DNA of 64,000 nt from Muribaculaceae bacterium (GTDB taxonomy: Bacteria > Bacteroidota > Bacteroidia > Bacteroidales > Muribaculaceae), in assembly GCA_029051525.1 (NCBI GenBank), contig JAIDKG010000099.1:1-64000 (forward strand). Reading direction: 5' to 3'. Below the pieces are notes generated by a model. It did no database searches, was not told where the DNA came from, and saw nothing but the letters and a program-made list of their open reading frames with translations. This document shows, one piece after another, positions 1-64,000 of the stretch. Every line of letters starts with the position of its first letter. Position 1 is the stretch's first letter. A program made the translations under genes and the position numbers.

Positions 1-103
1 TCAAGCAGCTGTATAATGTGTAAATAAATCCAAATCAAAGCTATAAATCATAAACGGCTTTTTAACATACACATTGGTCTGGCTGTAAGATGAAGTTACC
101 TAT

Positions 104-203
104 GGTCTCGCATCCTTGGGCGTATTTTGCCCCTTGCTTTCAGTCGCATACCTCGGTATGCTCCTTGCAGCAAGTGACAAAATCCACTCCAAGGCTGCGA
201 CCC
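104..203. repeat. long imperfect inverted repeat (giant hairpin), centre at 153/154
   Basis: GCATACC-TC-GGTATGC core (146-161); the pairing continues outward with mismatches and one shift to about 108/200. Confidence 0.7.
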
Positions 204-291
204 CTACGACCCCGAAATTTTAAGGAACGCGCTCTTATATAATCCGGGCTATGCCCGGCGAAGACTCAGGTGTCGGTATCGGCAAGGAACT

Positions 292-1002
292 TCAGAAGTT
301 ATAGCCCAATGTGAACTGGAAGAGATTGTTTTTCATTGTTATGGCACCATTGTTGCTTTCCTTTATCTGATTGACCATGCCGAGGTCGCCGCTCAATCCT
401 ACATAGTAGTTTTTGAGGAATGTGGCTCCTACGGATATTCTCCATGCGCAGTCCACACGATTGAAGGTGTCTTTATAGAGTGAGCCGCTGTAGTGTGAGC
501 GGTATGCCTCGTCGGAGTATGCTGCAAAGCGTGTCTCGGTGGTGAGATAGTAATCATCCGAGAAACCGACTTTAAGCACCGGACCGGTGGCCACGTTGAG
601 CGAGAATTTCGGCGTGAAGTCGAAGTGGTAGCCCAACATCACCGGCACTCGCATACCAAACGAGCGGGTGGAATGACTCTTCCAGTGAGCCTCCTGCATG
701 AAATCATCGTCGAGATTGATTTTGGTGGTATTGTAGTAGAGTTCAAGACCCGGCTCTACGGTGAAATTGGCCACAATAGGCTGGTTGTACACCAATCCGA
801 TACTTACACCGGCTCCGGGGTCAAATACATTCTCGCTGATATTGCCATAGTTTACATTTCCGGGCACAACACTCTCAGCCGAAAGCCGCACTCCTACATA
901 TGGCTTATTGTCGGGATTGTCAACCACCGGTGATGCTGCGTAAGCTGTTGTGGTGGCCGCGCCTGCCAGAATGGCGGCTGCGAGTAAAACAGTCTTTTTC
1001 AT
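292..1002 (-). CDS. outer membrane beta-barrel protein (PorT/OmpA-like barrel)
   Basis: Signal peptide MKKTVLLAAAILAGAATTTAYA; alternating hydrophobic strands and terminal aromatic residue (FTLGYNF). Confidence 0.75.
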   Translation of the reverse strand: MKKTVLLAAAILAGAATTTAYAASPVVDNPDNKPYVGVRLSAESVVPGNVNYGNISENVFDPGAGVSIGLVYNQPIVANFTVEPGLELYYNTTKINLDDDFMQEAHWKSHSTRSFGMRVPVMLGYHFDFTPKFSLNVATGPVLKVGFSDDYYLTTETRFAAYSDEAYRSHYSGSLYKDTFNRVDCAWRISVGATFLKNYYVGLSGDLGMVNQIKESNNGAITMKNNLFQFTLGYNF

Positions 1003-1446
1003 AATAGCAGATATTTTGAGTTATTTGGGATTCGAGTTTTGTTTTCGTACATCTTGATTCGAGATGGTTTTCAGCACTATAACACGGTGCCGAAATCATG
1101 GGTTTAACCCCTGAGGCCCTTATTCAGTTTTTTAACTCTTATCAGCTATTTTTAGGCTACAATACAAAAAAATTGTAAATCTCTCAATCTCTCTATAGTC
1201 AATAACCGGAGTTTTCTTCCTGCTGGAGATTTCCGGAGATTTCTTCCGGTTAAAAATTTGCAGTTTTAATTATTTTTAGTAATTTAGGGCAAAAATATTG
1301 AAACCTGCCGAGCAACGACGTGTTATGTTCACCTTTGGCAGCTACAATCATTTAAGTGGGCTCCCCACCACACCATGACGTGGTGTTAGCCTGCCATAAG
1401 AGATAATTATCCCAATTTAGTCACTTTTTTCAACACCTCAACAGTT

Positions 1447-2451
1447 ATGACGACCAAACGACTCACCACCGTAATCGCCCTCGGCATTCTGGCAGGAGGA
1501 ATCATCTCCTTCATCCCCTCATCCTCTTCGGCCGATTCTTTCTTCACTGCCAAGGCTCAGAACAATAACCGCCACACCTCGGGCTCTACCATTGAGTGCC
1601 CCCACTGCGGCCACTCCATACGTCTCTCCGCTTCCACCGGGAGTGAAACCTCCGGAAGCTACAACTACGACTACAATTACTCCTACTCTGCCGGCGACCG
1701 CGCCGATATCCCCTCCGACAATTCACAAAAGGTAAAGACCATCTCTGTGAATAATTTCACAAAGGTGATGGTGTCCAGAGGTTTGCCGGTCATCTATGTG
1801 CAGGGAGCACTGAAACCCGTAAAAATCGAGGGGAAACGCGACATCGTGGATGCCGTCAAGGTGACCGACGACTACGGCACTGTGACCATCTCTCTCCCCT
1901 CCGGCAAAAATTTCAACACCAAAGATCTAATGATCACCCTCACATCGCCTAATCTCACCGATGTGCAGATCAGCTCCGGCAGCTCATTCATGTGCAGCTC
2001 TGAAATCAAAACCTCTAAGGCGCTCAATATCACCGGCAAGGCGGGATCGGCCATCACGCTATCTTCGCTCTCGGCATCCACTCTCAATGCCGACATCTCG
2101 GGTGGATCCGCTCTTTCGATAGGACGCGCGAATGTTGATACCTCCAATTTAGACATCTCGGGTGGCTCGGGCATAAATCTGACACAACTCAAATGCAAGA
2201 CATTCAATTGCAATTTGAGTTCCGGCTCGGGACTCACCGTATCCGGTAGCGCCAAGAACGGCAATATCGGCATCTCGGGCGGATCAAGTTATAATGGCAA
2301 TCAATTTGACATGGGTGCCGGCAATATCGATATCTCCGGCGGCTCGGCTGCAAATCTCAATGGCAATAAGCTGAATGTGGACTGCGACAAGTCATCAATC
2401 GTCACCGGCTTCTCCAGCAAAAATTCTTCAAAGATCAAAATCTCCAAGTGA
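1447..2451 (+). CDS. DUF2807 / head-GIN domain secreted protein (putative auto-transporter adhesin-like)
   Basis: Signal peptide; NNFTKVMVSRGLPVIYVQG...VTISLPSG and repeated DISGGS/SSGSG strands typical of DUF2807. Confidence 0.75.
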   Translation: MTTKRLTTVIALGILAGGIISFIPSSSSADSFFTAKAQNNNRHTSGSTIECPHCGHSIRLSASTGSETSGSYNYDYNYSYSAGDRADIPSDNSQKVKTISVNNFTKVMVSRGLPVIYVQGALKPVKIEGKRDIVDAVKVTDDYGTVTISLPSGKNFNTKDLMITLTSPNLTDVQISSGSSFMCSSEIKTSKALNITGKAGSAITLSSLSASTLNADISGGSALSIGRANVDTSNLDISGGSGINLTQLKCKTFNCNLSSGSGLTVSGSAKNGNIGISGGSSYNGNQFDMGAGNIDISGGSAANLNGNKLNVDCDKSSIVTGFSSKNSSKIKISK

Positions 2452-2475
2452 TCCGAATACTCCCCTCTGTATAAA

Positions 2476-2514
2476 AGCAAATGCGGCCTCATGTGGGGCC
2501 GCATAGCTTTTTTT
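2476..2514 (+). terminator. intrinsic terminator after the DUF2807 gene
   Basis: ATGCGGCC(2481-2488)...GGCCGCAT(2497-2504) followed by AGCTTTTTTT. Confidence 0.75.
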
Positions 2515-2559
2515 ATGTGTGGTTGTAGCGAGTGCGCCGGAGGGCAGATGTAAGAGGCA

Positions 2560-3144
2560 TCACATGCCACACAGACGCATGAACTCCTGGCGCAAGCCGG
2601 CGTCATCGGTAAATCGGCCGCTATAGTCGAATGTCACCGTAGCAGCATCCTGCTTCTCCACGCCGCGCATCTTCATGCAGAGATGCTCGGCCTCGCAGGC
2701 CACAATCACACCCTCATTGGGCAATGCCTCGCCAAGCAGGCTGCACACCTGCGCCGTGAGCCGCTCCTGCACCTGCAGGCGGCGGGCGAAATTATCCACA
2801 ATCCGAGCCAGCTTCGAGAGCCCGATCATCTTGCCCTTCGGTATATAGCCGATTGATACCTTTCCGAAGAAGGGGAGGATATGATGCTCGCACATGCTGT
2901 AGAACTCTATATCCTTCACAATCACAATCTGCGAACCGGCATGTTCAAACACTGCCTTGCGCGCTATCGCCATCGGGTCTACACGATAGCCCTGGGTGAT
3001 GTCGATAAGAGCCTTGGCAGCCCGCACCGGTGTCTTGAGGAGTCCCTCGCGATCGGGATCCTCCCCTATTAGTTTCAGTATCTCACGATAGTGATACGCT
3101 ATCTGCTCCGTAAGCTCAGGATCATGAGTCTCTTTTCTTGCCAT
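2560..3144 (-). CDS. folE: GTP cyclohydrolase I
   Basis: MCEHHILPFFGKVSIGYIPKGKMIGLSKLARIVDNFARRLQVQERLT is diagnostic; start placed at MARKETHD. Confidence 0.97.
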   Translation of the reverse strand: MARKETHDPELTEQIAYHYREILKLIGEDPDREGLLKTPVRAAKALIDITQGYRVDPMAIARKAVFEHAGSQIVIVKDIEFYSMCEHHILPFFGKVSIGYIPKGKMIGLSKLARIVDNFARRLQVQERLTAQVCSLLGEALPNEGVIVACEAEHLCMKMRGVEKQDAATVTFDYSGRFTDDAGLRQEFMRLCGM

Positions 3145-3154
3145 AGTCGGATTC

Positions 3155-3709
3155 CTACTTAAGCACAATTATCTGACATTTCACCACTCGCATCTCATCG
3201 GCAAATGAGGGGAAGCTGCGACGCAACTCCACCAGGGCCTCGCTGGCCTCGGAGGCTGTCTGGAAATTACCCACACGGGTATACCAGTTGGGTGCCGAAG
3301 AGAAGGTATATACCTGGCCGCGGTATTTAGGAAATTTCGCCGTGATGGCATTGCCTCGGGCACGCGCACGCGATTCGAGACTGTGCTGGTTGCGCCCGTC
3401 GCTGAATACCTGAATGCGATAGCCGGAAATCTTGTTGAGTCCCGGTCGGATGGCCGGGCGATTACCCGTCGATGCTTTTTTGTGGGCGGTGGGAGGTGTC
3501 AGTATTTTCTCCATCAATTCATCATCGATCAGAATCTCCACATTACCTTCCGATGATTCGACTATGCGCTGAATCACATTCGGACCGGTCTTCTCGACAG
3601 TCTCCCCATTCTCCTGTTCCGTCTGGGCTCCTGCGCGGAGAGGATAGCCCACAAGGGCGGGGAGAAGTATCAGCAGACGAAGATAGGGCAATGCTTTACG
3701 TAGTTGCAT
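3155..3709 (-). CDS. SPOR domain-containing exported protein
   Basis: Signal peptide; C-terminal SPOR-like region SGYRIQVFSDGRNQ...YTRVGNFQTASEASEALVELRRSFPSF. Confidence 0.8.
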   Translation of the reverse strand: MQLRKALPYLRLLILLPALVGYPLRAGAQTEQENGETVEKTGPNVIQRIVESSEGNVEILIDDELMEKILTPPTAHKKASTGNRPAIRPGLNKISGYRIQVFSDGRNQHSLESRARARGNAITAKFPKYRGQVYTFSSAPNWYTRVGNFQTASEASEALVELRRSFPSFADEMRVVKCQIIVLK

Positions 3710-3778
3710 GATTCTATGGAATTAATGGTGTTTTCACCACTCAGCCGGTCTGTTTCCCCGGTGAGTTTCTGAAAGTTA

Positions 3779-3829
3779 CTCCTGCATCATAGGCCTGCCA
3801 CCATCGGCGGGAAGCACATGATGCAGGAG
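3779..3829 (-). terminator. hairpin downstream of tpiA
   Basis: Perfect 12-bp arms CTCCTGCATCAT(3779-3790)/ATGATGCAGGAG(3818-3829), with an inner stem. Confidence 0.6.
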
Positions 3830-3845
3830 ATTGTGTCTATTTCAA

Positions 3846-4601
3846 TTAGTTGAAGGCCTCGATGATGCCCATGAATGATTCAGCATCGAGAGCTGCGCCA
3901 CCGATCAGACCACCGTCTACGTCGGGCTTTGCGAAGAGCTCCTTTGCATTGGAGGGCTTGCAGCTGCCGCCGTAAAGGATCGATGTATTGTCGGCCACCT
4001 CTTTGCCATATTTCTCGGCAATGACGTTGCGGATGTGGGCGTGCATGTCCTGTGCCTGGTCGGCAGTGGCTGTCTTGCCTGTTCCGATGGCCCATACCGG
4101 CTCATATGCGATCACGATCTTGCCGAAGTCCTCGGCTGAAAGCTCGAAGAGAGCCTCTACCTGGCTGCTCACCACGTCGTTGTATGTACCGTTCTCACGC
4201 TCCTCAAGCACCTCGCCTACGCAGAAGATGGGCTTCAGACCATTCTTCAGAGCCTGCTTGGTCTTTTCGAGAAGCTGGGCGTTGTTCTCACCGAAGTACT
4301 GGCGACGCTCGCTGTGACCGAGGATCACGTGGTTGGCACCGGTGCTCTTCACCATAGCGGCCGACACCTCACCGGTGTAAGCACCTTTCTCGTGCTCAGA
4401 GCAGTTCTCTGCGCCGAGACCCATGAGATCCTGATTGATTACAGCATTTACCGATGTGAGATGAGTGAAAGGCACGCAGATCACTACGTCGCAATTCTTC
4501 TCCTTACCCTGCAGAAGGGTGTTGATCTGATCGGCAAGTTCCACACCCTCTTCAAGGGTGGTGTTCATTTTCCAGTTGCCTGCAACAATGTTTTTTCTCA
4601 T
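3846..4601 (-). CDS. tpiA: triosephosphate isomerase
   Basis: [56 protein letters not shown]. Confidence 0.99.
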
Positions 4602-4722
4602 AACTTAAGATGTGTAGAATTCAAATCTAAAATCTTGCGAAATCCCGAGAGGAGGGGAAATATTTCCGCTCGCAGCCTACGACCATAACAGCCGATAGCC
4701 ATCCCTCTCGCAATCCAACAAG

Positions 4723-4754
4723 CAAAGTTAACGATTTTCCGCGACATTCCCAAA
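4723..4754 (-). promoter_or_regulatory. Bacteroidetes-type promoter for tpiA
   Basis: Minus strand TTTG-N20-TAACTTTG (-33/-7). Confidence 0.6.
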
Positions 4755-4989
4755 TATCATCACATCATCACTCCTCATCACTCCTTAGAGAGTATTTTAA
4801 ATTTCTAACTGTGGCCCCACGTACGTGCGGGCACAACCGCCTCCAAATCACTCATCCAATCCGGATGCCGGGTGTCGGGAGCTGGTCGCGGCAGGCCACA
4901 CCGTGTGCCGTCGGCCAGTCGCGGAGCGACTGCACTATATGTACCGTCATGAGGGGTGGGCGGCGGTGGGAGTGGTGTATATATGGAGA

Positions 4990-5025
4990 CGTCCGCAGGT
5001 AAGCGCTTGCGCTTATCTGCGGACG
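4990..5025 (-). terminator. strong hairpin downstream of serA
   Basis: CGTCCGCAGgTAAGCGC-tt-GCGCTTAtCTGCGGACG, ~17-bp stem. Confidence 0.65.
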
Positions 5026-5049
5026 GTAGGGATTGTTATGGGGCAGGGT

Positions 5050-5967
5050 TTATTTGTTGACCTGGAATTTGTTCCAGCCATCTTTCAGGTAGGCGATGGT
5101 CTGCTCGGCAGCAGCCACACCGGCGTTGAAGTTGGCCTCGGCTGTCTGTGCACCCATCTTTTTGGGTGTGAAGAAGCAGCGGGTTGCAAATTTCTTCTCA
5201 AACTCTTCGGCAGCGGCCGGACGGATGTCGGATACGTAGCGGAGGTCGGGACGCTCTTCGAGTGCCTTCATCAGACCCTCTTCGTCGATCACCTCTTTGC
5301 GGGCTGTGTTGATCAGCACACCACCCTTGGGCATGAGCATCACGAGGTCGTAACCGATTGAGTTGCGGGTCTCGGGTGTTGCGGGGATATGGAGCGACAC
5401 AAAGTGGTTGTTGGTGAAGAGCTCCTTCACATCGTGCACGGGCTTCACACCCTCACCCTCCATAACTGCATCGGGCACGAACTTGTCGAGAGCCTCGATG
5501 CTCATATCGAAACCTTTGGCGATGCGGGCCACATTGCGGCCTACCTGACCGAAGGCATAGATACCGAGTGATTTGCCTTTCAGTTCGATACCGGAAGTGC
5601 CGTTATACTGGTTGCGGCACATCATCACTACCATACCGAATACGAGCTCTGCCACCGCGTTGGAGTTCTGACCGGGAGTGTTCATCACGCAGATACCACG
5701 CTCTGTAGCGGCGTTGAGGTCGATATTGTCGTAGCCTGCGCCTGCGCGCACGATTACTTTCAGTTTGGGAGCCGCAGCCATTACCTCGGCATCGATAATA
5801 TCGCTACGCACGATAAGTCCCTCGGCATCCTTTACGGCCTCCATGAGGTCGGCGCGAGTGCCGCGCTCTACGAGTGCGAGTTCATTGCCTGAAGCATTGA
5901 CAGTGTCGGCGATTGCCTTTACGGCATTCTGGGCGAAGGGTTTCTCTGTGAATACAAGAATCTTCAT
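5050..5967 (-). CDS. serA: D-3-phosphoglycerate dehydrogenase
   Basis: NAD-binding D-2-hydroxyacid dehydrogenase with VIVRAGAGYDNIDLNAATERGICVMNTPGQNSNAVAELVFG; downstream of serC; start placed at MKILVFTEKP rather than the ORF-track start. Confidence 0.93.
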   Translation of the reverse strand: MKILVFTEKPFAQNAVKAIADTVNASGNELALVERGTRADLMEAVKDAEGLIVRSDIIDAEVMAAAPKLKVIVRAGAGYDNIDLNAATERGICVMNTPGQNSNAVAELVFGMVVMMCRNQYNGTSGIELKGKSLGIYAFGQVGRNVARIAKGFDMSIEALDKFVPDAVMEGEGVKPVHDVKELFTNNHFVSLHIPATPETRNSIGYDLVMLMPKGGVLINTARKEVIDEEGLMKALEERPDLRYVSDIRPAAAEEFEKKFATRCFFTPKKMGAQTAEANFNAGVAAAEQTIAYLKDGWNKFQVNK

Positions 5968-6111
5968 GTCTATGTAGGTATATTTTGAGCCGGGGCCGAA
6001 GCCCCGGCTTTTTGTTCTTATTTTTTCTAATCGGATTCCCTCAACCTTTTCCGGCGTTTCGTCTGAAATCATGACGGCTCGGAATCGGGGCCGGGAGGTC
6101 CGGAATTTTAT

Positions 6112-7191
6112 TTAGGCGTGCTGAGCCTCATACTCCTTCATGCACTCCACGAGAGCCTCTACGCTCTCCATGGGGAGGGCATTGTAGAGAGATGCGCGGA
6201 AACCGCCCACATCGCGGTGGCCCTTGATGCCGACCATGCCCTTGGAAGTGGCGAAGTCGAAGAAGTCTTTCTCAAGCTCTTTGTATTCGGGCTTCATGAC
6301 GAAGCATACGTTCATGATCGAACGGTCCTCCTTGTTGGGAACAGTGGCCACAAACATCTTGCTGTTGTCGATAGCCTCGTAGAGCTTCTCGGCCTTGGCG
6401 ATGTCCATCTTCTCGATCTCCTTCAGGCCACCGAGGCTCTTGTAGTATTTGAGAGTCTGAAGAGCGGCGTAGATGGGGAGCACCGGGGGAGTGTTGAACA
6501 TTGAGCCCTTGTCGACGTGAGTCTGATATTTGAGCATTGTGGGGATCACGCGGTCCACGTGGCCGAGGGCGCTGTCCTTCACGATGCAGATGGTCACACC
6601 TGAGGGGGCGAGGTTCTTCTGCGCGCCGGCATAGATGAGGTCATATTTGGCCACATCCACGGGACGGGAGAAGATATCGGAGCTCATGTCGCAGATCATG
6701 CGGCAGGGCACATCGGGATCGCGACGGATCTCGGTGCCGTAGATTGTATTGTTGGATGTGAAGTGGAAGTAGTCTACATCGGCAGGCACCTTGCTCTCGA
6801 AGTCTTTCGGGATATAGTTATAGTTCTTATCCTTGGAAGATGCCACTACATCAACCTCGCCGAAGAGCTTGGCCTCCTTGATGGCTTTCGATGCCCATAC
6901 ACCTGTGTCGAGATATGCGGCCTTGGTATTGAGGAAGTTCATGGCCGACATAGCGAACTGCAGTGATGCGCCGCCGCCGAGGAAGAGCACAGAGTAGCCT
7001 TCGGGCACCTCAAGAAGCTCCTTGACAAGAGCCACGGCCTCGTCGACTACAGCCTGGAACTGCTTGCTGCGGTGGGAAATCTCGAGGATCGAGAGACCCA
7101 TGTCGGCGAAGTTGATCACGGCATCGGCCGTATTCTTGATTGTGTACTCGCTCAGGATGCAGGGACCTGCATAGAAATTGTGTTTCTTCAT
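6112..7191 (-). CDS. serC: phosphoserine aminotransferase
   Basis: [75 protein letters not shown]. Confidence 0.98.
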
Positions 7192-7330
7192 GATAAGAAG
7201 GGGTTAGTATTTAGGTTTTACTGTTTCGGTATTGCGGAGGATTGCACCTTTTTCTCACCATACACAGGCTATCTCGCTGATTGACCGCAGATTGACGCCC
7301 GGCAGAGAGTGAAATCCCCGATTTCAACGG

Positions 7331-7362
7331 CAAATTTAACTCATAATCGATACATGACAAAA
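7331..7362 (-). promoter_or_regulatory. Bacteroidetes-type promoter for serC-serA
   Basis: Minus strand TTTTG-N19-TAAATTTG. Confidence 0.5.
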
Positions 7363-7414
7363 TTTTATAGGCAATTTTTTCTCCCGATGCGTTGTGTTAT
7401 ATAGCAGAATTTTG

Positions 7415-7422
7415 TAATTTTG
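7415..7422 (+). promoter_or_regulatory. -7 element upstream of uvrB
   Basis: TAATTTTG with TTG about 20 nt upstream. Confidence 0.5.
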
Positions 7423-7531
7423 TTGTGGAGTTGGCGCGCATAGCCCCGGCAACTTTCTGTTTTGCCACGCTTTGACCCGCCTGCCACCCCACCCCTACCC
7501 TGCGGCACTTCCATATTGCCGCATGATGCCT

Positions 7532-9661
7532 ATGGATTTCAAACTCACATCTGAATATATGCCTACCGGCGACCAGCCGGAGGCCATCGCCGAGCTCGTG
7601 GCCGGTCTGGAGGAGGGCAACCCTCATCAGACCCTCCTCGGCGTGACCGGTTCGGGCAAGACCTTCACCATGGCTAATGTGATACAGCAGGTGAAGCGAC
7701 CCACTCTCATCCTATCCCACAACAAGACCCTCGCGGCTCAGCTTTATGGTGAGATGAAGAGTTTTTTCCCCGACAATTCGGTGCAGTATTTCGTGAGCTA
7801 TTACGATTACTATCAGCCGGAGGCCTATATACCTACAAGCGATAAGTATATCGAGAAAGACCTTCAGATTAATGAGCAGATCGACAAGCTGCGCCTTGCC
7901 ACCACAGCCGCCCTGCTGTCGGGGCGCCGCGATGTGATTGTGGTGTCGAGTGTGAGTTGCATCTACGGCATGGGCAATCCGGAGGATTTCTCGCAGAGCG
8001 TGGTGAAAATCAGTATCGGCCAGCGCATCAGCCGCAATGCTTTCCTGCGGCGACTCGTAGATTCGCTCTATAGCCGCACGGCGGCTGAATTAGGTCGCGG
8101 ACAGTTCCGCGTGAAGGGCGACACGGTGGATATCCTGCTGAGCTTTGAGGAGATTCAGCTACGTGTGATGTTCTGGGGCGATGAAATCGAAAAGATACAG
8201 ACCATCGACCCGGCTTCGGGGGCGGTGCTCAGCAATCTGGAGGGTTTCAATATCTACCCGGCCAATATCTTCGTGACTTCTAAGGAGCGCACGGCTCAGG
8301 CCGTTGACCAGATTGCACTCGATCTCGGTGCCCAGGTGGAGTTCTTCCGCAATGAGGGGAAAATCCTCGAGGCCGACCGCCTCCGCGAACGCGTGACCTA
8401 TGATCTGGAAATGATCAAAGAACTCGGTCATTGCAGCGGCATCGAGAATTACTCCCGATATTTCGATGGCCGCGCTCCCGGCGAGCGGCCGTTCTGCCTG
8501 CTCGACTATTTCCCGAAAGATTATCTTACTATTATAGATGAGAGTCATGTCACGCTGCCGCAGATACGCGGAATGTATGGCGGCGACCTGTCGCGAAAGA
8601 TGAATCTCGTGGAGTATGGCTTCCGCCTCCCGGCGGCAATCGACAACCGACCGCTGAAATTCGATGAGTTTGAACGGCTCACGAATCAGGCCATCTATGT
8701 GAGTGCCACACCGGGTGATTATGAATTGCAACTCTCGGAGGGGGTGGTGACCGAACAGGTGATCCGACCCACAGGTCTGCTCGATCCGGAAATTGAGGTG
8801 CGTCCCACAATGAATCAGATCGACGACCTCATGGAGGAGATCCATCTCCGCATAGAGCGCGATGAGAGAATACTCGTCACCACCCTCACCAAGCGCATGG
8901 CCGAAGAACTCAACGACCATCTGCAGAAATGGGGGGTGAAGTGCTCCTATATACATTCTGATGTGGATACACTCGACCGGATCCGCATCCTGGAGGATCT
9001 GCGCAATGGCATATATGATGTGCTGATCGGTGTGAATCTGCTGCGTGAGGGGCTCGACTTGCCACAGGTGAGTCTGGTGGCTATCCTGGATGCCGATAAG
9101 GAGGGGTTCCTGCGTAATCACCGGTCGCTTACCCAGACGGCCGGTCGCGCAGCCCGCAATGTGAATGGCAAGGTGATAATGTATGCCGACCGCATCACCG
9201 ACTCCATGCAGCTCACTATCGACGAGACCGAACGCCGACGCAGAAAACAGATGGCCTACAATGAGGCCCACGGCATCACCCCCACCCCTATCGTGAAGAA
9301 GAGTTCTACCGATCTTATCGATATCTATACCGGTGGAGCCGACCCGGAAGGTGCCTCGGCCGCTCCGCAGCGCCCCACGCCCGGTGCCGTACCGCGCAAA
9401 CCCCGCTCTGATTCGCGCGGTGCCTCCGCGCCGGTGCCTCCGCGCCCTTATGTGGAAGTGGAGGAGGATTCACGATTCGTGGCCGATCCGGTGACGGCAT
9501 ATATGAGCACCGACGAGATTCGCAATCGTATCGAGAAGGTGAATCGCGATATGGTGGCGGCCGCAAAGCGCACCGACTTTATTGAGGCGGCGCAACTCCG
9601 CGACGAACTCCTCGCCCTCCGCAATCTCATGGAGAGCAAGATGAAAGCTCCGTCAGAGTAA
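7532..9661 (+). CDS. uvrB: excinuclease ABC subunit UvrB
   Basis: [51 protein letters not shown]-terminal UVR motif; start trimmed from ORF-track 7472. Confidence 0.98.
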
Positions 9662-9738
9662 TGTGCCTGAACGCCCCTATACCTGCAGAATGGCATAATT
9701 GAAAAGAAATTTGAATCAACAGATTATCAGAATAGAAT

Positions 9739-11733
9739 ATGGATCCGCGTTACGATAAATCCCTCTATCTTCCTACCACACGCGAGGAGATGGATCGCCT
9801 CGGCTGGAAGCAGGCCGATGTGATTCTGTTCTCGGGGGATGCCTATGTGGATCATCCTTCGTTTGGTGCGGCCGTGATTGGCCGCGTGCTTCAGGCGCAT
9901 GGCTATAAGGTGGCCATAGTGCCGCAGCCCAATTGGCGCGATGACCTGCGCGATTTCCGCAAACTCGGTGCGCCGCGTCTATTCTTCGGTGTGTCGCCGG
10001 GCGCGATGGATTCGATGGTGAATCATTATACAGCCAATCGGCGCCTGCGCCATGATGATGCCTATACGGCGGGGGGCCGACATGGTGCCCGGCCTGACTA
10101 TCCGTCTATCGTATATTCCCGCATACTGAAGGAGCTGTTTCCGGAGGTGCCGGTGATCGGCGGCGGTATCGAGTGCTCGCTGCGCCGGGTGTCGCATTAT
10201 GATTATTGGTCCGACTCGCTGCGCCCCTCGATTCTCACCGAGGCTCCGATGGATATGCTTATTTATGGCATGGGTGAACGAACCATGGTGCAACTCGCAC
10301 ACCGACTCGAGGCCGGCGAAAAGATTCAGGATATCACCGATGTGGCGCAGACGGCCTTCATCACCGATGCTCTACCCGACCCGGAGACCGATATCATCCT
10401 CCACAGCTTTGAGGAGTGCCGGCGGGATAAGAAATGCCAGGCGCGTAATTTCCGCGATGTGGAGATTGAATCCAACCGAATGCATGGGCGCCGCATGTGG
10501 CAAGCCACTCAGGGGCGCAATATCTGCATCAACCCGATGCTCCCTCAGATGACTCCCGAGGAGATCGATGCCTCTTTCGACCTCCCCTATACCCGTTATC
10601 CCCACCCTCGCTATAAGGGGAAGGTGATACCGGCATATGATATGATCCGCCATTCGGTCAATATGCACCGTGGCTGTTTCGGCGGATGCGCTTTCTGCAC
10701 CATCTCGGCCCATCAGGGGAAATTCATTGCCTCGCGATCGAAGGAATCTATCCTCCGGGAGGTGAAGAAGGTCACAGAGATGGATGACTTCAAGGGGTAT
10801 ATATCCGACCTCGGCGGCCCGTCGGCCAATATGTATGGCATGAAAGGGCGCGACACTTCGCGATGCGAGCGCTGCACTCGCCCCTCTTGCCTGCATCCTC
10901 AGCCATGCCCCAACCTCAATAATGACCATGCCCCGCTGCTCGAGATATATCGCGCGGTCGATGCGATGCCGGAGGTAAAGAAGGCCTTCGTGGGGAGCGG
11001 CGTGCGATATGATCTGGCGATGGCACCTTCGCCCGATCCACGTGTGGAGGCCACCAACCGTGAATACCTCCGCCAATTGATTGCCCGCCATGTGAGCGGC
11101 CGACTGAAAGTGGCGCCGGAACATACGTCGCCCGCTGTGCTCGATGTGATGCGGAAACCATCGTTCCACCTCTTCCACCGGTTCAAGCGTATCTTCGACC
11201 GTGTGAACCGTGAGGAGGGTCTGCGCCAACAACTCATACCCTATTTCATCTCCTCTCATCCCGGCTGCCGTGAGGAGGATATGGCCGAACTGGCTGCCAT
11301 CACCAAGGAACTCGACTTCCATCTTGAGCAGGTGCAGGATTTCACACCTACCCCTATGACGGTGAGCACTGAAATCTATTATACAGGGATACATCCCTAC
11401 ACCGGCCAACCTGTATATACAGCCCGCAACGAACGCGAGAAACTCGCTCAGCGACAGTACTTCTTCTGGTATAAACCGGAAGCACGCCGCGATATCGTGA
11501 CCTCGCTGCGCCGGCTGCACCGCCCCGACCTGCTGAAGGCTCTCTATCCGGGAGGGGTGCCACCCATCGATGAACCGCGCCACAGTTACAACCCCAATTT
11601 CCGCTCCGGCTCGCGCACCGAAGGTAGGCCCGACCGAGCCAAACGCTCGGGCGGCTCCGACCGCGACACTAACCGGAAGGGGCTCGGCTCGCGCAAAAAT
11701 GATAAAAATTCCAACCCGAAATCTAAACCATAA
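9739..11733 (+). CDS. YgiQ family radical SAM protein
   Basis: HRGCFGGCAFCTISAHQGKFIASRSKESI; VQDFTPTPMTVSTEIYYTG; typical length and disordered basic tail. Confidence 0.95.
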   Translation: MDPRYDKSLYLPTTREEMDRLGWKQADVILFSGDAYVDHPSFGAAVIGRVLQAHGYKVAIVPQPNWRDDLRDFRKLGAPRLFFGVSPGAMDSMVNHYTANRRLRHDDAYTAGGRHGARPDYPSIVYSRILKELFPEVPVIGGGIECSLRRVSHYDYWSDSLRPSILTEAPMDMLIYGMGERTMVQLAHRLEAGEKIQDITDVAQTAFITDALPDPETDIILHSFEECRRDKKCQARNFRDVEIESNRMHGRRMWQATQGRNICINPMLPQMTPEEIDASFDLPYTRYPHPRYKGKVIPAYDMIRHSVNMHRGCFGGCAFCTISAHQGKFIASRSKESILREVKKVTEMDDFKGYISDLGGPSANMYGMKGRDTSRCERCTRPSCLHPQPCPNLNNDHAPLLEIYRAVDAMPEVKKAFVGSGVRYDLAMAPSPDPRVEATNREYLRQLIARHVSGRLKVAPEHTSPAVLDVMRKPSFHLFHRFKRIFDRVNREEGLRQQLIPYFISSHPGCREEDMAELAAITKELDFHLEQVQDFTPTPMTVSTEIYYTGIHPYTGQPVYTARNEREKLAQRQYFFWYKPEARRDIVTSLRRLHRPDLLKALYPGGVPPIDEPRHSYNPNFRSGSRTEGRPDRAKRSGGSDRDTNRKGLGSRKNDKNSNPKSKP

Positions 11734-11762
11734 AAACTCTAACAATTAATTTCCCGACATTC

Positions 11763-13910
11763 ATGAACAAATTCCTGATTCCAATGGGCATTGCGTTCCT
11801 GCCGGCGCTTCTCGCCGGATGCCAGTCGAAGGAGGGTCACGATGACGACGCTCTGATCGAAAAACCGGAAGTGAAAATCGAGAACGGCATGCTCACCCCG
11901 GAGGTGCTTGAGGCATTCGGCCGTATCGGCGAAATCACACCCTCGCCCGACGGCAAAATCATTGCCTTCACTCTCACTTATGAGAGCATAGAGCAGAATA
12001 AGGGCAATGCCGAAATCTACACTATGAATCCCGACGGTTCCGACATGAAGCGCCTCACCCACACAAAATCGTCGGAGGGCAATCTGGCCTGGATCGACAA
12101 TGGGGAGCGCCTCGCATATATCGCTACCGATAAGGAGACCGAGAAACCGCAGGTATTCACCATGAAGCCCGACGGCTCCGGTCAGCAGCGCGTCACTTCG
12201 ATGGAGAATGGCGTGGAGTGCTTCAAGTTCTCTCCCGATGGCAAGAAAATCGTGGTGGCCTCAACTATCAAGCCCTACAATGCCAATGAGGAGCTTTTCA
12301 AGGATCTGCCGAAGACCACAGGCCGTGTGGTAGATGACCTGATGTATAAGCATTGGGATGAGTGGGTGGCTGAAATCCCCCACCCCTTCATCGGCGATTT
12401 CGATGGTCAGACGGCCTCCAATCTCACCGACATCATGGCCGATGAACCTTTCGAGTGCCCGATGCGCCCGTTCGGCGGTGCGGAGTCGTTTGCATTCTCG
12501 CCCGATAGCAAGCAGCTTATCTATGTGAGCCGCAAATTCGCCGGTATGGAGTATGCCTTCTCGACCGATTCAAATCTCTATCTCTATGATATTGCCGAGG
12601 GTAAGACTGTGCGCAACCTCACTGAGGGTATGCCGGGCTATGACACCGACCCCGTCTTCTCCCCCGATGGCAAGCAGCTCGCTTTCCTCTCGATGGCCAC
12701 AGCCAAATATGAGTCGGACAAGAAGCGCCTGATGGTAATGGATATGTCGACTTTCGAGATGCGCGACCTTACCGCCGACTGGAAGTATTGGCCTGAGGAG
12801 ATTGCCTGGGAGGCCGATGGCAAGAGCATCCTCTTTGCCGGTTATTGCGAGGGAACGGAGCCTGTGTTCCGCATCTCGGTGGCTGATGCCGCTGTCACTC
12901 CCCTCACGGAGGGTATGTGGGATTATCACCGTGTGATCCCCTTCGGCGACCGTGTGCTGGCTCTTCGCCACAATATGCTTCAGCCCGACGAACTGGTTTC
13001 TATCCCCGCCTCCGGCGGCGAAGTGAGCCAGATTACTGAAATCAACAAGGATATCCTCTCGCAGCTCGCCGAGGTTAAGGTGGAGAAGCGCGTGGTGCCC
13101 ACCACCGATGGCAAGGAGATGACCGCATGGGTAATCCTCCCGGCCAATTTCGATTCTACCAAGCAGTATCCGGCCATCGTGTATTGCCAGGGTGGCCCGC
13201 AGCAGGCTGTAAGCCAGTTCTGGAGCTATCGCTGGAATTTCCGCATCATGGCGGCCAACGGTTATGTGGTGATTGCCCCGAACCGTCGCGGCGTACCCGG
13301 ATTCGGCGAGGAATGGAACCGTCAGATTTCAGGCGACTACAGTGGCCAGAATATGAAGGATTATCTCTCGGCTGCCGATTATATCGCTGCCGAACCCTAT
13401 GTTGACGCAAAGCGTATCGGTGCCATCGGCGCAAGCTATGGCGGTTTCTCGGTGTATTGGCTGGCCGGTCATCATGAGGGTCGCTTTGCCGCACTCGTGG
13501 CACATGCAGGCATCTTCAATGTGGAGGCTCAGTATCTTGAGACTGAGGAGATGTGGTTTGCCGATTTCGACCTCGGCGGCCCCTACTGGGATAAGGAGAA
13601 TGCCATCGCGCAGCGCACTTATGCCACTTCACCCCATAAGTTTGTCGACAAATGGACTGCCCCGATTCTCGTGACAGTCGGCGAACTCGACTACCGCATC
13701 CTTGCCTCGCAGGGCATGATGGCCTTCAATGCAGCCAAGATGCGTGGTCTGGAAGCCGAGATGCTCGTATTCCCGGATGAGAACCACTGGGTGCTCAAAC
13801 CCCAGAACGCTATCCTCTGGCAGCGCGTATTCTTCCGCTTCCTCGACAAATACCTCAAGGCTGCCCCCGCAGCCACTGAGGCTCCCGCAGCCGACTCAAC
13901 AGCAAAATAA
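11763..13910 (+). CDS. S9 family serine peptidase (acylaminoacyl/dipeptidyl peptidase type), lipoprotein
   Basis: Lipobox LLAGC; TolB-like propeller repeats; GASYGGFSVYW nucleophile elbow; DENHW. Confidence 0.93.
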   Translation: MNKFLIPMGIAFLPALLAGCQSKEGHDDDALIEKPEVKIENGMLTPEVLEAFGRIGEITPSPDGKIIAFTLTYESIEQNKGNAEIYTMNPDGSDMKRLTHTKSSEGNLAWIDNGERLAYIATDKETEKPQVFTMKPDGSGQQRVTSMENGVECFKFSPDGKKIVVASTIKPYNANEELFKDLPKTTGRVVDDLMYKHWDEWVAEIPHPFIGDFDGQTASNLTDIMADEPFECPMRPFGGAESFAFSPDSKQLIYVSRKFAGMEYAFSTDSNLYLYDIAEGKTVRNLTEGMPGYDTDPVFSPDGKQLAFLSMATAKYESDKKRLMVMDMSTFEMRDLTADWKYWPEEIAWEADGKSILFAGYCEGTEPVFRISVADAAVTPLTEGMWDYHRVIPFGDRVLALRHNMLQPDELVSIPASGGEVSQITEINKDILSQLAEVKVEKRVVPTTDGKEMTAWVILPANFDSTKQYPAIVYCQGGPQQAVSQFWSYRWNFRIMAANGYVVIAPNRRGVPGFGEEWNRQISGDYSGQNMKDYLSAADYIAAEPYVDAKRIGAIGASYGGFSVYWLAGHHEGRFAALVAHAGIFNVEAQYLETEEMWFADFDLGGPYWDKENAIAQRTYATSPHKFVDKWTAPILVTVGELDYRILASQGMMAFNAAKMRGLEAEMLVFPDENHWVLKPQNAILWQRVFFRFLDKYLKAAPAATEAPAADSTAK

Positions 13911-13932
13911 CACCTACCCCTACCCAAAATCC

Positions 13933-13968
13933 GAGGGAGGATGGCGACTTGATGCGCCATCCTCCCTC
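13933..13968 (+). terminator. perfect 14-bp hairpin after the S9 peptidase
   Basis: GAGGGAGGATGGCG-acttgatg-CGCCATCCTCCCTC. Confidence 0.65.
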
Positions 13969-14064
13969 TGCTATACACACTCCACAATCAGATACAATAT
14001 CAACACCTTTAATATATTACTATAGGTTAACAAATGCAGTCAATTCCAATTTAAGTCCATCAAA

Positions 14065-14097
14065 ATTTTGAAAATATTGATGTTTACAGTATTTTTG
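14065..14097 (+). promoter_or_regulatory. Bacteroidetes-type promoter of the C10-like cassette
   Basis: ATTTTG-N20-TATTTTTG (-7 at 14090-14097). Confidence 0.5.
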
Positions 14098-14163
14098 CAA
14101 ATAACATCGATACACTCAATTTATTTGTGTTTTAAAACAATTTTAAACCTAAATAAAACTAAC

Positions 14164-15417
14164 ATGAAAACGACCCTAAAATCCATTCTCTTTGCGATGC
14201 TTTGGGTCTTCATGGCTGGATGCTCAGAAGAGATTCCGGTTCCCGGTATCGAAGATGCCGCACAAGATGTGACATCTCATCGCATCGGGATAGAAGACGC
14301 TCTCGCCAACGCTGAAGCTATCATGGCGGACTTTGATCCAGCCACTCGTTCTGCCAACCGCAAAGTTGCAACCATCAGCTCTGTTGTGACTCAGTCTAAA
14401 ACGCGTAGCGGGGCTTCAGACACGCTCCTGTACGTGGTCAACTATGCTGATAACAGCGGCTATGCGCTATTAGGCGCAGATAAACGTGTAAGACCTGTCT
14501 ACGCATTCTCCCCGACTGGCCAACTTAACTTAAATGACACTGTGTCCGACCAAATGCTCGGCCTCATGATCAATTCGGCCATCAAAGATGCTAACAAGAG
14601 AATAGCACCCCCTCCTATTTCAGGAGACATCATCGGGATAAAGCCCGCATATTATATGGAATACCGCAATAAGCGGACTGCGGATGCTGGCATCCCTGAT
14701 GTACTAAAAGATCTTATTATTGGAGACCAGGATAATCTTCAAAAGAAAACCATCAACTGCACACCTATTGCATTGTCCTTATGTAAGATTCTATCGACTG
14801 TTTACACAGATTATTGCATTAACTATTATTATGGAGACTATCAAATAATTCTTAAGAAATCTTTGGAGGAATGTTTTGATAACATTGTGTCTCTCACACA
14901 CGATTTTGACAGCACACTACACGACTATAACTACGATTTTGATTATAGACTCCTATATGGTTTAGGAATATATATCATGAGCCGCAAAACCTTTCACTAT
15001 GAATATACTGGATGTGGCTGTGATTCTTATTGGGGGATGAGATGTAGGTTCCATACAAAACAAATGTTCAATCTTCTATCTCCGGGATGGGATGGGTTAT
15101 ATGACTCTCACCGTTCACAGGGATTTATGGTTACTGCGAAAGATGAGGTCGGCAATTCAACCCCATTCTTCGTAGTTGATGCGCTCCGCTATCATGACGC
15201 GTATAAATACAGCAAGTTGAACTACACCCTTATTGAAGGCCCAACACCTGAAATATGGATGCACTGCCTTTGGTCAGAACAGGGCAACGCCAACGGATAC
15301 TTTCTTTTTACAGAAAATACCGAACAACTGGAATGTGGGAACAGCAATGGCATATCAGACCTTTATTCTCTCAATATATTTGGAGGATTCGAGCAAGCCC
15401 ATACATCTGGTATTTAA
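14164..15417 (+). CDS. Spi/C10 (streptopain-like) family lipoprotein, probably catalytically degenerate
   Basis: Lipobox FMAGC; Spi-like propeptide LLYVVNYADNSGYALLGADKRVRPVYAFSPTG; Cys region NCTPIALSLCKIL; C-terminal WMHCLWSEQGNANGYFLF aligns by eye with the C10 HxNWGWGGxxNGYF block; the GHAWVIDG His position reads STPFFVVDA. Confidence 0.65.
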   Translation: MKTTLKSILFAMLWVFMAGCSEEIPVPGIEDAAQDVTSHRIGIEDALANAEAIMADFDPATRSANRKVATISSVVTQSKTRSGASDTLLYVVNYADNSGYALLGADKRVRPVYAFSPTGQLNLNDTVSDQMLGLMINSAIKDANKRIAPPPISGDIIGIKPAYYMEYRNKRTADAGIPDVLKDLIIGDQDNLQKKTINCTPIALSLCKILSTVYTDYCINYYYGDYQIILKKSLEECFDNIVSLTHDFDSTLHDYNYDFDYRLLYGLGIYIMSRKTFHYEYTGCGCDSYWGMRCRFHTKQMFNLLSPGWDGLYDSHRSQGFMVTAKDEVGNSTPFFVVDALRYHDAYKYSKLNYTLIEGPTPEIWMHCLWSEQGNANGYFLFTENTEQLECGNSNGISDLYSLNIFGGFEQAHTSGI

Positions 15418-15427
15418 ATTTTTGAAT

Positions 15428-16921
15428 ATGAAAACGAAAATATCAACAATAATAAGTATCTTTGCGATGCTTATGGCCAACGCTATTTTCTCGACTGCTC
15501 ATGCAGCAAATGAGAAAGTTGCTGTCAAAGACTTGATTGTCTGTGTCGCCGGTGATTTCAACAACTGGCAACTTCCGACAAAGGATAGTGACAACGGAGC
15601 TTACCTACTGGCTTTAGAGACCACTCAGTATGGTCATAATTATTTCATCGGGAAAGTCTCATTACCTCAAGGTGACTCAGAATTCTCGGTGTTCGGCCTG
15701 CATCCTAACACATATGAGCTGATCCGAAAATCGGATACTACATTCCCAAATTTCGAGTTGATGAATGCATCGGGTCATAATGATTATCCGCTGGAATGGA
15801 AAAATTATGACCGAAGGTACGACATATTCCAAAAAGACTTCATCGATATCTGGATATCCAGAGATCTAAGTTTTAATATCAACAATTCCAAAGATACAAC
15901 ACCATTTAGAATACTCAATTGGGGTGGCGGTGAATTGGAATTAAAATTTGGAGCTGAAGCAGCCATTGACTTCATCAGTTTTAAATCTGATAATGCTCCC
16001 GTCTATGCACCTATAGTTGAAAACAATGTACTATATGCTATAGTGGAATGTGACAATGCACCGGCGCAGATAATCGAACTCCCATTTTATCGGACAGATA
16101 AATATATGACTGCCGTAAGTCTTTCCGGAACAACAAAGAGCACCATCATTTTTTCAACAGAGAAATCCCTGACCCCCGCACCGGAAAACACGTGGGGATG
16201 TTCGACTCGGAATAATGTCGAATATACCATGAGCAAGGTGCATTCACCAAAAAATGTCTACATGGATCTTGTCAGAGGTGGCCAGCCCTATGAAGTGACA
16301 TTAAACGATGTTGGTATCATAGCATACTATACTGATTGGGTCTCTAAGCAAGTCCAGATATACGCCTATTATGATACCCGCCGCACCGGCCCGGTAACCG
16401 CACGGATAAATATTGACGGAAAGGAAGAGTATAGCAAACCTTTGGAAGTAGACCCGGCGACAGGCTTTTATCCTCCTATAAGCGCAGAGGGTAAAAATGT
16501 CTCGATTCTCTTTCAATATGATATCTACGATAATGATGGGAAATTACGTTCTGTAGCATCATATGGCTATACCGATGACCCTTATCGTCAACTGCCGACA
16601 GATGAACGGTACCCGGATTATTCCTATGACAAGTTTAAAACATACGGCTCTGAGCCATTCTCCGCGTCATTCAAGGAGTGCGGCACTATGACAATGGAAC
16701 TTTCTCCGGTATATGGAATATGTTATTGCCATTATGATGGAGAGCTTGACCAATCGGCTGCCGAGATAGACAACATCCTTCCTGAACTTTCGGAGGAATC
16801 ACCGAGTGACAGCAATGTCACCGAGTATTTTGATCTGATGGGACGCAGACTCCCCGGGCCTCAAAAGGGAATATATCTCGAAAAGAGAGACAATAAAGTC
16901 AGAAAGGTCATGAATTATTGA
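15428..16921 (+). CDS. secreted protein with GDFNNW (E-set/CBM-like) motif and a C-terminal LMGRRxxxPxKGIYL tail
   Basis: Signal peptide MKTKISTIISIFAMLMANAIFSTAHA; VCVAGDFNNWQLPT; EYFDLMGRRLPGPQKGIYLEKRDNKVRKVMNY. ORF-track start 15233 overlaps the upstream gene; the ATG at 15428 is preferred. Confidence 0.65.
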   Translation: MKTKISTIISIFAMLMANAIFSTAHAANEKVAVKDLIVCVAGDFNNWQLPTKDSDNGAYLLALETTQYGHNYFIGKVSLPQGDSEFSVFGLHPNTYELIRKSDTTFPNFELMNASGHNDYPLEWKNYDRRYDIFQKDFIDIWISRDLSFNINNSKDTTPFRILNWGGGELELKFGAEAAIDFISFKSDNAPVYAPIVENNVLYAIVECDNAPAQIIELPFYRTDKYMTAVSLSGTTKSTIIFSTEKSLTPAPENTWGCSTRNNVEYTMSKVHSPKNVYMDLVRGGQPYEVTLNDVGIIAYYTDWVSKQVQIYAYYDTRRTGPVTARINIDGKEEYSKPLEVDPATGFYPPISAEGKNVSILFQYDIYDNDGKLRSVASYGYTDDPYRQLPTDERYPDYSYDKFKTYGSEPFSASFKECGTMTMELSPVYGICYCHYDGELDQSAAEIDNILPELSEESPSDSNVTEYFDLMGRRLPGPQKGIYLEKRDNKVRKVMNY

Positions 16922-16924
16922 CTT

Positions 16925-16974
16925 CTAAAGAAAATCGGTTGCATCAGAGAATTGATGCAACCGATTTTCTTTAG
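16925..16974. terminator. 22-bp perfect hairpin, likely bidirectional terminator between convergent genes
   Basis: CTAAAGAAAATCGGTTGCATCA-gagaat-TGATGCAACCGATTTTCTTTAG. Confidence 0.8.
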
Positions 16975-16996
16975 TAATGGCCGATAAAAGTCGGCC

Positions 16997-19183
16997 TTAC
17001 CCTTTGCGGAGGGCGAGGCCGATTCGGCGACGTGCCGAGTCGATGTCGATGACTTCTACGAGGATCTGCTGATTGAGGTGCAATACGTCGGAGACGGCGG
17101 CTACCCTGCGGTCGGAGAGGCGGGAGATGTGGAGCAAGCCGTTCTCTTTTATGCCAAGGTCGATGAAGGCACCGAAGGCGGTGATGTTGGCCACTTTGCC
17201 GGGGAGGGTCATGCCGGTGTGCAATTGCTCGAAGCTATCTACGCCGGGTATGAATGCATCGGTATTGCCGTCGGTGCGCGGGTCGCGACCGGGTTTGCGG
17301 AGTTCGGCCACAATATCGCGCATTGTCTCAAGTCCGCCCACCCCTTCAGCCGCAAGTCGGTCAAGGTCTATTTTGGAGAGAAGTTCGGAGTTGGCCGGAA
17401 GTTCGGCCACTTCTGCACCGATTGAACGGGCCATTTTCTTGACCAAAGCATAACTCTCGGGGTGGATTCCGGTATTGTCGAGCGGTTCTTTTCCATCAGC
17501 CACGCGCAGGAATCCGGCCGACTGCTCGAATGCTTTTTCTCCGAGGCGGGGCACTTTCTTCAATTCCGCTCTCGACCGGAAAGGACCATTGGCAGTGCGA
17601 TAGGCCACTATGTTGGCGGCAAGTGCCGGGCCGATGCCGGATACGTATTGCAGCAGACTTGTCGAGGCAGTGTTGACATCCACACCAACGGCATTGACGC
17701 AACTCATCACCGTATAATCCAACGCACCCTTAAGCCGCGTCTGGTCGACATCATGCTGGTATTGCCCCACGCCGATCGATTTAGGGTCGATCTTTACAAG
17801 TTCGGCCAATGGGTCAATCAACCGCCTCCCTATCGAGACGGCTCCGCGCACGGTGACATCATGGTCGGGAAATTCCGCGCGGGCCACATCGGAAGCGGAA
17901 TAGACCGATGCGCCATCCTCGCTGACCACATATATCGACTCCTGCGGCAAAAGAGCAGACTGTTTCAGAAAACGTTCAGTCTCGCGCGAGGCTGTGCCAT
18001 TGCCGAGCGACACGACATCCAGCCTATGCTTACGTATCATACGGGAGAGAATATCGGTGGCCCCGGCCACATCATTGCGCGGGGCGGCGGGATATATCAC
18101 CGCCGTGTCGAGAAGTGCCCCCTGCTCGTCGAGAGCCACCACCTTGCACCCGGTGCGATAACCGGGGTCAATGGCAAGCACCCGTTTTCCGCGCAATGGC
18201 GGCGCAAGAAGGAGCTGTCGCAGATTGTCGGCAAAAATATCTATCGCCACGCGGTCGGCCTCCTCTTTGAGCGATGCGGAAATCTCGGTTTCCACGGCCG
18301 GACGTATCAGACGCTTTGAGGCATCGGCCACTGCATCGGCTATCAACTCTACACTGTCACCCCCGGCCTGACGGGGGATGTAGTTGTCGATCAGTGAGTC
18401 TTCAAGTGAGCCGCGACTCTCATCGAGCTGATATTTCACTTTTAGCAGTCCCTCCTTCTCGGCTCGGCGCATGGCGAGATACTGGTGAGAGGCCATGCGG
18501 CGCACTGACTGCGAAAATCCTGCATATTGCGCAAACGGAGAGCCTGCAAGTTCTGAATCCTTATCTTTAGCCACAGTGGCCGAAAGACTTCCGCCGCGCC
18601 GGTAGGCATTGCGTGTCATATTGCGCAAGCGGGTTGATTCGGAGGCCCATTCGGCTATGATGTCGGAGGCGCCTCGCAACGCCTCAACGGTGTCGGCCAC
18701 CCCATTCTTCCCCACAAAACCCGCCGCGGCACGCTCACAATCATTTCCACGGCCACTCATTATGATTCGGGCCAGCGGCTCAAGACCTTTTTCACGGGCC
18801 ATGGTGGCGCGGGTGCGCTTCTTCGGCTTGAACGGGGCATAGATATCCTCAAGTTCTGTCATGGCGGATGCCTGATTCAGCCTATTCGATATTTCAGGCG
18901 TCAGGTTGCCGCTCTCCCGGATGGCATTACTGATAAACTCGCGCCGCGCATATAGCTCACGGACAGTCTTCAACATTGATTCAACCGATCTTACACCCAC
19001 CTCATCCATCGAGCCGGTGCGCTCTTTGCGGTAGCGGCTGATGAAGGGTACCGTGGCACCCTCATCAAGCAGGTCGATTACTGCCGACACCCCCTTCAGG
19101 GGCAATTCCAGGCGCGAGGCCACATCTCTCTTTATATCTTCCGCCATAGTCGAGGCGGCTACTGAATTATCTGTATTCTGCAT
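16997..19183 (-). CDS. tex: Tex family transcription accessory protein (S1 RNA-binding)
   Basis: FISRYRKERTGSMDEV, LAIDPGYRTGCKVV, ASTSLLQYVSGIGPALAANIVAYR, C-terminal S1 domain. Confidence 0.96.
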   Translation of the reverse strand: MQNTDNSVAASTMAEDIKRDVASRLELPLKGVSAVIDLLDEGATVPFISRYRKERTGSMDEVGVRSVESMLKTVRELYARREFISNAIRESGNLTPEISNRLNQASAMTELEDIYAPFKPKKRTRATMAREKGLEPLARIIMSGRGNDCERAAAGFVGKNGVADTVEALRGASDIIAEWASESTRLRNMTRNAYRRGGSLSATVAKDKDSELAGSPFAQYAGFSQSVRRMASHQYLAMRRAEKEGLLKVKYQLDESRGSLEDSLIDNYIPRQAGGDSVELIADAVADASKRLIRPAVETEISASLKEEADRVAIDIFADNLRQLLLAPPLRGKRVLAIDPGYRTGCKVVALDEQGALLDTAVIYPAAPRNDVAGATDILSRMIRKHRLDVVSLGNGTASRETERFLKQSALLPQESIYVVSEDGASVYSASDVARAEFPDHDVTVRGAVSIGRRLIDPLAELVKIDPKSIGVGQYQHDVDQTRLKGALDYTVMSCVNAVGVDVNTASTSLLQYVSGIGPALAANIVAYRTANGPFRSRAELKKVPRLGEKAFEQSAGFLRVADGKEPLDNTGIHPESYALVKKMARSIGAEVAELPANSELLSKIDLDRLAAEGVGGLETMRDIVAELRKPGRDPRTDGNTDAFIPGVDSFEQLHTGMTLPGKVANITAFGAFIDLGIKENGLLHISRLSDRRVAAVSDVLHLNQQILVEVIDIDSARRRIGLALRKG

Positions 19184-19202
19184 ATCCTTATTATTCTTGT
19201 TA

Positions 19203-19210
19203 CAAAGTTA
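19203..19210 (-). promoter_or_regulatory. -7 element for tex
   Basis: CAAAGTTA on plus = TAACTTTG on minus, just upstream of the tex start. Confidence 0.45.
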
Positions 19211-19439
19211 ACCCTCTTTACATTCATATTATCATAAACCAGATTAAGACTACAACAATCTCTCTACGTTCCGCCTCAGTTATAATCGATGACTGTGCAA
19301 ATTTGAATCACAAGAGGAATCATACGTGCAATCAGAAATCCATAAACATGTGAAACATAGTTAATTTTTCAAAATTTAACGGAGATTATCGACATATTTA
19401 TTAACTTTGCCGCAAATCACGATTCCACATGTAACTGTC

Positions 19440-20495
19440 ATGGCTACTATCTCGCTTTATAATCTCCGTGCCGCTTCGGCCTCGGCTGCCGTCGCGACTC
19501 TGCTGCTTCTACCTCTTACGGCTTCTCCTACCGCAATGTCGCAGAAGAGAGAGGTCACCGATCTGCCCGAACTCCTCGTGGAATCGAAGCGCCGACCGGT
19601 GTTGCATCTCACCGGCTACCTACGCGAGTATTCCGCTATGACCGGTTCGGGCGACACCGTATTCCTCTTTCGCGAAAAGATAGTGGACTTCATGGTGCCC
19701 GGCAAACATACCTCGGGCTTCAAGGGCTGGACCACGCCAAGGATGCTGGCCACAAGGTCATATTACCGATTCACCAATTCCAATGGACTCGACAGCGTCA
19801 GCGCCCATTACCGCGGACATTTCTCTTGGTCCGACTGGGTGGGGATACTGCATCGCACACCTATCCCCGGTTCGCTTCGGGCACTCGACTCCCGGGCCGA
19901 CACTATCTTCGGCAAATACAGTCCGTCGCAGATCTGGACACGCTTCGACGATGGCTTACAGCTGGAAATCAATGTATTGGCCGATACTACCAACCAAAAG
20001 TGGATACCCGGCTTCAACACAATGATGCGCAGTGATATGACATTCGACAAAATCAATGTGCAATACGACTTCTCGGCCATCGGCAGCACCGAACTACTGG
20101 CCGACAATATCGACCGCATCAGATTCCTCATCGAGGCCAATGGAGCTTCCCGCAATCGCTATCGGCTCGGCAACCGCTCCACCCCGAGCTATATGGACAC
20201 CTATGCCGAAATCTATATCACCGACCGTGAATATCTATCGGTCAAGGATGCACGCCGCCTGGAGAAACACCCGCCGCGTAACGAAGATATCTACATTCAG
20301 TCGCCTCTCGATGCCCCGCAACTACCCGACGGGATATTAGCACTCATGTCGCGGGTAGATGGTATCGACTACAAGGCCCTCCGACTTGAAGCCAAAGTCG
20401 ATAACCGCCTCACTAAATTCGAGCGCCGACCACCCTCAACCGTCAAAGTCTTTAAGGCCAAGGCGAAGCGACTGCTGAAATCACTGTTTGAATAG
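19440..20495 (+). CDS. conserved exported hypothetical protein
   Basis: Signal-like N-terminus, LPELLVESKRRPVLHLTGYLREYS. The ORF-track start at 19407 overlaps a TAACTTTG -7 element (19402-19409), so the ATG at 19440 is preferred. Confidence 0.6.
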   Translation: MATISLYNLRAASASAAVATLLLLPLTASPTAMSQKREVTDLPELLVESKRRPVLHLTGYLREYSAMTGSGDTVFLFREKIVDFMVPGKHTSGFKGWTTPRMLATRSYYRFTNSNGLDSVSAHYRGHFSWSDWVGILHRTPIPGSLRALDSRADTIFGKYSPSQIWTRFDDGLQLEINVLADTTNQKWIPGFNTMMRSDMTFDKINVQYDFSAIGSTELLADNIDRIRFLIEANGASRNRYRLGNRSTPSYMDTYAEIYITDREYLSVKDARRLEKHPPRNEDIYIQSPLDAPQLPDGILALMSRVDGIDYKALRLEAKVDNRLTKFERRPPSTVKVFKAKAKRLLKSLFE

Positions 20496-20601
20496 TGCGG
20501 CTTGCCATGGCCCGCAAAATCATTTGTAACCGGCAGCAACTGAAGCGGCAACCGGGTTGTATTTTTAAGAATTTTCAGCTCCAAGGTGTGATTTTTCTTA
20601 T

Positions 20602-20639
20602 TTAGAATGATTCTAATTAGAATTATTTTTGTAATTTTG
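20602..20639 (+). promoter_or_regulatory. Fur-like 7-1-7 operator overlapping a Bacteroidetes promoter for feoAB
   Basis: TTAGAAT-g-ATTCTAA (20602-20616), nested ATTCTAATTAGAAT (20610-20623), then TAATTTTG (20632-20639). Confidence 0.6.
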
Positions 20640-20750
20640 CCCTCGCAATGGTGAGAGCAGCCCCGCTGCGTGGGGATAGCTCATCATCTGCTCTCCATCC
20701 CCCATGATATAGATTACCCCGGGGCAGGAGACTAACCCCTAAATGTAGAT

Positions 20751-23207
20751 ATGAGACTATCACAACTTAAACCCGGAGAGAAAGCCGTGGTGACCAAGAT
20801 TCTTGGCCACGGTGCTTTTCGCAAACGTGTGATGGAGATGGGATTCGTGCGCGGCCGTGAGGTGACCATGGTGCTCAATGCCCCTCTCCAGGATCCCATC
20901 AAATATAAACTGATGGACTATGAGGTGAGTCTACGGCGTTCCGAGGCCGAACTTATCGAAGTAGAGCCCTACGAGCAATGGATTCTCCATAAGAACCGAG
21001 CAGCGCATCCCGAGACAGCAAGTCACGACCCGGCCTCTTCCGACAATGCCGAGGAGTTTGAGCCCAAGGATAGAATCATCAATGTGGCTCTGATCGGCAA
21101 TCCCAACTGTGGCAAGACGTCGCTCTTCAATATCGTGTCGGGCGCCCACGAACATGTGGGTAATTATGCCGGTGTCACCGTGGGTGCGAAGGCGGGCACT
21201 GTGAAGTATAAGGGGTATCGGTTCAATATAGTCGACCTTCCGGGCACTTACTCCCTCTCGGCTTATTCGCCCGAAGAATTATATGTGATGCGCTATCTCA
21301 ATCAGGAGATGCCCGACGTGATAGTCAATGTCGTGGTGGCATCCAATCTGGAGCGCAACCTCTACCTCACCACCGAACTCATAGATATGAACCGCAGTAT
21401 GGTGATCGACCTCAACATGTATGATGAGCTCGAGCGCTCCAAAGCGGTGCTGGATTATGAGAATCTCGGCAAACTGCTCGGTGTGCCCGTCGTACCCACC
21501 AAGGCATCAACCGGATGGGGTGTGGACCGACTGCTCGACACGATTATCGATGTCTATGAGATGAAGCACAATGATGTGCGACACATCCATGTAAAAATGC
21601 GTCCGGAACTGGAGAAGGGTATCACCCGGGTGAAGGATATCATCAAGAACGACCACTCGGTGCCGGCCCGATTCTCGCCGCGCTATCTGGCCATCAAGAT
21701 GCTGGAGGGGGATCCGGAAGCCGATGCCCTGCTCAGCCGATCGGATTCTTACAAAGAGATCCGCGATGCCCGCGATGCCGAGGTGCAACGCATAGAGCGC
21801 GATCTGAAGGAGGATGTGCCGGCTGCCATATCGGCCGATAAGTATGGATTCATTCAGGGCGCTTTGGCCGAGACGATGCAGGGGAATGTGCTCGAGGAGC
21901 AGAAGACCACCCGAATCATCGATGCATTGGTCACCAGCAAACTATTCGGTTTCCCGATCTTCCTTTGCGTGATGTTCCTTATGTTCTGGGCCACTTTCCA
22001 GTTGGGGAGTTATCCGATGGAGTGGATCGAATCGCTCGTATCATGGATATCCGGTCTCATCGGCAAGCATATGGCCGATGGACCCCTCAAAGACCTGCTG
22101 CTCGATGGCATAATCGGCGGTGTGGGAGGTGTGATCGTTTTCCTCCCCAATATCCTGATACTCTATTTCTTCATCTCAATGATGGAGGATACCGGCTATA
22201 TGGCCCGCGTGGCATTCATCATGGATAAGGTGATGCATAAGATGGGGCTGCACGGCAAGTCGTTTATACCTCTGGTGATGGGATTCGGCTGCAATGTGCC
22301 GGCCATTATGTCGACCCGAATCATCGAGAGCCGGTCGAGCCGATTGATCACAATCCTTATCAATCCATTCGTGAGCTGCTCGGCCCGTATCCCTATCTAT
22401 GTGCTCCTCGTGGGGGCCTTCTTCCCGCATCAGGGGGCGTTGGTATTCTTCTGTCTATATCTGCTCGGCATAATCGTGGCGGTGCTCACGGCGCGCCTTA
22501 TGCGCCGATTCTGGTTCAAGGCCGATGAGACACCCTTCGTGATGGAGCTCCCACCCTACCGCATACCCACCGTAAAGGCAATCGCACGTGGCATGTGGAG
22601 CAAAGCCCATCAGTACCTCAACAAGATGGGTGGCATAATCCTCGTGGCCTCTATCATCATCTGGGCTCTCTCCTACTTCCCCCGATATGAGATGCAGCAG
22701 GTGCCCGAATCATATGTCACAAATACAATCGCTGAGATGCCCGCCGAGCTCCGCCAGGAGAAGACTCCCGAGCAACTCGACGCACTCGTGCTCAACGCCT
22801 ACCAGCAGGAATACTCCATTCTGGGCCATATCGGCAAATTCATGGAACCCGTGGTAGAACCCATGGAGTATGGCTGGCGCACCACCGTGGCACTCCTGGC
22901 CGGAGCCGCCGCCAAGGAGGTGGTGGTATCCACAATGGGTGTGCTCTACGTAGGCGAAGACGACGCCGACCTGATTTCCGAGCGTCTCACAAGTCCCTCC
23001 CCCATCACCGGCCAACCACCCTTCACCCCGGCCAAGGCCTTATCCTTCATGGTCTTCGTGCTGCTCTACGTGCCATGTATCGCCACCCTCGCCGCAATAG
23101 CCCGCGAGACCGAATCATGGAAATATGCTGCTTTCTCCCTGACCTACAACACCCTCCTGGCCTGGATTCTCGCATTCATCACCTTCCGAATCGCCATCCT
23201 CTTCTGA
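20751..23207 (+). CDS. feoB: FeoA-FeoB fusion, ferrous iron transporter
   Basis: N-terminal FeoA domain MRLSQLKPGEKAVVTKILGHGAFRKRVMEMGFVRG fused to the FeoB G domain VALIGNPNCGKTSLFN and Gate/Nucleoside-type TM region. Confidence 0.97.
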   Translation: MRLSQLKPGEKAVVTKILGHGAFRKRVMEMGFVRGREVTMVLNAPLQDPIKYKLMDYEVSLRRSEAELIEVEPYEQWILHKNRAAHPETASHDPASSDNAEEFEPKDRIINVALIGNPNCGKTSLFNIVSGAHEHVGNYAGVTVGAKAGTVKYKGYRFNIVDLPGTYSLSAYSPEELYVMRYLNQEMPDVIVNVVVASNLERNLYLTTELIDMNRSMVIDLNMYDELERSKAVLDYENLGKLLGVPVVPTKASTGWGVDRLLDTIIDVYEMKHNDVRHIHVKMRPELEKGITRVKDIIKNDHSVPARFSPRYLAIKMLEGDPEADALLSRSDSYKEIRDARDAEVQRIERDLKEDVPAAISADKYGFIQGALAETMQGNVLEEQKTTRIIDALVTSKLFGFPIFLCVMFLMFWATFQLGSYPMEWIESLVSWISGLIGKHMADGPLKDLLLDGIIGGVGGVIVFLPNILILYFFISMMEDTGYMARVAFIMDKVMHKMGLHGKSFIPLVMGFGCNVPAIMSTRIIESRSSRLITILINPFVSCSARIPIYVLLVGAFFPHQGALVFFCLYLLGIIVAVLTARLMRRFWFKADETPFVMELPPYRIPTVKAIARGMWSKAHQYLNKMGGIILVASIIIWALSYFPRYEMQQVPESYVTNTIAEMPAELRQEKTPEQLDALVLNAYQQEYSILGHIGKFMEPVVEPMEYGWRTTVALLAGAAAKEVVVSTMGVLYVGEDDADLISERLTSPSPITGQPPFTPAKALSFMVFVLLYVPCIATLAAIARETESWKYAAFSLTYNTLLAWILAFITFRIAILF

Positions 23208-23230
23208 GGAAAGAGGTCTCATAACATACT

Positions 23231-23271
23231 TTGCTGCGGCACCCTGATGTAAATTCGGCGTGCCGCAGCAA
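23231..23271 (+). terminator. hairpin after feoAB
   Basis: TTGCTGCGGCAC...GTGCCGCAGCAA followed by TCTTTTA. Confidence 0.65.
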
Positions 23272-23340
23272 TCTTTTATGGGGCCGAAGCGTTATTAAGA
23301 TAGTGTCTTAAGGACTTGGCGGCTCTCGGATGCCGCTATC

Positions 23341-23440
23341 TTTCATGAATACGGGTAACTGTAATACACACTTTTTCATGAATACGGGTAACTGTAATAC
23401 ACACTTTTTCATGATTACCGGTAAGGGGATTACCCACTTT
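23341..23440. repeat. three tandem 33-bp repeats upstream of clpC (third diverged)
   Basis: TTTCATGAATACGGGTAACTGTAATACACACTT starts at 23341 and 23374; the diverged copy TTTCATGATTACCGGTAAGGGGATTACCCACTTTT starts at 23407. Confidence 0.95.
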
Positions 23441-23449
23441 TAATTCTTT

Positions 23450-23466
23450 TTGGCACACTTATTGCT
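23450..23466 (+). promoter_or_regulatory. sigma-54 (RpoN) -24/-12 promoter of clpC
   Basis: TTGGCACACTTATTGCT: TGGCAC-N5-TTGC, with GG and GC separated by exactly 10 nt. Confidence 0.65.
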
Positions 23467-23490
23467 ATTAAAAAGAAAAACCAAGTATAG

Positions 23491-26157
<2,667 letters not shown>

Positions 26158-26171
26158 GCCCCCCCAAGAAA

Positions 26172-26663
26172 ATGAAACGCATAGGAATCCTAAGCGATAC
26201 CCACAGCCACTGGGATGATAAATACACCCTCTACTTCATCGACTGCGATGAAATCTGGCACGCCGGCGATATCGGGGATATCTCCCTTCTGGAACGTCTG
26301 GAAGCAATCGGCCCAAAAGTAAGAGCCGTGAGTGGCAACGTGGACCATGGCGAAGTGCGCCGACGCTGCCGCGAACTGGAGATTTTCACCATCGAAGGTG
26401 TGAAGGTGCTGCTCACTCATATCGGCGGCTATCCCGGCAAATGGGCTCCGGGGATGCAGAAACTGCTGCGCGAAGAGAATATCACACTGATGATCGACGG
26501 GCATAGCCACATACTCCGTGTGATGTATGACCCTCAGCTGCAGCTGCTCCACATCAACCCCGGAGCCGCCGGACGCCAGGGATGGCAAAAGAAGCGCACT
26601 CTGGTGCGCCTCACAATCGACGGCACCGATATGCGCGACTGCGAAGTAATCGAACTGGCCTGA
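26172..26663 (+). CDS. YfcE/MJ0936 family metallophosphoesterase
   Basis: MKRIGILSDTHSHWDDK, EIWHAGDIGD, VSGNVDHGEVR, MIDGHSHI. Confidence 0.92.
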   Translation: MKRIGILSDTHSHWDDKYTLYFIDCDEIWHAGDIGDISLLERLEAIGPKVRAVSGNVDHGEVRRRCRELEIFTIEGVKVLLTHIGGYPGKWAPGMQKLLREENITLMIDGHSHILRVMYDPQLQLLHINPGAAGRQGWQKKRTLVRLTIDGTDMRDCEVIELA

Positions 26664-26831
26664 GGAGCGACGCCTGCGCCATCCTTCCCTCGGCTCCGGC
26701 AACCCCCAATCCGGCCTACACTTCTCAAAGAAACTGCCTCTTTTGCACCTATCGGGCGCAAGGGAGGCTTTCTTTAGTTAGTAAGAGCCGACGTTGGCTG
26801 CCCGGCAGTTGGCTATGTCGGATTTTTTTCG

Positions 26832-26839
26832 TAACTTTG
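26832..26839 (+). promoter_or_regulatory. -7 element for gyrA
   Basis: TAACTTTG. Confidence 0.5.
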
Positions 26840-26899
26840 TAGCTTAGGAAAGCCCCTCGCAAGAGGAGACTTTTCACAAACTTTTGTAGAAAAAACAAC

Positions 26900-29521
26900 A
26901 TGCAAGGAGACGACAAGATTATCCCTATCAACATTGATTCGGAAATGAAAAGCGCGTATATCGACTACTCGATGTCGGTAATCGTGTCGCGCGCACTTCC
27001 GGATGTGAGAGACGGCTTCAAACCGGTGCACCGCCGTGTGCTCTACGGTATGAACGAGCTCAACAACTTCTTTTCAGGCGATACTAAGAAATCAGCCCGT
27101 ATCGTGGGCGAAGTGATGGGTAAATATCACCCTCACGGCGACTCCTCTATATACCTCACCATGGTGCGCATGGCCCAGGACTGGTCGCTGCGCTACCCTC
27201 TCGTGTTCGGCCAGGGTAACTTCGGCTCAATCGATGGCGACTCTCCGGCAGCCATGCGTTACACCGAGGTCAAACTCGCCCGTATGGGTGAGGAGATGCT
27301 CGCCGACCTCGACAAGGATACCGTCGATTTTGTGCCCAACTTCGACAATACCCTCTCCGAGCCGGCTGTGCTCCCGGCCCGTATCCCCAACCTGCTCGTC
27401 AACGGCGCCTCAGGTATCGCCGTGGGTATGGCCACCAACATGCCTCCCCACAACCTCACCGAGTCGCTCAATGCCTGCCTCGCCTATATCGACAATCCCG
27501 ATATCACCATCGAGGGCCTGATGGAGCACATCATAGCTCCCGACTTCCCCACCGGTGGCGAAATCCTCGGCATGCAGGGTGTGCGCGATGCATATGAGAC
27601 CGGACGCGGGCGCATCGTGATCCGCGCCAAATGCGAAATCGAAACCGATGGCAACCACGATGTAATCGTGATCTCGGAAATCCCCCACGGTGTAATCAAA
27701 AACGAACTCGTGAAGAGCATCGCCGACCTCGTGGAGGAGAAGAAAATCGAAGGCATATCCGACATCACCGACACTTCGGCCCGCGGGCAGATGCACATCG
27801 CAATCGACATAAAGCGCGATGCCAACGCCAATGTGATCCTCAACAAGCTCTATAAGATGACCCAGCTGCAGACGTCGTTCAGCGTCAACAACGTGGCTCT
27901 GGTCAACGGCCGTCCGCGCACACTCAACCTGCGCGAACTCATCGGCAACTTCGTGGAGCACCGTCATGAGGTCGTAATCCGCCGCACACGCTATGAACTG
28001 AAAAAAGCCGAAGAGCGCGCACATATCCTGCGTGGTTTAATAGTAGCCGTCAACAACATCGATGAGGTAATCGCTATAATCCGAGGCTCCCGCACCACCG
28101 AAGAGGCTCGCACCACTCTCGCCTCCCGATTCAACCTCGATGAGGTGCAGACCCGAGCCATCGTGGAGATGCGACTCCGACAGCTCACCGGCCTCGAAAT
28201 GGATAAACTTCAGGCCGAATATGAGGAAATCATGAAACTCATTGCCCACCTCAACGACATCCTCAACCACGATGAGGTGTGCCGTCAGGTGATGAAGGAT
28301 GAGCTGATTGAAATCCGCGACAAATATGGCGATGAGCGACGCACCCGCATCAACCACCATGCCGGCAATTTCAATGCCGAAGACTTCTACCCCGATGATG
28401 AGATGATTATCACCATCTCTCACATGGGCTACATAAAGCGAACTCCCCTCTCGGAATTCCGCACTCAGAACCGCGGCGGCCTCGGCGCCAAGGGCTCCGA
28501 CACCCGCAGCGAGGATTTCATCGAATATATCTATCCGGCCACCAACCACAACACCATGCTCTTCTTCACCGAGAAGGGCCGATGCTACTGGCTGAAGGTC
28601 TACGAGATACCCGAAGGTGGCAAGAGCTCCAAGGGAAGAGCTGTGCAGAATCTGCTCAACATCGACCCCGACGATGCCATCAATGCATTCATCAATATCA
28701 AAAAGCTCGCCGACGAGGAGTATACCCGCAGCCATAACTTGGTGTTCTGCACAAAGAAGGGTATCATCAAAAAGACCTCGCTCGAGGCTTATTCACGCCC
28801 GCGTGCCAATGGCGTGAATGCAATCATAATCCGCGAAGACGACCAGCTCATACAGGTGGCCCTTACCGATGGCAATTCCGAAATCATCATGGCCAACCGC
28901 GAAGGCCGGGCCATACGTTTCCATGAGAGCAAGGTGCGCGAGATGGGCAGAATGTCGACCGGTGTGCGCGGCATGACACTCGGCGAGGAGAATGATGAAG
29001 TAGTGGGCATGATCACCATGAAGGCCGATTCATCCGACACCATCATGGTGGTGAGCGAAAAGGGATTCGGCAAGCGCTCCGACCTCGACGACTACCGCAT
29101 CACCAACCGTGGCGGCAAGGGTGTGAAGACCATCAGCGTGACCGAAAAGACCGGCTGCCTCGTGGCAATCAAGAATGTGACCGACGCCAACGACCTGGTG
29201 ATCATCAACCAGAGCGGCATCACTATCCGTCTGGCCGTGAAGGATGTGAGAGTGATGGGCCGAGCCACTCAGGGTGTGAAACTTATCGACCTCTCACGCC
29301 GCAACGACACAATCGCATCAGTATGCAAAGTCGACTCCGATCCTGAAGAGGCCGCCGAAGCCGAACTCGCTGAGGAGACACGCACCGAAAACCGCGAAAG
29401 CATCGACACCCTCGCCGGTGAAATAGAGATGCAGGAGGCCGAAAATCTCCTCGACGAGGAAATCGACGAGGAAATCGATGAGGCAAATGAGGAAATCGAT
29501 GAGGAAGCCGACAACTTGTAA
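26900..29521 (+). CDS. gyrA: DNA gyrase subunit A
   Basis: [58 protein letters not shown]; GyrA-box-like [10 protein letters not shown]. Confidence 0.98.
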
Positions 29522-29570
29522 GCCCTCACGATTGTTAAAAATATAAAACCTTAACCCCCGACACTTATAT

Positions 29571-30806
29571 ATGAAGAAAGTGATCACAATGGCGCTTTGC
29601 ATCGCGGCCGTAGGCTCGATGAGCGCACAGAAAGCCAATGTCGACGGAGCAAAGAAACTCTCCGGTAAATTCGACAAAATCGAAGAGGCCCGCAACCTCA
29701 TCAAGCAGGCCATGGAGAACCCCGAGACAGCCAACGATGCCAACACCTACTATGTGGCAGGCAAAATCGAGTTTGACGCCTACGACAAGGGTGTGCAGGC
29801 CGGTATGATCAATCCCGACGACCCCTCGGCCAATCCCGAGGCTATGGCTCAGGAACTCCTCAACGGCTACTCGTACTTCCTCAAGGCACTCCCCCTCGAC
29901 TCAGTGCCCAACGAAAAGGGTGAAATCAAACCCAAAGTAAGCAAGGATATCGTGAGCAAGATTGCCGGCCATTCCAACGACTTCTTCACCAGAGCCGGTG
30001 CCACAATGTATGAGCTCAAGAAATACTATCCCGAAGCATATCAGGCATTCACAATCTATGCCGACATGCCCGATCAGGCATTCCTCGGCAACAAGGCTCC
30101 CAAAATCGACGAACAGAGCCGCGCTCTCGCCTATTTCAACGCCGGCCTCTCGGCCTATGTAGGCAATGAGGTGCTCCCCGCCGCCGATGCATTCCGCAAG
30201 GCTCGCCTGCATGGCTACACCGATCCCGACAGCGATGGTGCCAACGCCTACATCTACGAAATCGCCTGCTGGCAGAACGCCATGCAGCGCGACAGCACCG
30301 TCACCGATCAGGCCACTGCCCGCATCATGGAGGTGTCGCAGGCCGGCAATGAGCGTTATGGTGTAGAGCGCCCCGTATTCATCAACAACCTGGTGAACGC
30401 CTACGTAATGGAGGGCGACTTCGACAAGGCAATCTCTACCGTCAACGACCTCATGGCCAAATACCCCGACAATTCCAACCTCTACGGTCTTCAGGGATTT
30501 ATCTACGACCGCGCCGGCAACGATGATGCCTCAATCAAGGCCTACCGTGCTGCCGCAGCCATGAACGACTGCGACTATGAGACCCTCAAAAACGCAGCCA
30601 AGAAGTTCTATCGCGTGGGCGCTGTGAAATTCGGTGAAATCGACCCCACCGATGCCGCTGCCAAGAATCAGATCAAAGCCGACTACTACGACGCCGCCAA
30701 CCAGATCTGCCAGCGCGCCAAGGCCATGCAGCAGGATGATCCCGACCTCGACCACGTAATCGATGCCATCGACTACGCTCTGACCACCTACTTCCCCGCC
30801 AACTGA
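29571..30806 (+). CDS. tetratricopeptide-repeat exported protein
   Basis: Signal peptide MKKVITMALCIAAVGSMSA; TPR-like helices (NAYVMEGDFDKAISTVNDLMAKYPDNSNLYGLQGFIYDRAGNDDASIKAYRAAA). Confidence 0.75.
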   Translation: MKKVITMALCIAAVGSMSAQKANVDGAKKLSGKFDKIEEARNLIKQAMENPETANDANTYYVAGKIEFDAYDKGVQAGMINPDDPSANPEAMAQELLNGYSYFLKALPLDSVPNEKGEIKPKVSKDIVSKIAGHSNDFFTRAGATMYELKKYYPEAYQAFTIYADMPDQAFLGNKAPKIDEQSRALAYFNAGLSAYVGNEVLPAADAFRKARLHGYTDPDSDGANAYIYEIACWQNAMQRDSTVTDQATARIMEVSQAGNERYGVERPVFINNLVNAYVMEGDFDKAISTVNDLMAKYPDNSNLYGLQGFIYDRAGNDDASIKAYRAAAAMNDCDYETLKNAAKKFYRVGAVKFGEIDPTDAAAKNQIKADYYDAANQICQRAKAMQQDDPDLDHVIDAIDYALTTYFPAN

Positions 30807-30833
30807 TCATTTCCATCTCTCAGATAAATAACC

Positions 30834-30880
30834 TCGACCCCGCCGGGATATCCTCACCAAGGCTCTCCCGTCGGGGTCGA
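30834..30880 (+). terminator. hairpin after the TPR gene
   Basis: TCGACCCCGcCGGGA...TCCCGtCGGGGTCGA; no strong T-tract. Confidence 0.45.
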
Positions 30881-31005
30881 TGTCATGTAGTGACAGCAGC
30901 TCCCGCATAGGCTCGGGATCCCCTCATTTATGTTATAAAGCATTTTTTTTGGATTTTTCCATTAAAAAACATCCCTGATTCCTTTATTAAGTGGCGATTA
31001 CTTTG

Positions 31006-31013
31006 TAACTTTG
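31006..31013 (+). promoter_or_regulatory. -7 element for the mre operon
   Basis: TAACTTTG about 40 nt upstream of mreB. Confidence 0.5.
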
Positions 31014-31052
31014 TAGTCTGTAACACAAATAAACCCTCCGACACTGTTTTCT

Positions 31053-32072
31053 ATGGGACTTTTTTCATTTACTCAGGAAATCGCGATGGATCTCGGCACC
31101 GCCAATTCCATCATCATCCATAACGACAAGATTGTGGTCGACGAGCCCTCGGTCGTGGCCATTCAGAATAAAACCGATAAAGTAATCGCCGTAGGCACCA
31201 CCGCCCACCAGATGGAGGGCAAGGAGTCGCCGGGCATCCGCACTATCCGCCCGCTGCGCGATGGTGTAATCGCCGACTTCGACGCCGCCGAGCAGATGAT
31301 CCGCGGCATGGTGAAGATGGTGAGCTCGAAGCGACGCTGGTTTTCACCCTCTCTCCGCATGGTGGTATGCATCCCCTCCGGCTCAACCGAAGTGGAGATT
31401 CGCGCCGTGCGCGACTCGAGCGAACATGCCGGTGGCCGCGATGTGTATATGATCTATGAGCCCATGGCCGCCGCTCTGGGCATCGGGCTCGATGTGGAGG
31501 CGCCCGAAGGCAATATGATTGTTGATATAGGTGGTGGTTCCACTGAAATTGCTGTGATCTCGCTCGGAGGTATCGTAAGCAATAAGTCGATCCGTCTGGC
31601 CGGCAACGAACTCACCGCCGACATCCAGGAGCACATGGGCCGTGTGCACAATCTCAAGGTGGGCACCACTATGGCCGAGCAGATCAAAATCCATGTAGGC
31701 TCCGCTCTCGAAGAGCTCGATGATGCGCCGGAACCCTTCGTGGTGTGCGGTCCCAACAAGCTCACATCCCTCCCCATGGAGGTAAAGGTGACTCATCAGG
31801 AAATCTCCCACTGCATCGACAAGACCATCACCAAGATGGAGGTGGCAATCCTGGCAGCCCTCGAGCAGACTCCTCCGGAACTCTACGCCGACATCGTGCG
31901 CAATGGCATCTACCTCGCCGGCGGCGGCGCCCTGCTCCGTGGACTGGCCAAGCGACTCACCGACCGCTTCCAGATCGAGTTTAAAATCCCCGAAGACCCA
32001 CTGCATGCCGTGGCTCGCGGCACAGGTGTGGCCCTGAAGAATATCAACCGGTTCTCATTCCTGATCCGCTGA
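31053..32072 (+). CDS. mreB: rod shape-determining protein MreB
   Basis: AMDLGTANSIIIHND, MIVDIGGGSTEIAVISLGGIV, LAGGGALLRGLAKRL. Confidence 0.98.
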   Translation: MGLFSFTQEIAMDLGTANSIIIHNDKIVVDEPSVVAIQNKTDKVIAVGTTAHQMEGKESPGIRTIRPLRDGVIADFDAAEQMIRGMVKMVSSKRRWFSPSLRMVVCIPSGSTEVEIRAVRDSSEHAGGRDVYMIYEPMAAALGIGLDVEAPEGNMIVDIGGGSTEIAVISLGGIVSNKSIRLAGNELTADIQEHMGRVHNLKVGTTMAEQIKIHVGSALEELDDAPEPFVVCGPNKLTSLPMEVKVTHQEISHCIDKTITKMEVAILAALEQTPPELYADIVRNGIYLAGGGALLRGLAKRLTDRFQIEFKIPEDPLHAVARGTGVALKNINRFSFLIR

Positions 32073-32088
32073 TGCGGCAACCGATTAA

Positions 32089-32934
32089 GTGAGAAATCTA
32101 CTGAATTTCATCATCAGATATAGCACATGGTTCGTTTTTGCGATCTATGTGCTTCTGAGTTGTATGATGTTGTCGCAACGCGATGATTACCATGCCTCGG
32201 TGCTCCTCTCAAGTGCCAATGCCGTAAGCGGCGGTGTGTATCGCGGTGCGCGCACCGTGACAGGTTATTTCCACCTGCGCGACATCAACCGCAGCCTCCA
32301 GGAGTCGAATGCGGCTCTCGAGAATGAGATTCTAAATCTCCGCAACAAGCTCGACGAATACCGCACTCTCCTCTCGGATACTGTGGCTGTGCGCGAGGAG
32401 CATCGCTACGACTATATCCTCGCCTCGGTGCTCAATAACTCCACACGCTCTCCGCGCAACTACATCACAATCGACCGCGGCACTCTCGACGGTGTGGCCC
32501 AAGGCATGGGCGTGGTAGATCACAACGGCATCGTGGGAATAGTCAATGTGGCCGGTCCCCACACGGCCCGCGTGATCTCGATCCTCAACCAGACACAGCA
32601 TTTCTCGGTCAAGCTCAAGGACACACCCTATGTGGGGTCGCTCTCCTGGAAGGGCTCCGACCCGAGAATCGCATACATGGAGGAGGTGCCGCGCCACGCG
32701 CAGTATCACACCGGCGACACGGTGGTCACATCAGGTTTCTCCACCACATTCCCCTATGGCATCAATGTGGGCACGGTGATGAACCGTGTGCGTATGGCCG
32801 ACGATAATTTCTACGTGCTTAAAATCCGTCTGGCCAGCGACTTCGAGACTCTCAGCACAGTGCGTGTGATCAAGGATTTCTATAAGGAGGAACTCGATTC
32901 GCTCAGCAAATTCGATGTGGAGCCCCCTCTCTGA
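32089..32934 (+). CDS. mreC: rod shape-determining protein MreC (GTG start)
   Basis: Single TM, coiled coil, YITIDRGTLDGVAQGMGVVDHNGIVGIV; position between mreB and mreD. Confidence 0.95.
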   Translation: MRNLLNFIIRYSTWFVFAIYVLLSCMMLSQRDDYHASVLLSSANAVSGGVYRGARTVTGYFHLRDINRSLQESNAALENEILNLRNKLDEYRTLLSDTVAVREEHRYDYILASVLNNSTRSPRNYITIDRGTLDGVAQGMGVVDHNGIVGIVNVAGPHTARVISILNQTQHFSVKLKDTPYVGSLSWKGSDPRIAYMEEVPRHAQYHTGDTVVTSGFSTTFPYGINVGTVMNRVRMADDNFYVLKIRLASDFETLSTVRVIKDFYKEELDSLSKFDVEPPL

Positions 32935-32970
32935 CCCACTCTCCTCTTCACTCCCTCTCAACAGTTGCTT

Positions 32971-33492
32971 ATGACTAAACAGATGTTGGCCCTGGGGCTG
33001 CTATATGTGCTCCTCATTCTCGTGCAGGTGCTGATATGCAATCATATCATGCTCTTCAATGTGGCTGTGCCTTTTATCTACATCTATTTCATTATCCGCC
33101 TCCCGGTGGGTATGTCGCAGACTTGGGTGTTCACACTGGCATTTCTGATGGGGGCGGTAATCGACATTTTTTCCGACACCCCGGGGGTGAATGCGCTCGC
33201 AGCCACACTGCTCGCAGCCGTGAAGACGCCCGTATTCTATGCCTATGTGCCCCGCGACGACAAGACCAAGCGCATCACTCCGGCCATATCGACCGTGGGA
33301 TGGCAGAATTATAGCAAATATACGCTCACGATGAGCGCTCTATTCTGCCTGATGGTCTTCAGCATCGAATTCTTCAGCTTCGCAAGCATTGAGATGATTC
33401 TGCTGCTCACAGCATGCAGCTCAGTGCTCACTTTCGCACTGATTCTGGCTGTCGACTCTCTGATGAGTGTCGATAAGTCGATTATGGCGTGA
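32971..33492 (+). CDS. mreD: rod shape-determining protein MreD
   Basis: Small multi-TM protein in mreBCD-pbp2-rodA order. Confidence 0.88.
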   Translation: MTKQMLALGLLYVLLILVQVLICNHIMLFNVAVPFIYIYFIIRLPVGMSQTWVFTLAFLMGAVIDIFSDTPGVNALAATLLAAVKTPVFYAYVPRDDKTKRITPAISTVGWQNYSKYTLTMSALFCLMVFSIEFFSFASIEMILLLTACSSVLTFALILAVDSLMSVDKSIMA

Positions 33493-35399
33493 TTCCCCCC
33501 TCCCACCATCTCACAGTCCAACAATCCTCTCAGGTCAAAAATAAATTGAAAGATTACAGCCTCAATAAACGAAAATATGTGATTGCGGGCTTCATCACCC
33601 TCCTCGTGCTGCTCTATATCGGCAGGCTCTTCGACCTTCAGGTGCACGATGAGCGATATAAGGAGAATGCGATGAGCAATGCTTTCCTGCGCCGCATCAT
33701 CTATCCGGCCCGCGGATTGATGTACGACCGCAACGGCCGCCTGCTCGTATTCAATCAGCCGGCCTATGATGTGATGGTCATCCCGAAGGATATCGGCAAA
33801 AATCTCGACACTCTCGCCCTTTGCGATGCTCTTGGCATCACCATGGAGAACTTCCGCGAGCGTTGGGCCGAAATGAAAAATCCTCGCCACAATCCGGGAT
33901 ATAGCTCTTATACCCCTCAGAAACTTATATCTCATCTCTCGCAGCAGGACTACGGACGGCTGCAGGAGAAGCTCTATATGTTTCCGGGATTCTTCGTGCA
34001 GAAACGCACTGTGCGCCAATACGAATCACCGGCCGCTGCCAATATCCTCGGAAATATCCGTGAGGTATCGGCCAAGGATGTGGAGCGCGACGACTATTAC
34101 CGCGCCGGCGACTATACAGGCGACCTCGGCGTGGAGAAGAGCTACGAGACCGACCTGCGAGGGAAAAAGGGGGTGGAGATTCTTATGAAGGATGCCCACG
34201 GACGTATCCAGGGGCGATATGAGGAGGGGCGATATGATGAGGCTCCGGTGTCGGGCCGCAATCTCACTCTGGCCATCGATATGGATCTCCAGGAATACGG
34301 GGAGCGACTGATGGCCGGGAAGATAGGTGCGATTGTGGCCATCGAACCCAAGACGGGTGAAATACTCTGCCTGGTGACATCGCCCAACTACGACCCCTCC
34401 CTGCTCGTGGGGAAGGAGCGTGGACGCAATTACGCCGAATTGGTGCGCGACCCCTATAAGCCCCTCTACGACCGAGCCATTCAGGGTGCCTACCCTCCGG
34501 GCTCCACATTCAAGCCCACTCAGGCTCTGATATTCCTTCAGGAGGGGATAGTGACCCTCTCCACCCAATATCCCTGCTATCACGGCTATGTGAATGGCCT
34601 GCGGGTGGGTTGCCACGGGCATCCCTCCCCCATCGCCCTCAAACCCGCACTCCAGACCTCTTGCAATGCCTACTTCTGCTGGGGATTCAAGAATATGATC
34701 GATAAGAAGGGCTCGAAACCGGCCAAGCAATTCGAGCGCTGGAAAAACTATATCGTCGAGATGGGCTATGGCTATAAACTCGGTATCGACCTCCCCGCCG
34801 AGAGCCGTGGATTCATACCCAATTCGGAGTTCTACAGCAGTTCCTTCCGCGGCGCCAACTGGAGCGCCAATTCCATCATCTCAGTATCGATCGGTCAGGG
34901 TGAGGTGCTGGCCACACCTCTCCAGATCGCCAATCTATGCGCCACAATTGCCAACCGCGGCTATTTCATCACACCCCATGTGGTCAAGGAGGTGAAGGGT
35001 GGCCATATCGATTCTCTCTATTATGAGAAGCGACGCCCGGAAATCAGGAAGGAATTCTATGATGATGTGGCCGAAGGTATGCGTATGGCTGTGCTCGGCG
35101 GTACTTGCCGCAGCGCCAACATCCCCGGCATCGAAGTGGCCGGCAAGACCGGTACAGCTCAGAACCCCCACGGCCGCGACCACTCCGCATTCATGGGCTT
35201 CGCCCCCTACAATGATCCGAAAATCGCCGTATGCGCCTATGTGGAGAATGCCGGGTTCGGTGCCACTTTCGGTGTGCCTATCGGATCGCTGATCATTGAG
35301 AAATATCTCAACCGCGAGATATCCCCAGCGCGGCTCTATCTGGAGGAACGAATGTTGAATTCTAATACTATCGTGTCAAGTGGTGTCAAAAAACACTGA
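33489..35399 (+). CDS. mrdA: penicillin-binding protein 2 (transpeptidase)
   Basis: RGLMYDRNGRLLVFNQPAYDV; GAYPPGSTFKP (SxxK); VAGKTGTAQNP (KTG). Confidence 0.96.
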   Translation: MIPPSHHLTVQQSSQVKNKLKDYSLNKRKYVIAGFITLLVLLYIGRLFDLQVHDERYKENAMSNAFLRRIIYPARGLMYDRNGRLLVFNQPAYDVMVIPKDIGKNLDTLALCDALGITMENFRERWAEMKNPRHNPGYSSYTPQKLISHLSQQDYGRLQEKLYMFPGFFVQKRTVRQYESPAAANILGNIREVSAKDVERDDYYRAGDYTGDLGVEKSYETDLRGKKGVEILMKDAHGRIQGRYEEGRYDEAPVSGRNLTLAIDMDLQEYGERLMAGKIGAIVAIEPKTGEILCLVTSPNYDPSLLVGKERGRNYAELVRDPYKPLYDRAIQGAYPPGSTFKPTQALIFLQEGIVTLSTQYPCYHGYVNGLRVGCHGHPSPIALKPALQTSCNAYFCWGFKNMIDKKGSKPAKQFERWKNYIVEMGYGYKLGIDLPAESRGFIPNSEFYSSSFRGANWSANSIISVSIGQGEVLATPLQIANLCATIANRGYFITPHVVKEVKGGHIDSLYYEKRRPEIRKEFYDDVAEGMRMAVLGGTCRSANIPGIEVAGKTGTAQNPHGRDHSAFMGFAPYNDPKIAVCAYVENAGFGATFGVPIGSLIIEKYLNREISPARLYLEERMLNSNTIVSSGVKKH

Positions 35400-36849
35400 G
35401 GCCAATGTGGCGGTATTCAAGGGGCTTGATTGGGTCACCATCCTGCTCTATATACTCCTCGTCGGTGCCGGAATCGTGAGCATCTACGCCGCAAGCTATA
35501 ATTTCGACAATGCCGGAATCTTCGATTTCAACGAGTTCTCCGGCAAGCAGTTCATGTGGGCCGGGCTCGGTCTGCTGCTTGGTGGCGCGGTGCTGCTGCT
35601 CGACTACAGAGTATATGAAGCCTACGCTTATCCTATCTATGGAGCTGTGATTCTATTGCTCCTTGTCACTATCTTCATCGCCCCGGATATCAAGGGGTCG
35701 AGGTCATGGATTGTGCTGGGGCCGATGTCGCTGCAACCGGCGGAGTTCGGCAAGTTTGCCACAGCTCTTGCACTCGCCAAACTCTTTGATTCCTACAATT
35801 TCAATCTCAATCAGAAGCTCTCCAACTATTTCCGGGCACTGATTATCATATTCGTGCCCATATGCCTGATTCTGATGCAGAAGGAGACCGGATCGGCATT
35901 GGTCTATCTCTCGCTCATATTCGTGCTCTACCGCGAGGGTATGAGCGGATTGGTGCTATTCTCGATTCTATGCGCAGTGGTATATTTTGTGGTGGCGGTG
36001 AAATTTGCCGAGCCGCTTGTGATGGGCATTCCGGTAGGGCAATTCACGGTGCTCCTCATCATCACTTTGATATTCTGCTGCATGCTCCTGCTTTATTGCC
36101 GCAATATCATCATAGCGCGCAATGTGATTGTGGGATATGCCATCGCCGGTGCGGTGGTAGCGGTGCTGGCCTTATGTGGTGTGACTGTCAATGGCAATCT
36201 TTTCTTCCTCCTCCTGCTGGGCGGCGGCATATTCTATGTGCTCTTCGCCATGCTCCACTATCATATCAGCAAATTCCTGATCACAATAGGATTCGCACTG
36301 GCCTCGGTGGCGTTTCTTTTCTCGGTCAACTACGTATTCAACAACATTCTCCAGCCTCACCAGCGCCAGCGCATCAAGGTGACTTTAGGCATAGTGGAGG
36401 ATCTGCGTGGTGCCGGTTATAATGTGAATCAGTCGAAAATCGCTATCGGCTCGGGAGGATTAACCGGCAAGGGTTTCCTCAACGGCACACAGACCAAACT
36501 GAAGTATGTGCCCGAACAGCACACCGACTTCATCTTCTGCACCATCGGTGAAGAGGAGGGGTTTGTGGGAGCCACAGCGGTGCTGGTGATATTTCTGGCA
36601 TTGATACTTCGGCTCATCATGATAGCCGAGCGACAACGCACCCCCTTCGGCCGTGTGTATGCCTATTGCGTAGTAAGTTATCTGATATTCCATCTATCCA
36701 TCAATATCGGCATGGTGATCGGGCTATGCCCTGTGATCGGTATCCCGCTCCCATTCTTCAGTTATGGCGGCAGTTCGCTATGGGGTTTCACCATCCTGCT
36801 CTTCATCCTGCTGCGCATCGATGCCTCGCGCAAGGAGCGCCGCGACTGA
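35380..36849 (+). CDS. rodA: rod shape-determining protein RodA (SEDS family)
   Basis: KGSRSWIVLGPMSLQPAEFGKFATALALAK; EQHTDFIFCTIGEEEGFVG; PLPFFSYGGSSLWGF. Confidence 0.97.
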   Translation: MVSKNTEANVAVFKGLDWVTILLYILLVGAGIVSIYAASYNFDNAGIFDFNEFSGKQFMWAGLGLLLGGAVLLLDYRVYEAYAYPIYGAVILLLLVTIFIAPDIKGSRSWIVLGPMSLQPAEFGKFATALALAKLFDSYNFNLNQKLSNYFRALIIIFVPICLILMQKETGSALVYLSLIFVLYREGMSGLVLFSILCAVVYFVVAVKFAEPLVMGIPVGQFTVLLIITLIFCCMLLLYCRNIIIARNVIVGYAIAGAVVAVLALCGVTVNGNLFFLLLLGGGIFYVLFAMLHYHISKFLITIGFALASVAFLFSVNYVFNNILQPHQRQRIKVTLGIVEDLRGAGYNVNQSKIAIGSGGLTGKGFLNGTQTKLKYVPEQHTDFIFCTIGEEEGFVGATAVLVIFLALILRLIMIAERQRTPFGRVYAYCVVSYLIFHLSINIGMVIGLCPVIGIPLPFFSYGGSSLWGFTILLFILLRIDASRKERRD

Positions 36850-36894
36850 ACCGACTCTCCACTACCCCCGACGATATTCCCCCTCAAAGCAAAA

Positions 36895-36936
36895 GATACC
36901 CGGCCATGTTTTACACTGACCGGGTATCACTTTTTA
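36895..36936 (+). terminator. terminator after rodA
   Basis: GATACCCGG...CCGGGTATC-ACTTTTT. Confidence 0.75.
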
Positions 36937-37001
36937 TTGATAAGATGATTATCTATTTCATTGATAATCTGAGTTTCTTCTCAGTGCAGCATGGTGCGGT
37001 T

Positions 37002-37301
37002 TCACGCACCATACTGCGCGATGAGCTTCTCCAGATCAGATGCCGAATGCACACCCGATGCGCGCCACTTCATCTCACCATCCTTATAGATCATGAGAGT
37101 GGGCACACTGCGCACCTTCATCTGCACGGCAAGAGCCTTATTCTGCTCGATATCGATTTTCACGATCTTCACACTCTCTCCCAGTTTCGCACTGAGTTCC
37201 TCCAGAATCGGGTGCATCATCTGGCAGGGGCCACACCAGGTGGCATAGAAATCTATGAGCACAGGCACATCCGATTTCACAATATCTTCAAATTTTGTCA
37301 T
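37002..37301 (-). CDS. trxA: thioredoxin
   Basis: VLIDFYATWCGPCQMMHPILEEL...VRSVPTLMIYKDG; start placed at MTKFEDIV. Confidence 0.96.
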   Translation of the reverse strand: MTKFEDIVKSDVPVLIDFYATWCGPCQMMHPILEELSAKLGESVKIVKIDIEQNKALAVQMKVRSVPTLMIYKDGEMKWRASGVHSASDLEKLIAQYGA

Positions 37302-37384
37302 AGTATTGAATATAAGTATTGATTTCTCTACACCCAATCAACACTTTGCCACGACATTTGGTTTAACCGTTATGAGCGCGTTCC

Positions 37385-38185
37385 TCAGTCGGGGAGCAGC
37401 CGGAAGGGATCGGAATCGCGATAGGCCGGGAATTTCTCACGGAATCGCAGCAGCTTCTCCATCGAGAGCGAGGCATACAGATGCTCCTCATCCACGTTAT
37501 TGGCGATATCCTTCCCTTTGAAATCGAGGGCCATAGAGCTGCCGTCGTATTCAAAATCGGCTGTATCGGTGCCTCGGCAATTCACTGCCACCACATATGC
37601 CTCATTCTCAATGGCACGGGCTCGAAGCAGCTGATTCCAGGCATCCACACGCACCTTGGGCCAATTGGCCACGGCTATCAGCAGATCATATTCATTATTC
37701 ACATTGCGGCACCACACGGGGAAACGCACGTCGTAACACACCACCATGGCAATCTCCCAGCCACGATAGCGCACCTTGAGGCGGTCGTGGCCACGTGAGA
37801 ATTTCTCATGTTCGCCGGCCATGGTGAAGAGATGACGCTTGTCGGCATAGGTCTCCTCGCCCGATGGCTCTATGAAGAAGGCGCGGTTATAGAGCGAGCC
37901 TCCTGTATCAGCTATAAAGCTGCCGGCCACCGCCACACTATGCCGCGCTGCAAGCGCTTTGAGGAAGTCGATGGTAGCGCCGGTATTGCGCTCGGCAAGC
38001 GGACGGATGCTCTCCTTGTCGGCCCCCACGGGAAATCCGGTGGAGAAGGTCTCGGGGAGCACCACGAGATCGGTGTCGGGATGAAGGGTCTCGAATGCGC
38101 GGGCCACATTGCTGAGGTTGCGCTCCTTCTCCCCCCATTCAATCGCAAGGGGGAGCATACAGATGTTGAGATTCTTTACGGTCAT
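37385..38185 (-). CDS. nitrilase/omega-amidase family hydrolase
   Basis: LVVLPETFSTGF (Glu), KRHLFTMAGEHEKFSRG (Lys), VCYDVRFPVW (Cys). Confidence 0.92.
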   Translation of the reverse strand: MTVKNLNICMLPLAIEWGEKERNLSNVARAFETLHPDTDLVVLPETFSTGFPVGADKESIRPLAERNTGATIDFLKALAARHSVAVAGSFIADTGGSLYNRAFFIEPSGEETYADKRHLFTMAGEHEKFSRGHDRLKVRYRGWEIAMVVCYDVRFPVWCRNVNNEYDLLIAVANWPKVRVDAWNQLLRARAIENEAYVVAVNCRGTDTADFEYDGSSMALDFKGKDIANNVDEEHLYASLSMEKLLRFREKFPAYRDSDPFRLLPD

Positions 38186-38287
38186 CGGTCAGGTCAGGGT
38201 TGGTTTTACGCTCCGTCCGGAAAGATGGTAGCGAAGTGAGTCGGTCAGCGCGGCTACTACGACTCCTATGAACGCGCTCTAAACTTT

Positions 38288-38869
38288 CTACTTCCGGTCG
38301 GGCAATTTCTTATATTCACAGTCGAATTTTTCGGGATGAAGGGCCCCGTCGTCGTAGATACTGTAGTAATTCTTTATGTAGGTCATATCTCTCTCCACAT
38401 CGCCGGTGGGGATATACTTGGCGCTGATACACACACTCTTCAACCCGTAATCCACCACACCTAAATAGATCGGCACCCCGGCTGCATAGGCTATGCGCAC
38501 CGCTCCGGTGTGCCAATTGGGCTGACGCGAGCGGGTGCCCTCGGGCGTCACGGCGAGATTGAGATATTTCCTCCGGGAGAAGTCGGCCACAAGCTGATCC
38601 ACAAGCGAAATCTTCTTTTTCTTGCCCCGGCTCACCGGAATACCTCCCACGGCACGCAGCAGGCATCCCAAGGGCCAGAAGAACCACGACTTCTTCATCA
38701 GAAAATTGGCTTTTCTTCCCACTGCATGATAGGCGGCAAATCCCAGAAGAAAATCCCAGTTGGAGGTGTGGGGAGCCACACAGATCACACACTTGTCGGG
38801 TATCGGCAAGTGTATGTCGACTTTCCACTCGAACAATTTCAGTATTTTGCCCCAGACATTCATAAGCAT
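38288..38869 (-). CDS. 1-acyl-sn-glycerol-3-phosphate acyltransferase-like protein
   Basis: CVAPHTSNWDFLLG (HxxxxD variant), VTPEGTRSR. Confidence 0.85.
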   Translation of the reverse strand: MLMNVWGKILKLFEWKVDIHLPIPDKCVICVAPHTSNWDFLLGFAAYHAVGRKANFLMKKSWFFWPLGCLLRAVGGIPVSRGKKKKISLVDQLVADFSRRKYLNLAVTPEGTRSRQPNWHTGAVRIAYAAGVPIYLGVVDYGLKSVCISAKYIPTGDVERDMTYIKNYYSIYDDGALHPEKFDCEYKKLPDRK

Positions 38870-38920
38870 CCTGATTTTTTAGTGTTAAGAGAGATATATA
38901 GAGATAGAGAGACGGTAGCA

Positions 38921-38960
38921 AGATTGGAGGAGATTGGAGGAGATTGGAGGAGATTGGAGA
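38921..38960. repeat. 10-bp tandem repeat, 4 copies
   Basis: AGATTGGAGG x3 + AGATTGGAGA. Confidence 0.9.
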
Positions 38961-39150
38961 ATACGGAGGAGCGGGAGGCGGGTAGCGATAAGGAGCCCTC
39001 GGCAAAAATCATGTCATAGCCTTACAGATAGAGAGAAAGAGGGCGCTCCCGGCCGGGATTCAATCGCGGCCGGGGTGCCCCCCTCTTACTGTATGCGTGC
39101 CCTGCCATCGGATATGATCGGTGCAGGACTGCTATGCCTCTGGCGCCCTA

Positions 39151-39510
39151 TCAGCGAGCCGCCTCCTTCTGGGCCTGCTTCACTTCTGCGGGGAGAGCAG
39201 CGTTAAACTGCTTGAGACCTGCATTCACCTGCTCGCTGAAATCTTTCTCGATTTTTGCAAAAAGCTGGCGGAAGAATTTGCGCTTGGCCACTGAGTACTC
39301 TCTGCGGCTCTCAAACGACTTGGCACCGCGGTCGAAGAAGCGGTTGGCATTGTTTTTTGCCTCCTCCACTGCGAGAAGCACCTTCTGCACAGCCTCTCCT
39401 ACAGCCTCACGGTCGATACCCTCTACATTGTAGTAGGCCACCATCATCTCCTGGGCCACTGATGTGCCGAGCGCATCGGCAAATTTCTTGAATTCTCTTT
39501 TATTGACCAT
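39151..39510 (-). CDS. conserved hypothetical protein, helical
   Basis: 119-aa ORF with plausible composition; MVNKREFKKFADALGTSVAQEMM. Confidence 0.6.
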   Translation of the reverse strand: MVNKREFKKFADALGTSVAQEMMVAYYNVEGIDREAVGEAVQKVLLAVEEAKNNANRFFDRGAKSFESRREYSVAKRKFFRQLFAKIEKDFSEQVNAGLKQFNAALPAEVKQAQKEAAR

Positions 39511-39672
39511 AACTTCTTTATAATTTTTGAGTTATCTATTCTTAGAGCGCATTCCTCAGTATTACCGTAGGCCCCCTGCGAGCGTCGGCTGACAGCCGCA
39601 GGTATCTGCTCTCCTATTTATATAACGGTTTTTAACCAAAAAAGTAAGTGCACATTCTTAAAATATTGCATC

Positions 39673-40383
39673 TCACTCAGGAGCCCCGAGCAGATCGATA
39701 CGCATCGTGAGCAGGTCGATACTTAGCACACACCCCGCGAGCCTGCGCCCCACACCGAGTATATGCTTCAGCGCCTCGGCCGCCTGCACCGATGCGATTG
39801 TAGCTGCAGTGGCACCCATCACACCGAGCACCTCACATGGAAGCATCGAGGGATCGCTCTCCGGCGGCGGGAAGATATCTGCAAAGCTTGGCAAACCATC
39901 GTCACAGCTGCCGCTGATGCACATCACCTGCCCCTTCCAGCCGGCCACTCCGGCTATGCAGCCGGGGCGCCCGATCTCGCGGCATAGGCGGTCGGTCATA
40001 TATTTGGTGGCCGGATTGTCGGTGGCGTCTATGATATAATCATACTGCGATAGAAGCGCAGGTCCATCGGCAGGGCGGATCATACGCCGGTATTCATCCA
40101 CACGTATGCCGGAATTGAGCGCACGCATCCGCTCCGCTATCCGGCTCACCTTCGGCTGACCGGCGTCGGCTTCGGCAAAGAAGAGCTGACGCTGCAGATT
40201 GCTCACATCCACCGTATCGAAATCGGCTATCCCTATACGCCCCACTCCGGCGCCGGCCAGCAGCATAGCCACCTGTCCTCCCAGGGCACCACAACCGATT
40301 ACAAACACGGAGGCGGCCGAGAGTCGCTCCTGACCCTCGGCCCCTATACATGCAATATTTCTTGAATATCTGTTTTTTGTCAT
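39673..40383 (-). CDS. ThiF/MoeB/HesA family sulfur-carrier adenylyltransferase
   Basis: VFVIGCGALGGQVAMLLAGAGVGRIGIADFDTVDVSNLQRQLFF; IDATDNPATKYMTDRLC; LPCEVLGVMG. Confidence 0.9.
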   Translation of the reverse strand: MTKNRYSRNIACIGAEGQERLSAASVFVIGCGALGGQVAMLLAGAGVGRIGIADFDTVDVSNLQRQLFFAEADAGQPKVSRIAERMRALNSGIRVDEYRRMIRPADGPALLSQYDYIIDATDNPATKYMTDRLCREIGRPGCIAGVAGWKGQVMCISGSCDDGLPSFADIFPPPESDPSMLPCEVLGVMGATAATIASVQAAEALKHILGVGRRLAGCVLSIDLLTMRIDLLGAPE

Positions 40384-40392
40384 TCTATTGTA

Positions 40393-41898
40393 TTAGCCGC
40401 AATGCCAGAACTTGCGCACCACCTCGAGCATCTCTTTCGGATTACCCTCGAGTTTGCGGCGCAGGTTGGCGTCTTTGTGCTTGCGGAGCTTGTTGATGAT
40501 GCCGTCGATCAGCGCGGGCGAGAATACATCGTATTTCTCGAAGTCCTCGCGGTTGGCGGCAAGTGCATCGGCCGATGCCTCGCAGCTGTCGGGGAGCGAC
40601 TTGAGCGATGCGAGCTTCTCTTTATTCTCATCGTTGTGGATGTTGACGCTCACATACATCTCCTCGGCACGCTTCAGTGCATCCTCATGCTCGAAACCGG
40701 TGCGGGCTGCCACCACCATGCCGGCAATGAGCTGATACACATCGGCCGAGCAGTCGGCCGAGCGCAACTCCGCAGTCTGCTTCTGAGGTGCAGACATGCG
40801 CGAATCGCTCTCCAGCGGATTGGCCTGCGAGCACATGTCGATCTTGCCGGTCCAGCCCAGAGGCACGCGCACCAGAACCGAGCGGTTGCGGTCGCCCCAG
40901 CATATCGATGTGGGAGCCTCCTGATGGGGCACGAGGCGGAAGTAGCTTGTGGGCACCTTGTTGCCGAAGGCGGTGATGGCATCGGCATGGTCGAGAATAC
41001 CGGCGATGGCCTTGCGGGCCACGTCGCTCAAGCGGCCGTCGGCATCGGTCATCATATTCTGATCACCCTTCATCACCTTGAAGTGGATGTGCAGGCCGCT
41101 GCCGGCCTTGCCGGCGGTGATCTTCGGTGCGAAGGTCACATCATAGCCCTTGCGGGCTGCCAGACCACGGATAATCCATTTGGCCACCATCAGATTGTCG
41201 GCAGCCTGAATTGCCGGCACGGGGAGGAACTCTATCTCGTTCTGCTCATAGATCTTGTCGTCGAGAGTAAAGTTGCCCACCTCGTTGTGGCCATATTTGA
41301 TCTGACCACCGGCCTGGGCAATCATCGCCATACATTCGGCGCGGAAGTCGCTGAATTTCGAATAGGGAGCCGACTCATGATAACCCTTCTGGTCGGAGGC
41401 GGGGAATATGCCGGGATCGGTAGAAATCACATAGTATTCCAGCTCACCCATAGCATAGAAATCCATGCCGGTCACCTCGTGGAATGACTCCACAGCCTTG
41501 CGCAGAGTGTATTCGGGCGAAGAGTGAAGCGGCTTACCCTCCTTGTCGAAGAAGGATGCGAGCATAGTGAGCGTAGGAATCTCTGCAAAGGGATCCACGA
41601 AAGCTGTGCTGAATCGGGGTATTACATAGAGGTCGCTATTGCCGGCCTCGATGAAGGGGAAGAGTGAAGAGCCGTCCACACGCTCGCCATAGCTGAGGAT
41701 CGAGTCGAGATAGTCGGCATCATTGATTACGAAATTGAGGGTCTTCAGACGATTATCGTCGGCAGGATACATGAAATTGATCATGCGGATACCGTTCTCC
41801 TCCACAAAACGGATGATATCCTCTTTGCGGATCTCTGAAGGCTGCTTCTGCAGATACTGCACCACCTTATTGGGGCAGAGTTTTACTGAGTTGTTCAT
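40393..41898 (-). CDS. glnA: glutamine synthetase
   Basis: AGSGLHIHFKV, FRLVPHQEAPTSICWGDRNRSVLVRVPLGW; ~500-aa GS of the Bacteroidales type. Confidence 0.93.
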   Translation of the reverse strand: MNNSVKLCPNKVVQYLQKQPSEIRKEDIIRFVEENGIRMINFMYPADDNRLKTLNFVINDADYLDSILSYGERVDGSSLFPFIEAGNSDLYVIPRFSTAFVDPFAEIPTLTMLASFFDKEGKPLHSSPEYTLRKAVESFHEVTGMDFYAMGELEYYVISTDPGIFPASDQKGYHESAPYSKFSDFRAECMAMIAQAGGQIKYGHNEVGNFTLDDKIYEQNEIEFLPVPAIQAADNLMVAKWIIRGLAARKGYDVTFAPKITAGKAGSGLHIHFKVMKGDQNMMTDADGRLSDVARKAIAGILDHADAITAFGNKVPTSYFRLVPHQEAPTSICWGDRNRSVLVRVPLGWTGKIDMCSQANPLESDSRMSAPQKQTAELRSADCSADVYQLIAGMVVAARTGFEHEDALKRAEEMYVSVNIHNDENKEKLASLKSLPDSCEASADALAANREDFEKYDVFSPALIDGIINKLRKHKDANLRRKLEGNPKEMLEVVRKFWHCG

Positions 41899-41952
41899 GG
41901 TAGGTATAAATGTAGATTTATGGTATAGATAGTCCCGATGGTCTAATTCCCC

Positions 41953-42178
41953 AAAGCTAAAGCCCTTTAAGCTAAAGCCCTTAAAGCCCCTAAAGCCCTT
42001 AAAGCCCTTAAAGTCCTTAAAGTCCCTAAAGTCCTTAAAGTCCCTAAAGTCCCTAAAGTCCTTAAAGTCCTTAAAGTCCTTAAAGTCTTTAAAGCCCTTA
42101 AAGCCCTTAAAGCCCTTAAAGCCCTTAAAGTCCTTAAAGCCTTAAAGTCCTTAAAGTCCTTAAAGCTCTTAAAGCCTC
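41953..42178. repeat. 9-bp minisatellite TTAAAG[TC]CC, ~23 regular copies
   Basis: Near-perfect 9-nt period from 41972, one 8-nt unit; lies between the predicted glnA promoter and the glnA start. Confidence 0.97.
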
Positions 42179-42233
42179 CCCCCCGGCCAATAAGCGCCAA
42201 TCGGCTCAAAGCCTCAGCCACTTTGACTCACTG

Positions 42234-42265
42234 CAAATTTACGAAATTTTTTCGATGTGCCAAAA
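42234..42265 (-). promoter_or_regulatory. Bacteroidetes-type promoter for glnA
   Basis: Minus strand TTTTG-N19-TAAATTTG. Confidence 0.55.
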
Positions 42266-42358
42266 CATTTTCCACCATGAATCTGTTCTATTACCAAAGA
42301 AGATAAGAAATCGTTTCATGATGTTAGGTTAGTTCGAAAAATGTATTATAGACACCAC

Positions 42359-42395
42359 TAAAGCTGTTGCTTGTGAAAGTAGCAGCTTTATTTTT
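42359..42395 (+). terminator. hairpin with T-tract (terminator-like)
   Basis: TAAAGCTG...CAGCTTTA with wobble-extended stem followed by TTTTT. Confidence 0.45.
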
Positions 42396-42556
42396 GCACC
42401 CACCCTATCCGCAGTCGCTCGCGACTCATGGGGGAGAATACAAGCGAATCCACCCGGCTTCGAGGTCTGCACTCCGATGGAGTGCTGCCTGTAAGCACGG
42501 ATGGATCCGCTCAGTGCGATATCGGGAGATATCAGTGGCTATGTCAGTGTCTGGGC

Positions 42557-43267
42557 TTAGTCGGCCGAAGAGGGGCTTTCGGGGGCAATCAGCTTATAGC
42601 CTTTGCCGTGGATATTGATGATTTCGATATCCGGGTCCCCCTTGAGGAGTTTGCGAAGTTTGGTGATATACACGTCCATGCTGCGGGCGTTGAAATAATT
42701 GTCGTCGACCCAGATGGTCTTCAACGCATAGTTGCGCTCCAGCACATCGTTGAGGTGCTCACACAGCAGGGTGAGCAGTTCCGATTCTTTTGTGGTGAGT
42801 TTGGTGGTGGAATCGTTGGCGATAAGCACCTGTTTCTGGGTATCGAAGGTGAATTTACCAAGTTTGTAGACGGTGATTTCTTTGTCGCGCTTACCCTTCA
42901 CACGGCGCAGGATGGCATTGATGCGCACCACCAGCTCCTCCATCGAGAAGGGCTTGGTGATGTAGTCGTCGGCTCCGATCTTGAAGCCTTCGAGCACATC
43001 CTCCTTGATACTCTTGGCGGTGAGGAAGATGATAGGCACCTCGCCGTTGACGTTGCGTATCTCCTGAGCCAAAGTAAACCCATCCTTCTTCGGCATCATC
43101 ACATCGAGCACACAGAGGTCATATTTATTCTTTAGAAATGCCTTGTAACCCTTCTCTCCATCATTGCAGAGATCGGCATTGTAACCCTTCGCCTGCAGAA
43201 ATTCGCGAAGCAGCATCCCGAGGTTCTCGTCATCCTCGCAAAGTAGAATTTTCAGTTTATTATCCAT
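42557..43267 (-). CDS. OmpR-family response regulator (RprY-like)
   Basis: KILLCEDDENLGMLLREFLQAKGY, LCVLDVMMPKKDG, winged-helix C-terminus. Confidence 0.94.
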   Translation of the reverse strand: MDNKLKILLCEDDENLGMLLREFLQAKGYNADLCNDGEKGYKAFLKNKYDLCVLDVMMPKKDGFTLAQEIRNVNGEVPIIFLTAKSIKEDVLEGFKIGADDYITKPFSMEELVVRINAILRRVKGKRDKEITVYKLGKFTFDTQKQVLIANDSTTKLTTKESELLTLLCEHLNDVLERNYALKTIWVDDNYFNARSMDVYITKLRKLLKGDPDIEIINIHGKGYKLIAPESPSSAD

Positions 43268-43466
43268 AGTATCTATATCTTTTTTCTGGTTTGGTAATCC
43301 CCGCCGGTCGGCGCCCGACGGGCGGAATTTTGCACCGAGGAGGGAGAGGGTTCACTCCTCTCTGTATATTTTAACGCTTTAACGTGTGTTAAGTTTGGTG
43401 AAAACCCACACTTCTGCATCTTTTTTCACCCTTTCACACCACTTTCAGGCGCATTTTTAACCTAAG

Positions 43467-44999
43467 TTACTCTTCCGCCGCATCTGTGTCGGGGTCGGGA
43501 TCGGCCAGAGGTAATTTGATGATAAACTCACTCCATTTGCCGAAGTCGCTCTCCACAGTGATGGTGCCTCCGAATATCGACACCATCTTCTTCACATAGG
43601 CCAAACCGAGTCCGAAGCCTTTCACATCGTGGCGATTGCCGGTGGGCACACGATAGAATTTCTCGAATATCCGCTTGAGGTCCTCTTTGCGGAGTCCGAT
43701 GCCGTTGTCGCGGATTCGGATTTCGAGTTGGTTATGGGCCACATTGCGGGTACTCACCTTAAGCTCGGGAGCGGTATCGGGCTTCATGTATTTCAGGGCG
43801 TTGTCGAGCAGGTTGAAGATCACATTGGTGAAGTGCATCTCATCGAGCCGCACATCAGCATCGATGGCATCCAGAGCCACCTCAATGCGGCCGCCATCCT
43901 TTTCAGCCTTGATTTTCTGGGTATTGGCGATATTGTAGATTATATTGTTGACATTGACCACAGTGAATTTCAGGGCCGATCCTCCCGCATCGTCATAGAC
44001 CGACATCTGGAGCACCTTCTCCACCTGGAATCTGAGTCGCTTCGACTCCTCGCCTATCACATTGGCAAGGTGCTTGAGCGAATTTGGAGACTTCCTCACC
44101 GAGTCATCATCGAGCATCTGAGCGGCAAGCGATATTGTGGATATCGGGGTCTTGAATTCGTGGGTCATATTGTTGATGAAATCCGTTTTCATCTCGGAGA
44201 GCTTCTTCTGGCGGAATATCAATATCACCGTGTAGAGAAATATCACAAGCAGTATCACGGTAAATGCCAGAGTGGGGATGATGAATCTCACCGATGAGAA
44301 GATATAGGAATCGCGTGTGGGGAATTCCACTACAAGACGGTAATTGGCTCCTGCATTGGGGAAGAGCACTGCCGAATAGGCGGGCACATCGGTGCTGGTC
44401 ACGAAGCCGCGGGTCTGATAGGCATAATGACCATAGGCATCGGTCACTCCGAAGGTGAAGGGGATTGTCACACCATTGCCGGCGAGCTCATCACGCAGAT
44501 AGCGGCGCACCTCTACCGAGTCGGCACGCTCCAGCAGCGGACGCGTAGGAGCCTCGCGCAATATATTGAGGATTATCTCATTGAGCAATCCCTTCTGGTA
44601 TTGATATTGGCGGCGCAGGGTGGTCTGAAGCTGCTGATAACTCTCCGACACTCCGGTTGTGGCCGATGGATAGCTGATTTTATTATTGTGAGAGGGTGAG
44701 GCGGCGGCGAGAAGAGTCTCGCTCGACACCTGATTCTCATCAATATATGAGTCCCCCTCCGAGGCATCGAGCATACGCACATCCTCCTCAAGGTAATGAA
44801 GAGTCTCGCGGCGCTGCAGCATCTCGGCTGTGGCATGGAGCGAGCGCATCACATTTTCGGAAAATTGCGCCTCGCGCATCTTCACCATATTCTCCAGATA
44901 CATAATCTGAAAATATAGTAAAGACCCGAAGGTAATGGCCATGACAGCCGTAAGAAGCCATATAAGTGATTTTTTCATTTCTTTTTCAGATAGTTGCAT
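43467..44999 (-). CDS. sensor histidine kinase (RprX-like)
   Basis: FINNMTHEFKTPISTISLAAQML (H box), RIRDNGIGLRKEDLKRIFEKFYRV, GFGLGLAYVKKMV. Confidence 0.94.
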   Translation of the reverse strand: MQLSEKEMKKSLIWLLTAVMAITFGSLLYFQIMYLENMVKMREAQFSENVMRSLHATAEMLQRRETLHYLEEDVRMLDASEGDSYIDENQVSSETLLAAASPSHNNKISYPSATTGVSESYQQLQTTLRRQYQYQKGLLNEIILNILREAPTRPLLERADSVEVRRYLRDELAGNGVTIPFTFGVTDAYGHYAYQTRGFVTSTDVPAYSAVLFPNAGANYRLVVEFPTRDSYIFSSVRFIIPTLAFTVILLVIFLYTVILIFRQKKLSEMKTDFINNMTHEFKTPISTISLAAQMLDDDSVRKSPNSLKHLANVIGEESKRLRFQVEKVLQMSVYDDAGGSALKFTVVNVNNIIYNIANTQKIKAEKDGGRIEVALDAIDADVRLDEMHFTNVIFNLLDNALKYMKPDTAPELKVSTRNVAHNQLEIRIRDNGIGLRKEDLKRIFEKFYRVPTGNRHDVKGFGLGLAYVKKMVSIFGGTITVESDFGKWSEFIIKLPLADPDPDTDAAEE

Positions 45000-45171
45000 T
45001 CTCCTCGCAGAGAAAATATGCTTGATTCACTCTGCCGAAACCGGCGGAATATGCCGACCTCATCCGGGTATTCACCATTTTTAACAAACATCCACCCTAT
45101 TGGTTTAAACGAAATTTTACCATTTTTCATACATCTCCCTTGTATTTAGACCGCGTTTCAACCCTTTCTTG

Positions 45172-45203
45172 TTTGGTTCGCTGAAATTTATGTAGTAATT
45201 TTG
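45172..45203 (+). promoter_or_regulatory. Bacteroidetes-type promoter for the C11 peptidase
   Basis: TTTG-N20-TAATTTTG. Confidence 0.55.
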
Positions 45204-45309
45204 TGTTTTAAAGCGTGCTCTCATGGTGCGCATATCATCATTACGCTTGATATTATTTATGACTGATTATAAGCTTTCGTTTCCCTCTCTCCTCCCCCGC
45301 GCCAGCCGG

Positions 45310-46521
45310 ATGCTGAAGAGATTCCCTCTTGCGGCAGCGGCTGCCTTTACGATTCTGCTCCCGGCATGTAGCGATGATCCGAAGCCTGCTCCTGATCCGA
45401 ATCCCTCTGAGGATGCCACATCGATTTTACTCTATGCCGTGGCATCCAATAATCTGCACTATGACCTGCAGGACGACCTCGCCGAACTCTATTCGGGCAT
45501 GGAGCAGTCTAAGCCGGGTGAGGCCGATGTGTGGATCTATTCGCTTGATCTGAAGGAACTCCCCTCTCTGCGCCATGTGGTGCGACAGGCAGACGGGTCT
45601 TACTCTGCGACTGTGGTCAAGCAGTACGACCGCTCGCAGTATTCCACCGACCCGGAACGCATATCGCAGGTGATCAGTGATTACACCGCCCTTTCCCCCG
45701 CCGCGCAACGCGGCATCATCTTCTGGAGCCACGCCACCGGATGGCAGCCCGATTTCAACGACCATGTGGTGCCGGAGAGTTCTGAAAACCGCCGCCCGCA
45801 ATCTGCCTACAATGCGGGACAGGTGAATTATTCCTATGGAGCCGACCAATATCTGGGCACCACCGACTCATGCGATATCATCGAACTCAACGAAGCCATC
45901 CCCTCCGGGACTTTCGATTTCATCTGGTTCGACTGCTGCTATATGTCGTCGATCGAGGTGATATATCAGTTGCGTGATAAAGCCTCGCATATCGTGGCCT
46001 ATCCCACTGAGGTGGCCTCTGAGGGTATGCCTTATAACCTTACCATCCCATATCTGGCTCGACGCGACTACGACCTCACCGGAGCAGCCTCGGCAATGTC
46101 GCAGTATTTCCTTGACCGCAGCCAGGTGGTGACAATCGCTGTGATCGACACCTCTCACCTGCCGGAGCTTGCGCGCGTGGCTGAGACTGCCGTGGGTGGC
46201 CAACGCCTTTCGATGGTGAAACTGCAGCGGTATTCGCGTTCTCCCAACGGGCCATTCTTAGATTTCGGCCAGTACACCCGCACCTGGGGCGCCAACCGAC
46301 CTGATGCCGGGTGGGATGAAGCTGCATTTACCCGGGCTCTCGACGCTACGGTAATCTATAAGGCAGCCTCTGATTATGGATTTGACGGACGCACCATACT
46401 CCCTGAGAATTTCAGCGGCATTTCCTGCCATTATTTCTACGATGATGAGTCGGAGAAGGCTGAATATTACAAGAAGCTCGACTGGTTTAAGGTCGTATAT
46501 CCCAGATATACTGAAGATTGA
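45310..46521 (+). CDS. clostripain-related (C11) cysteine peptidase lipoprotein
   Basis: Lipobox LLPAC; IIFWSHATGW (His), FDFIWFDCCYMSSIEVIYQLRDKASHIVAYPTEVASEGMPY (Cys). Confidence 0.85.
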   Translation: MLKRFPLAAAAAFTILLPACSDDPKPAPDPNPSEDATSILLYAVASNNLHYDLQDDLAELYSGMEQSKPGEADVWIYSLDLKELPSLRHVVRQADGSYSATVVKQYDRSQYSTDPERISQVISDYTALSPAAQRGIIFWSHATGWQPDFNDHVVPESSENRRPQSAYNAGQVNYSYGADQYLGTTDSCDIIELNEAIPSGTFDFIWFDCCYMSSIEVIYQLRDKASHIVAYPTEVASEGMPYNLTIPYLARRDYDLTGAASAMSQYFLDRSQVVTIAVIDTSHLPELARVAETAVGGQRLSMVKLQRYSRSPNGPFLDFGQYTRTWGANRPDAGWDEAAFTRALDATVIYKAASDYGFDGRTILPENFSGISCHYFYDDESEKAEYYKKLDWFKVVYPRYTED

Positions 46522-46597
46522 CCGCCTCGCCACTTGCCAGATGTGGTAAGCGTGGCAAGCAACTATTATATAATCTGCAATTAATCCGACACTTAAT

Positions 46598-47758
46598 ATG
46601 ATTCAGACCAACGATCTGCCGATAGTACCTCTCCCCGACACCCCGGAATCGGAGAAAGCCGCTTTTGAGGCTTTCAAGGGGCTTTCGCTCGACGATACGC
46701 TCACCAAGATAGCCAACAGCATGGTGGATTTCGCATTCAAACTGCTGATTGCCATCCTGGTATTCTACGTGGGACGCTTTATAATCCGCAAACTTTATGC
46801 CATGGTGCATAAGCTGATGATCGGGCGTCATGTCGACCCTTCACTCACCACTTTCGTGCTCTCTCTGGTGAGGATGGTGCTCTATTTCATACTGATTATC
46901 ACGATTGTAGGTATTATCGGCCTGGAGACGAGCTCTTTCCTGGCTCTCTTCGCCTCGGCCGGTGTGGCTATCGGTATGGCTCTGAGCGGCACTCTCCAGA
47001 ATTTCGCCGGTGGTGTGCTGATTCTCCTTCTCAAGCCTTATCGTGTGGGTGATTACATTGAGGCTCAGGGATATGCCGGCACAGTGGGTGAGATTCAGAT
47101 TTTCCATACTGTTATCAATACCCCCGACAATAAGAGAATCATTATCCCCAACGGCGGACTCTCCACGGGGTCGATCAATAACTATTCCACCGAGAATTAC
47201 CGACGTGTGGACTGGACCATCTCCCTCTCTTATGATACCGATTTCAATGCCGCACGCGAGGCGATCATCAATCTCCTTCTGGCCGACGACCGTGTGGTGG
47301 TAAAATATGTGGAAGATGATATTGCCAAACGCGGACTTGCCGCCGAAGTGGCCCGTGAGGCGGAACGGAAAGAGGCTCTCGAGCATGGCGACACTCTCCC
47401 TGAGGAGGAGGATCTATCAGCTCCCACCACATGGTGGGGCCGGCTCACCGAGTCGCACCGCCATAAGAAGCGCCGCATGGCCAAGGCTCTTAAGGAGAAT
47501 CCTGCTCTCAGTCCTACAGCACAGCAGCGAGTGGACCGTGCCCCCTTTGTGGGACTCAATGAGATGGCCGACAGCAGAATCAATCTCACAGTGCGCGCAT
47601 GGACCCATAGCTCCAACTATTGGGGACTCTTCTACGATATGAATGCCACATTCTTCTCGCGCCTGCCGGAGATGGGCTTCTCATTCCCGTTTCCTCAGCT
47701 GGATGTGCATCTGGATGCAGCCTCTGCACCTACCGATGCCAAGAGTTCCTCTCTCTGA
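46598..47758 (+). CDS. MscS family mechanosensitive ion channel
   Basis: LFASAGVAIGMALSGTLQNFAGGVLILLLKPYRVGDYIEAQGYAGTVGEIQIFHTVINTPDNKRIIIPNG. Confidence 0.96.
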   Translation: MIQTNDLPIVPLPDTPESEKAAFEAFKGLSLDDTLTKIANSMVDFAFKLLIAILVFYVGRFIIRKLYAMVHKLMIGRHVDPSLTTFVLSLVRMVLYFILIITIVGIIGLETSSFLALFASAGVAIGMALSGTLQNFAGGVLILLLKPYRVGDYIEAQGYAGTVGEIQIFHTVINTPDNKRIIIPNGGLSTGSINNYSTENYRRVDWTISLSYDTDFNAAREAIINLLLADDRVVVKYVEDDIAKRGLAAEVAREAERKEALEHGDTLPEEEDLSAPTTWWGRLTESHRHKKRRMAKALKENPALSPTAQQRVDRAPFVGLNEMADSRINLTVRAWTHSSNYWGLFYDMNATFFSRLPEMGFSFPFPQLDVHLDAASAPTDAKSSSL

Positions 47759-47805
47759 AACTCAAAATGTTACCAACCCAAAAATCATACCTCGTTTAGA
47801 CACCG

Positions 47806-48552
47806 ATGAGATTCCTTTATCTGATTTACCAGTGGTGTATCGCCTACCCTATCCTGGTAGTGCTCACAGCTATCACGGCGATTGTGACTATAGTTATGGC
47901 CGGCATATGCGGCAATCATTTCTGGGGTTACTACCCTGCCCATATCTGGAGCCGATGTGTGTGCACGCTCCTTTTTGTGAGAGTCAAGGTTGTGGGGCGT
48001 GAGAACATCGACCCGAAGACGAGCTACGTATTCGTGGCCAATCATCAGGGAGCTTTCGACATATGGGCAATCTACGGCTATCTAAACCATGATTTCAAGT
48101 GGCTGATGAAGAAGGAGCTGGAGAAGATATTCCTCGTGGGCAAGGCTTGCCGCCGTGCGGGGCATGTGATGGTCGATGATTCATCGGTGACCGGTATCCG
48201 CACCACTATTGCTGAGTCGGAAAAGACGCTGCAGGGTGGCATGTCGCTCGTAATCTTCCCTGAAGGCAGTCGCACTTTCGATGGCAAGATGATTCCATTC
48301 AAGCGTGGGGCATTCATGCTGGCCGCCGAATACCGCCTCCCGGTGGTGCCCATAACTATTGACGGTGCTTTCCGACGCATGCCGCGCACCACATATAATA
48401 CCACACCCGGCCGCATCACCCTCACCATCCACAAGCCCATCTATCCCGGTGAGAAGGGATTCAATACGAAGCGTCTGATGGCGGAGTGCTTTGATGAGAT
48501 AGAATCGTCGCTCCCGGAGAGAGATAAAACACCTCGCGCCGATGCAAAGTAA
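47806..48552 (+). CDS. plsC: 1-acyl-sn-glycerol-3-phosphate acyltransferase (PlsC)
   Basis: VANHQGAFDIW (HxxxxD), IFPEGSRTFDGKMIPFKRGAF. Confidence 0.92.
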   Translation: MRFLYLIYQWCIAYPILVVLTAITAIVTIVMAGICGNHFWGYYPAHIWSRCVCTLLFVRVKVVGRENIDPKTSYVFVANHQGAFDIWAIYGYLNHDFKWLMKKELEKIFLVGKACRRAGHVMVDDSSVTGIRTTIAESEKTLQGGMSLVIFPEGSRTFDGKMIPFKRGAFMLAAEYRLPVVPITIDGAFRRMPRTTYNTTPGRITLTIHKPIYPGEKGFNTKRLMAECFDEIESSLPERDKTPRADAK

Positions 48553-49468
48553 TACCACTCAGGTGCCGGTTGTGGCTCTCGTGGGGGGCACGGATTGCTC
48601 GGGTGGTGCAGGGCTGTCGGCCGATATCGCTGTGGCGCGCCATTTGGGCGCATTCCCTATGCCGGTGGTAAGCTGCGTCACTTCGCAAGGCCCCGACGGC
48701 CTGCGCATGATGATCCCGGTCGAGGAGACTCTCTTTGCCGACCAATTGAGTGCTGTGCTTGATAATGCCAGGCCTTCGGCTCTCAAGATCGGGATGCTCC
48801 CGTCGGCGCGACATATGGCAATACTGAAGGGAATGCTGGAGCACCATAAGGTGAGCAATGTGGTTTTCGACCCGGTGATGGCACCCACTGCCGGAGCAGC
48901 CAATTTCAAGGCCGATTGGTGGGAGGAGGAGCAGGAATTGCGTGCTTTTCTGCAATGCGTGGATATGGCCACTCCAAATCTCGTGGAACTCTCCCGCCTC
49001 ACAGCACCTCTTCTCTCTGCCTGTGAGGAATATACCGGCAACTCCCGGGCTGCATCCGGGCGCCTCACCGATGCCGACGCTCTCCTGGCGGGACGCACTT
49101 TCCTGAAGCATTACCACTGCCGGCACCTATTGCTTACGGGTGGTCATAATGTGGACCATCCATACTGCGACATCCTCTTCACAGCCGACCCTTCGGGCGA
49201 TGCCCCGCTCATAGCCCGCTTCACCGGGGGCGAGGTGCCCACTCCCAATACTCATGGCACCGGCTGTGTATATTCCTCGGCCATAGCCACTCTTCTGGCT
49301 CTCGGCCACCCGGCTCGGCAAGCAGTGCAGATGGCCCGGCTGCTGATGCACAATCTGCTCCTGGAGGGTGCCGACTTCCGGCTTTACCCTGACCGGCCGG
49401 ATAGCCATGGCCCCACATTCGTGACTGCCCTGGCATCACATCAATCTAAGAGGCGCTCTCATATCTGA
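48542..49468 (+). CDS. thiD: hydroxymethylpyrimidine/phosphomethylpyrimidine kinase
   Basis: VGGTDCSGGAGLSADI; THGTGCVYSSAIA; overlaps plsC stop. Confidence 0.93.
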   Translation: MQSNTTQVPVVALVGGTDCSGGAGLSADIAVARHLGAFPMPVVSCVTSQGPDGLRMMIPVEETLFADQLSAVLDNARPSALKIGMLPSARHMAILKGMLEHHKVSNVVFDPVMAPTAGAANFKADWWEEEQELRAFLQCVDMATPNLVELSRLTAPLLSACEEYTGNSRAASGRLTDADALLAGRTFLKHYHCRHLLLTGGHNVDHPYCDILFTADPSGDAPLIARFTGGEVPTPNTHGTGCVYSSAIATLLALGHPARQAVQMARLLMHNLLLEGADFRLYPDRPDSHGPTFVTALASHQSKRRSHI

Positions 49469-49482
49469 AAATTATCTACACT

Positions 49483-49692
49483 ATGCATATCTCTGTAATT
49501 ATCAATGGCCAGCACATGGATCTCCCCGAGGAGGTGAAGAGCGTGGCCCAGCTGCTGGAATGGCGACATATACCGGTGAGCGGCACTGCCGTGGCCCTGA
49601 ATTCCCGACTTGTGACAGCCGCTCAACATGCGGCCACAATGCTCAACCATGGCGATGTGATCACAATCATATCGGCCGCCTACGGGGGCTAA
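49483..49692 (+). CDS. thiS: sulfur carrier protein ThiS
   Basis: 69 aa ubiquitin-like, ends in AAYGG. Confidence 0.95.
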   Translation: MHISVIINGQHMDLPEEVKSVAQLLEWRHIPVSGTAVALNSRLVTAAQHAATMLNHGDVITIISAAYGG

Positions 49693-49719
49693 GAGCAGCC
49701 AGTCTATCCTTTACGCTCT

Positions 49720-50343
49720 ATGCCACACGGATTTCTGATAATCGGCATCACACCACCCGCCATCCGACCGGATGAGGCGCAGATAATCACCGCGCATCTC
49801 TCGGATGGCTACGTGGATTATTTTCATCTGCGACATCCATCGGCTACGGCCGATGAGATGCAGCGCCTGATTTCTGCCATTCCTGCTCCGCTTCGTGAGC
49901 GACTCTCGCTGCATGATCACCATCATCTTGGCGGGGCCTATGGTATAGGAGGCCTGCATCTCAATTCGCGCAATCCCAGGCTCCCGGTGCTCCCGGAGGG
50001 CTACAGACCGAGAGTGAGCAGATCGTGTCATTCTATAGCGGAGGTGATGGATGCGGCGCATGCCGGAGCCGACACCCAAGGATCTGAATCCGCCACATAT
50101 CCATTAGCTTATGTGACCCTCTCCCCCATATTCGATTCCATCTCAAAACAGGGCTATGGCGCGGCATTCCCTCCGGAGCAGTACCATCGGTTGCGCAGCG
50201 ACCTGACAGCGGCCGGGATTCCGGTGGTGGCCTTGGGTGGAGTGACACCATCGCGGATTGACCTGCTGCAAAAGCTGGGATTCGCGGGGGCTGCGATGTT
50301 GGGTGCCCTTTGGCCTGAGAGCTCCTGTCATCGGATGGACTAA
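49720..50343 (+). CDS. thiamine phosphate synthase-like protein (TenI/ThiE2)
   Basis: YVTLSPIFDSISKQGYG, VVALGGVTPSRIDLLQKLGFAGAAMLGALW. Confidence 0.85.
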   Translation: MPHGFLIIGITPPAIRPDEAQIITAHLSDGYVDYFHLRHPSATADEMQRLISAIPAPLRERLSLHDHHHLGGAYGIGGLHLNSRNPRLPVLPEGYRPRVSRSCHSIAEVMDAAHAGADTQGSESATYPLAYVTLSPIFDSISKQGYGAAFPPEQYHRLRSDLTAAGIPVVALGGVTPSRIDLLQKLGFAGAAMLGALWPESSCHRMD

Positions 50344-50412
50344 GAGCGCGCTCCTTAAGAGCGCGTTCCTTAAAATTTCCCCGAAAAGATTCCTGATTCG
50401 GTTTTATTTTGC

Positions 50413-50420
50413 TATTTTTG
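50413..50420 (+). promoter_or_regulatory. -7 element before thiE
   Basis: TATTTTTG. Confidence 0.4.
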
Positions 50421-50568
50421 CAATTCGAGAACCGCCCGGAGGAATCAAAATCTCTACTCTGCGCGTTATCTCTATAGATATTCGGAGGATGCGCTATATC
50501 CTCCGGTCGAAATTCCCCGGCCTCGACGATATATAGGTTGTGAAGGGTGGGGTCTAAATCTAATACAT

Positions 50569-51192
50569 ATGCTTCAATATATTACCAATACCGATTCTCC
50601 CCACTCCATCCCGGAGCAGGTGAAGGCCGTGCTCGAGGGTGGTTGCCGCTGGGTTCAACTTCGCATGAAGGATGCCTCTGCCGATGAGGTGGCCGAAATG
50701 GCCCGCACCATAAAACCTCTGACCGATGAGAAGGAGGCTTTTCTGATTATTAACGATCATGTAGATGTGTGCCGCGATGTGAATTGCACCGGTGTGCACC
50801 TTGGCAAGAGCGATATGCCGCCGTCGAAAGCGCGCCTGGAGTTAGGCCCGCTCGCCGTGATCGGCGTCACAGCCAATACCTTTGAGGATATCGAAGCGGT
50901 GCAGGCTCTCGACATCGATTATATCGGCATGGGTCCTTATGCCGACACCAATACCAAGAAGAATCTGGCTCCCATTCTGGGTATCTCCGGTATTGCCGAT
51001 CTCTGCAATCAGATGAAGAGCGCTGAGATCAATATAGCTCATGTGGCTGTGGGGGGGATCCGGCTTGAGGATGTGCAGCCGCTTCTTGAGGCAGGATGCG
51101 ATGGCATAGCTGTGAGCGGTGCAATTGCCTTTGCCGATGATATGGTGGAGGCCACCCGGAAGTTTATCGCCATGCTCCCCGCCGGAGTGTGA
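50569..51192 (+). CDS. thiE: thiamine phosphate synthase
   Basis: CRWVQLRMKDASADEV, LIINDHVDVCRDVNCTGVHLGKSDM, IGMGPYADTNTKKN. Confidence 0.95.
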   Translation: MLQYITNTDSPHSIPEQVKAVLEGGCRWVQLRMKDASADEVAEMARTIKPLTDEKEAFLIINDHVDVCRDVNCTGVHLGKSDMPPSKARLELGPLAVIGVTANTFEDIEAVQALDIDYIGMGPYADTNTKKNLAPILGISGIADLCNQMKSAEINIAHVAVGGIRLEDVQPLLEAGCDGIAVSGAIAFADDMVEATRKFIAMLPAGV

Positions 51193-51297
51193 AGAGCGCT
51201 CATGCCGATACGTATCAGCACGAAGCTCCCGCATAGCTCACCATCTCCACCCCCCTTACTTTCCCGGCACATGCCGGGGAAAATACAATAATACGAA

Positions 51298-52095
51298 TTG
51301 ACTATATTACATCATATGAACGATCTACTGAAAATCGGACCTCGCGAATTCACCTCGCGCCTCTTCGTGGGCACGGGTAAATTCCCGTCGTCGCAGATGA
51401 TGCTGGATGCCATCCTGGCCTCCGGCTCTGAGATGATCACTGTGGCCATGAAGCGTGTCAACATGCTCAATGAGGCCACCGATGATATGCTCACCCACAT
51501 CAATCGCGAGCATGTGCAGTTTCTCCCCAATACCTCGGGAGTGCGCGATGCCGAGGAGGCGGTGCTGGCCGCCCGTATGAGCCGAGAAATCTTCCATACC
51601 CCCTTCATAAAGCTTGAGATTCATCCCGACCCGCGCTATCTTATGCCTGATCCGATCGAGACTCTCAAGGCCACTGAGATTCTGGCGGCCGAAGGATTTG
51701 TGGTGCTCCCGTATATTCAGGCCGACCCGGTGCTCTGTAAGCGACTTGAGGAGGTGGGTTCGGCTGCCGTGATGCCGCTCGGCGCACCGATAGGCACCAA
51801 CCGCGGCCTGCTCACCCGCGACATGCTGCGCATCATCATCGAGCAGAGCAATGTGCCGGTGGTGGTCGATGCCGGTCTGGGCGCCCCTTCGCATGCGGCC
51901 GAGGCCATGGAGATGGGTGCCGATGCTGTGCTGGTGAATACCGCTATCGCTGTGGCCGACGACCCGGTGCGCATGGCTGTGGCGTTTCGCAAGGGGGTGG
52001 AAGCCGGCCGTGAGGCTTATCTGGCCGGACTGGGGGGCACATCACTCACCGCCCAAGCCACCTCTCCCCTCACATCTTTTCTTAATCAACTCTAA
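51298..52095 (+). CDS. thiG: thiazole synthase
   Basis: [54 protein letters not shown]. Confidence 0.97.
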
Positions 52096-55013
<2,918 letters not shown>

Positions 55014-55052
55014 TTTCCTCCACGCCTTGGCGTGAGAAGCAATATATATATC

Positions 55053-55096
55053 TGTTCGCCCGGGAAGGTGTATGTCAGCACCTCCCCGGGCGAACA
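55053..55096 (+). terminator. hairpin after thiH
   Basis: TGTTCGCCCGGG...CCCGGGCGAACA with inner AGGTG/CACCT. Confidence 0.65.
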
Positions 55097-55157
55097 ATAT
55101 CTGATGGCAGTTGTTTTTCCTAAGAGCGCGCTCTAAGTAACTCACAAAAGAATTTAT

Positions 55158-55745
55158 ATGACTATGAAATTCACACAACCCATCCTTCCTTATCCGCCGG
55201 ATGCCCTCATGCCGGCGATTTCACCCGTGACGATCGACTATCACTATGGTAAGCACGAGAAAGCATATATCGACAATCTCAACCGACTCATCGAGGGTAC
55301 CCCCTTCGAAGATATGCCGCTGGAGCGAATCATAATGGAGAGCGATGGCCCTCTCTTCAACAATGCCTCGCAGGCCTGGAACCATATATTCTACTTCTTC
55401 CAGTTCATGCCGAAAGGACAGAAAGTGCCCGGAGGCCGACTGATGGAGCAGATCGAGATGCAGTACGGTTCGTTTGAGGATTTCCAGCGACAATTTGAAG
55501 AATCCGGAGCCTCAATCTTCGGAAGCGGCTGGATATGGCTCGCCAACGATGCCGATGGCAAGCTTGAAATCATCAAGGGTAGCAACGCCGAAAATCCCCT
55601 CACTCGCAATCTCAACCCGATACTCGTATTCGATGTCTGGGAACATGCCTACTACCTTGACTACCAGAACCGCCGCGCCGACTATCTGCACCGCCTCTGG
55701 GATATCGTGGATTGGAGCGTAGTGGAGTCTCGTTATCCATTCTGA
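55158..55745 (+). CDS. sodB: superoxide dismutase (Fe/Mn family)
   Basis: YHYGKHEKAYIDNLNRLI, QAWNHIFYFFQF, FGSGWIWLA, VFDVWEHAYYLDYQNRRADYL. Confidence 0.97.
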   Translation: MTMKFTQPILPYPPDALMPAISPVTIDYHYGKHEKAYIDNLNRLIEGTPFEDMPLERIIMESDGPLFNNASQAWNHIFYFFQFMPKGQKVPGGRLMEQIEMQYGSFEDFQRQFEESGASIFGSGWIWLANDADGKLEIIKGSNAENPLTRNLNPILVFDVWEHAYYLDYQNRRADYLHRLWDIVDWSVVESRYPF

Positions 55746-55816
55746 GCCACACTCATTGCGTGAAGCCGGGGCCGCATTTTCACGTTTTTTATCACTTCGG
55801 TATCGGATATTTTTTG

Positions 55817-55824
55817 TAATTTTG
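55817..55824 (+). promoter_or_regulatory. -7 element for rsfS-ftsH
   Basis: TAATTTTG. Confidence 0.5.
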
Positions 55825-55918
55825 TTGTTATAAAACATAGAAGGGTGGGAGCCATCTTAGGCTCCCACCCCTATTGACAATAATAATGTATTAATACTCA
55901 ACTACTTAACCCTACCAT

Positions 55919-56278
55919 ATGCAATCACCCAATGAGCTGCAGGCAGCTATCATCGAAGCCATCTACGACAAGAAAGGGCAGAAAATCCAGCTAATCGACC
56001 TCTCGGAGATCGAATGCAGCCCCGCGCCGGCCCTTATCATCTGTCAGGCCCGATCTTCAGCCCAGGTCAGCGCAATCGCCGACAATGTGCGCGAAGAGGT
56101 GTCTCGCCAGCTTCATATCAAACCCTATGCCACCGACGGCTATCGCAATGCCCAGTGGATTATCGTAGACTATGGTTCGGTGATGCTTCATGTCTTCCAG
56201 CCTGAAGTGCGAGAATTCTATCGCCTCGAGGAGCTATGGAGCGACGGCAAATCGACCGAACTCCCTGATATCGACTAA
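55919..56278 (+). CDS. rsfS: ribosome silencing factor
   Basis: IEAIYDKKGQKIQLIDLSEI...ALIICQARSSAQVSAIADNV...WIIVDYGSVMLHVFQPEVREFYRLEELWSD. Confidence 0.96.
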   Translation: MQSPNELQAAIIEAIYDKKGQKIQLIDLSEIECSPAPALIICQARSSAQVSAIADNVREEVSRQLHIKPYATDGYRNAQWIIVDYGSVMLHVFQPEVREFYRLEELWSDGKSTELPDID

Positions 56279-56371
56279 CTCTCCCTGCATATTCTACTCT
56301 CCATCACAATCTCCTCATCACATACCTGCCCGGCCGTTTGATATCGGGCAGCCTACATTTTCCGGACAACT

Positions 56372-58489
56372 ATGAACCTTATACCCAAAAAGAACAACCG
56401 CTCTCCGCAGAGGAGACCTGCATTCAATATGTATTGGATGTATGCACTCATCATACTTTGTCTGCTCGGCCTTTACTATTTTCAGGACAATTCGCAGACC
56501 AAGTCGGTCAACTGGACCCAATTTGAAGATGCTGCCGCATCGGGTCAGTTTGAAAAAATCGTGGTGCTCTCCGAAAGTGGAATAGCCGAGGGTCAGCTCA
56601 ACGACACGGGGCTGAAGATGCAACATATCGACCCGAAATACTCCGCTTCGTCAGAAATCAAACTGAAGGCCACTATCCCTTCGGCCGATAAGATCAGCAA
56701 TAAGATCGAGGAATGGAACGCCCAGCTCAAAAGCGAAGGGAAACCTGAAATCGATGTGACCTATGAGCGCGGCTCCGACTTGATGAAAATATTCTGGTAT
56801 TTCGGCCCGATCGCACTCTTCATATTATTCATGGTTTTGATGTCGCGACGCATGAGCAATGGTGCCGGAGGTGGCGGCGGTATTTTCAATGTGGGAAAAT
56901 CGCGAGCCAAGGTTTTCGACAAGTCGGGTGGCACAAATGTCACTTTCAAGGATGTGGCCGGTCTGGCCGAAGCCAAGGTGGAAATCGAGGAGATTGTGGA
57001 GTTTCTTAAGAATCCGCAGCGCTACACCGAATTGGGCGCCAAAATCCCGCGCGGCGCTCTCCTCGTAGGCCCTCCGGGCACCGGTAAGACCCTGCTGGCC
57101 AAGGCTGTGGCAGGCGAGGCCAATGTGCCTTTCCTCTCTACTTCGGGTTCTGATTTCGTGGAGATGTTTGTGGGCGTCGGTGCGGCTCGTGTGCGCGACC
57201 TCTTCAAGCAGGCTGCCGAGAAAGCTCCTTGTATCGTATTTATCGATGAGATTGATGCCGTGGGCCGCGCCCGTGGCAAAAACCCCAGCATGGGGGGCAA
57301 TGATGAGCGCGAGAATACGCTCAACCAGATGCTTACCGCCATGGATGGATTCGGCTCCAACAATGGTGTGATAATTCTGGCCGCCACCAACCGTGCCGAT
57401 ATGCTCGACAAGGCGCTCCTGCGTCCGGGCCGATTCGACCGCCAGATTTATGTGGATCTGCCTGAACTCACCGACCGCATTGAGATCTTTAATGTGCATC
57501 TGCGCAATCTGAAGGTCGACAGCAAGCTCGATGTGGAGCAACTGGCTCGCCAGACTCAGGGTTTCTCAGGTGCCGATATCGCCAATGTATGTAATGAGGC
57601 GGCCCTCATAGCAGCCCGAAATAATAAAGATTCTGTCGACTTCGGAGATTTCATGGGAGCCATCGACCGCATTGTGGGTGGCCTCGAGAAGCGCTCGCGC
57701 ATCATCACCCCGGAGGAGAAAGTGTCGATTGCCACTCATGAGGCCGGCCATGCCACCATCTCATGGCTGCTGCAGTATGGTGATCCGCTGGTGAAGGTCA
57801 CTATAGTGCCGCGTGGCCGCGCATTGGGTGCCGCATGGTATGCTCCGGAAGCCCGGCAGATCGTGCCCACCCAGGCTCTGCTCGACTCTATATGCGGGCT
57901 GCTCGGTGGCCGCGCGGCCGAGGAGGTATTCCTCGGGCAGGTGGGCACCGGCGCCAGCAATGATTTGGAGCGCGTCACGAAGATTGCCCGTGCCATGGTG
58001 ATTATGTATGGCATGAGTGATAAGCTCCCTAACCTCAATTACGTCGACAGCTCCGGTCAGGACTACGGATTCCAGAAACCCTACTCGGAAGAGACCGCCA
58101 AACTGATCGACGATGAGGTGACCCGCATTATCAATGAGCAGTATGAGCGCGCCAAGTCGATTCTCAAGGAATACGCCAAGCAGCATAATGCCATCCGCGA
58201 TCTTCTCATAGAGCGCGAAGTGATTCTCCACGACGATGTGGAGGCCATTCTGGGAAAACGCAAATGGAAATCGCGCACCGATGAGATTATCGAACTCAAC
58301 GCCGCCGATTCCAAGGCTCGCGCTGAGAAGAAGGAGGGGGACGACGACTGCAATACGGCCCCAAAGAATGACGATTCCGCACCTTCCCACCGCTCAGCTT
58401 CTGCATCAAAAGGCGCCACCGCGTCCCATGTCGACGACGACGACGATGCCGGGACTCCACCCGAATTCCTCCACACCGACAAGGAATAG
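56372..58489 (+). CDS. ftsH: ATP-dependent zinc metalloprotease FtsH
   Basis: [42 protein letters not shown]. Confidence 0.98.
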
Positions 58490-58529
58490 ACTCCGCCCCG
58501 ACCTCAGGCCTTCATGCCTGATACCATAC

Positions 58530-58586
58530 AAAAGATACCGTGAGGTGATGAAACTGCCCATCGGAATCCACCTCGCGGTATCTTTT
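58530..58586 (+). terminator. terminator after ftsH
   Basis: AAAAGATACCGTGAGGTG...CACCTCGCGGTATCTTTTTT. Confidence 0.75.
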
Positions 58587-58779
58587 TTAAGACAGTATGA
58601 AAACTATTTTTTTAACTATAGTTTTAAACCTCTCCCCTCTCCGGGTGTTTAATCTTATGAACCATCAGTGAGCGATAGTGCAATATCGGCTCCGGCCGGG
58701 CTTATCGGCATCGCGGTGATTCTGACCGATTCCACACCCTATAATCAGAATATATCAACAAACATTTCCTTATAACTCT

Positions 58780-59931
58780 ATGAAATGCAACATTTTGTAT
58801 GCCGGTTCAGCCCTTCTGGCCCTCGGCATGATTTCTACAGGATGTAAGAAAGAGGCTCAGGCCACTCAGCAGGTGCCTGAGCTCGCAGTGATGACCGTCG
58901 CGACTGACGATGCCACACTGATGACTGCCTATCCCACAACTCTCCAGGGTGTCAACGACGTGGAGATTCGCCCTCAGGCTACCGGCTTCCTTACCAAGGT
59001 ATGTGTGAGCGCAGGTCAGCACGTCAGCAAGGGGCAGGTGCTCTTTGAAATCGACAAGGTATCGCTCCAGGCTGCTGTCGACCAGGCTAAAGCCGCTGTG
59101 CAAGTGGCTCAGGCCAATGTCAACACAGCCACCACCAACGCCAACAACAATAAGATGCTTCTCGACAAGAACATCATTGGCGCTCCGGCCTACCAGACCT
59201 CGGTCGATGCCCTCAATGCCGCCAAGGCTCAGCTCAATCAGGCTCAGGCCAATCTCGTGGCCGCTCAGAAAAGTCTCTCTTATTCGGTAGTCACTTCACC
59301 CACTTCGGGCATGGTGGGTACTATCGATTTCAAGGAGGGCACTCTCGTGAGTCCCTCCACTCTGCTCACCGTGGTATCCAACAATGGTGAGATGGAGGCT
59401 CAATTCTCTATGACCGAGAAGGAAATCCTCGCCCTCACCGACAATGGCAGCCGCACCGTGGAGGCCGCCAAAAATCAGATGCCCCCCGTGCAGCTCCAGC
59501 TCGCCAACGGTGAGATCTATGCTCGCCCGGGCAAAATCACTTCTATCTCGGGTGTGCTCGATTCCAACACCGGCAGTGCTCAGGTGAAGGCCACATTCCC
59601 CAACCCCGATGGTATGCTGCGCAGCGGCAACACCGGAAATGTGCTCATCCCCACCACTTCCAACGGTGCAATCCAGATTCCGCAGAGCGCCACTTTCGAA
59701 ATCCAGGATATGAAGTTCTGCTATGTGCTCGGCGACAGCGCCAAGGTGCATTCCACACCCATTCAGGTGTCGGAGCTCAACGATGGCAAGAACTATATCG
59801 TGACCTCCGGTCTGAAGGCCGGCGACCAGATTGTGGTCGAGGGTGTGGGCATCAGCGTGCAGGATGGCATGGTAATCAAACCTAAAAGTCCCGCAGCAGC
59901 TGCCGCAGCCCAGCCTCAGGCAGGTAAGTGA
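58780..59931 (+). CDS. RND efflux periplasmic adaptor (MFP) lipoprotein
   Basis: Lipobox MISTGC; EIRPQATGFLTKVCVSAGQHVSKGQVLFEID; coiled-coil hairpin. Confidence 0.95.
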   Translation: MKCNILYAGSALLALGMISTGCKKEAQATQQVPELAVMTVATDDATLMTAYPTTLQGVNDVEIRPQATGFLTKVCVSAGQHVSKGQVLFEIDKVSLQAAVDQAKAAVQVAQANVNTATTNANNNKMLLDKNIIGAPAYQTSVDALNAAKAQLNQAQANLVAAQKSLSYSVVTSPTSGMVGTIDFKEGTLVSPSTLLTVVSNNGEMEAQFSMTEKEILALTDNGSRTVEAAKNQMPPVQLQLANGEIYARPGKITSISGVLDSNTGSAQVKATFPNPDGMLRSGNTGNVLIPTTSNGAIQIPQSATFEIQDMKFCYVLGDSAKVHSTPIQVSELNDGKNYIVTSGLKAGDQIVVEGVGISVQDGMVIKPKSPAAAAAAQPQAGK

Positions 59932-60046
59932 TAATACATAAATCATTCTGATCATCAGGGCCTGAATTTAACCGATGCCTTAGCGCCCCCATTATCCCAT
60001 AGAAGTGCTGATCATCGCTACCACATGCCCCTCAATGAAATGATAC

Positions 60047-63000
60047 ATGAAACTTGACAATTTTATCAACAGGCCGGTGCTCTCTACCGTAATCTCGATT
60101 TTTATCGTGATTTTCGGTCTGCTGGGTCTCGCCACTATCCCAATCGAGCAGTACCCCTCTATTGCTCCTCCTACCATTCAGGTGTCCACCACCTATACCG
60201 GTGCCAGCGCGCAGTCGGTAATGAACTCCGTGATCGCCCCGCTCGAGGAGCAGATCAATGGCGCGGAGAATATGGACTACATGGTCTCCACAGCCACCAA
60301 CGATGGTCAGGCTGAAATCCAGGTATACTTCAAGCAGGGCATGGACCCCGACATGGCTGCCATCGATGTGCAGAACCGTGTGGCCAAGGCCCAGGCCTAC
60401 CTTCCCGCCGAGGTTACGCAGGTGGGTGTGCTCACCCAGAAGCGACAGACTTCGATGCTTATGGTATGCGGTGTCTACGCTCCGGAAGAGAACTACTCGC
60501 AGCAGTTTATCGAGAACTATGTGTCGATCAACATCCTCCCGCAGGTAAAGCGCGTGTCGGGTGTGGGCGATGCCTCCGCATTCGGTGCCGACTATTCGAT
60601 GCGCATATGGCTCAAGCCCGATGTGATGGCTCAGTATAAACTGATGCCTTCCGACATCACCGCCGCCCTGGCCGAGCAGAACCTCGAGGCCGCTCCGGGT
60701 CAGTTTGGCGAGCAGGGCGACCAGTCGTTCCAATATATCATGAAGTATAAGGGACGTCTTACGGATGCCAAGGAATTCGACGATATCATAATCCGTGCCA
60801 CACCCGATGGTGAGGTGCTCCGACTAAAGGATGTGGCGAAGGTTGAACTCGGACGCCTCACCTACACCATGGGCTCCAAGATCAGCGGTCACCTCGGCTC
60901 CGCGTTCGTGGTATACCAGAGTGCCGGATCCAACGCCACATCGGTAATCGAATCGATCGAGAAGCTCCTCGATGAGGCTAAAAAAGACCTCCCGAAGGGA
61001 CTCATCATCGAGACTCAGATGAGTGCCAACGACTTCCTGTTCGCCTCTATCCATGAGGTGGTGAAGACTCTTATCGAGGCCTTCGTGCTGGTATTCCTCG
61101 TGGTGTTCATCTTCCTTCAGGACTTCCGCTCCACTCTGATTCCTATCATCTCGATTCCGGTGGCCCTGATCGGCACATTCTTCCTCCTCTACATCTTCGG
61201 ATTCACCCTCAACCTCCTCACCCTGGCCGCTCTCGTGCTTGCGATTGCGATTGTGGTCGACGACGCCATCGTGGTCGTGGAGGCTGTCCATGCCAAGCTC
61301 GACCAGGGCTATAAATCGGCAAGGAAAGCCTCTATCGATGCGATGCGCGAAATCGCCGGCGCTCTTATCTCGATCACTCTGGTTATGATGCTGGTGTTTA
61401 TCCCGGTGTCGTTCCTGGGTGGCACTTCCGGTATCTTCTATCGTCAGTTCGGTCTGACGATGGCTATGGCAATCGGCCTTTCGGCAGTCAACGCCCTTAC
61501 CCTCTCGCCGGCCCTCTGCGCCCTCTTCCTCAAGCCTCACAAGAATGAGGATGGTGAGACCGATCCCCTCTCCACCCGAATGAAGAAGGCTTATTCAGCC
61601 GCCGGCGAAGTGGTGACCGAGACCTACAAGCGCCGCTTCCGCCTGAAATTCCCGCCGATTATCACTACCGTGCTCCTCGTGGCAGCCGTGACTTTCCTCG
61701 TGCTGGGATGGTACACATTCGAGAACGTCACCCTCAGTGTGATTGCATGCGTGGTGGCTGTGCTGGCGCTGATCGGTATCTTCTCCAAGGATTTCATCGA
61801 TGCCTTCAACCACCAGTTTGACCGCCTGCTCAATGTATACCGCAAAGTGGTGAAATTCTTCGTGGCCCATAAGGTGACCAGCTTCAGCATCGTGGTGGCC
61901 TCGGTTGCAGTGCTGGTATGGCTTATGTCGATCACCCCCACCGGCCTCGTGCCTAATGAGGATACCGGCACCATCATGGGCGCCGTGACACTCCCCCCGG
62001 CAGCCTCGCAGGAACGCACACAGGTGATTCTCGACCAGGTAGATTCAATCATCGGCACTATCCCCTGCGTGAAGTCGCGCACCCAGATCATGGGCTTCAG
62101 CTTCATCGGTGGCCGAGGCAATACCTATGGCTCTTTCATCATCAAGCTTAAGGACTGGTCGGAGCGTACCGAGCCTCAGGATCAGGCCGATGCCGTGGTG
62201 GCGCAGCTCATCGGCAAGTGTCAGGCCATCAAGGGGGCCACTATCATGTTCTTCCAGCCTCCGATGATTTCGGGCTATTCGATGACCAATGGTTTCGAGA
62301 TCAAGCTTCAGGATAAGACCGGCGGCTCGCTCGAGAGCTTCTTTAAGGTTTACCAGAACTTCATCGGCCAGCTCAACGCCCAGCCCGAAATCCAGATGGC
62401 CTATTCTACCTTCAACCCCACATTCCCGCAGTATATGGTGGAAATCGATGTGGCCAAGGTGAAGCAGGCAGGCCTCACACAGAACGCCATCCTCACCGCC
62501 CTGCAGGGCTACTATGGCGGTATGTATGTGTCGAACTTCAACTCCTACGGTAAGCTCTACCGCGTGATGATGCAGGCCTCGCCCGAGGCCCGCGTATCGC
62601 CCGAGACTCTGAAGCAGATCAAGGTGCGCAATGGCGACCAGATGGCTCCGATCGACAATTTCGTGTCGCTCAAGCGCGTCTACGGCCCCGACCTTATCAA
62701 CCGCTTCAATATGTTTACCTCAATCTCCGTGACCGGTTCGCCGGCTCCGGGTGTATCATCGGGTCAGGCCATCGAAGCCATCAACCGAGTGGCTCAGCAG
62801 ACTCTCCCCGTGGGCTACACCTTCGAATACTCAGGCATGACGCGTGAGGAGGCCACCGGCGGCACATCGATGGGCGCTGTGTTTGCGCTCGTGCTCCTCT
62901 TTGTGTTCCTCGTGCTCTCGGCCCAGTATGAGAGTTATGTGCTCCCGTGGGCCGTGATTTTCTCGGTGCCCTTCGGTCTGATGGGTACATTCATCTTCGC

Positions 63001-63433
63001 CGACATGCGTGATATCTCCAACAACATCTACCTCCAGATTGCACTCATCATGCTTATCGGTCTGCTGGCCAAGAACGCCATCCTTATCGTAGAGTTCGCC
63101 CTCGACCGCCGCAAGACCGGCATGAGCGTGGTCAACGCCGCTATCCAGGGTGCCATGGCGCGTCTGCGCCCGATCCTCATGACCTCGATGGCCATGATCA
63201 TCGGTCTGCTCCCGCTTATGTTTGCGCATGGCGCCGGCAAGAACGGCAACCAGGCTCTCGGCACAGGCGCCGTGGGCGGTATGCTTATCGGCATGGTGTT
63301 CCAGGTAATCATAGTGCCGGCCCTCTTCGTGACATTCCAGCTCATCCAGGAGAAGATATCTCCCGTGAAGTGGAAAGACAAAGATGTGCAGGAACTCAAT
63401 TCCGAAATCGAGCAATACGCAATCAAGAAATAA
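60047..63433 (+). CDS. RND (HAE1/AcrB-type) efflux permease
   Basis: FINRPVLSTVISIFIVIFGLLGLATIPIEQYPSIAPPTIQVSTTYTGASAQ; AIVVDDAIVVVEAV; 1128 aa. Confidence 0.97.
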   Translation: MKLDNFINRPVLSTVISIFIVIFGLLGLATIPIEQYPSIAPPTIQVSTTYTGASAQSVMNSVIAPLEEQINGAENMDYMVSTATNDGQAEIQVYFKQGMDPDMAAIDVQNRVAKAQAYLPAEVTQVGVLTQKRQTSMLMVCGVYAPEENYSQQFIENYVSINILPQVKRVSGVGDASAFGADYSMRIWLKPDVMAQYKLMPSDITAALAEQNLEAAPGQFGEQGDQSFQYIMKYKGRLTDAKEFDDIIIRATPDGEVLRLKDVAKVELGRLTYTMGSKISGHLGSAFVVYQSAGSNATSVIESIEKLLDEAKKDLPKGLIIETQMSANDFLFASIHEVVKTLIEAFVLVFLVVFIFLQDFRSTLIPIISIPVALIGTFFLLYIFGFTLNLLTLAALVLAIAIVVDDAIVVVEAVHAKLDQGYKSARKASIDAMREIAGALISITLVMMLVFIPVSFLGGTSGIFYRQFGLTMAMAIGLSAVNALTLSPALCALFLKPHKNEDGETDPLSTRMKKAYSAAGEVVTETYKRRFRLKFPPIITTVLLVAAVTFLVLGWYTFENVTLSVIACVVAVLALIGIFSKDFIDAFNHQFDRLLNVYRKVVKFFVAHKVTSFSIVVASVAVLVWLMSITPTGLVPNEDTGTIMGAVTLPPAASQERTQVILDQVDSIIGTIPCVKSRTQIMGFSFIGGRGNTYGSFIIKLKDWSERTEPQDQADAVVAQLIGKCQAIKGATIMFFQPPMISGYSMTNGFEIKLQDKTGGSLESFFKVYQNFIGQLNAQPEIQMAYSTFNPTFPQYMVEIDVAKVKQAGLTQNAILTALQGYYGGMYVSNFNSYGKLYRVMMQASPEARVSPETLKQIKVRNGDQMAPIDNFVSLKRVYGPDLINRFNMFTSISVTGSPAPGVSSGQAIEAINRVAQQTLPVGYTFEYSGMTREEATGGTSMGAVFALVLLFVFLVLSAQYESYVLPWAVIFSVPFGLMGTFIFADMRDISNNIYLQIALIMLIGLLAKNAILIVEFALDRRKTGMSVVNAAIQGAMARLRPILMTSMAMIIGLLPLMFAHGAGKNGNQALGTGAVGGMLIGMVFQVIIVPALFVTFQLIQEKISPVKWKDKDVQELNSEIEQYAIKK

Positions 63434-63440
63434 TCACTCC

Positions 63441-63478
63441 CGCTCTCCGGCCGGGCGATCACCGACGGCCGGAGAGCG
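63441..63478 (+). terminator. intra-operon hairpin between permease and outer-membrane factor
   Basis: CGCTCTCCGGCC...GGCCGGAGAGCG. Confidence 0.45.
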
Positions 63479-63507
63479 GATTCATAACCCCATCATCAGC
63501 AATCAAG

Positions 63508-64000
63508 ATGAAAGCCAATATATTCTTACGTTCTGCGGCTATGGTAGTGCTGGCATCCACTCTCTCGAGCTGTCACCTCTACCAGAAATATTCACTGCCG
63601 GAGAATGAAGCGATAGTCGATGACTATAAGAAGGCTCTCGAGGCAAAGCCCGACTCGGCCTCGCTCCCTTATCTGGGATGGCGCGACGTATTTACCGACC
63701 CGCAGCTGCAGTCGCTCATTCAGACCGCCCTCGACAACAATAAGGACCTCGACAATGCCCGACTCAATATCGACATTGCCCGCGCCCAGCTCAAAGGCGC
63801 CCGCCTCAGCTATTTCCCCTCGCTGGCCCTCAGCCCCAACGGCGGGACATCCTCATATGGCGGCAGCCATATGAACTGGAGCTACACAATCCCCCTGGCA
63901 CTCAACTGGGAAATCGACGCCTTCGGCAAAATCCTCAACCGCAAGCGCGGTGCCGAAGTGGCTGTGGAGCAGGCCGAGGATTATCGTCAGGCAGCGCAGT
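63508..64000 (+). CDS. outer membrane efflux lipoprotein (NodT/OprM family), truncated by window end
   Basis: My translation from ATG 63508: MKANIFLRSAAMVVLASTLSSCHLYQKYSLPENE...LGWRDVFTDPQLQSLIQTALDNNKDLDNARLNIDIARAQL; absent from ORF track because it is open-ended. Confidence 0.9.
   Translation, partial: MKANIFLRSAAMVVLASTLSSCHLYQKYSLPENEAIVDDYKKALEAKPDSASLPYLGWRDVFTDPQLQSLIQTALDNNKDLDNARLNIDIARAQLKGARLSYFPSLALSPNGGTSSYGGSHMNWSYTIPLALNWEIDAFGKILNRKRGAEVAVEQAEDYRQAAQ

Follow-up and report, generated by a model that had tools for sequence, protein, structure and literature searches.

A nonamer array in the predicted glnA leader of a Muribaculaceae bacterium as a probable solo copy from a proposed TIGR04258 protein–repeat pair

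Introduction

Short tandem repeats between bacterial genes are mostly regarded as products of slippage or as markers for typing, and the question of why one unit recurs at many loci, or across unrelated species, has so far been without an answer. The nearest described repeats are the TAACTGA heptamers (PMC4679880), known from Beggiatoaceae, Cyanobacteria and some Bacteroidetes and frequently located immediately before a start codon, and BrickBuilt, the minisatellite-MITE of Porphyromonas gingivalis (PMC4596501). REPtrons combine dispersed intergenic repeats with a cognate gene that is flanked by them, and protein and repeat co-evolve (PMC3116915, PMC8266576).

The array described here, located in front of the glutamine synthetase gene glnA of a Muribaculaceae MAG, resembles each of these in part. 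Like the TAACTGA heptamers, it belongs to short direct tandem repeats that are intergenic, scattered and patchy across phyla (PMC4679880), and like BrickBuilt, it is a dispersed intergenic minisatellite of Bacteroidales (PMC4596501). With the REPIN/RAYT systems it shares dispersed intergenic repeats, a cognate gene flanked by them and a joint evolution of repeat and protein, the gene here being of the TIGR04258 family.

Results

The array and the predicted glnA leader

The window, i.e. the whole stretch of 64,000 nucleotides that was analysed, contains the following features around the array, where G021 and G539 denote two relatives used for comparison.

40393–41898, minus strand: glnA, type I-like glutamine synthetase of 501 aa (PF00120, 1.6e-56; TIGR00653, 1.9e-64, below its cut-off)
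41957–42177, plus strand: the array together with degenerate edge units (unit walk, 24 units)
41973–42174, plus strand: the putative solo array of family A, TTAAAG(T/C)CC (TRF, 22.6 copies)
42234–42241, minus strand: −7 box TAAATTTG of the predicted glnA promoter (sequence; TAAATTTG in G021, TAATTTTG in G539)
42261–42265, minus strand: −33 box TTTTG of the predicted glnA promoter (sequence; conserved in G021 and G539)
42557–43267, minus strand: rprY, which encodes a response regulator and lies upstream of the glnA promoter (444 bits with NCBIfam NF051850, over its cut-off)

TRF analysis assigned to the array a period of 9, 92% matches and a score of 292, by far the strongest tandem repeat of the window, and a two-unit pattern matched it 21 times versus 0.24 expected in shuffles. 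Both results confirmed the original prediction of a 9-bp array of about 23 copies with one 8-nt unit, which is located near 42134; the units read (T/C)TAAAG(T/C)CC, the CTAAAG units being an additional variant. The unit contains at most a 7-bp odd quasi-palindrome and is not a palindromic REP. No Rfam family matched at the gathering score, and the sub-threshold matches were chance matches only, mostly to microRNA families.

The predicted glnA promoter, TTTTG-N19-TAAATTTG at 42265–42234 of the minus strand, had been proposed to lie upstream of the array, and this position is credible because the promoter is conserved in G021 and G539, both of which lack the array. As the array is placed between this conserved promoter and glnA, it is very probably transcribed as part of the predicted leader; to this extent the proposed location in the glnA mRNA leader holds, as a prediction from sequence. 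The predicted leader of 333 nt has a folding energy of −115.5 kcal/mol (z −5.9). TTAAAG is on the plus strand and hence antisense to glnA, so that the glnA mRNA would carry the hairpin-forming GGNCUUUAA strand. This strand of the window array is predicted to fold into a regular hairpin far better than shuffles do (z −9.4), and a regular hairpin was likewise obtained with the GGNCUUUAA strand of all tested genus arrays of at least 70 bp; the UUAAAGNCC strand (UUAAAG) of the window array is unstructured (z 0.05). In view of this strand-dependent folding, the orientation of an array could matter.

Both G021 and G539 also conserve a block that lies upstream of the promoter (~42265–42400 of the window), and near folP a related block is present in this genome and in G021. 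On the plus strand, the block ends near 42357–42396 in a terminator-like hairpin with a T run behind it; its minus strand contains a short ORF (MKRFLIFF). The block may represent a small RNA or else a leader element.

Dispersal of family A and empty sites

Arrays of the family A unit TTAAAGNCC are found at seven loci of this MAG, on contigs C20, C23, C33, C83, C88, C117 and C140; two of the arrays reach contig ends, so that the true number of loci is probably higher. Such arrays were present in 5 of 25 genomes of the genus, in 5 of 99 sampled genomes of the family and in 3 of 393 sampled genomes of the order. When 84,980 species genomes were scanned for exact 27-mers, 43 stretches were obtained, nearly all from Bacteroidales (Muribaculaceae, Prevotellaceae, Tidjanibacter), the clear matches outside this order being one Desulfobacterales and one Lachnospiraceae record. 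The reversed pattern gave essentially no matches in this genome and in the genus genomes, and viral contigs yielded neither an exact array nor a relative of the partner protein described below. All genomes compared are drafts with home-made gene calls, and the genome-wide tandem-repeat counts were taken from samples, ~0.75 Mb for this genome and 0.4 Mb for either of two relatives.

When the array was sought in the glnA leaders of relatives, as the original prediction had suggested, none was found in G021 or G539, whose GlnA proteins are 95% and 92% identical to that of the window: both retain the promoter and the upstream block, and both have a short leader. In G021, the nearest relative checked, folP, a thioesterase gene and porX are also array-free where this genome has arrays; neither a family A array nor, within the 400 kb sampled, a non-coding nonamer array was detected in G021. 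By this comparison, the arrays are recent lineage-specific gains at unrelated genes. The leader structure of glnA and other essential genes can thus differ between sister species through repeat insertion.

Placement, strand and unit variation

About 45 arrays in five genus genomes are mostly located in short intergenic gaps; often the array runs from the upstream stop codon, or from a point directly past a −7 box, to within some tens of bases of a start codon. A scatter of arrays free of any association with leaders had been named beforehand as one finding that would speak against a leader element. This finding was largely borne out, by the scatter over seven loci beside unrelated genes and by the array-free glnA of two close relatives; the placement is, however, not random, as leaders and intercistronic gaps are favoured. 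Between co-directional genes of the genus, TTAAAGNCC (TTAAAG) was in sense orientation in 26 cases and antisense in two (p 3e-6, based on a codon-usage gene caller), the window array being one of the exceptions; outside the genus the orientation is unbiased (17:12). A fixed insertion target was rejected, since the flanks differ between loci, and comparison of the flanks of the ~45 arrays by eye revealed no terminal repeat common to them.

In the composition of the variable position 7 of the unit, loci of one genome group together (permutation p 5e-5). This clustering speaks for copying or exchange between loci and not for independent slippage. The commonest unit variants are the pairing-compatible transitions T1C, A5G and C9T. 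Conservation of an RNA structure through unit variants was considered and dropped, T2C and G6A being no commoner than incompatible changes.

Partner genes beside the arrays

The family A array on contig C20 starts at the stop codon of a gene encoding a 181-aa TIGR04258 (four helix bundle suffix) protein, with 72 bits against a cut-off of 40; the same protein scores 30.4 with TIGR02436 (cut-off 24) and 27.0 with PF05635, below 33.8. Of 70 genomes searched, 40 contained a total of 73 TIGR04258 genes, this genome contributing four; 14 control genomes had none. Among the 56 genes scoring at least 55 bits, 46 lie within 300 bp of a period-9 array, whose unit varies from gene to gene, versus 22 of 499 control ORFs drawn from three genus genomes (Fisher p 2e-40); the other 10 of the 56 had no detectable period-9 array, which argues against the pairing of gene and repeat. 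Among 17 divergent TIGR04258 genes, a period-9 array was present in two, and the strongest array had a period of 10 in 10 of the 17, e.g. GATTAATCNN, so that protein class and period (9 or 10) are associated (p 9e-8). The divergent genes (L322–L335), whose ORFs are often ~250 aa long, have decamer arrays at their flanks, or octamer arrays in two cases.

Protein identity correlated with unit distance (50 loci, Mantel r 0.64, p 0.0002), although co-descent of a physically linked gene and array can also produce such matching; units agreed within two mismatches in 80% of protein pairs at least 60% identical, versus 3% of those at 40–50% identity. The TTAAAG (family A) clade, which takes in loci found from the DNA pattern alone in other Muribaculaceae and one Prevotella, comprises 13 proteins, whose genes occupy at least 11 distinct neighbourhoods, with a matching neighbour gene in one locus pair only (G072 and G060). 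These varied neighbourhoods suggest that the gene moves together with the array. Beside these partner genes, the array was in sense orientation in all 12 decidable cases.

Neither G021 nor G539 has a TIGR04258 gene. Against the pairing, the genus genomes G017 and G014 contain ~20 and ~10 family A arrays, respectively, and neither shows an intact family A partner gene; owing to these exceptions, the link between gene and array is only moderate within the genus (Fisher p 0.016). A partner gene with arrays on both sides might have dropped out of a short-read assembly, or recombination between its arrays might have deleted it.

Other repeat families of this genome and relatives

In this genome, family A abuts the TIGR04258 gene of contig C20, family B (CTCTGAGNN) that of C18 and family C (GTCNGACNN) that of C97, and all three families are dispersed, whereas six scrambled control units gave no array in the sample of this genome. 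Family D (CGAGATTCT, contig C99) was rejected as a dispersed family, as no array of three exact units was present elsewhere in the sample. The window also holds a copy of family C:

26084–26155, plus strand: family C array (GTCNGACNN; CCGACCNGT), forming the codons of the C-terminal tail of clpB (TRF)

There, CCGACCNGT encodes the ClpB tail SDLSDQSD... (clpB, 23491–26157); the ClpB tail of G021 has a different sequence and is not array-encoded. Composite gaps of G017 (L128, L133, L139, L142) show a TTAAAG array, GATTAATCATG decamers and CCTAAAA heptamers in this constant order, and G021 has intergenic arrays of the heptamer type (CCTAAAA, AGGCTTT) in place of nonamers (L227–L246). Finally, many contigs of this MAG (ends L150, L156–L160, L169, L172, L195, L196, L204, L206) terminate in shared repeats such as TTCCTTCTTCGACTCGCAAAATCCACTC, a dispersed repeat of greater length at which the assembly breaks.

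Predicted fold of the partner protein

The best of five AlphaFold2 models, computed from three sequences, was all-helical with a pLDDT of 78, the other four remaining below 50. In Foldseek this model resembled the S23-family structures 2gsc and 2rld and the DGR ribonucleoprotein 8ub7 chain B (8ub7_B), with probabilities of 0.97–1.00 and non-significant E-values, and a three-member profile retrieved nothing credible from solved structures. The partner protein is thus predicted to have the S23/IVP/Avd helical fold. Proteins of this type form barrel-like oligomers that bind nucleic acid, and an oligomer reading consecutive units would account for the fixed unit length of each protein class.

Discussion

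We consider the glnA array to be a solo copy of family A, the dispersed repeat of a TIGR04258 protein–repeat pair, with a probability of roughly 0.6. Related proteins keep related units, and gene and array lie together between unrelated genes across species, which suggests that the pair moves. We propose that a TIGR04258 protein recognizes its cognate unit as single strand, and that through this recognition arrays are copied into gaps between genes. The recognized strand would be UUAAAGNCC, the one in sense orientation beside the partner gene and mostly also beside host genes. Solo arrays would then be non-autonomous copies or leftovers, and the glnA copy would have inserted into the leader in the rarer orientation. 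Against this reading stand the lack of a known catalytic domain in the TIGR04258 protein that would explain a copying activity, the unbiased orientation outside the genus and the non-significant Foldseek E-values. The wider proposal, for which we see even chances, is that TIGR04258 proteins and their cognate 8-, 9- or 10-bp arrays constitute an undescribed class of self-spreading elements of Bacteroidales, the geometry of the protein setting the unit length and its sequence the unit sequence, with solo arrays such as that of the glnA leader as non-autonomous copies.

A function of the array specific to glnA was not supported. The original prediction of a dedicated regulatory element, whose variable copy number in the leader could tune glnA expression, has in its favour the conserved upstream promoter and the strong predicted hairpin in the mRNA strand, but the array is also found at six other, unrelated loci, the glnA genes of the relatives are array-free and the orientation is unusual for the genus, which makes such tuning very unlikely. 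Most likely glnA is a bystander of array insertion, and its expression is perhaps altered by the array. Still less credible, to the point of being almost negligible, is a REPIN-like element that a Y1 (RAYT/IS200-type) transposase would mobilize: the dispersed intergenic repeats and the cognate gene do resemble REPtrons (PMC3116915, PMC8266576), but their unit does not correspond to a REP hairpin, arrays occur without a Y1 gene in G014, and three Y1 genes occur without a family A array in G018. With the presence of Y1 (PF01797) uncorrelated with that of arrays across 16 genomes, this transposase was rejected as the mover.

Two further explanations address the dispersed arrays as a whole. TRAP, the trp RNA-binding attenuation protein, is an oligomer that reads tandem NAG triplets in RNA, and the four-helix protein could similarly be an RNA-binding regulator, ring-shaped, with the leader arrays as its selected operator sites. 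Such a regulon would suit the location of arrays in leaders and intercistronic gaps, their sense orientation beside the partner gene (12/12 decidable cases), the unstructured UUAAAG strand and the way unit length tracks protein class; we nevertheless regard it as unlikely, for the array sites are not conserved between close species, their host genes are without evident common function, solo arrays outside the genus are orientation-unbiased and the glnA copy is antisense. Neutral hitchhiking, in which slippage expansion and unknown host recombination would have spread the arrays with the four-helix gene as an inert passenger of the cassette, appears improbable too. The gene-less arrays of G017 and G014 are in keeping with it, and linkage alone yields a correlation between protein and unit; yet the linkage holds across proteins only ~40% identical in spite of the turnover of unit sequence, protein class predicts unit length, and several genes of one genome each abut a different unit.

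Among the papers searched, none names TIGR04258 and no relevant one prints the array unit; the NCBIfam curator note on TIGR04258 may contain an earlier remark on flanking repeats. A protein family in which each member abuts its own unit, and each class has its unit length, makes the question of why such units recur directly testable. If the proposed pairing is true, it would provide a function for a protein family named only by its fold, and a repeat-spreading system without a recognized transposase.

In its logic, but not in its parts, the pair looks like a REPtron, one that would work without a transposase. In contrast to REPIN/RAYT systems, the arrays show no association with a Y1 HUH transposase, their partner is a four-helix-bundle protein, and tandem 9-bp arrays take the place of palindromic REP doublets. 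The TAACTGA heptamers have a 7-bp unit of a single sequence, and for them generic RNA-binding candidates only, and no partner gene, are proposed in the text consulted (PMC4679880). BrickBuilt differs in its 23-bp unit, in its leader, tail and inverted-repeat ends and, by its description in the text consulted, in the lack of a partner gene (PMC4596501); no terminal repeats like those of MITEs of this type were seen in the nonamer arrays. On the protein side, the partner is above the TIGR02436 cut-off, and its predicted fold resembles that of the S23/IVP proteins 2gsc and 2rld by probability, not by E-value, and that of the DGR Avd protein (8ub7_B), compared by fold only; it differs from S23/IVP and Avd proteins in carrying the TIGR04258 suffix and in its linkage to tandem arrays instead of 23S rRNA inserts. 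TRAP, of a different protein family, offers a possible analogy only, that of an oligomer on tandem short RNA units.
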